DNA of 32,572 nucleotides from Nitrospiraceae bacterium (GTDB taxonomy: Bacteria > Nitrospirota > Thermodesulfovibrionia > UBA6902): contig CP070632.1 of the NCBI GenBank assembly GCA_020356065.1, forward strand, positions 1,903,161 through 1,935,732. The letters are read 5' to 3'. The notes beneath the pieces are model-generated. The model searched no databases and was not told the origin of the DNA. It was given only the letters and a program-made list of their open reading frames with translations. Position numbers and translations under genes: made by a program. Below are positions 1-32,572 of this stretch, in pieces; the stretch's first letter is position 1, and the number at the start of each line of letters is the position of its first letter.

Positions 1-2988
1 TGTCATGGTGCAAGCCTTCAGGACCCGATCAGATCAGATTGTGACCGCTGCCATACTTCAGGAGGATCATCAAAAGTACTGTATCCTGATCCATGGCCGT
101 TTGGATTTGGATCGGCCCCTGATGTGCAGGTGCATTCCTCAACAGTAGTGGGTACACAGTATGGCAACTGGGACATGGACTGCATGACCTGTCATAATCC
201 CCACCTGCAGGAGCAGAATGCAGCATATGGGACATCATACGGAAAGTATATCAAGGAGTACATCTGCTTTGACAATTCAGCGACAGGCAGAGGAAATTTT
301 GAAGAGATAGTAGAGTTCACTGCAGCGACAGGACCGGGATCGTTTACCGACGGACTTCCTTATAATGAGAACATCTGTGAGATGTGCCACACTCTGTCTA
401 ATCATCATCGGAGAGATGGATTGGCTCCTGGTGACTGGGACGGAGTGCCGGGAAGCAGCACCTATATCGGTCATAATGATGGGGGACCTGATCCGTGCAC
501 TGACTGCCACCTTCATAATGAGGGATTTAAACCCGGAGCAGCTGGACAAAGCCATGACACACACTTAAACAGTATAAAAGGACCGGGCCTTGATTGCGAA
601 ACAGGCTGTCACGGAGCAAGTAGCCCACCTCTTTTTGCAGATGGCAATGATCTTACCAATACTACAGTCTGTGATAACTGCCACAGCCCGGGAGGTACAT
701 TTGATGGTGTGAATGATCCTCAGACCGGTGCAAAATCAAACTGGACAGATGGTGTGTATAACGGTAAAACACTCACTGCCGGTAAGGAAATGTGGTGTGC
801 CGGCTGTCATGACAATGCGCCTTCAAACTCAAAGATAGACGGCACAGGAGTGAGTGCCGGGAATATAACAGGTGATAATGCTACAGTTGGATTCTACGTA
901 ACCGGCCACGGAAATGACCCGGGGGTCAACTGCGTCCAGTGTCATGATGCCTCTAAAAAGCATATTGACCACTTGTTTACCCCTGTTGAGGATGTAGTCA
1001 GGGTGTGGGAAAATCCAACCAATTACCGCTTTTATGATGGAAAGGGAATGTCATTGCCCCATACGCGTATGCCTGCACCAGTACTTGATGATTTCAGGTT
1101 GTGTTTTACCTGTCATGATGAGACATTGTTTGACAGTGCAGACCTGACAACGAACTTCAGAATCGAAAATCCCCCGTTCAGCTCATGGCTTGAAACAACA
1201 TATAACCTGCACTACTTCCATCTCTTCGATTTTGGCAATTATAGCGGAACAAATTGTATCCTCTGCCATAATCCACATGGAACTGACCGACCGGTCATGG
1301 CAGATGCTGCATTCGCCGGTACATTCTCATTTCTGACATTTAATGCAGGTCAAGGCAATTATGTTGAACTGACAGACCCTGTGGACTGGCATAATCCCGC
1401 ACTGAATGCGGGAGGAATGATAACACAGAACGGACCCTGTTTCAACTGTCACTCCGGTGTGCCTGATGAACAGACCCTTGCTGCCGGTCTCGGACCTGCT
1501 GAGGGCGTTGACGACGGGTGGTATCTAAGGCAATTCAATACTCACTCATTTCCCGTTAACTTTGATGTTGATGGTGACGGTTTAAGCGATGCCGAGGACA
1601 ACTGTTCAGGAGTGATAAACGATCAGACCGACAGTGACGGAGATGGCATCGGTGATGACTGTGATAACTGTGTGAATGATGCGAACTCTTTACAGATTGA
1701 CACGGACAATGACGGTGTTGGAAATGTATGCGACCAGTCCTGTGATACATCTGTCCTTGAATGGAGATTTCAGTTCGGTGCAGACATGCCTGTCGGCGGC
1801 AGCCTGTCAGACAGAGCAGAGGCGCTCACACTTGATGGTAACGGAAACATATTTGTGACAGGCCATGCAACCGGAAATTTTACCGGCTCTTCTACGCCGA
1901 ATTATTCATTTGGAGCTGATGTTTTCCTGAGGAAATACGATTCTCTTGGTAATGTTCTGTGGACCGAGAAAGCAGCATCTGCGCTTAATAGTGATGTAGC
2001 AAGAGACATTGCCCTGGACAGCAACGGTAATATTTATGTTGCTGGCTATACAAAGGGTTCATTTCCGAATAACAGCAATCCGGCGGAAGGAGTAACATTC
2101 GATCTGTTTGTAGTTAAATTCGCTCCTGGCGGCACCATTTCCTGGATTAAGCAGCTTGGCACAGCCCAGGATGATCAGGCATTTGCAATGGCTATAGACA
2201 GTAATAACAACATCTATGTATCCGGATCTACAAAGGGTGATCTTTGCGGCACACTCAACGGAACAAGTGACTATTTCCTGATCAGGTTTGATCCCAATGG
2301 AAATAATGTGTGTGTTGATCAGTTCGGAACAGCGGATGCTGACGATGCACAGGATGTTGCAGTAGATAGTGCAGGCAATTCCTATGTTGTTTTTGGCACA
2401 TACGGCAGTCTTCCCGGTTTCACCAATATTGGTGATTATGATTCATTCATTATCAAGTATGATCAGGCAGGAAGTCGGCAGCAGACACTTCAGATAGGAA
2501 CTATGGGAATCGATAAAGCCATTTCGGCTGCCGTAGGAGCAGGTGACAGTGTCTACATTACCGGTACAACAACCGGTTCCTTGACCGGTCAGCAGACTTC
2601 GGGTTTTAGTGAGATCTTTCTCATTAAATATGACTCTGCAGGAGTTCCACAATGGACAAGCCAGAAGAACGGGCAGGTTGTTACCGTAGAAAAAATAGCC
2701 GTTGATCCTTCAGGCAATTCGTATATATCCGGTTTCACTACTGTACCTCTGTATGGAATGGATCATTTTGGAACTACTGATGTCTTCCTTGTTAAATTTG
2801 ACTCAGCAGGAAATTTTGCATGGGCCGAATCATGGGGTGGACTCTGGGCGGATCATGTCGTCGATATAGCACTTGACAATACAGGAAATCATTATATGAC
2901 CGGCTATACTGAATATGAATTTCCGCCGAATACGAACCTCACCGGTTATGACGCGATTCTGCTGAAGGGATCTGAAGTCTGCCCTTAA
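1..2988 (+). CDS. Secreted multihaem c-type cytochrome with TSP3 linker and SBBP beta-propeller (5' partial)
   Basis: The reading frame is open at the left edge and its first codons read Cys-His, the end of another haem motif, so the N-terminus and signal peptide lie outside the window. Eleven complete haem-binding motifs follow: ten CXXCH (first CDRCH at 40-54, then CMTCH, CEMCH, CTDCH, CDNCH, CAGCH, CVQCH, CFTCH, CILCH, CFNCH) and one CX3CH (CETGCH near 596-613). From about 1561 come Asp-rich thrombospondin-type-3 calcium-binding repeats (DVDGDGLSD, DSDGDGIGD, DTDNDGVGN). From about 1760 to the stop there are seven units of the type ALDxxGNxYVxG, an SBBP (PF06739) seven-blade propeller. The family role is electron transfer in the periplasm or on the outer surface; substrate and partner are unknown. 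The frame ends in a hairpin. Confidence 0.9.
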   Translation, partial: CHGASLQDPIRSDCDRCHTSGGSSKVLYPDPWPFGFGSAPDVQVHSSTVVGTQYGNWDMDCMTCHNPHLQEQNAAYGTSYGKYIKEYICFDNSATGRGNFEEIVEFTAATGPGSFTDGLPYNENICEMCHTLSNHHRRDGLAPGDWDGVPGSSTYIGHNDGGPDPCTDCHLHNEGFKPGAAGQSHDTHLNSIKGPGLDCETGCHGASSPPLFADGNDLTNTTVCDNCHSPGGTFDGVNDPQTGAKSNWTDGVYNGKTLTAGKEMWCAGCHDNAPSNSKIDGTGVSAGNITGDNATVGFYVTGHGNDPGVNCVQCHDASKKHIDHLFTPVEDVVRVWENPTNYRFYDGKGMSLPHTRMPAPVLDDFRLCFTCHDETLFDSADLTTNFRIENPPFSSWLETTYNLHYFHLFDFGNYSGTNCILCHNPHGTDRPVMADAAFAGTFSFLTFNAGQGNYVELTDPVDWHNPALNAGGMITQNGPCFNCHSGVPDEQTLAAGLGPAEGVDDGWYLRQFNTHSFPVNFDVDGDGLSDAEDNCSGVINDQTDSDGDGIGDDCDNCVNDANSLQIDTDNDGVGNVCDQSCDTSVLEWRFQFGADMPVGGSLSDRAEALTLDGNGNIFVTGHATGNFTGSSTPNYSFGADVFLRKYDSLGNVLWTEKAASALNSDVARDIALDSNGNIYVAGYTKGSFPNNSNPAEGVTFDLFVVKFAPGGTISWIKQLGTAQDDQAFAMAIDSNNNIYVSGSTKGDLCGTLNGTSDYFLIRFDPNGNNVCVDQFGTADADDAQDVAVDSAGNSYVVFGTYGSLPGFTNIGDYDSFIIKYDQAGSRQQTLQIGTMGIDKAISAAVGAGDSVYITGTTTGSLTGQQTSGFSEIFLIKYDSAGVPQWTSQKNGQVVTVEKIAVDPSGNSYISGFTTVPLYGMDHFGTTDVFLVKFDSAGNFAWAESWGGLWADHVVDIALDNTGNHYMTGYTEYEFPPNTNLTGYDAILLKGSEVCP

Positions 2989-3007
2989 AATAAAACGGGC
3001 AGATTTC
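2974..3007. terminator. Hairpin at the convergent 3' ends of the cytochrome gene and the 110-aa gene
   Basis: An 11-bp stem (2974-2984 with 2997-3007, one G-T pair) encloses a 12-base AT loop. The left arm uses the last codons of the cytochrome gene. There is no clean T-run after either side, only AT-rich sequence, so it is a weak intrinsic terminator or an mRNA 3'-end stabiliser serving both converging genes. Confidence 0.5.
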
Positions 3008-3009
3008 AA

Positions 3010-3342
3010 TTAAAAATCAGGGAATATCTTGATCTCAAGCTCTCTGCTGTTTTCAAGATGCTGAACGGCGGTTAATATGCCGCCCTCAACATATTCCAGC
3101 TTGAAGTTGCCAAAGCCCTGCCTTACGACATTATGGGCATCAGAGGGACAGCCGGCCTCACAGCCAGCTACTCCCTTTATCATCCTCGTGATCAGTTTAT
3201 CTAGTTCATATGATTCAAGGGCAACTTTGTTTTTATTCCCGAATTCAATAATATCGTTCATGACCGCTGATATATCAAACCTGAAAGGGTTTTTAATATC
3301 TACAGGCAGTGAATTATTTCCAATCCTGATATCCAAATCCAT
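3010..3342 (-). CDS. Small hypothetical protein with CEAGCPSDAH motif
   Basis: 110 residues, not recognised. The start is supported by GGAGG a few bases upstream (GGAGGTTAATACATG). There is no signal peptide or membrane segment. The N-terminal half is hydrophilic with an alpha/beta pattern; residues about 59-69 carry a Cys-x3-Cys-Pro-x2-Asp-Ala-His cluster that could bind metal, followed by a conserved-looking stretch of alternating hydrophobics (FGNFKLEYVEGG) ending in KIFPDF. It is the last gene of a minus-strand run pdxA-rdgB-this gene, about 93 bases after rdgB with a heptamer repeat pair between them, so co-transcription is possible but not certain. No function is assigned. Confidence 0.75.
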   Translation of the reverse strand: MDLDIRIGNNSLPVDIKNPFRFDISAVMNDIIEFGNKNKVALESYELDKLITRMIKGVAGCEAGCPSDAHNVVRQGFGNFKLEYVEGGILTAVQHLENSRELEIKIFPDF

Positions 3343-3364
3343 GTATTAACCTCCATTTTTTAAA

Positions 3365-3442
3365 AAGTGAAAAGTGCGAAGTGAAAAGTAAAAAAAATTA
3401 TAAGCCATGACCTCTTGCCTCTTACCTCTCACTTCTTACTTC
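3365..3442. repeat. Two facing heptamer-repeat arrays
   Basis: Array 1 at 3365-3392 is four heptamers of AAGTGAA type on the plus strand. Array 2 at 3411-3442 is four heptamers plus a partial one of GAAGTGA/GAGGTAA type on the minus strand. The arrays are roughly complementary and could fold into a long imperfect hairpin in the minus-strand transcript. Array 2 overlaps the last codons and TAA stop of rdgB. Confidence 0.7.
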
Positions 3443-4038
3443 TTTTCATTCAGCAGATATTTCTGAAGCTCCCTTAGCGCATGTGCCCTGTGGCTGACCG
3501 CGTTTTTTTCTGCATCACTCATCTCTGCAAATGTCCTGTTGGAGCCATCGGGATAAAAAAGCGGGTCATATCCAAAGCCGCTGGTTCCTTTTGATGCCAT
3601 GCCGATGTGCCCTCTTACATAACCCATAAAGGTCTTAATCTCATCCTCTGATGCAAGGGCGATACAGCAGACAAATTGTGCCCCTCTTTTATCTTCCGGG
3701 ACGTCTTTCAAAGCCCGGAGCAGCTTTTCGTTATTTGCCTCATCATCAGCATCTTCTCCTGCATAACGGGCAGAATAAACACCCGGGTCACCATCCAGGG
3801 CATCCACCTCAAGTCCCGAGTCATCCGCAAGGGCGGACATCCCTGTATGACCGGCTACCTCTTTTGCCTTTTTTATTGCATTGGCCTCAAAGGTGTCGCC
3901 ATCTTCCACAACGTCATCCATGGCAGGAAAGTCATCAAGGCTATATATCACTGGTACCGTATCCATGACAGCAAAAATCTTTTTGATCTCTTCAATTTTT
4001 TTCCTGTTTTTTGATGCAAGCACAATGTTCATGTTCAT
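3436..4038 (-). CDS. rdgB: XTP/dITP diphosphatase (HAM1/RdgB family)
   Basis: 200 residues, the usual length of the family, which hydrolyses dITP, XTP and ITP to monophosphates and keeps deaminated purines out of DNA. All hallmarks are present: SKNxxK near residues 9-14, the E-x-G-x-TF-x-x-NA block at about 45-54, LADDSGLEVDAL at 70-81, GVYSARYAG at 86-94, GFGYDPLF at 154-161 and SHRAHA at 182-187. The first of two close ATGs was taken (4038); the second at 4032 is equally possible, and the only ribosome-binding signal is a weak AGG. It sits 52 bases after pdxA in the same direction. Its stop codon lies inside a heptamer repeat, so the last residues (NEKK) may have been set by that repeat. 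Confidence 0.95.
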   Translation of the reverse strand: MNMNIVLASKNRKKIEEIKKIFAVMDTVPVIYSLDDFPAMDDVVEDGDTFEANAIKKAKEVAGHTGMSALADDSGLEVDALDGDPGVYSARYAGEDADDEANNEKLLRALKDVPEDKRGAQFVCCIALASEDEIKTFMGYVRGHIGMASKGTSGFGYDPLFYPDGSNRTFAEMSDAEKNAVSHRAHALRELQKYLLNEKK

Positions 4039-4090
4039 TATTTGTTTCTTTTACCTGAATTATATTGTTCGTATTACAGATAATGTTTAC

Positions 4091-5074
4091 CTATTTACGG
4101 TGAGATATTTTTGCTGCCAGTTTTATTGCCTCTATCATGCTTGTCGGATCAGCCCTGTTCTGCCAGGCGATGTCAAAGGCGGTACCATGATCAGGCGATG
4201 TCCTTATGAAGGGCAAACCGACTGTCATGTTCACCCCTGAATCAAATGCCAGCATTTTAAAAGGTATCATCCCCTGATCATGATACATGCAGACAACAAT
4301 ATCAAACTCGCCCTTATATGCCTTATGAAAGACCACATCAGGCGGATAAGGACCGCTTACCCTGATCCCTGTTTTCTTGCACGCATCAACAGCCGGAACT
4401 ATTGATCTGCCCTCTTCTCTTCCCATGACTCCTGATTCTCCTGCATGCGGGTTCAGCCCTGCAACAGCAATTCCAGGATTTTGAATTCCCAGAAGTTCAG
4501 CACCTTTTACGGCCAGTCTGATGGTCTTTACAACACCTGCTTTTGTAATTTTTTTAGGGACATCCTTAAGAGGTATATGTATTGTACAGAGAATGATCAT
4601 TAATTTTCTGCTCACAAACATCATGGAAAACTCTTTAATCCCTGTAAGATCTGCAAGGAGTTCAGTATGTCCGGGCCATAAAAATCCTGCCATGCTAAGG
4701 GATTTCTTTGAAATTGGGGCTGTTACGATACCTTCAACATCTCTGTTCAGAGCAAGCTCAACAGCTTTTTTAATATACCTGACAACCGCTCTGCCCGCAC
4801 CCTTTGAAAGGCTGTTCATTTTAAATTGAAAGGGTGATTTAATTTCTAAGACATTAATAACATTCACGTCAGATATGCTCTCATCAATGCCCTGTACAGT
4901 TTTGACGTGCAGCTTTAAGGATGACCTCCTGACAGCATCCCTTAATATCCCTGAATCACCAATCACAACAGGAATGCATGAGCGTTTCACTGTCTTATGT
5001 GCAAGCGCCTTTGCAATAACTTCCGGCCCGATACCACCCGGTTCTCCCATTGTTATGGCAATCTTTTTTTTCAT
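4091..5074 (-). CDS. pdxA: 4-hydroxythreonine-4-phosphate dehydrogenase
   Basis: 327 residues, matching the family length. PdxA oxidises 4-phosphohydroxy-L-threonine with NAD in DXP-dependent pyridoxal phosphate synthesis; it is a cytoplasmic dimer. Visible signatures: MGEPGGIGPEVIAKAL at the N-terminus, TAPISKKSL and PGHTELLADLTG (about 118-144), NPHAGESG, YHDQGMIPFK and the C-terminal TSPDHGTAFDIAW. The three expected divalent-metal histidines are H166, H210 and H265. The PLP-dependent aminotransferase in this window would use the cofactor, but nothing links the genes directly. Probably first gene of a pdxA-rdgB transcript. Confidence 0.96.
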   Translation of the reverse strand: MKKKIAITMGEPGGIGPEVIAKALAHKTVKRSCIPVVIGDSGILRDAVRRSSLKLHVKTVQGIDESISDVNVINVLEIKSPFQFKMNSLSKGAGRAVVRYIKKAVELALNRDVEGIVTAPISKKSLSMAGFLWPGHTELLADLTGIKEFSMMFVSRKLMIILCTIHIPLKDVPKKITKAGVVKTIRLAVKGAELLGIQNPGIAVAGLNPHAGESGVMGREEGRSIVPAVDACKKTGIRVSGPYPPDVVFHKAYKGEFDIVVCMYHDQGMIPFKMLAFDSGVNMTVGLPFIRTSPDHGTAFDIAWQNRADPTSMIEAIKLAAKISHRK

Positions 5075-5138
5075 CGTTTATACAGTATTGAATAGTTAAT
5101 GCTTAACCAGAGTTTGTAAATAAACAAGTCAATGAAGT

Positions 5139-5219
5139 CGTCATTCCCGCGGTCTGTTGGGCGGTAATCCAGTGTATTTAGTAATTCCTGGATGCCCGAT
5201 CAATGACTTCGGGCAAGAT
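5139..5219. repeat. GTCATTCCCG-type palindromic element, copy A
   Basis: Begins CGTCATTCCCGC and ends CTGGATGCCCGATCAATGACTTCGGGCA-like, lying between pdxA and ridA. The right half is nearly identical to copy E at 14928-14952 (GGATGCCCGATCAA then TGACTTCGGGCA). Non-coding in both strands; dispersed REP/MITE-like debris. Confidence 0.6.
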
Positions 5220-5276
5220 AACACACATACTATCCGTGTTCGTACAAGCTCTATTTATCAGGCATATAATTCAACT

Positions 5277-5672
5277 TCATACATTTTGCGGCAATGCCAC
5301 GATCGCGTCAAGTTCAACCTGTACATCAAGCGGCAGTTTTGCAGCCTGGATCGTGCTCCTTGCAGGCGGATTGTTTGAAAAATATCTGGCGTATACTGCA
5401 TTGAACCTCGGAAAGTCTTCCATGTCTGCAAGAAAACAGGAAACTCTCAGGACATCCTCAAGAGTAGATCCGGCATCTTCAATAATTGACCGAAGATTAT
5501 TGAGTGCTGCTTCAGTTTCATCTTCAATAGTGCCTCTTACAAGTTCACCGGATTGAGGGTCTAAAGGTATCTGCCCTGATATATATATTAATCCGTTATG
5601 TATGACTGCCTGAGAATACGGCCCAACAGGTGCAGGGGCATTTTCGGTCATAAAGATTCTCTTATGTATCAT
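5277..5672 (-). CDS. ridA: RidA family reactive enamine/imine deaminase
   Basis: 131 residues, full length for YjgF/YER057c/UK114 proteins. Family members hydrolyse 2-aminoacrylate and related enamines released by PLP enzymes. Seen: APAPVGPYSQAV near the N-terminus, ISGQIPLDP, the active-site arginine R105 in NPPARSTIQ, and E120 in VQVELDAIV, the positions typical of active RidA. The start has a GGAG upstream (AGGAGACAAAT then ATG). It is divergent from the DUF2892-desulforedoxin-rubrerythrin operon and shares its 173-base control region. Confidence 0.95.
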   Translation of the reverse strand: MIHKRIFMTENAPAPVGPYSQAVIHNGLIYISGQIPLDPQSGELVRGTIEDETEAALNNLRSIIEDAGSTLEDVLRVSCFLADMEDFPRFNAVYARYFSNNPPARSTIQAAKLPLDVQVELDAIVALPQNV

Positions 5673-5720
5673 ATTTGTCTCCTCACACTTTTTAGATAGA
5701 GTACAACAAGAAGATTTTTC

Positions 5721-5749
5721 TTGACAACTGCTGGTTCCGGAAATACACT
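5721..5749 (+). promoter_or_regulatory. Candidate sigma-70 promoter for the rubrerythrin operon
   Basis: A perfect -35 TTGACA (5721-5726), 17 bases, then TACACT (5744-5749, four of six consensus). An alternative is a perfect -10 TATAAT at 5765-5770 inside the PerR-like box, but it lacks a good -35. Confidence 0.45.
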
Positions 5750-5763
5750 TTATAGTAGACAGA

Positions 5764-5778
5764 ATATAATGTTTATAA
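5764..5778 (+). promoter_or_regulatory. PerR/Fur-type operator
   Basis: ATATAATGTTTATAA matches the PerR box TTATAATNATTATAA at 12 of 14 defined positions. It lies just downstream of the proposed promoter and upstream of three genes for peroxide/oxygen defence, the classic setting for PerR repression in anaerobes. The match is seen; regulation by PerR is inferred. Confidence 0.5.
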
Positions 5779-5782
5779 AGTG

Positions 5783-5822
5783 ATGTATTAACAATTTTAT
5801 CGTCTCACAGGAATGTATTAAC
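5783..5822 (+). repeat. Direct repeat ATGTATTAAC, two copies
   Basis: ATGTATTAAC occurs at 5783-5792 and 5813-5822, 30 bases apart (about three helical turns), between the PerR-like box and the ribosome-binding site. It could be a second operator or chance in AT-rich DNA. Confidence 0.3.
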
Positions 5823-5845
5823 CTCTAATCCCAAAGGAGGCAGCC

Positions 5846-6055
5846 ATGAAACAAAACATGGGAGCCGCTGACCGCTTCATCAGAAGTGCACTTGCAATTA
5901 TAGTGGGAATTATGTATTTTACAGGTCATATTTCGGGCATAGCCGCCATAGTGCTGGGAATTATTGCAATAGCTTTTATCCTGACCAGTGCTATTGGACA
6001 CTGTCCTCTTTACACGCCTTTAAAAATATCCACATATAAAGAGGGAAAAAAATAA
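5846..6055 (+). CDS. DUF2892 (YgaP-like) inner-membrane protein
   Basis: 69 residues with a strong ribosome-binding site (AAAGGAGG, 7 bases before ATG). The N-terminus MKQNMGAADRFIRSALAI is the hallmark of DUF2892, followed by two membrane helices (about 14-30 and 33-50) and the typical GHCPLYTPL segment with a single Cys. The biochemical role is unknown; family members are often found beside rhodanese, rubredoxin or redox-stress genes. Here it is the first gene of an operon with desulforedoxin and rubrerythrin, 50 bases ahead of the former. Confidence 0.88.
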   Translation: MKQNMGAADRFIRSALAIIVGIMYFTGHISGIAAIVLGIIAIAFILTSAIGHCPLYTPLKISTYKEGKK

Positions 6056-6105
6056 AGGGTCTCATATGAAATATATTAATTTAAAAGAAATTCTGGAGGA
6101 ATACC

Positions 6106-6243
6106 ATGAGCGTTGAAAAAGCTGGAGAAGAGTACAGATGTAATATTTGCGGTAATGAAGTAAAAGTAACAAAGGCAGGGGGCGGTGAACTGGTCTGCTG
6201 CGGAGAACCAATGGAAAAAACCGCAGGAGAGGAGGTTGCTTAA
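6106..6243 (+). CDS. Desulforedoxin-like small iron protein (45 aa)
   Basis: A 45-residue gene easily missed by length cut-offs. It has CxxC (CNICG, residues about 12-15) and adjacent cysteines in LVCCGEPM, the FeS4 centre pattern of desulforedoxin and of the N-terminal domain of desulfoferrodoxin; the intervening [12 protein letters not shown] is typical. GGAGG stands 7 bases before the ATG. Its TAA stop overlaps the rubrerythrin ATG (TAATG), implying translational coupling. It lacks the superoxide-reductase iron domain, so by itself it can only be an electron carrier, plausibly for the rubrerythrin encoded next. Confidence 0.88.
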
Positions 6244-6821
6244 TGTCGAAGTCAATAAAGGGATCTAAAACTGAACAAAATCTTTTAAAGGCCTTTGCAG
6301 GTGAATCACAGGCCAGGAACAGGTATACCTATTTTGCGAGTAAAGCAAAGAAGGAGGGGTTTGAGCAGATTGCTGCCCTCTTTCTGGAAACAGCTGAGAA
6401 TGAAAAGGAACATGCCAAGGTCTTTTTTAAACATCTGGAAGGCGGTGATCTGGAAATTACCGCATCCTACCCTGCCGGACTTATCGGAAGTACGAAAGAA
6501 AATCTGGACCATGCAGCAGACGGCGAAAAACTGGAATGGACGATGCTGTATGCTGACTTCGAGAAGGTAGCGCGTGATGAAGGTTTTCCTGACGTAGCCG
6601 AGTCGTTCAAACAGATAGCAAAGGTTGAGCAATTTCATGAGAAAAGATACAGGAAGCTTTCAGCTAATGTTGAAAGCAACAGTGTTTTTAATAATCCTGC
6701 AGGGAATAAGTGGCATTGCAGAAACTGTGGGTATGTTCATGAAGGGGCTGAGGCTCCGGCATTATGCCCTGCGTGCAATCACCCACAGGCCCATTATGAA
6801 TTGCTGGCAGAAAACTACTAG
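6243..6821 (+). CDS. rbr: Rubrerythrin
   Basis: 192 residues, the standard length. N-terminal ferritin-like four-helix domain with the full set of di-iron ligands for this family: E21, E54, H57, E95, E98, E129 and H132. C-terminal rubredoxin-like domain with C159-x2-C162 and C175-x2-C178 holding one iron. Rubrerythrins reduce hydrogen peroxide to water in the cytoplasm of anaerobes, taking electrons through the rubredoxin site. Start codon overlaps the stop of the desulforedoxin gene. A PerR-like box lies in the operon's control region, consistent with peroxide induction. A degraded MITE-like repeat follows immediately after the stop. Confidence 0.96.
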   Translation: MSKSIKGSKTEQNLLKAFAGESQARNRYTYFASKAKKEGFEQIAALFLETAENEKEHAKVFFKHLEGGDLEITASYPAGLIGSTKENLDHAADGEKLEWTMLYADFEKVARDEGFPDVAESFKQIAKVEQFHEKRYRKLSANVESNSVFNNPAGNKWHCRNCGYVHEGAEAPALCPACNHPQAHYELLAENY

Positions 6822-6826
6822 AATCT

Positions 6827-7022
6827 GTCTCAAAAGCATCGTTTATCCTTAATCAGCCAATTATTGTCATTCCCGCAAGAGGAGCGCGTCGGGAATCAGC
6901 CTTCAGGTAAGATTCCGGACAAGCCGGAATGACAGAAAATATCAGCCGCGTTAAAGAGTAAATGCGACTGCCTGCCAGCAAAGAGGTATAGAATGACAAT
7001 TAATAGCACTTATTGTGAGATA
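6827..7022. mobile_element. Degenerate MITE-like element, copy 1 (contains palindrome B)
   Basis: Aligns end to end with the intact element at 13940-14090: TCTCAAAA near the left end, TATCCTT, TTGTCATTC(C/T)CGCAAG, GAGCGCG-CGGGAATC, AGATTC-GG-AAGCC-GAAT, and a right end TTGTGAGATAG matching TTTTGAGGTAG. The terminal repeats are decayed and about 40 extra bases sit in the right half. The internal GTCATTCCCGC...GCCGGAATGAC palindrome spans 6866-6934. Confidence 0.55.
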
Positions 7023-7050
7023 GTATCTAACATATTTCTGAATGTATTAT

Positions 7051-7296
7051 TTATTTCTTGAATAGCTCATTCAGAATAGTTTCAATCTGCTGGGGCGTCA
7101 ACCATCCATTCTCCAGGAATATGCTTCCGATCAATTTATGAGGCTTGCCGGCCAGGTTATCATCAAGTTGTCTTGACAGGGCTACTTTTGCGTTGTCTGG
7201 AGTCACAAAACCTTTTTCAACTGCAATTTGTGCAAAACGTGGACAATACTTTTCAGAAAGTTCTTTATCAATATCCTTTTCATTATCCTTACTCAT
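7051..7296 (-). CDS. Small hypothetical protein, possible GspE N-terminal-like helical fold
   Basis: 81 residues with a clear ribosome-binding site (GGGAGGAG 7 bases before ATG). After a charged N-terminus it reads CPRFAQIAVEKGFVTPDNAK and then LIGSIFLENGWLTPQQIETIL: two copies of the 'x-G-h-x-T/P-x-x-x-h' helix pattern seen in the N-terminal domain of type II secretion/pilus ATPases (MshEN/GSPII_E_N). It has no membrane segment. This may be a free-standing member of that fold; the resemblance is by pattern only and no function follows. It stands alone, flanked by repeats and an AT-rich spacer. Confidence 0.78.
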   Translation of the reverse strand: MSKDNEKDIDKELSEKYCPRFAQIAVEKGFVTPDNAKVALSRQLDDNLAGKPHKLIGSIFLENGWLTPQQIETILNELFKK

Positions 7297-7634
7297 TATT
7301 CTCCTCCCGATTGTTTGACGTATAATTAATGTTACACATGGTACCGCAGCATCAACATGTCACCACAAAACCTGACTGTCCGATTCGCCTTTCCATCAAA
7401 TACATGAAATCCAATATACCATAAATTCAATCAATCGTAAAGAATAACATACCTTCGCATACATTCGATGTCTTGCACATTATTGATCTTCAATTTTATC
7501 AAAAAACGCATGTTCATTTTTAACGCTGTCTATAAAAGTTTAACAATTGATTGACGATATGATAATTGATAAACCATATTCGCTGACAAACCATGGCTTG
7601 CCTGCATGGCTGAAATATGTATTCATAATGTGGG
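7297..7634. other. 338-base non-coding spacer
   Basis: AT-rich and without a credible gene. It holds the upstream region of the 81-aa gene (minus) and the 3' side of the DUF362 gene. Near 7541-7574 there is weak TGAT-rich, roughly periodic sequence reminiscent of the heptamer repeats elsewhere. No promoter could be fixed with confidence. Confidence 0.5.
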
Positions 7635-8690
7635 CTAGATAGTGACAAGCTTGTAATCAGTTTTGCCCAGACCTATTGCTTCAGCATATTCAAACTGGTG
7701 CTTATGAGCGCTGATCTTCCCCCCTCGTGAAAACAGGTCCCTGCTCCCGGTGAGCACATCAAAACATGACTTATCAACTGCCAGGATATCTTCAGACGCA
7801 AAAATGCCCGTGTCATCCACTATTCGCTGGTCATCACCACATATACAGTCGCACTCAAGGGTTATATCCGTTGCAAAGTTCAGAAATATCTTTCTCCTGA
7901 TACGGGACAGGATCCCCATGGCATATTCAGACATCCTCTCGGCAAACACATGCGGGTCTTCGTTCCAGTTAATATGAACCGCCTGGATCTTGCAGGCAGC
8001 TATGCATTCTGCGCAGCCCACACAAATCTCACTATTGATGTACGCGTTCGTGCTCAGCTCTGAAATAGCCGAAACCGGACAGACTTCAATGCATGCTCCG
8101 CACATGGTACATGTGTCAACATTGATCATGGGCTTTATTGAAGAGTGCTGTATCTGTTTGCCGGCCCGGGAAGACATTCCCATGGCAACGTTCTTGATCG
8201 AGCCTGCAAATCCTGACATCAGATGTCCTGTTACATGTGAGAGCACGATTACATCATCCAGCATTTTTATCAGTGAGGGCACTTTGATCTGCCTGATATT
8301 TTTATAATCAGCTTTTACCGATATTGAGTCGGTGCCAAACACGCTGTCAGCGATTATGTATGGACACCCTATTTTCCCGGGTGTGAATCCCTTCTGATAT
8401 GCGAGGTTCAGATGGTCTACGGCATTCTGTCTCTTGCCGTGATAAATCACGTTTGTATCAAACACAAAGGGTTTTGCACCCTGCTTTTTCAGCTTTTTAA
8501 CAAGCATGCCTACCAGCTCCGGTTTAATATAGCCGGTGCTGCCCTGATCACCGATCGTCATTTTTATTCCGACAAATGATCCCTTGCCAAATGATGTGAG
8601 AAATGGATCAATACTGACCATCAACCTGTTCAGGCAGTCCCTTATGCGTTCTCCTTTTTCCAGTTTGCTGAAATACACAGTAGCCGCCAT
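7635..8690 (-). CDS. DUF362 domain protein with 2x[4Fe-4S] ferredoxin insert
   Basis: 351 residues. DUF362 (PF04015) core: VGIKMTIGDQGSTGYIKPELV at about 40-60, the DTNVIYHGKR segment and HVTGHLMSGFAGSIKN (about 152-168). Residues about 192-240 hold a bacterial 2[4Fe-4S] ferredoxin: CTMCGACIEVCP and CVGCAECIAAC. The C-terminal part includes CDCICGDD, which may add ligands. Cytoplasmic by absence of signal or membrane segments. DUF362-ferredoxins are common in anaerobes and are presumed electron-transfer proteins; substrate unknown. GAGGAG precedes the ATG. It follows the DUF2156 gene by 14 bases, so the two form an operon. Confidence 0.92.
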   Translation of the reverse strand: MAATVYFSKLEKGERIRDCLNRLMVSIDPFLTSFGKGSFVGIKMTIGDQGSTGYIKPELVGMLVKKLKKQGAKPFVFDTNVIYHGKRQNAVDHLNLAYQKGFTPGKIGCPYIIADSVFGTDSISVKADYKNIRQIKVPSLIKMLDDVIVLSHVTGHLMSGFAGSIKNVAMGMSSRAGKQIQHSSIKPMINVDTCTMCGACIEVCPVSAISELSTNAYINSEICVGCAECIAACKIQAVHINWNEDPHVFAERMSEYAMGILSRIRRKIFLNFATDITLECDCICGDDQRIVDDTGIFASEDILAVDKSCFDVLTGSRDLFSRGGKISAHKHQFEYAEAIGLGKTDYKLVTI

Positions 8691-8704
8691 AATTATCTCC
8701 TCAG

Positions 8705-9607
8705 TTACAGCTTCTTCTTTATTTTGAATTTCCTGACTAACCTGACAGGATTATATGACATTTTGGATTTTCTCAATCCCGGAACACCGAGGTCCTGTTC
8801 ACGGTTTACATACGTGTAGTCCTGTGCATCATGCTGAAGAAACTCCTGATTAATTACCTGATACAGTCCCGGAATATCGGTATTTGCTTTTTCCACATGA
8901 ATCACTATTGTGTCCTGCATCATTTGCTCGGCAAGGGTCAGCGCTTCTATCCGTTCATTAATTCTTATTACGCCGCCTGTTATATTCAGCGCTTCAAAGT
9001 TCAGTAACATCTGGAGTATGGCAGTTCTTTCTTTCTCCAGCCCGTAGAATTTTTCGCACTCCTTGACTTCACACCAGCTGTCCTCAAAGTCAAGGCAATC
9101 ATCAATTAAATCAGGAGTGAGAGGAAGGTATTGATATTTATATAATGTCCTGAATTTGTTGACCTTGTTTCTTTTATCATGATATTTTCTTCCTTTAAGT
9201 TCCACCAGCTCTTCAACGTTATATAAATAGTCGAAATGGTCTCTTGTTTCCTCAATAATAAAATCATCACTATTCCCGACATATTTATGAACAAAGCTCT
9301 CCGGCACCCTCTCGATACATGCTTCATCAGTCTGACTTTTTAACCAGTCAAACAATACGTCCAGCACATCTGCACTCTGAATTTCTCCTGCCGGGCAGAA
9401 AAAAGATTTCGGCTCAATGTCCTTCAGTATAATCAGCGAAGCATCAAGAAGAGATATTTTAATATTATAAGTCCCTTTGAATGCAAACAAATTTGTAAAT
9501 GTATATTCGGAAGCCTCTAGAGGATGTCTTTTTAATAATTCAGATATCTGCCCCTGGTGAGATATCTCAATCTCTTGAAATTCAGGAAAATTACTTATCT
9601 GCATCAC
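8705..9607 (-). CDS. DUF2156 (LPG synthase C-terminal, GNAT-like) protein
   Basis: 300 residues. The C-terminal two thirds carry family marks: VELKGRKYHDKRNKVNKF (about 135-152) and, near the end, YTYVNREQDLGVPGLRKSKM followed by NPVRLVRKFKI. The family (PF09924) has the double-GNAT fold of the aminoacyl-phosphatidylglycerol synthase C-terminus but here there are no membrane helices, so it is a soluble acyl- or aminoacyltransferase-like protein of unknown substrate. The start is either GTG at 9607 or the adjoining ATG at 9604; ribosome-binding signal is weak (GAG). It is first in an operon with the DUF362 gene and diverges from endonuclease V across only 46 bases. Confidence 0.88.
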   Translation of the reverse strand: MMQISNFPEFQEIEISHQGQISELLKRHPLEASEYTFTNLFAFKGTYNIKISLLDASLIILKDIEPKSFFCPAGEIQSADVLDVLFDWLKSQTDEACIERVPESFVHKYVGNSDDFIIEETRDHFDYLYNVEELVELKGRKYHDKRNKVNKFRTLYKYQYLPLTPDLIDDCLDFEDSWCEVKECEKFYGLEKERTAILQMLLNFEALNITGGVIRINERIEALTLAEQMMQDTIVIHVEKANTDIPGLYQVINQEFLQHDAQDYTYVNREQDLGVPGLRKSKMSYNPVRLVRKFKIKKKL

Positions 9608-9653
9608 ATTTAATTATATCTCAAATTGCATTTGCTTGTGATAACCTTTACTT

Positions 9654-10313
9654 ATGGATGTACCAGAGAACATAACTGAAGCAAAAAAAGTACAATGTGC
9701 ACTCAAGAAAAAAGTAAGGATCAAACCTCTTGATAAAATGCCTTCATTTGTAGCGGGCGTTGATGCTGCATTCTTTCAAAACACAATAATAGCTGTTGCC
9801 TGTCTGTATACCTTCCCGGAACTTGCAATCAGTGAGGATGCACACTCCATTGAAAAGGTACATTTCCCGTATGTTCCGGGGTACCTGTCTTTCAGGGAAG
9901 GTCCGGCAATAATACATGCTGTACATAAATTATCGAGAAAACCTGATTTGATTCTTTTTGATGGTCAGGGCATAGCACATCCTCAGGGATTGGGAATAGC
10001 CTCCCATATCGGTGTATTGCTGAACATGCCAACGATCGGCTGTGCAAAGTCCAGGCTTATTGGAACATATAAAACGCCCGGATACAGCAAGGGAGATTAT
10101 TCATCTTTATTACATAAAGGAAAAATTATTGGGACAGTGCTCCGCACCAGAGATAAGGTAAAGCCTGTGTTTATTTCACCGGGGCACCTGATCGATGTAA
10201 AAAGTTCAATGGATATTCTGATAAAGTGCACAACCAGGTACAGACTGCCTGAGCCGATCAGAAGGGCGGACCGGTTATCAGGAGAGCTTAAACATCAATA
10301 TAAATTGCGTTAG
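9654..10313 (+). CDS. nfi: Endonuclease V (deoxyinosine 3' endonuclease)
   Basis: 219 residues. The enzyme cuts one phosphodiester 3' to deoxyinosine and so starts repair of deaminated adenine. Conserved catalytic and wedge residues fall at the spacing of the Thermotoga enzyme: D37 (AGVDAAF), Y73 and E82 (PYVPGYLSFRE), D103 and H109 (FDGQGIAHPQGLGIASHIGV), K132 (CAKSRL). No clear ribosome-binding site before the ATG. Together with RdgB this window holds two defences against deaminated purines, though the genes are 5.6 kb apart and not linked by transcription. Confidence 0.95.
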   Translation: MDVPENITEAKKVQCALKKKVRIKPLDKMPSFVAGVDAAFFQNTIIAVACLYTFPELAISEDAHSIEKVHFPYVPGYLSFREGPAIIHAVHKLSRKPDLILFDGQGIAHPQGLGIASHIGVLLNMPTIGCAKSRLIGTYKTPGYSKGDYSSLLHKGKIIGTVLRTRDKVKPVFISPGHLIDVKSSMDILIKCTTRYRLPEPIRRADRLSGELKHQYKLR

Positions 10314-10373
10314 CAGAGGAATTCTGATACCATACTTTTGATATTTAAGAACCTTATACCGGAGGCCATGGAA

Positions 10374-11120
10374 ATGTCCGTTATTAATCTGGAAACACTA
10401 CATCCGACCGCAGCAAAAAGGATTGGTCCTTTTTTTGATGAAATCCTGGGCAGTTATCAGGACAGGATGCACTCTGTTTACGTAACGGGTACTGCCATTA
10501 CTGATGATTTCAACGACAGGATCTCTGATGTGAATTCAATTTTTGTTTTGAAAGAAATGGACCTCAGATTTCTCGAACTGCTTGCACCTCTTGGAAAAAC
10601 ATATAGCAAAAAGAAGGTAGCAGCTCCCCTTATTATGACCCCTGCCTATATACAGTCATCTCTCGATGTTTTTCCGATAGAGTTTCTAAACTTTAAATTA
10701 ATACATACGACAGTGTTCGGCAAGGACATCTTTAAAGACATTGAAATTGACCTGTCTGACTTAAGGCACCATTGTGAAAGGGAACTGAAGGTCAAGCTCA
10801 TCTGGCTGCGACAGGGCTACCTGTCTGCAATGGGCGACCGGAAACTGCTGACTGAAGGGTTTGTAAATTCCATAACAGGGTATATTCCCCTGTTCCGTGG
10901 AATTATTACGCTTCTCGGCAAGAAGCCCCCTTCGATGCAGAGTGACGTTATCACCGCCCTCTCTGAAGCTGCGCAGATAAACACTGATGTATTTTCACAG
11001 GTATTAAAGGAAAAGCATGAAAAGATCAAGCTCTCGATTGAAGAACTCAATACAATGTTTGAAGATTATTATGAGGCCACAGAGAAAATTGGAAAGATTG
11101 TAGATGAAATTAAATTGTAA
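10374..11120 (+). CDS. Nucleotidyltransferase-fold protein, catalytic motif altered
   Basis: 248 residues from the ATG at 10374, chosen because GGAGG stands 8 bases upstream; longer in-frame starts (TTG 10338, ATG 10368) are less well placed. Residues 34-60 read HSVYVTGTAITDD...ISDVNSIFVL, the hG[G/S]x9-13Dh[D/E] motif of the Pol-beta nucleotidyltransferase fold but with G-T and D52-V-N54, so the second metal carboxylate is Asn. A third strand (LDVFPIEFLNFK, about 97-108) supplies possible acidic residues. The C-terminal half is helical and charged. Substrate unknown; it may be a weak or inactive member. Its end overlaps the start of the TPM-domain gene by 17 bases. Confidence 0.8.
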   Translation: MSVINLETLHPTAAKRIGPFFDEILGSYQDRMHSVYVTGTAITDDFNDRISDVNSIFVLKEMDLRFLELLAPLGKTYSKKKVAAPLIMTPAYIQSSLDVFPIEFLNFKLIHTTVFGKDIFKDIEIDLSDLRHHCERELKVKLIWLRQGYLSAMGDRKLLTEGFVNSITGYIPLFRGIITLLGKKPPSMQSDVITALSEAAQINTDVFSQVLKEKHEKIKLSIEELNTMFEDYYEATEKIGKIVDEIKL

Positions 11121-11889
11121 GCTTCTTGCCCTTTTAATCCTGATCCTGTGTCTGTCAGCAGTCGCCTCTTCAGAAATTGTTATCCCTGACAGACCATTAA
11201 ATCATGTGGTTGATCTTGCCGGGATGATTAGTCCGGATGTTGAGTCAAACCTTAACCAATACCTGCTCGAACTGGAGCAGAAGACCACTGCCCAGGTCGT
11301 CATATTAACTATTACAGGCCTTGAAGGTGAGTCACTGGAGGATTTCTCACTCACTGTCGCCCATGACAGGTGGAAACTCGGACAGAAGGGGAAGGACAAT
11401 GGGATGCTTCTTCTCGTATCACGTGATGACAGAAAATACAGGTTTGAAGTTGGCTACGGATTGGAAGGCGTTCTTCCGGACAGCCTTGTCGGCAGCATAG
11501 GCAGGCAGTACATGGTGCCTAATTTCAGAAAAAGCGATTACTCGACAGGCATTTTCACTGCAGCTTTAGCTGTCATTCAGGAAATAGCCACAGATGCCGG
11601 GGTAGAGATCACCGGCATGCCGAAACTGAGAAGCATGGCTGCCTCGCCCCGCCAGATGCAGCAGCGAGAACCGACCCTCCTGGGTAAAATATTTTCGGTT
11701 CTTTTTTTTATAGGACTTATTTATCTGTTTATCAGGCATCCCCGTCTGTTGCTGCTTCTCTTCATGATGAACATGCTTGGAGGAGGGAGAAGGGGCGGCT
11801 GGAGCAGCGGGGGTGGATTTAGTGGAGGCAGCTTTGGAGGCGGCGGAGGTGGCGGCTTTGGTGGAGGCGGTGCCTCTGGAGGATGGTAA
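11104..11889 (+). CDS. TPM-domain (YgcG-like) membrane protein with Gly-rich tail
   Basis: 261 residues. Signal peptide at 1-23 (LALLILILCLSAVASS), TPM domain (PF04536) at about 28-165 with DLAGMISPDVESNL, AQVVILTI, DNGMLLLVSRDDRKYRFEVGYGLEG and the closing AALAVIQEIA, one or two hydrophobic segments at about 197-225, and a C-terminal tail of Gly/Ser/Phe (GGG and SFGGG runs) ending GGASGGW. The topology implies the TPM domain faces the periplasm with a short tail after the membrane anchor. Homologues often pair with LemA, which is next downstream. The start lies inside the previous gene, suggesting coupled translation. Confidence 0.92.
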   Translation: MKLNCKLLALLILILCLSAVASSEIVIPDRPLNHVVDLAGMISPDVESNLNQYLLELEQKTTAQVVILTITGLEGESLEDFSLTVAHDRWKLGQKGKDNGMLLLVSRDDRKYRFEVGYGLEGVLPDSLVGSIGRQYMVPNFRKSDYSTGIFTAALAVIQEIATDAGVEITGMPKLRSMAASPRQMQQREPTLLGKIFSVLFFIGLIYLFIRHPRLLLLLFMMNMLGGGRRGGWSSGGGFSGGSFGGGGGGGFGGGGASGGW

Positions 11890-11895
11890 AAAAGC

Positions 11896-11930
11896 AGCTA
11901 TTAGCTATAAGCTGTCAGCGGTCAGCTGTA
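11896..11930. repeat. Heptamer tandem repeat, AGCTATT/AGCTGTC type
   Basis: Five consecutive degenerate heptamers: AGCTATT, AGCTATA, AGCTGTC, AGCGGTC, AGCTGTA. It begins a few bases after the TPM gene stop. Confidence 0.75.
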
Positions 11931-11995
11931 AGACACCATCAATACGTATTATAATGAATGCTATAGACAGTGACATAAATATTTTGTGATTAAAT

Positions 11996-12113
11996 CGTCA
12001 TTCCCGCGAACCTTAGGCGGGAATCCGAAAGCATTGACTAAAAATACCACTGGATTCTCGATGCGAGTCTCCGCGAGAATCGCACCGACCCGATAAAAAA
12101 CTTCGGGAATGAC
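11996..12113. repeat. GTCATTCCCG-type palindromic element, copy C
   Basis: Opens CGTCATTCCCGCG and closes CTTCGGGAATGAC, with inner pairs GGCGGGAATCC and TGGATTCTCG. The ends are mutually inverted. No coding potential. Confidence 0.65.
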
Positions 12114-12168
12114 AAATAAGATGTAAGAGACCATAATCGCAATAAAATTTTGCTCTTAATAAATACTA

Positions 12169-12196
12169 ATTAACCAATAACAAATAACGAATAACT
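12169..12196. repeat. Heptamer tandem repeat, AATAACN type
   Basis: Four heptamers: ATTAACC, AATAACA, AATAACG, AATAACT, ending about 13 bases before the lemA Shine-Dalgarno sequence. Confidence 0.7.
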
Positions 12197-12217
12197 TTTT
12201 TCAAACAGGAGGGAATC

Positions 12218-12796
12218 ATGTCAAAGGGTGTGAAAATAGCGTTAATAGTGGTAGGAGCAGTTTTACTTTTTGCTTTCATGACATTCAGCTGGTTCAGAAG
12301 CGGATACGATAATGTGATCGCAATGGATGAGAACGTCAAGGGGAGCTGGGCTCAGGTCGAGAACCAGTTAAAAAGACGCTATGACCTGATTCCCAACCTG
12401 GTGGAGACGGTAAAGGGGTATGCGTCCCATGAAAAAGAGCTGTTTGAAAATATTGCGAATGCACGTACCAAATACTTTCAGGCGAATACCGTCAATGAAA
12501 AGGTCCAGGCTTCTAACCAGCTGGAAGGTGTACTTTCAAGACTGCTCTTGTTACGGGAAGCCTATCCCCAGCTAAAAGCCAATCAATCATTCCTCAAACT
12601 CCAGGACAGCCTTGAAGGAACAGAAAACAGGATCTCTGTAGAAAGAAAACGATACAATGAGGCGGTCCAGATGCTGAATACATATATAAGGACCTTTTTC
12701 GGACGGTTATTCGCGTCTTTTGCAGGCATAACAAAAGCCGAGTACTATGAGGTTCCCGAAGCTGAACAGGAAGTTCCAGCGGTTAAATTTCAATAA
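12218..12796 (+). CDS. lemA: LemA family protein
   Basis: 192 residues with AGGAGGG 5 bases before the ATG. A membrane helix at about 6-26 is followed by the LemA coiled-coil domain: NVIAMDENVKGSWAQVENQL, KRRYDLIPNLVETVKGYASHE, EGVLSRLLLLREAYPQLKAN and the ERKRYNEAVQMLNTYIR segment. The short cytoplasmic N-terminus and long helical domain match the family; function in bacteria is not settled. It commonly neighbours TPM/YgcG genes, as here (328 bases apart with repeats between), so a shared role at the envelope is likely. Confidence 0.95.
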   Translation: MSKGVKIALIVVGAVLLFAFMTFSWFRSGYDNVIAMDENVKGSWAQVENQLKRRYDLIPNLVETVKGYASHEKELFENIANARTKYFQANTVNEKVQASNQLEGVLSRLLLLREAYPQLKANQSFLKLQDSLEGTENRISVERKRYNEAVQMLNTYIRTFFGRLFASFAGITKAEYYEVPEAEQEVPAVKFQ

Positions 12797-12830
12797 TCAT
12801 TCCCTGCGTAACCTGGATGAGGCATTATAA

Positions 12831-12866
12831 TGCTGTCTGATTATGTTAGTGCATAATTGGACAGCA
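12831..12866. promoter_or_regulatory. Nested hairpin just upstream of the omptin-like gene
   Basis: TGCTGTC (12831-12837) pairs with GACAGCA (12860-12866) and inside it TTATG (12841-12845) pairs with CATAA, leaving a 6-base loop. It ends 16 bases before the ATG of the next gene and has no T-run, so it looks more like an operator or leader structure than a terminator. Confidence 0.5.
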
Positions 12867-12882
12867 CAGTTGTTCCCTCAAA

Positions 12883-13914
12883 ATGTCGATACATACAACT
12901 GTCATGAAACATCTTTTATGCATTATCGTGTGTCTCTCATTTATTAATCCTACCTTTTTATATGCTGATGATTATAAGCCATGGTTTAATGTGAACATGG
13001 GTGCAGGATTTGTATACGGAAACACCACATATCAAATAGGAGGTGATGTACTATTCAGCGAGACTGAGACGGAAACGATTCATTTCCCGTTAAGTGAGCT
13101 TGAGTTTCCGATTAGAGCGTACATGCTTACCGCAGGCGGTGCAATCCAGCTGACAGAGGACTGGTCTGTAAAGCTGAACTTCCAGAAGAGCATAGCCTCT
13201 GAAAACGGAAAAATGAAGGATTCGGACCGGGGATTCTGGCTCCTGGAATATATAAACAACCATGGCGCATGTCCTCCGCCCTGTCCCTATACAGAAACAT
13301 CTCTTGATATATACTCTGAAAGTGATGCCGAACTTGATGCATTCATGTTTGATATTAATATACGGTATACGCTGCCGGATAAACTCAATATCAATGAGAA
13401 AGCGTTTCTCTTTGCAGAACTGGGACATACATACCAGCATCTGAGCTATGATGTTAGTAACCTTAATCAGTGGTACCCTTCGCACAATGATTATTTCGGG
13501 TATGACCGGCCGCTTGAAGAAATAAGCGGGCTCGTTCTGAAATACCGGGTAACGTATTATATACCTTACATTCAGATCGGCCTGAAATCTGCAGTCACTG
13601 CGAGGCTTGGAGGTGAAGCAAGCATTGGATATTCTCCGTATGTATCAGTTTCCGATAAAGATATCCACCTTGTCAGGGTACCGGTAAAGACTTCCTATGG
13701 TGACCTTCACGGTCAGGCACTGATGGCCTCTCTTGATCTTCGCTACCGCTTCACTCACAACTGGTTTACTGAGTTGAACATGAAACATATGCGAATTAAT
13801 ACCAGTGGAACACAGGACCAGTATGAACTGGATACATTTACTGCCACTATTGATGAAAAGGTAAAGAGCCATCAGACATCAGCATTTATAAACATAGGAT
13901 ATGCATTCCCATGA
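12883..13914 (+). CDS. Omptin-like outer-membrane protease
   Basis: 343 residues. Signal peptide near 8-28 (KHLLCIIVCLSFINPTFLYA) then amphipathic beta-strands to a terminal strand ending Phe-Pro (INIGYAFP), an outer-membrane barrel. The strand order resembles omptins: GAGFVYGNTTYQIGG, SELEFPI, and the DxD pair D113/D115 in KMKDSDRGF lining up with OmpT D83/D85; D260/H262 in SDKDIHL lining up with OmpT D210/H212. All four active-site residues are therefore present. Omptins cleave peptides and proteins at the cell surface. It is longer than OmpT (about 297 mature residues), with an inserted Cys-Pro-rich loop (CPPPCP, about 130-135). No clear Shine-Dalgarno; an alternative start is M8. The alignment was made by eye. 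Confidence 0.7.
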   Translation: MSIHTTVMKHLLCIIVCLSFINPTFLYADDYKPWFNVNMGAGFVYGNTTYQIGGDVLFSETETETIHFPLSELEFPIRAYMLTAGGAIQLTEDWSVKLNFQKSIASENGKMKDSDRGFWLLEYINNHGACPPPCPYTETSLDIYSESDAELDAFMFDINIRYTLPDKLNINEKAFLFAELGHTYQHLSYDVSNLNQWYPSHNDYFGYDRPLEEISGLVLKYRVTYYIPYIQIGLKSAVTARLGGEASIGYSPYVSVSDKDIHLVRVPVKTSYGDLHGQALMASLDLRYRFTHNWFTELNMKHMRINTSGTQDQYELDTFTATIDEKVKSHQTSAFINIGYAFP

Positions 13915-13939
13915 TACATGCACAATGCAACTGGAAGAT

Positions 13940-14090
13940 GTCTCAAAATAGAAGTATATCCTTGGTAAGCCTCTTGTTGTCATTCTCGCAAGCGAAGCGC
14001 GACGGGAATCTATTGGGGCAGATTCTGATAAGCCAGAATAACGAATTATGGCAGGAAATGAAAATTATTAGTACTTCTATTTTGAGGTAG
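13940..14090. mobile_element. MITE-like element, copy 2 (intact ends, contains palindrome D)
   Basis: Perfect 15-bp terminal inverted repeats: CTCAAAATAGAAGTA at 13942-13956 and its complement at 14072-14086, 145 bp overall. AAGATG also occurs outside both ends on opposite strands. The centre holds the GTCATTCTCGCAAG...GCGACGGGAATC palindrome. No transposase; shares its layout with the element at 6827-7022. Confidence 0.65.
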
Positions 14091-14161
14091 GTCCTCATCT
14101 TGACATCACGTTTCATTCTTTATCTTGTATGTAAATACAGGATCAGATAAAATTATGTATC

Positions 14162-14764
14162 ATGTGGCCCGGTGAAGAACAGGCATGGGATGCTTTATCG
14201 AAACTGGATCATGAAACGGTACAGAAAAATGCCCTGGCATTTTTTGATCCCTTGGCATGCAGTTATACCCTGATCTGCTTTGGCAACAAAATTAATATCA
14301 CAATCCCGGACCGCAGTTTCTCAGTCGATTCAGGTGTTATTAATACAGTTATCACGGATCTAAGTGATTATTCGAAACTCTCAATTCTTAATTATCTGGT
14401 TCATGCCCGGGAAATTCCTTTATCAGAACATCTTGTACGACCTGCTGATCTGTCCGGAGGAGATATATTTTCCAGAGGGACACATGTCCTCCCGTTGGAT
14501 AAGATTTCTGATAAGTACAATAATGACAGGGAGAATTTTTTTAAAAAAGGTAGTGAACTGGGTGGCTCACAATTGGAGTATGGAGACATGGCATTGAGAT
14601 TATTTCCTCTGCCACGGATCCTGGTTGTGCTGATTGTGTGGAGCGGTGATGATGAGTTTCCCCCAAGATCATCCCTCTTATTTGATTCAAGCTGCACATT
14701 TCATATGCCCATTGACACTCTCTGGTCTACGGCCATGTTAACCGTACAGATGATGCTGTCTTGA
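14162..14764 (+). CDS. DUF3786 protein
   Basis: 200 residues. DUF3786 (PF12654) features: an N-terminal acidic helix region, the central ADLSGGDIFSRGTHVLPL at about 97-114, and the C-terminal FPLPRILVVLIVWSGDDEFPPRSSLLFDSS with the HMPIDTLW ending. The family is frequent in strict anaerobes and its function is unknown; it appears soluble. The start ATG at 14162 has only a weak ribosome-binding signal. A possible -35 TTGACA stands at 14100-14105, next to the right end of the MITE-like element, with no convincing -10. The gene stands alone. Confidence 0.88.
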   Translation: MWPGEEQAWDALSKLDHETVQKNALAFFDPLACSYTLICFGNKINITIPDRSFSVDSGVINTVITDLSDYSKLSILNYLVHAREIPLSEHLVRPADLSGGDIFSRGTHVLPLDKISDKYNNDRENFFKKGSELGGSQLEYGDMALRLFPLPRILVVLIVWSGDDEFPPRSSLLFDSSCTFHMPIDTLWSTAMLTVQMMLS

Positions 14765-15073
14765 ATTAAAGCTTAAAGATCTTTGTGGTTTATAGCAGTG
14801 TCGTATTATGTAATCATCAACCTCTCAGTAAGCTACAAGCTACCAAATTCAATCATTCCCGAGATCACTCAATCAGAAATCCAGTCCACTTATGGTTCTC
14901 CGCCTCTTCTGGGACAAGTCTGGATGCCCGATCAACTGACTTCGGGCATGACATAAATAGAATTGCACCTTATAGACACACGATAACTAAGTATCCATTA
15001 CCTTCACTCATAACTGCCACCCTCTTGATCCATTTTTTATTAAGTGATAAAGTTAAATGCACAGGAGGCTGGC
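14765..15073. other. 309-base spacer before the AsmA-like gene
   Basis: No gene. Contains two exact heptamers AAGCTAC at 14830-14843, palindromic element E at 14852-14952, an AT-rich stretch and the AGGAGG of the next gene at 15063-15068. Confidence 0.6.
14852..14952. repeat. GTCATTCCCG-type palindromic element, copy E
   Basis: Opens ATCATTCCCGAG, carries AATCCAG-like sequence and CTGGATGCCCGATCAACTGACTTCGGGCATGAC-type right half (14928-14952) nearly identical to copy A at 5188-5219. Confidence 0.6.
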
Positions 15074-17881
15074 ATGAAAAAATTATTACTTATATCCGGA
15101 ATACTGGTAGCTGTTATCGTCGTTATTTTCATTGTTTTAATAAAAGTATATATTACCCCTGAACGGGTCAAGGAACTCGTTATCACGACCGCAGAGAGTT
15201 CCCTGAACAGAAAAGTCGATATCGGCGAAATAGAAGTTTCCCTCTTTAAGGGTATAGGCATAAAGAATTTTGCGATTAAAGAGGCTGATGAAAAAAGCAA
15301 TTTTATCAGCTGCGATGATTTTGTTCTGAAATATAAACTCATACCACTCCTCGCAAAAAAGGTCATCATTGAAGAACTGCGGTTAGATGCCCCGGTGATC
15401 AGCATAATCAGGGACACCAAAGGAATATATAATTTTGAGACCATCGGGGAGAAAGAGGAAGCAGCCGTTCCTGATACAATCGGTCCGGATGGAGAAAAAG
15501 GCCTGCCTATTTCCCTGCTGGTAAATAAGATCTCTATTAACCGTGCCAGGTTTTCACTTCAGGATGCCACAAAAGAATTGCCTGATATTAAAAGCGGCGC
15601 TGACATAAACGTCACTATAGAAAGCGCTGATGGTGAGAAGATCCGTACGAGCGGAAATCTGGACGTAAGATTTGATGAAATTAATATTCATACCCCGCCG
15701 GAAAAACAGATCAGGGATGTTACCGCTTCGTTGGAATTTGCCCTGAATATCGGCCTGGAGTCAGGCACGATCAGAATAGATAAGGCTGATATGATTTTTG
15801 AGGACATTCCTGCTTCAATAACTGGTGACATAAAAACGTATGATACCTCTCCTGATCTGGATCTTGTGCTGTCAATTCCGGAAGTTGAAAGCGTAAAGAT
15901 AATGAGCTCCATGGGTCAGTTTATCGACGTCAAGGGTCTCACATTGTCCGGCAAGCTGGCTGCAGACGCAAAACTGAAGGGAGCTGTTGATAATCCGGAC
16001 ATATTATCCGTTGACCTGAAGCTTAATCTCAACAATATGGGCGTCACATATGATAAAGTGGACTCCGTGTTAAGCGGGGACATCAGTTTAAATCAGAAAG
16101 GTGATAAATTAAACGTAGACAGGGCTGAACTAATTATTGATGGAATGGCAGTATCATTAACAGGGAATATTACTGAAATCAGGACATCCCCCTATGTAAA
16201 TATCGCAGTATCACTGCCTGATGTCAACGTATCTAATCTGCAGAAAACCATATCTCCCTTTGTCGATACAAAAGGGCTTAACCTGTCAGGCAATTTCAAA
16301 GCTGACCTTAATGCAAGAGGAAAACCTGAAGATCCGGACACAATCAAGGCGAGCAGCAGTATCGCACTGAATAACGTAAACATCAAGTATGAAAAAATCG
16401 ACTCTGTGGTCGGCGGTGAGTTTAAGTTCAATTATCAGTCAAACAGTCTTAAAATCAGCAGGGCCGATTTCACTGTTGATGATATATCAGCTTCAATAAC
16501 AGGTCAGGTCACAGAGATATATACTTCGCCCGTTGTTGACCTGGCCCTTTCTCTTCCGGAAACTGATACAGCCAAAATGCTTAAAACCATATCCCCATTT
16601 GTGGACACACAGGGACTGAAACTTTCAGGCAACATAAAGGCTGACATGAAAGTCAAGGGCCGGACGGACGACATGAATACCATAAAAACCGACGGTGATC
16701 TTGTCATGGCGAAGTTAGGAATTGATTACGACAATATTTCAGCAATCATTGATGGCAGTGTTAATCTTAAAAAAGATACCGCTACGATTAATCTCAAAAG
16801 CTCAATAGGCAATAACACTGTGGATGTTAATGGAACTGTTCAGAGCTATATGGAAAACCAGAATGTTAATCTTAAAATTTATTCCAAAAAACTGATCATG
16901 GATGACTTACTGGCATTGACGTCCAAAGAAGAGCCGGAGCCGAGTCAGAAGAAGGCACCCAGTGATGCAAAACCAGCTAAAGAACCTGAACCCATGGACA
17001 TGAGGCTTGCTGCCCAGGGTGAGGTGAAAATTGATTCTGCTATCTACCAGGGCCTTGACATGACCGATTTTCTCATGAATTTTAAATTTGAAAAAAATAA
17101 ACTTACCATATCCAACATGACCGCAAAAGCCGGCAAAGGACAGTTTGATTTGACCAGCACCGTGGACTTTTCAAAACCGGGATATACATATACTCTCTCA
17201 AGCAAGCTTGATTCCCTGCACGCAGACGAAGTCGTGAACACCCTTTTCCCCAAGGCAAAAGATACGGTCTATGGAATTCTTTCATTTAACCTTAAACTCA
17301 ATGGCTCGGGAACAATACCTGAAAACCTGAAGAAAAATCTTACAGGTGACGGAGATTTTAAAATCCTGGACGGAAAAATTACAGACACCGGAATATCCGA
17401 GAGCCTTGCCTCATTTCTTAATATTAGAGAGTTAAAAACTATTGTCCTTAATAAAGCTGAAGGAACAGTAAAAATCAGAGATGGCGTTGCGAGACTTGAC
17501 AGTATATTTGAGTCAGATGATCTGGCCATGGACCCTAAAGGGAATATCGGGCTTGATGAGACACTTGATCTTGCGTTTGATCTGAAGATGTCGCCGGACC
17601 TTACAAAAAAGTCAATTGGAGCGGATGTACGTAAATACATGAAGAGTGAGGAAGGATGGGGCATAATACCGCTGATAGTAAAGGGAACATTGTCAAAACC
17701 CAGGTATACTGTGGACGTGGCCAAGGCCAGCAAGCGAGTGATACAGAAAGAGGCAGACAAGCTTATTGACAAGTTATTCGATAAAAAAGAGCGCGATAGC
17801 AAGCCGCAGGAAGGCAAACCGGGGGAAAGCACTCCCGACAAACTTGAACCTGTCAAGGACCTGATAAAGGGTCTTTTTTAA
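15074..17881 (+). CDS. AsmA family protein with three 113-residue repeats
   Basis: 935 residues from the ATG at 15074, which has AGGAGG 5 bases upstream; the frame is open to a GTG at 15044 but that start is less likely. Membrane helix at about 4-25, then the AsmA N-terminal domain: SSLNRKVDIGEIEVSLFKGI, FVLKYKLIPLL, LRLDAPVISIIRD. Residues 258-370, 371-483 and 484-about 590 are tandem copies starting TSPxxxxxxSLP and sharing (F/I)VDxxGLxLSG and an SITG/TEI(Y/R) end. A Pro/Glu/Lys-rich linker (about 620-645) leads to the C-terminal AsmA domain and a charged tail. AsmA-like proteins are periplasmic bridge-type lipid-transfer or assembly factors for the outer membrane. Confidence 0.9.
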   Translation: MKKLLLISGILVAVIVVIFIVLIKVYITPERVKELVITTAESSLNRKVDIGEIEVSLFKGIGIKNFAIKEADEKSNFISCDDFVLKYKLIPLLAKKVIIEELRLDAPVISIIRDTKGIYNFETIGEKEEAAVPDTIGPDGEKGLPISLLVNKISINRARFSLQDATKELPDIKSGADINVTIESADGEKIRTSGNLDVRFDEINIHTPPEKQIRDVTASLEFALNIGLESGTIRIDKADMIFEDIPASITGDIKTYDTSPDLDLVLSIPEVESVKIMSSMGQFIDVKGLTLSGKLAADAKLKGAVDNPDILSVDLKLNLNNMGVTYDKVDSVLSGDISLNQKGDKLNVDRAELIIDGMAVSLTGNITEIRTSPYVNIAVSLPDVNVSNLQKTISPFVDTKGLNLSGNFKADLNARGKPEDPDTIKASSSIALNNVNIKYEKIDSVVGGEFKFNYQSNSLKISRADFTVDDISASITGQVTEIYTSPVVDLALSLPETDTAKMLKTISPFVDTQGLKLSGNIKADMKVKGRTDDMNTIKTDGDLVMAKLGIDYDNISAIIDGSVNLKKDTATINLKSSIGNNTVDVNGTVQSYMENQNVNLKIYSKKLIMDDLLALTSKEEPEPSQKKAPSDAKPAKEPEPMDMRLAAQGEVKIDSAIYQGLDMTDFLMNFKFEKNKLTISNMTAKAGKGQFDLTSTVDFSKPGYTYTLSSKLDSLHADEVVNTLFPKAKDTVYGILSFNLKLNGSGTIPENLKKNLTGDGDFKILDGKITDTGISESLASFLNIRELKTIVLNKAEGTVKIRDGVARLDSIFESDDLAMDPKGNIGLDETLDLAFDLKMSPDLTKKSIGADVRKYMKSEEGWGIIPLIVKGTLSKPRYTVDVAKASKRVIQKEADKLIDKLFDKKERDSKPQEGKPGESTPDKLEPVKDLIKGLF

Positions 17882-17899
17882 TAACTAGGTGTGGCAATC

Positions 17900-20800
17900 T
17901 CAGGAACGGTTTCTTTTTCTTCTTATTCTGATAAAAGAGAAAATCAGAATTAACATGCCTGTTAAAAGAACAAACCCTGAAACAGCAGGATATTTTATTC
18001 CGAATACTAATGGTGCAAGCATAAATCTTGTCCCGGACTTTAACGTTTTATTGCTCCTGATATAGTCAGCCAGAAAGGGCGAATACTGATAGTAAAAATC
18101 GACAAATGTTCGCCCGATGTCATACGGGATGAGCCATTTATCCCTGAATTTTCTCAACACAACTACTTCTTCGGCCATGTAACTTCCATACGCTGCCGTA
18201 GCAATAAAGCAGTTTCCGCCCCCGCCGCCTTTTGATGCTATTGCCGTTCCGGTAAGGAGGACTTTCAACGTAGAATTATCAACATCATTTGTCAAAGTTA
18301 ACAGTGCGGTCTGGCTGCCGGTAAGTTGATCAGGAGAAAACATGACCAGCAATACCGACTGCCCATTCCCTGTCAGAAGTATGCTGCTGTCAGCAGTGGT
18401 AAATGCTGGTGACCCGCTTATGTCGAGACAGGTAATTCGTACATCACTGCTTCCGGAATTGGTCAAAGTTATTTCTCGTGTTAATGATGATCCCTTTGCG
18501 ACACTGCCGAAATCAATGGATGAGATACTTGCCTGCAGGATCCCTTCAGTACTTGAGCCCGGCTTACGATGCATGACGGGCATGGCAACATCAAAATCAT
18601 TTAATGATTCAACAGGGGTTGTCCCTGCCCACGTATCATCAATGGGGACCCTGATCGCTTTACCCGAAACTCCGGGATCAAGCTGCTGCATGGTTATATA
18701 TTTATCATCTCCCCAGAAGCTCGGAATTCCCCATGCTCTCTCAGTAGAAGCCCCGAGATTGGGACTGGCAATGTCTGCAATCTCCTGTGTCTCCCTGTTA
18801 AATGTCTTGACCATCGACAAAATGGAAGGTTGATTGCTGAAATCAAGTACATCCATAGTTACGATAAAATTATTATTGGACGCAAAAGCGGGGTATCCAA
18901 AGTCCAGGTCAGGGTTCTGGTTCGGGAAAGGGGCGGTGATGGAGCCATCTGAAATATCAAGGAAACCAATGGACCAGTAGCGATAGCCATTACCTTCACT
19001 GCAGAGATTACTAGGGAACGAATTACAGTTCAACGCGTCAAAAACGATTATATTCCCGCTATAATCAAATGAAAGAGAGTCTGCATATAATACCGTGTTT
19101 GTACTTTCTGATCCGTCATCCTGATAATCAGAAGGAGTAACCGGCACTGTTAAATCACTGTCACATATGAGGTCTAAAACATATATATGGTTATCATTTT
19201 CGTCTATTGATGTGTAGGCAAAAAACCGGCCATCAGGGGAAAGAGCCATACTCCAGATATTTCCCGTCGTTGTAATCTGCGTAAAGTCAGACCCGTCCAG
19301 GTTCAGTGAATAGATATTGTGGTCAACACCGACATAGAATATGAGTGTGCCTCCAACGTCAGTATAAACAGCAGGTTTGGTATAAAGGGGAGGTACCGGC
19401 GTATTCATAAGCATGTCCTGTGAGGGATCGTACCCGGTAAATGGAGAAGGAAACGTCTGAACATACAGTGAATAGGTTTCCAGAGCACCGAAAGGTTCAT
19501 CGTGAGTCTGATCGGTGGGGTACAGATATACCATGATATCATTTCCCGTTACCGGGTCAACAGGTGTTGGCTTCAGACCTTCAGGCAGTCCCGCACCCTC
19601 AATTACTTCTACCGCATCCCATGCTGCAGCAACAGCTGATACTTCCGGCGAGCCGTCACCGTAAAGGTCCTCTGCAGACTGGATGAGGGCCCGCCTTGCA
19701 TCAATAAACTGTGATGATGCCTGCAGGTACGTTGTTAATGCCCTGTAATAAATGTTTTCTGTTTTACTCCTTCCGATGCTTGTACCAAGGCTTTCCGTGG
19801 TGAGGCCTTCTGCAATGAGATACGCGGCCCTGTTTGGTATGCCACTGTTGATGTGCACTCCTCCCCAGTCACCCTGTTCTGTATTGGGCAGGTTCTGATA
19901 CTCGCTCATTTTTGCAGGTTGCGGGCCCAGTCCCGTCGCCGGATTTGCAAGGTCTCTCAGGAACGCTGGCTGGAGGAGGGTTATGTCCTCACCTATCTTC
20001 CAATCATCCCTGTCAACCATGACCGCAAATACATCTGCAAATGATTCATTTAACGCCCCGCTCTGGTTTTGATAGGCAAGATTTGCCGTATTCTCTATAA
20101 CCCCATGAGACATTTCATGGGCTGCTACATCTAAAGCGCCTGCAAGAGGGGAAAATACCTGCCCGCCGTCTCCATATACCATCCAGGTCCCGTCCCAGAA
20201 CGCGTTATCGTAATTGGTCTGGAAATGGATAATGACCATAAGATTCATGTTCTTGTTGTCCATACTGTTTCTGTCGAATGTATTTTTATAATAGTCAAAT
20301 ACAACCCTGGTATTGTATGCGGCACTGACAGCTGATGTATCCCATCCGCTTGTTAGGCCCGGGCTGCTCACATATGTCAGCGGGTCACCGTCTCCGTTGT
20401 CAGCGCTCATAATATAGGTGTCACCTGTTGCGCTGGGAAGACTGCTAATGGGATCATATGGAGGATCAGCCACCGGCGTGCTCGGGTCAACTGCATAATA
20501 AGTACCATTCTGCAGCCATGCATTAAAATTTTGACTTACAGCATTAAGGTCAGTACCAGTGGCCGTGACAACCTGACTATGAATGTTATTGATTCGATGT
20601 ATAACGGAACCGCTCTCAGCATTGATAAAGTATATCCACCGCTGATCACGGGCAGGCTGGATATCAATTTTATATGCCAGAATCATGGTTCCGTCTTTTT
20701 GTGTGTAATAAACAATCTTGTCTTCGGGGTCTGATATTCCTTCATGACTGATATGTAAATGATCCTTGACCGATTCAATGGCCTCACCGGATGATATTCC

Positions 20801-21550
20801 CGGTTCAGTATTCAGGTATCCGGGGGAAGGTTCGTAATGTCCCTGCATATAATAAACAGAATCATCTTCGCTAAGATGCAAAGATATTTCTTTTCCCCAT
20901 ATGGGAATCCCACGGTAATTCTGCTGATAATGAAAATGCTTCTTATGTGAGGCATCGATTTGTTGACGTGCGATGGAGAGTTCCTGTTCAGGGTCTGACA
21001 GTTTCAGAAGGTCACGGTTTTCTGACAGAAACCTCATCGCTGCTCTCCGGGAGAGAGCCATATCCATTTTATTCAAGGCCGTACCGGCGCTGAGCCGTGG
21101 ACCCCTGATTAACCGGAGAGTCCCATTTTTAACAGAAAAACGTACAACTGCTTCTCTGTAATTTTTCGTCTGCGATACAAGTTCAGCCAGGTTTCTCTTC
21201 TGTGGTTCAGTTAAACGGACCTGAGGCTTTTTTGATATTAATTGCCTCCTGCTTTCTGTAATCGATGTCTTTATCTGCCCGGCATTTTCAATAAATGAAA
21301 TGTTATCAACACCAGCTCCTGCTGAAGACTTAAGAGGCCTTGTACTTGGGCGAGTAATGTTATGTGAGGCATCAGTCGATGCACCTGCAAGAGCAGCGGA
21401 TCCGGATACGGAATCTGTGTTACTCCCGGCAACTGTCCATCCTGTCCAGGAGAGCACCAAAAAACCTGCAAGCAACGGCATTATCACAATTTTCCAGATT
21501 CTCTTTATTGACTGTTCCGTATAACACATCATGCTTATATACTCGAACAT
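17900..21550 (-). CDS. Secreted M4 (thermolysin-like) metalloprotease with propeller, ASH domain and CFI-box C-terminal sorting signal
   Basis: 1216 residues. Order: signal peptide near 20-42; FTP/PepSY-type propeptide (about 100-325); M4 catalytic domain (about 330-655) with H478-E-M-S-H482, E502 in LNESFADV and the [16 protein letters not shown] block (H566); a TolB/WD-like propeller (about 690-1000; [24 protein letters not shown]); an ASH/choice-of-anchor D domain ([28 protein letters not shown]); then [16 protein letters not shown] at 1108-1123, a hydrophobic helix and the basic end RIRRKRNRS, the CFI-box-CTERM architecture. It presumably digests extracellular protein while surface-held. 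Convergent with the AsmA-like gene, 18 bases apart. The start at 21550 lacks a Shine-Dalgarno; the paired ATGs at about 21530 are alternatives. Confidence 0.92.
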
Positions 21551-21567
21551 AAACGACCCGTTCTTAA

Positions 21568-21596
21568 ATACTAACAGTATTGCATTGCTTAATCAA
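21568..21596 (-). promoter_or_regulatory. Candidate sigma-70 promoter for the M4 protease
   Basis: On the minus strand TTGATT (21591-21596), 17 bases, TAGTAT (21568-21573), each four of six consensus, about 18 bases before the annotated start. If used, the leader would be very short, favouring the internal ATG pair as start. Confidence 0.3.
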
Positions 21597-21656
21597 TGAA
21601 ACCGGTGATTCAAATGATTTTACAGGTATACACTTTTGAAATGTATATAAGCAGAC

Positions 21657-22451
21657 TTACACGCCGGAGAGGAATGCTTTGATTTCAGAAAGATACTCTT
21701 CTTTTGAGACCAGAAACGAGTCATTGTGACCACCTTTCAGGACAATAAATTTTTTTGGTCCTGCCGCTGCATCAAAGAGTGCAACCCCATATTTGAACGG
21801 AATAATTTCATCATCAATGCTGTGCATTATTAATTTTGGAACAGTGATGTCCTGAATCTTCTGTATTGAATCATATTCTGTCTTATACAAAAATGTAGGG
21901 ATAAAAGGGAAATATGTTCTGGCGATATCTTTTATTGAACTGAATGAGCCTTCAATGATCAGACGTTGCAATGTATGCCTTTTGGCCAGTTCTATGGCAA
22001 CGGCGCCGCCAAGGGACTCGCCGTATGCCACAATCTGTTCAGGATCATATGCTTTTTCCCTGAGAAGGTACATATACAAGGCTTCCGCGTCAAGATAAAG
22101 ACCGGGTTCAGTTGGTTTTCCGCTGCTTTTTCCATACCCGCGATAATCAAAAATCAGGATGTTCAGGTTCAGTTCATGCAGCATCATAATCTTCTCAAGC
22201 CTGTGGCTGATATTGCCTCCATTACCATGACTGAACAGCAGTATCTTGTCAGAACCATTTGCAGGGATAAACCAGCCATGAATATCAACTCCGTCACTCG
22301 TGGTTATCATAACATCCTCATAGTCAATGCCAATATCTTTTGGAGTAATCTCGATCGCACGGTAGGGATAATACAGGCTTCTTTGTTCAAGGAAACGGAT
22401 AAAGACGAAGAAAATGAACAGGACTGCGATAATTAACAAAAATATTTTCAT
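21657..22451 (-). CDS. Membrane-anchored alpha/beta hydrolase
   Basis: 264 residues from the ATG at 22451; eight more codons to 22475 are open but begin right beside a palindrome, and neither start has a Shine-Dalgarno. An N-terminal membrane helix (KIFLLIIAVLFIFFVFIRF) is followed by the COG1073/ABHD13-like hydrolase: oxyanion region FSHGNGGN, YRGYGKSSG, nucleophile elbow YGESLGG (S146), acid HSIDDEIIPF (D213 or D214) and histidine LKGGHND (H242). Substrate unknown; probably an esterase or peptidase facing one side of the inner membrane. It follows hisG closely on the same strand but shares no evident pathway with it. Confidence 0.92.
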   Translation of the reverse strand: MKIFLLIIAVLFIFFVFIRFLEQRSLYYPYRAIEITPKDIGIDYEDVMITTSDGVDIHGWFIPANGSDKILLFSHGNGGNISHRLEKIMMLHELNLNILIFDYRGYGKSSGKPTEPGLYLDAEALYMYLLREKAYDPEQIVAYGESLGGAVAIELAKRHTLQRLIIEGSFSSIKDIARTYFPFIPTFLYKTEYDSIQKIQDITVPKLIMHSIDDEIIPFKYGVALFDAAAGPKKFIVLKGGHNDSFLVSKEEYLSEIKAFLSGV

Positions 22452-22478
22452 TAATATCGTATGGGTGCATTTCAAACT

Positions 22479-22506
22479 GCAGGGTTGCGTTCCAACGTGC
22501 CCCTGC
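22479..22506. repeat. 28-bp palindrome F touching the hisG stop
   Basis: GCAGGG at one end pairs with CCCTGC at the other, with the inner sequence close to AACGTGCCCC. On the minus strand it begins with the last base of the hisG TAG stop. Same length and pattern as palindrome G at 26369-26396. Confidence 0.6.
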
Positions 22507-23381
22507 TAAGGAATCACCTTATTCAACGGATACTCAATTATCCCTTCAGCACCAACCGCTTTAAGTTTGGGAATAATATCTCGGACAATTTTTTCATCAA
22601 TCACAACTTCAAGTGCAAACCAGCCCGTATCGGACAATTGAGAGATCGTGGGCGAATGAAGCGAAGACAGCAGGCTCATCGCCCTCTTGAGAGACTGCTC
22701 CGGTACGTTCATTTTCAGACCGACCTTTTCTTCTGCTGCAAGGGCTCCCTGTAAAAGAAGGACAATGTTCTCCATCTTCTGCTGTTTCCATGTGTCCTTC
22801 CAGGACTTTTTATTTGATATAAACCTTGTGCTGGACGTAAGAATGGTTTCAATCACGCGCAGATTGTTTGCCCTTAATGAAGTGCCTGTTTCTGTTAGCT
22901 CTACGATTGCATCACAGAGATGAGGAGGCTTTACTTCAGTTGCCCCCCACGAAAAATCCACTTCAGCCTTTATACCCTGGGATTTCAGGTATTTCTTTGT
23001 AAAATGGACAAGTTCTGTAGATATTCTCTTGCCGTGCAGGTCCTTCACCTTTTTGATTTTGGAATCCTGTGGAACCGCAATTACCCATCTCACGGGCCTG
23101 AGTCCTCCCTTGGCATAGTTCAGCTCGGCAATTTCCTTGACATCAGCCCCCTGCTCAAGAATCCAGTCCCTGCCGGTCAGGCCGGCATCCAGCACGCCAT
23201 CATCAACATACCGCGCCATTTCCTGTGCCCGTATAAGCAACGCTTCTATCTCAATATCATCGAATACAGGATAGTATGAACGGGAATCAACAGACACATT
23301 ATATCCGGCCTTTTTAAATAATTTCAGTGTAGATTCCTGCAAACTGCCCTTTGGAAGTCCAAGTTTTAAAACCTTTTTCAT
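22506..23381 (-). CDS. hisG: ATP phosphoribosyltransferase, long form
   Basis: 291 residues: long-form HisG, which catalyses the first step of histidine synthesis (ATP + PRPP) and is inhibited by histidine through its C-terminal domain. Seen: [21 protein letters not shown] at the N-terminus, [10 protein letters not shown] (about 84-93), the PRPP loop [18 protein letters not shown] (about 163-180), and an ACT-like HisG_C domain from about 215 ([32 protein letters not shown]). Because of the long form no HisZ partner is required. An AGGA precedes the ATG. It is divergent from the aminotransferase gene; hisD lies 3 kb away on the same strand. Confidence 0.96.
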
Positions 23382-23660
23382 CGTATTCCTGATTCTCCTT
23401 TAAGAATATTGCGAATTTTGTGTTCCTATAATACAGGCAGTTATGAATTTATTCAATTAACAGATTAATTTTATGTTTTTTCCATTTGGTTTATCACTGG
23501 ACAACGGTCCGGCATTCATGCTAATGTATTAAACTTTGGACAACACGGGGGGATTATCCGTGAATCCCGATTTGATTGATGTTTTCCCTGATATCACTGA
23601 ACTTTCAATAAACTGATATTTCGTTTCAGTAATAACTAACAAATTTATCTGAGGAACAGT
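23382..23660. promoter_or_regulatory. Divergent control region hisG / aminotransferase
   Basis: 279 AT-rich bases with no gene. GGACAAC occurs twice in direct orientation (23499-23505 and 23538-23544, 39 bases apart), and GGGATT/AATCCC (about 23549-23567) can form a 6-bp hairpin. These are possible operator or leader elements; no T-box or histidine leader peptide was recognised. Confidence 0.3.
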
Positions 23661-24968
23661 ATGAATCCTTTAGCACAGGAACTGAATAACATATTGAATA
23701 AAGGAAACCCGCATTTTCTGGGATCTCTGGCCAGCTTCGGCAGGGAAATCTTCTTTCCAAAAGGAATCCTGACCCAGTCAGCAGAGGCAAAGGCCAAAGC
23801 CCACAGGTTCAATGCCACCATCGGTACGGCCAAGGAAAAAGGTCAGGCCATGCATCTGAAGTCTATCATGGACCATTTCAATGGGCTTACTCCGGATGAG
23901 ATACTGAATTATGCGCCTTCTTACGGTGTTCCCGCCCTTCGCACAGCATGGGCCGGGGAAATGGTCCGAAAAAATCCGGGCCTGAAAGGAAAACAAATGA
24001 GTCTTCCTGTTGTAACAGCGGGGCTCACTCATGGACTGAGCGTGGCAGCTGACATGTTTATTGAACCGGGAGATGACATTATCATGCCCGACAAGCTCTG
24101 GGGAAACTACAGGTTGATTTTTGAGTTGAGAAAAGGCGCCAAGATCAAAACCTTTCCTCTTTACAGCGAGAACGGGGGATTTAATATCAGCGGATACAGG
24201 CAGGTATTGCAGGAGGCTAAGGGCGGTAATAAACTGGTTACTCTGCTGAATTTTCCGAATAATCCAACGGGGTATACGCCTACTCATGCTGAGATGAAAG
24301 AGATAGCATCATTGCTTATCAGTATTGCCGATACCGGCAAACCGGTTATTGTCCTCTGCGATGATGCCTATTTCGGTCTTTTTTATGAAGAAGACACAGC
24401 ATCCGAGTCTGTTTTTTCCTTACTGGCCGGCAGTCATCCAAAATTGACTGCTGTGAAACTGGATGGTGCAACCAAGGAGGATTTTGTCTGGGGATTCAGA
24501 GTGGGCTTTATTACGGTGAGCACCGGTGTTAATACGGGACTGGAGGATGAATTTTTTCAAGCCGTGGAAAAGAAACTGGGAGGCACCGTACGCTCAAACA
24601 TTTCCAATGCCCCTGCACTTTCTCAGTCAGTACTGCTTCATGCTATGGAAAACAGCAACTTTGAAAACGAACGGGACCAGAAGAGGCAGATTCTTAAGGA
24701 ACGTGCACTTGAAGTTAAAAGAGTATTGTCAGATCCAAAGTATGAAGATTATTTTACTGCCTATCCGTTTAATTCAGGTTATTTTATGTGCGTCAAATTA
24801 AAACAAGGGCTGGACGCCGAAACATTCAGGAAACAACTTCTTGAAAAAGAAGGGATAGGCGTCATAGCAATTGGCTCATCTGATATCAGGATAGCTTTTT
24901 CATCTGTTGAAAAGGAAAACATTAATGATCTCTTTGATGCGATGTTCAGATGTGCTTCCAACATGTAA
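23661..24968 (+). CDS. Class I/II PLP-dependent aminotransferase
   Basis: 435 residues with GAGGAA before the ATG. Fold-type I features: NFPNNPTGY (about 197-205), CDDAYFGLFY (233-242) with the Asp that contacts the pyridine nitrogen and the following Tyr, the Schiff-base lysine K272 in LDGATKEDF, R280 in GFRVGFI, and the substrate carboxylate arginine in SSDIRIAFSS near 413. The exact amino acid substrate cannot be told; the sequence is not a typical HisC. It is 38 bases ahead of citrate synthase and co-directional, so a role linking an amino acid to 2-oxo acids of the TCA branch is plausible. Confidence 0.92.
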   Translation: MNPLAQELNNILNKGNPHFLGSLASFGREIFFPKGILTQSAEAKAKAHRFNATIGTAKEKGQAMHLKSIMDHFNGLTPDEILNYAPSYGVPALRTAWAGEMVRKNPGLKGKQMSLPVVTAGLTHGLSVAADMFIEPGDDIIMPDKLWGNYRLIFELRKGAKIKTFPLYSENGGFNISGYRQVLQEAKGGNKLVTLLNFPNNPTGYTPTHAEMKEIASLLISIADTGKPVIVLCDDAYFGLFYEEDTASESVFSLLAGSHPKLTAVKLDGATKEDFVWGFRVGFITVSTGVNTGLEDEFFQAVEKKLGGTVRSNISNAPALSQSVLLHAMENSNFENERDQKRQILKERALEVKRVLSDPKYEDYFTAYPFNSGYFMCVKLKQGLDAETFRKQLLEKEGIGVIAIGSSDIRIAFSSVEKENINDLFDAMFRCASNM

Positions 24969-25006
24969 CCTGCCGGGATAGCAGGAGTGAGTGAGGGATA
25001 TACCAT

Positions 25007-26362
25007 ATGAAGAAAAAATTCGTCAGATTAAAAAAAGATTTATGTAAACAGGCCATTGAACATGCCAGAATATCACCTGAACTGTATCAGCGCTATAATG
25101 TAAAAAGGGGACTGAGGAATGAAGACGGTTCCGGTGTGCTGGTCGGTCTAACAGAGGTGGGGGCCGTACTTGGTTATGAGTATATAGATGCTGAACTCGT
25201 ACCGATCCCGGGCCGGCTTCTTTACCGCGGCTATGACGTAGAAGACCTGGCCCATGGTGCGAAACAAAGGAACAAGCGTGTCGGTTATGAAGAAACCGCG
25301 TATCTGCTGTTGTTCGGCGAGTTGCCTATGGCTATACAGCTTGAACAGTTCAATGAACTCCTTGTTGCAAACCGGGAGCTGCCGAATAATTTTTCCCGTG
25401 ACGTCATAATGACCTTTACTCCCTCGGATGTCATGAATAGCCTCGCTCGTTCCGTACTGGCCCTGTATTCAAGAGACTCTGACCCGGATGGCCTCGGGAC
25501 AGATACATTAGTTCGCCAGTCAGTAGAACTGATCGCAAAATTCCCACCACTCATAGCCTACTCTTACCAGGCCGTCATGCACAAACAGGAAAACACCTCA
25601 CTTGTCATTCATCCGCCTAAAGCGGAATACTCGACTGCCGAAGATTTTCTGTACATGATGAGAGCTGATGGCGAATTCACGGATCTGGAGGCAAGGGTAC
25701 TTGATGAGGTTCTGATCCTTCACGCGGAACACGGCGGCGGTAATAACTCGACCTTTACAACCCATGTGGTATCATCCACCGGCTCTGACACGTACTCAGC
25801 CATTGCTGCAGCCATCGGGTCTCTGAAAGGACCGCTGCATGGTGGAGCCAATATCAGGGTTGTCAATATGATGGAGCATATTAAAGAAACCGTGTCTGAC
25901 TGGAATGACGAGGGACAGGTATCCGACTGCCTTGACGACATTCTCCGCAAGAAGACATTTGACAATGCCGGTAAATTATATGGCTTTGGACATGCGGTCT
26001 ATACCATTTCAGATCCAAGGGCCATATGCCTGAAAGACACGGCAAAAGAACTTGCCGAGGAAAAAGGCCTGACTGATGAGTATAAGCTTTACCATCTCGT
26101 AGAGCGACTGGCACCGGGATGTTTTGCCCGGGTTACAGGAAAACCAAAAATGATATGCGCCAATGTTGATTACTATTCCGGATTTGTGTATGAATGTCTT
26201 AATATTCCTAAAGAGGTTTACACTCCTCTCTTTGCAATGGCAAGAGTGGCCGGCTGGCTGGCCCACCGTATTGAAGAGATTTACGCCAATCCTCGTATCA
26301 TCCGACCGGCTTACAAGAATGTGACCAGGCCAAGATCATACGTGGATCTGGAAGAGAGATAA
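25007..26362 (+). CDS. gltA: Citrate synthase
   Basis: 451 residues, Si-type citrate/2-methylcitrate synthase family. Substrate and catalytic motifs: RLLYRGYDVEDLA (about 67-79), HAEHGGGNNSTFTTHVVSS (about 238-256), GPLHGGAN (about 275-282, catalytic His), YGFGHAVY (second catalytic His) and NVDYYSGFVYECL with the catalytic Asp. It condenses oxaloacetate with acetyl-CoA; a 2-methylcitrate activity cannot be excluded from sequence. A GAGGG lies about 10 bases before the ATG. Likely in an operon with the aminotransferase; a 28-bp palindrome follows 6 bases after its stop. Confidence 0.95.
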   Translation: MKKKFVRLKKDLCKQAIEHARISPELYQRYNVKRGLRNEDGSGVLVGLTEVGAVLGYEYIDAELVPIPGRLLYRGYDVEDLAHGAKQRNKRVGYEETAYLLLFGELPMAIQLEQFNELLVANRELPNNFSRDVIMTFTPSDVMNSLARSVLALYSRDSDPDGLGTDTLVRQSVELIAKFPPLIAYSYQAVMHKQENTSLVIHPPKAEYSTAEDFLYMMRADGEFTDLEARVLDEVLILHAEHGGGNNSTFTTHVVSSTGSDTYSAIAAAIGSLKGPLHGGANIRVVNMMEHIKETVSDWNDEGQVSDCLDDILRKKTFDNAGKLYGFGHAVYTISDPRAICLKDTAKELAEEKGLTDEYKLYHLVERLAPGCFARVTGKPKMICANVDYYSGFVYECLNIPKEVYTPLFAMARVAGWLAHRIEEIYANPRIIRPAYKNVTRPRSYVDLEER

Positions 26363-26368
26363 TTTAAT

Positions 26369-26396
26369 GTAAGGGCACGTCACAATGTGCCCCTAC
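26369..26396. repeat. 28-bp palindrome G between gltA and hisD
   Basis: GTAAGGGCACGTC pairs with ATGTGCCCCTAC at the other end. It supplies the TAG stop of hisD on the minus strand (26393-26395) and sits 6 bases after the gltA stop, so it may also act as a two-way terminator. Confidence 0.65.
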
Positions 26397-27673
26397 GAAT
26401 GTTTTCTCACGCTCACCGTTTTTCCGTGGGCTTCAAGCCCTTCAGTATCAGCAAAAGACTCCACTGTTTCCGATAGCTGAAGAAATCCCTTTTTTGAGGC
26501 ATGCAACAGACTGGTGCGTTTTATAAAATCATATACGCCCAGAGGAGATGAAAACCGCGCAGTTCCTCCGGTCGGCAAGGTATGGTTCGGCCCGGCCGCA
26601 TAATCCCCAAGAGGCTCCGGGGTCCACTTGCCGAGAAAGATAGCTCCTGCATTATGTATGTTACGGGCATAATCAGCGGGCTTCCGCGTCATGATCTCAA
26701 GGTGCTCAGGCGCGATGCTGTCTGATATCCGTGCCGCATTTTTTATATTTTTAACAACAATGATAGCTCCGTATTTTCTCAGTGATTTCCCGGCAATCTC
26801 TTTTCTCTTAAGATTCCCTATCTGCCTCTTGAGTTCCAGTTTAACGTTCCCGGCAAGCACAACCGAGTCGGTAATCAAAACTGATGATGCCATTTCATCA
26901 TGCTCGGCCTGACTGAGAAGATCCGATGCAATAAATGACGGATCACCTGAGCTGTCAGCAATGACAAGTATCTCACTCGGACCGGCGACCATGTCAATAC
27001 CGACATTTCCAAATACCATTTTCTTTGCAGCCGCAACGAAAATATTTCCTGGACCCACGATCTTATCAACCCTGTCGATTGTCTCTGTACCAAATGCAAA
27101 AGCAGCAATTGCCTGTGCGCCACCGATTCTGTACACTTCATCCACAGCGAGCAACTGAATTGCGGCAGCGACATGGGGGTTGATGGTACCTGAGGGAGTG
27201 GGGACGCACAGTGCTATTTCCTTAACGCCCGCAACCTGTGCAGGTATGACATTCATCAACACTGTTGAAGGATAAAACGCTTTCCCTCCCGGCACATATA
27301 CCCCTACCCTGTTAAGGGGCCGTATGACCTGACCAAGGGTAATACCCTCTTTTGAAAACTGCCATGATTTTTCCTTCTGCAGTTCGTGAAATTTTTTTAT
27401 GCGGGCAGCAGCTTTTTTCATGGCTGCAAGGAATCTCCCATCAACCGTTTCTGCAGATAATGCAATTTCTCTTTTGCAGACTGCAAGATCTTCCAGATCA
27501 ACTGAATCAAATTTTTTTGTATATTTTCTTACTGCCCGGTCACCGGTTTTCTGAACATCCAGAATGATCTTGCGAACGGTCTTCTGTACATCATCTTCCT
27601 TCACAGACGTCGAGGCCCTTTTTCTGAGTAGTGCTACAAAGGAACTGACTTCTGCCTCTTTTATTACTCTCAT
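26393..27673 (-). CDS. hisD: Histidinol dehydrogenase
   Basis: 426 residues, full length. It performs the last two oxidations of histidine synthesis with NAD. Seen: VYVPGG (125-130), VGPGNIFVAAAKK (206-218), DMVAGPSEILVIAD (227-240), zinc ligands Q255 and H258 in LLSQAEHDE, D357 in LGDYAAGPNH and H416 near the C-terminus, and the proton-relay pair E323-H324 (PEHLEIM). GGGAG precedes the ATG. Convergent with citrate synthase. The stop codon is provided by palindrome G. Confidence 0.97.
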   Translation of the reverse strand: MRVIKEAEVSSFVALLRKRASTSVKEDDVQKTVRKIILDVQKTGDRAVRKYTKKFDSVDLEDLAVCKREIALSAETVDGRFLAAMKKAAARIKKFHELQKEKSWQFSKEGITLGQVIRPLNRVGVYVPGGKAFYPSTVLMNVIPAQVAGVKEIALCVPTPSGTINPHVAAAIQLLAVDEVYRIGGAQAIAAFAFGTETIDRVDKIVGPGNIFVAAAKKMVFGNVGIDMVAGPSEILVIADSSGDPSFIASDLLSQAEHDEMASSVLITDSVVLAGNVKLELKRQIGNLKRKEIAGKSLRKYGAIIVVKNIKNAARISDSIAPEHLEIMTRKPADYARNIHNAGAIFLGKWTPEPLGDYAAGPNHTLPTGGTARFSSPLGVYDFIKRTSLLHASKKGFLQLSETVESFADTEGLEAHGKTVSVRKHS

Positions 27674-27744
27674 TTTTATCTCCCGAAAGATTAAATCTTA
27701 TTTTAATTTTACATGGGATTTTACTACAGCAGCAGGGCTCTTTT

Positions 27745-27834
27745 CTACTTTACCCTCTTGATCTTTGCCTCGAGCCGCTCAGACTTCGCCTCGATTTTAT
27801 CATATCCCCTGTTGAAGTGGTAAAGGCTGTCCAT
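27745..27834 (-). pseudogene. Possible 29-aa gene or gene tail, coiled-coil-like
   Basis: An open frame ending KIEAKSERLEAKIKRVK with a stop at 27745; it is open about 13 codons further upstream before a TGA. The codons are GC-richer than the surrounding spacer and the peptide looks like the helical C-terminal end of a protein, so it may be the remnant of a lost gene. No ribosome-binding site was seen for the ATG at 27834. Confidence 0.25.
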
Positions 27835-27995
27835 AACTGTTGGGATTCTGGGGAAGTTTCTGACATTTGCTCAGAGGTTAATTCTGTTTGAGTTAAAAAA
27901 ATGATGATGTTATTTAATTGTGAATGATTGTATGACGTTTAACATATCAATTCCAACATAGTATGCTCAGAAACGATGAATAGCAAAAAAACACT

Positions 27996-28010
27996 ATAAC
28001 ATCATGTTAT
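27996..28010. promoter_or_regulatory. 15-bp perfect palindrome, candidate operator
   Basis: ATAACATCATGTTAT has two 7-base arms around one base. The same arm, ATGATGTTAT, recurs at 27904-27913. It sits upstream of hisD (minus strand) and after the end of the SYLF gene; target unknown. Confidence 0.35.
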
Positions 28011-28124
28011 TTTCAGATTGAGACATTTCAGAGGTGATTGATAATACTTATTTTCTATTCTGATTTACTGTATAGCAGCGTATCACTGATTGAGATATAA
28101 AGACTATATTATTTTTCTGATCTG

Positions 28125-28685
28125 TTAGCGATCAATTTTAGAAAACTTTGATCCCTCAATCGTTAAGTTGTACATCAATCCCTTATTGCTGAAAACGAAG
28201 CCGACAATAGGATCTTTTATATCAACAGTATTAATATCTTCTCCAACACCCCATTTAAGCACCGCGACCGAGCCGTCGACACCGGCTTTCCATCCTTTGC
28301 TCTTTCTGAAATTGGATAATGCCCTATTGGTCAAGAAGGCCAATACTATCGATTTAGATTGAGCCCCTAACTGTAATCCAATCGAAGCAGCTGCAGTATT
28401 GTAATACTCGACAGTTTTACCGCTTATACGAAGAGCACCCTCTCCATATTCACCGCCTATTCCGAAGCCTGCTTTGATGACACTTGGGAAAACCAAGATA
28501 CCTTTTGCATTTTTCAGAAACTCACTGCCACCGGATACTTCTTTGCTGAACCGTTCAAGGGTATTATTGACACCTATATTAATCTTCTCTGCTGAAGCTG
28601 CGGATACGTCTTTTGTAACTAATAAGCCAGCAATTATAAACAGGATTAAAAAAACTGATGCCCCGATATCATAATATTTATTCAT
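28125..28685 (-). CDS. Exported SYLF-domain (YSC84-like) lipid-binding protein
   Basis: 186 residues with AAGGAG 6 bases before the ATG. Signal peptide at about 1-30 (VFLILFIIAGLLVTKDVSAASA). The rest is the YSC84/SYLF domain: FLKNAKGILVFPSVIKAGFGIGGEYGEGAL (about 56-85), an SIGLQLGAQSKSIVLAFLTNRAL stretch and GWKAGVDGSVAVLKWGVGED. Bacterial members are periplasmic and thought to bind lipids or phosphoinositides; the function is unsettled. It stands alone between AT-rich spacers. Confidence 0.92.
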   Translation of the reverse strand: MNKYYDIGASVFLILFIIAGLLVTKDVSAASAEKINIGVNNTLERFSKEVSGGSEFLKNAKGILVFPSVIKAGFGIGGEYGEGALRISGKTVEYYNTAAASIGLQLGAQSKSIVLAFLTNRALSNFRKSKGWKAGVDGSVAVLKWGVGEDINTVDIKDPIVGFVFSNKGLMYNLTIEGSKFSKIDR

Positions 28686-28867
28686 TTTATTCTCCTTATA
28701 TACGTAGTGGGTATTATTCGGGGTAATTTTGAAATTTCTTAAGCGTTATTTATCTTTGAATAAGATGCGGGCCATGTTTTTTATGGTCGTGGCGGAATAT
28801 AAAAGGTTGGACTTGCATGATCAGCAATGCCCATATCCTCATTAGAATTACTCAGAAAGGACAAATC

Positions 28868-28945
28868 ATGAAAGTCAATGAAAATCCATCAACCGATGGT
28901 GTAAGGATTGCATCATTTTATCTGAATCGAAGGTTAAAGGCATGA
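28868..28945 (+). CDS. Possible 25-aa peptide gene
   Basis: ATG at 28868 with GAAAGG 7 bases upstream, then 24 more codons and TGA. The peptide begins MKVNENPSTDG and ends YLNRRLKA, without a membrane segment. It lies between the SYLF gene and the universal stress protein gene, opposite to both. No family recognised; may be chance. Confidence 0.2.
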   Translation: MKVNENPSTDGVRIASFYLNRRLKA

Positions 28946-28957
28946 TTACGGATTATA

Positions 28958-29386
28958 TTACTTAGCTAAAAGTACAGAACAGTTTGCATGACCAATAACT
29001 CTCTCCGCTACACTTCCCATAAGCAATTTTTTCAGCCCCGTCCTGCCGTGACTCCCGACGACAATCAGTCGGGCCTGTACTTTATCAGCTTCATTAATTA
29101 TTAATTCATACGGCTCGTTGCCTTCTCTTATCAGGACTTCACATTGCACATTGTCCTTGGTTGCTTTTTCTCTTATTTCTTCGAGATATACGGTTAATTC
29201 CTTTTTTTTCTCGTCAATGACATTTGGTGCCAAATTTAAAAAATCCGGGTAATGATCGAAATGCATCTCTATTACTGACATGCAATAGAGTTTGCTTCCG
29301 TAGGTTTTTGCTATATTAATTGCTTCTCTTACTGCAACATTACTGAATTGAGATCCGTCCGTTGCTACGATTATATTATTATTCAT
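28958..29386 (-). CDS. Universal stress protein (UspA family)
   Basis: 142 residues from the ATG at 29386, selected because GGAGG stands 8 bases before it; a TTG five codons further up is less likely. N-terminal IIVATDGSQFSNVAVREAI and C-terminal IVVGSHGRTGLKKLLMGSVAERVIGHANCSVLLAK contain the ATP-binding G-x2-G-x9-G-(S/T) pattern, so this is an ATP-binding member. Cytoplasmic; commonly induced by stress or stasis. Single gene, with a long AT-rich region upstream that must hold its promoter. Confidence 0.95.
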   Translation of the reverse strand: MNNNIIVATDGSQFSNVAVREAINIAKTYGSKLYCMSVIEMHFDHYPDFLNLAPNVIDEKKKELTVYLEEIREKATKDNVQCEVLIREGNEPYELIINEADKVQARLIVVGSHGRTGLKKLLMGSVAERVIGHANCSVLLAK

Positions 29387-29679
29387 ATTTCTATCCTCCA
29401 AATGGAAAAATTACATTAATTATTCTAGCAGAAAAACATAACGTATTTTAAAATTATTTTCAAATGTTGCACTCTTATTAATCTTTATCACTAAACACTC
29501 AGCGTGTCAATAAATACATTGATAATTGTATTATCATCAAAATTCAGTATGATTCATATACATTCATTAACCCTGTCAACTCTAAATTGCCTTCCGAAAA
29601 ATGGATTTTTACCGAAAGTCACCATTACATTTGAGAGATAGAAAATCCAGATTTACTGAAAATTAAATAGTTATGCGAC

Positions 29680-29695
29680 TGGCAATGGAATTGCT
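29680..29695 (+). promoter_or_regulatory. Candidate sigma-54 promoter
   Basis: TGGCA-ATGGAA-TTGCT matches the -24/-12 consensus TGGCACG-N4-TTGCW with the exact GG-N10-GC spacing. The expected transcript would run rightward from about 29706 through a hairpin and a small membrane-peptide frame. No enhancer site was identified. Confidence 0.45.
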
Positions 29696-29727
29696 TTGAT
29701 ATTAAAGTAGAGCTCAATCCTTAACAA

Positions 29728-29751
29728 CCTTGAGAGGGTAATCAAGGCTGG
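29728..29751 (+). other. Hairpin in the leader of the proposed sigma-54 transcript
   Basis: CCTTGA and TCAAGG form a perfect 6-bp stem with an 8-base loop, a little over 20 bases after the expected start of transcription. Further GGTA/TACC and TCAG/CTGA pairs follow. Possibly a structured leader or small RNA; not matched to a known class. Confidence 0.3.
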
Positions 29752-29819
29752 CAGTATGGGCTACCGTAAGAGTCAGGATACATCTGATTTGTTACAGAAT
29801 AATAGGGAGAATGAAAATA

Positions 29820-29894
29820 ATGGGTGTAGCGGTAGGCATTTCAATAATAATTTTTTTATTCAGTCTTACATTACTTTGCTTATCTACCTTTTAG
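29820..29894 (+). CDS. Possible 24-aa hydrophobic membrane peptide
   Basis: ATG at 29820 with GGGAG 10 bases upstream (an ATG at 29811 is too close to it). The peptide starts MGVAVGISIIIFLFSL and is almost wholly a single membrane helix. It lies about 115 bases after the proposed sigma-54 promoter. Small membrane peptides of this kind include regulators, respiratory subunits and type I toxins; nothing identifies which, if any, this is. Confidence 0.3.
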   Translation: MGVAVGISIIIFLFSLTLLCLSTF

Positions 29895-30343
29895 TAAACG
29901 CACATTCTTTTGGATCATCAATATCGGAATATTTGTATCAATAACATCATGATATGAATGATTATGGAATGAATTTGAGATTGGTTATTTTATCTAAGTG
30001 TCAATCATCCTCATCTACTCTGATTTTCAATCATTTATCTGTATTATCAATGAAATGGAATCAGTCTGGATGTTAACGCTTTGTTGAAGTTATCAATTAG
30101 CCAAAGTCTCACTTTACATAGAAGATTACTATTAATAATGAATAATTTACTGATATGCGCAAACATGCTTATATAAAATTCTTATGACATCTATAAGTGT
30201 ATTGATTTTTCACTTTTTTCAATGTTATAAAAATTAATCAGTTTTCCTTTCAAAAAAATTATTCATATGAATAAAACATTTATTTCCTGACAAAAAAATA
30301 CTTCCGAGGGATATGTTTATGTTTTAGAGTTAAATGAGCCGAA

Positions 30344-30371
30344 TTGCCAAAGCACAAGTCTTTAGTATGTT
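30344..30371 (+). promoter_or_regulatory. Candidate sigma-70 promoter for the Cys-rich protein and ligase
   Basis: TTGCCA (30344-30349, five of six), 16 bases, TATGTT (30366-30371, four of six), about 45 bases before the ATG at 30417. Confidence 0.35.
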
Positions 30372-30416
30372 AGGTTTTTTTAGTAGTAAAAAATATTAAA
30401 AAGAAAGGAGGGAAAC

Positions 30417-30803
30417 ATGAGTAGGTTATATCTGATATTAGTAGTTTTTATAGCGATAATCTTTTTTATCTCTTTACCGGTTATGGCTAAAAAGACCCCA
30501 GATGAAATGACACCATCCATAGAGACAGTTTGTGATGACGCAGGATTATTCGGAGCAGCGTGGGGTTTATGTAACGCATACTGCGAAGCGATGGACTGTG
30601 ATAGTGATGTCACTCGTGCTTCAGATAAAGCATGTGATAATATATTTGACAAAATAGTTACTATTACTGGGGAAGTTCCGCCTTGTGAAGACCTTTGTCC
30701 AGATGATCCAGACAAAACTGATCCCGGAGTATGTGGCTGTGGTAACTCAGATAGAGACTCCGATGGAGATGGCATACCGGATTGTATTGATCCATATTTT
30801 TAG
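30417..30803 (+). CDS. Secreted Cys-rich protein with TSP3-like calcium-binding end
   Basis: 128 residues with a strong Shine-Dalgarno (AAAGGAGGG) before the ATG. Signal peptide at about 1-24 (LILVVFIAIIFFISLPVMA). A domain at about 38-92 reads VCDDAGLFGAAWGLCNAYCEAMDCD...ACDNIFDKI...PPCE, with cysteines at regular spacing, suggesting disulfides. Then CPDDPDKTDPGVCGCGNSD and a type-3 repeat DRDSDGDGIPDCID that would bind calcium. The Cys-rich block recurs in exported proteins of various bacteria as far as I recall, but I know no named function. Its stop is directly followed by the ligase frame, so the two are probably co-transcribed. Confidence 0.82.
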   Translation: MSRLYLILVVFIAIIFFISLPVMAKKTPDEMTPSIETVCDDAGLFGAAWGLCNAYCEAMDCDSDVTRASDKACDNIFDKIVTITGEVPPCEDLCPDDPDKTDPGVCGCGNSDRDSDGDGIPDCIDPYF

Positions 30804-30821
30804 TTGATTTTGTTAATAAAA

Positions 30822-32405
30822 ATGTTTGAGAGACTTAGAGTACTGCTCCTGATTACAGGAGCAGTAACACTCCCTTTGTTTTTTTTACCAATTACACCAG
30901 CAGATCAATTTCTCATTCCAAAACAATCTTTATTATCATTTTTGGCCTGCATTACACTTATCATAGGATTTTATCCTGTTGAAAAACTATTCCAAAATGC
31001 ATCGAAAAATTCTCTCTTGTCAGCATTATTTTTTCTCAGCTGTATAGCTATATCTATTATCGGTAGCACAAATTACCATGCTGGCCTGAATGAACTTAAG
31101 ATGTGGGCATATCTAATAATTCTATTTTTGACTGCAACTCAGATCAATTGGGATATTTGTCGACTCGGAATGCTTATGAAAATAAGCATTATAGTTAGCA
31201 GTATAGTTGCCATTTCCATAATACTTGAATATTTTATGGTTATTCCGTTCTATACTTTTCCTTTTTCTTTACCTTCTTCAGCTGGTAAACTTTATTCTTT
31301 TTTTGGATACAGGAACATCGCTGCTCAATATTTGATTGTCACTGTTATATGGGGTTTTGTTCTTACAGTGATCAGTACAGATTCAAAAACAAGAATAATT
31401 GCATTAACGTGCACTCTCCTGTCAGGTACCGCACTTTTACTGACATTCTGTAGGGGAGCAATAATCTCAACTGTCTTCGGATTAGGTTTATTTCTATTCT
31501 ATTATAATGCACAAAACATTAAGGGCTTTAAAAAAATAAGACTTATACAAATAGTGTATATGCTTCTTATCACCATTGTGGCAGTGCTTTTTTTATCGAA
31601 CGCATTATCTGATGGAAAAACTTCTCGTCAAATATCAACCCTGCTTGAGAGGGGTGACAGCGAACGTTTTATACGCTGGAAGGATTCAGTTAATATGATT
31701 TACACCAATCCTATTGCTGGGGTAGGATTAGGCAATTATTCAATTGTTTACCCGATGTTTAAGACCGGGAAATGGTCGCATCATACCGTTTATGCTCATA
31801 ACGAATTCCTGCAAATAGCCGCTGAAACCGGAGTCGTTGGTTCAATTGGATTTATCGTGTTTCTAATTATTACATTTAAACGTTCACGTCAGCAGATAGT
31901 AGATATTTTTGAGGCAGAAGAAAAATTCCTGCACCTGGCAATATTATTCAGTTGTGTTGCTACGCTAGTACATAGCATTTTTAGTTATAATCTTCATTCT
32001 GCAACGTCTTCCTTTTTCTTTTTTGTTGGATTAGGGATTTTATGCGCAAGTAAATGGTCTGTTACAGAAAAGTTATCATTCTCAGGGAATAATTTGACGA
32101 AAAATATTATTCTTTTGTCTATTGTTGTCTTAATGGCATTCTTAGGGATATATGGTGAATATAAAAGAATTAAGGGTCATTACCATTTTAATCAAGCAAT
32201 CTCATCTATAAAAAATAATGATAATGTTGCTAGCATAAAACATTTCACGAAGGCTATTAAATTCCAACCAGATAATTTTAAGTACCATGTCATGATAAGT
32301 AGTACATATAGGATAATCGGTAACACAAAACTCTCTAATATTCACTTTCAAAAAGCTAACAAATTGTCTCCTTATCATTATAATTCTATAATTTCCAATA
32401 AATAA
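30822..32405 (+). CDS. O-antigen ligase/polymerase (Wzy_C family) with TPR tail
   Basis: 527 residues from the ATG at 30822; a TTG at 30804, directly after the preceding stop, would add six residues. No clear Shine-Dalgarno for either. About ten to twelve membrane helices, with the Wzy_C (PF04932) region near 185-355: LTFCRGAIISTVFGLGLFL, the GDSERFIRWKDSVNMIYTNPIAGVGLGNY periplasmic loop and HNEFLQIAAETGVVGSIGF with the conserved His-Asn-Glu. The C-terminal about 70 residues form one to two TPR units (AIKFQPDNFKYHV, ANKLSP). Such proteins join or polymerise surface polysaccharide; TPR-tailed members also include exopolysaccharide polymerases and glycoprotein O-glycan ligases. AT-rich codons suggest transfer. 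Confidence 0.9.
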   Translation: MFERLRVLLLITGAVTLPLFFLPITPADQFLIPKQSLLSFLACITLIIGFYPVEKLFQNASKNSLLSALFFLSCIAISIIGSTNYHAGLNELKMWAYLIILFLTATQINWDICRLGMLMKISIIVSSIVAISIILEYFMVIPFYTFPFSLPSSAGKLYSFFGYRNIAAQYLIVTVIWGFVLTVISTDSKTRIIALTCTLLSGTALLLTFCRGAIISTVFGLGLFLFYYNAQNIKGFKKIRLIQIVYMLLITIVAVLFLSNALSDGKTSRQISTLLERGDSERFIRWKDSVNMIYTNPIAGVGLGNYSIVYPMFKTGKWSHHTVYAHNEFLQIAAETGVVGSIGFIVFLIITFKRSRQQIVDIFEAEEKFLHLAILFSCVATLVHSIFSYNLHSATSSFFFFVGLGILCASKWSVTEKLSFSGNNLTKNIILLSIVVLMAFLGIYGEYKRIKGHYHFNQAISSIKNNDNVASIKHFTKAIKFQPDNFKYHVMISSTYRIIGNTKLSNIHFQKANKLSPYHYNSIISNK

Positions 32406-32473
32406 ATTTTCTGAAATATTATTTATAAAGACTAGTTTCATTAGTACAAATTATTTTTTAATTGATTTCAAAC

Positions 32474-32572
32474 TGACCTTCCCACAAAAAAGTGGACATG
32501 GCAAAAAATTTACTGAATCAATTTCTCATATTGTTCTGGGCTTATAAAGCCCAAAGCAGAATGTCTTCTCCT
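32474..32572 (-). mobile_element. End of an IS3-family insertion sequence (runs off the right edge)
   Basis: The terminal sequence TGACCTTCCCACAAAAAAG at 32474-32492, continuing to GTGGACA, has the TG start and C-run/A-run form of IS3-family inverted repeats. The transposase tail follows on the minus strand, ending 11 bases inside the repeat. The other end and target duplication are outside the window. Confidence 0.75.
32510..32572 (-). CDS. IS3-family transposase OrfB, C-terminal 20 residues (partial)
   Basis: The minus-strand frame from the right edge to the TAA at 32510 encodes RRRHSALGFISPEQYEKLIQ, the highly conserved end of the IS3-type DDE integrase domain (usual form H-S-A-L-G-Y-x-S-P-x-x-Y/F-E). 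The rest lies beyond the window, so intactness of the element cannot be judged. Confidence 0.85.
   Translation of the reverse strand, partial: RRRHSALGFISPEQYEKLIQ

Follow-up and report, generated by a model that had tools for sequence, protein, structure and literature searches.

The gene at positions 12883-13914 on the plus strand of the window (the whole 32,572-nucleotide stretch of DNA analysed, from contig CP070632.1 of a Nitrospiraceae bacterium) very probably encodes an outer-membrane protease related to OmpT, from a little-described, patchily distributed branch that spans several phyla and in which the cutting site has been kept and the target pocket changed. Omptins (MEROPS A26) have mostly been characterised in gamma-proteobacterial pathogens and plant symbionts, and have been studied almost solely as surface proteases of animal- or plant-associated bacteria. 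The open reading frame is intact, codes for 343 amino acids (aa) and is present in a single copy in the host genome (a single contig of 3.17 Mb); the opposite strand, read in the same frame, is interrupted by stops. Because the relatives start at the residue corresponding to Met8, which is also where the match of the family profile to the genome sets in (window position 12904), the true start of the gene is probably 12904. Judged by eye from the sequence, the N-terminus resembles a signal peptide (MKHLLCIIVCLSFINPTFLYA, followed by DD), which looks likely to end near Ala28. Promoter and terminator scans at the locus gave nothing above shuffles. The features of the locus are as follows.

12883..13914 (+): omptin-family outer-membrane protease gene, 343 aa (open reading frame, PF01278, profile match to OmpT/Pla, barrel model)
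12904..12966 (+): putative signal peptide, running from Met8 to roughly Ala28 (sequence reading; the family alignment begins at the same Met)
13030..13032 (+): Tyr50 codon, at the position of the OmpT S1 acid Glu27 (Tyr in 28/29 rows, Phe in 1/29)
13219..13227 (+): D113-S114-D115 codons, aligned with OmpT D83-x-D85 (Asp pair in 29/29 rows; located where strand 3 of the model ends)
13234..13302 (+): long L2 loop, residues 118-140, which carries the CPPPC pair (Cys130 and Cys134) (loop lengths and Cys counts)
13306..13326 (+): D142-I-Y-S-E-S-D148 motif replacing the omptin D-x-S-x-H (IYSESD near-invariant in 29 rows)
13654..13668 (+): D258-K-D260-I-H262 codons, aligned with OmpT D208, D210 and H212 (alignment; located where strand 7 of the model ends)
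12218..12796 (+): lemA, the gene upstream, listed for context only (PF04011, E 4e-59)

The preliminary description had claimed an omptin-type protein with D113/D115 in KMKDSD and D260/H262 in DKDIH, both of which are present as described, and had proposed a comparison with PF01278 and a structure model as checks; each of these points to the omptins. The Pfam Omptin model (PF01278) matches the window protein with 30.8 bits (E 2e-7; curated cut-off 22.6) and also matches all 29 of the aligned sequences (E <= 0.001). Against the PDB, a profile built from 12 relatives retrieves Pla and OmpT at E values of 1e-10 to 6e-8, and the 29-sequence profile does so at 6e-21 for Pla to 9e-16 for OmpT, the two active-site motifs lining up, while hhalign against OmpT of E. 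coli K-12 gives a probability of 98.2%. The AlphaFold2 model (29-row alignment; mean pLDDT 90.4, pTM 0.84) is a barrel of ten strands (residues 34-58, 63-89, 94-116, 141-163, 174-197, 212-237, 242-262, 269-289, 294-315 and 318-342, the third given by DSSP as two pieces), whose best solved matches are OmpT and Pla. The first ten Foldseek rows are all omptins, and VIA-align superposes the model on OmpT, Pla and pOmpT with Z scores of 26.8-30.1 and an rmsd of 2.0-2.8 A over 259-288 residues, the next fold after the omptins being OpcA (Z 17.4). In the model, the outer end of strand 3 carries D113/D115 and that of strand 7 carries D260/H262, the topological places of the OmpT pairs. Because the PF01278 match, the fold and the catalytic residues are all present, the window protein is an omptin in the broad sense of the family (MEROPS A26 / PF01278).

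The same comparisons place it outside the classical OmpT/Pla group, because its sequence identity, E27, S99/H101 and lipid-A site all depart from that group. Classical members are more than 50% identical to one another (PMC3048539), whereas structural alignments of the window protein with the solved omptins OmpT, Pla and pOmpT give 16-20%. Equivalents of D83, D85, D210, H212, D208 and S40 are shared with OmpT, OmpP, Pla and the rhizobial omptins, as are the ten-strand barrel and the PF01278 match; unlike the classical omptins, the window protein has Tyr for E27, has not kept S99/H101 or R138/R175, and has a longer L2 with a Cys pair. In L4, it is without the two-residue insertion of OmpT and carries an Arg at the position of Pla Arg211.

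OmpT residues were mapped onto the 29-row alignment, to which the following counts refer. In omptins, water is activated by the D83-D85 pair together with the H212-D210 dyad, the S1 pocket is lined by E27 and D208, and S1' by D97 (PMC11410778). HMMER, hhalign and MAFFT all align D113, D115, D260 and H262 with these four catalytic residues, which are conserved in 29/29 (D83), 29/29 (D85), 28/29 (D210) and 28/29 (H212) rows; the S1 acid D208 (Asp258 here) and S40 are each found in all 29. The catalytic residues have thus been kept in 28-29 of 29 rows across several phyla, while mean column identity elsewhere is 33%. The position of E27 is held by Tyr in 28 rows (Tyr50 in the window protein) and by Phe in the remaining row. 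Within the near-invariant IYSESD, which has no His in any of the 29 rows, a Tyr falls at the position of S99 and a Glu at that of H101, in a register that is certain only to within 1-2 residues. The D97 position is occupied by Asp in 20/29 rows, including Asp142 of the window protein. Among other omptins, OmpP and one from Pantoea retain both E27 and S-x-H, and one from Rhizobium retains S-x-H. Compensation of the lost E27 by the neighbouring Glu72 was considered and dropped, as the inferred hairpin register (turn at about 59-62) sets Tyr50 opposite Ser71, with Glu72 on the other face. Lipid A is bound in Pla by R138 and R171, the latter being the counterpart of R175 (PMC7696990); R138 and R175 correspond to His186 and Thr224 in the window protein, and both columns are unconserved in the branch. 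The host genome contains lpxC and therefore should make lipid A, although the known lipid-A arginines are absent from its omptin.

A long Cys-Pro-rich extra loop had also been reported and is real: 27 residues, including CPPPC, separate the D-x-D-R motif from YSESD. The corresponding loop has 28-29 residues in L024, L025 and L027 and 8-24 in other rows, with 31-38 in Omnitrophota. Two cysteines spaced 2-4 residues apart (CPPPC, CPYC, CDPDRC, CSPNKC, CPPTLC) occur in the window protein, L022, L024, L025 and L027, and in each they are the sole cysteines of the mature protein, which makes a Cys130-Cys134 disulfide likely. Judging from loop lengths and cysteine counts, the Cys-Pro loop is a trait of near relatives and not of the whole branch. 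The further proposal, that of an environmental omptin whose cleavage preference was altered by this insert, holds for the omptin, its four catalytic residues and the environmental Nitrospirota host; the effect ascribed to the insert gains no support here, the insert being found only in the closest relatives. The replacement of E27 by Tyr50 and the branch-wide loss of S99/H101 would be stronger ground for an altered preference.

Taken together, the window protein is likely to be an active outer-membrane endoprotease of omptin type with a shifted specificity. The precursor would be exported and would fold as a ten-strand barrel, in which Asp113/Asp115 (strand 3) and Asp260/His262 (strand 7) would come together at the outer mouth; the water molecule that they activate there would cleave peptides arriving at the cell surface. 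Asp258 would retain an acid in the S1 pocket, while Tyr50 in place of Glu27, the rebuilt S1' side (IYSESD for D-x-S-x-H) and a probably disulfide-clamped L2 would relax or shift the strict dibasic preference of OmpT; such an altered specificity is expected from the residue changes. As to its role, it may be conjectured that in a free-living community the enzyme processes surface proteins or cationic peptides, or clears them away. Pla activity requires S99 and H101 (PMC7696990), so the lack of equivalents here counts against activity, as do Arg116 in place of W86, the Trp found directly after the second Asp in 27/29 rows and exchanged for Arg in the window protein only, and the existence of catalytically dead relatives. 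In one of these (L030:4993-6021, from a PVC group MAG) the D210/H212 dyad is replaced by Gly and Trp, and the protein also matches Pom, which makes L030 a possible intermediate between the two families. In the other, a Spirochaetes MAG (L042:5863-9163) carries three tandem omptin genes, the middle copy having KESGW for KDSDW and DDY for DDH and its neighbours keeping the residues.

An ordinary omptin, with the fold, the catalysis and the basic (Arg/Lys) cleavage preference of OmpT and with neutral changes in the pocket, is a serious competitor to which somewhat less than an even chance is given. The invariance of D208 and the partly kept D97 are what such an enzyme would show; however, one of the two acids of the S1 floor (E27; PMC11410778) has become Tyr almost throughout the branch, and S99/H101 are absent.

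An omptin fold that no longer acts as a protease, being instead a pore, an adhesin or a structural barrel like Pom whose active-site residues were kept by ancestry, is improbable. The Pom family (Protochlamydia outer membrane protein, PF17251) is described as pore-forming. In a congener of the host (G001, L068:480-1430), the slot between lemA and the DUF3786 gene holds a 316-aa Pom-family barrel instead of the omptin (PF17251 E 1.8e-66); this barrel is distantly homologous to the omptin family (hhalign E 6e-10) and keeps the D-S-D motif common to both, and 4/29 rows of the branch match PF17251. A limited similarity between Pom and omptins has been noted before (PMC4827864). The loss of the dyad or of the Asp pair in L030 and in the middle copy of L042, together with the Trp86 to Arg116 change and the loss of S99/H101 in the window protein, would also fit a barrel without proteolytic function. 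The congener's Pom protein lacks the DxDxH that the window protein has, and the latter scores 12.5 bits against PF17251 (curated cut-off 22.4). Against this reading, the four catalytic residues and D208 have persisted in the window protein and in 28-29 of 29 rows despite identities of 25-46%, which is hard to explain without selection for catalysis. That the resemblance is superficial, an unrelated outer-membrane barrel with D-x-D and D-x-D-x-H motifs arising by chance, is very improbable: the single window sequence does match several barrel families weakly in the Pfam search and does not reach OmpT when phmmer is run with it against the PDB, but profile searches succeed in both directions, PF01278 recognises every row, omptins come well ahead of other barrels in the fold comparison, and conservation is concentrated at the active site.

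A scan of genome contigs with the single sequence found no relative, and a profile scan of the same kind found 29 loci. By record title, which for MAGs may mislead through contamination, these belong to Nitrospirae/Thermodesulfovibrionia, Deltaproteobacteria, Desulfobacterales, Desulfuromonadales, Spirochaetes, Aerophobetes, Omnitrophota, the PVC group, Brocadiaceae and Halanaerobium. PF01278 was detected in at least 11 of 230 genomes of the host's class and at least 11 of 296 in a phylum sample, counts that are lower bounds since the window's own gene is missed at E <= 0.001; with the family profile, the gene was found in 6/37 genomes of the host's family and 2/4 of its genus. In a tree, 30 environmental rows stand apart from OmpT, OmpP, the Pantoea and Rhizobium omptins and two Nitrospira-type rows (support 91/90) with phyla intermixed, the deep placement being unsure because of long branches (Rhizobium, Halanaerobium). 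The patchiness and the mixing of phyla suggest horizontal transfer and loss within the branch, and in the close pair L021/L022 the values of dN (0.097) and dS (0.341) indicate purifying selection. A tblastn search of plasmids and phages with the window protein gave no match and viral contigs searched with the 29-row profile gave no relative, so there is no sign of phage carriage of the branch; OmpT itself is present on plasmid and coliphage records.

The preliminary description placed the protein outside the usual host group, which is correct with respect to the characterised omptins (enterobacterial, rhizobial); PF01278, however, already covers genes of this sort, and omptins are known from annotation in Fusobacterium (PMC6486245) and from modelling in Leptospira (PMC5406399). 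Omptins have been described as spread by horizontal transfer among animal- and plant-associated bacteria (PMC3048539); no description of the present branch was found in the open-access papers searched, subscription papers lying mostly outside the search. A broader and rather doubtful reading is that free-living anaerobes of several phyla share a branch of omptins with a rebuilt pocket, in which Glu27 has given way to Tyr and both S99/H101 and the lipid-A arginines are missing; this branch would act on non-dibasic targets, possibly independently of LPS, and stand between the catalytic omptins and Pom, so that omptins would not be host-interaction proteases by origin. A divergent branch in free-living anaerobes, its catalytic residues intact but those for specificity and lipid A altered, would reveal which residues are truly required for catalysis and how omptins are used where no host is involved, and it may connect the omptins to the Pom barrels. 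Two further observations concern relatives: a third omptin-like group in Nitrospira-type genomes (L055-L057) carries the motifs DDDY and DIH, has Trp in place of E27 and scores near or just over the PF01278 cut-off, and an omptin from a Desulfobacterales MAG (L028:5578-6864) has about 140 extra N-terminal residues before the barrel.

The omptin gene is preceded by a TPM-domain gene and lemA and followed by a DUF3786 gene and an AsmA gene. Adjacency of lemA and an omptin was observed in G000, in G002 (a genome of the same genus as the host), in G020 and in G028, where the pair lies at the edge of a contig, and is confined to two genera. A dedicated partnership was rejected, as lemA is widespread (34/37 genomes of the family) and mostly has no omptin beside it; the 20 neighbours that were scanned vary over the branch, with no conserved operon partner among them. 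In single cases, the omptin follows lpxI (L021) or precedes an LptF/LptG gene (a Halanaerobium MAG). Just downstream of the window omptin (13942-14086) lies a perfect inverted repeat whose 15-nt arms enclose 115 nt. A partial copy (78%) occurs at one other place in the genome, and the repeat is perhaps the remnant of a small mobile element. A few genes from the omptin, a protein with a phosphatidylglycerol lysyltransferase C-terminal domain (PF09924), a domain known from cationic-peptide resistance proteins, is encoded at 8705-9607 (minus strand). The window also encodes a thermolysin-type (M4) metalloprotease of 1216 aa (17900-21550, minus strand), which has an Ig-like domain and, at its C-terminus, a CFI-box, and is a probable second exported protease nearby. 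A protein of 954 aa (124-2988, plus strand) combines multi-haem matches of the cytochrome c7/MtrC-like kind with SBBP beta-propeller repeats.
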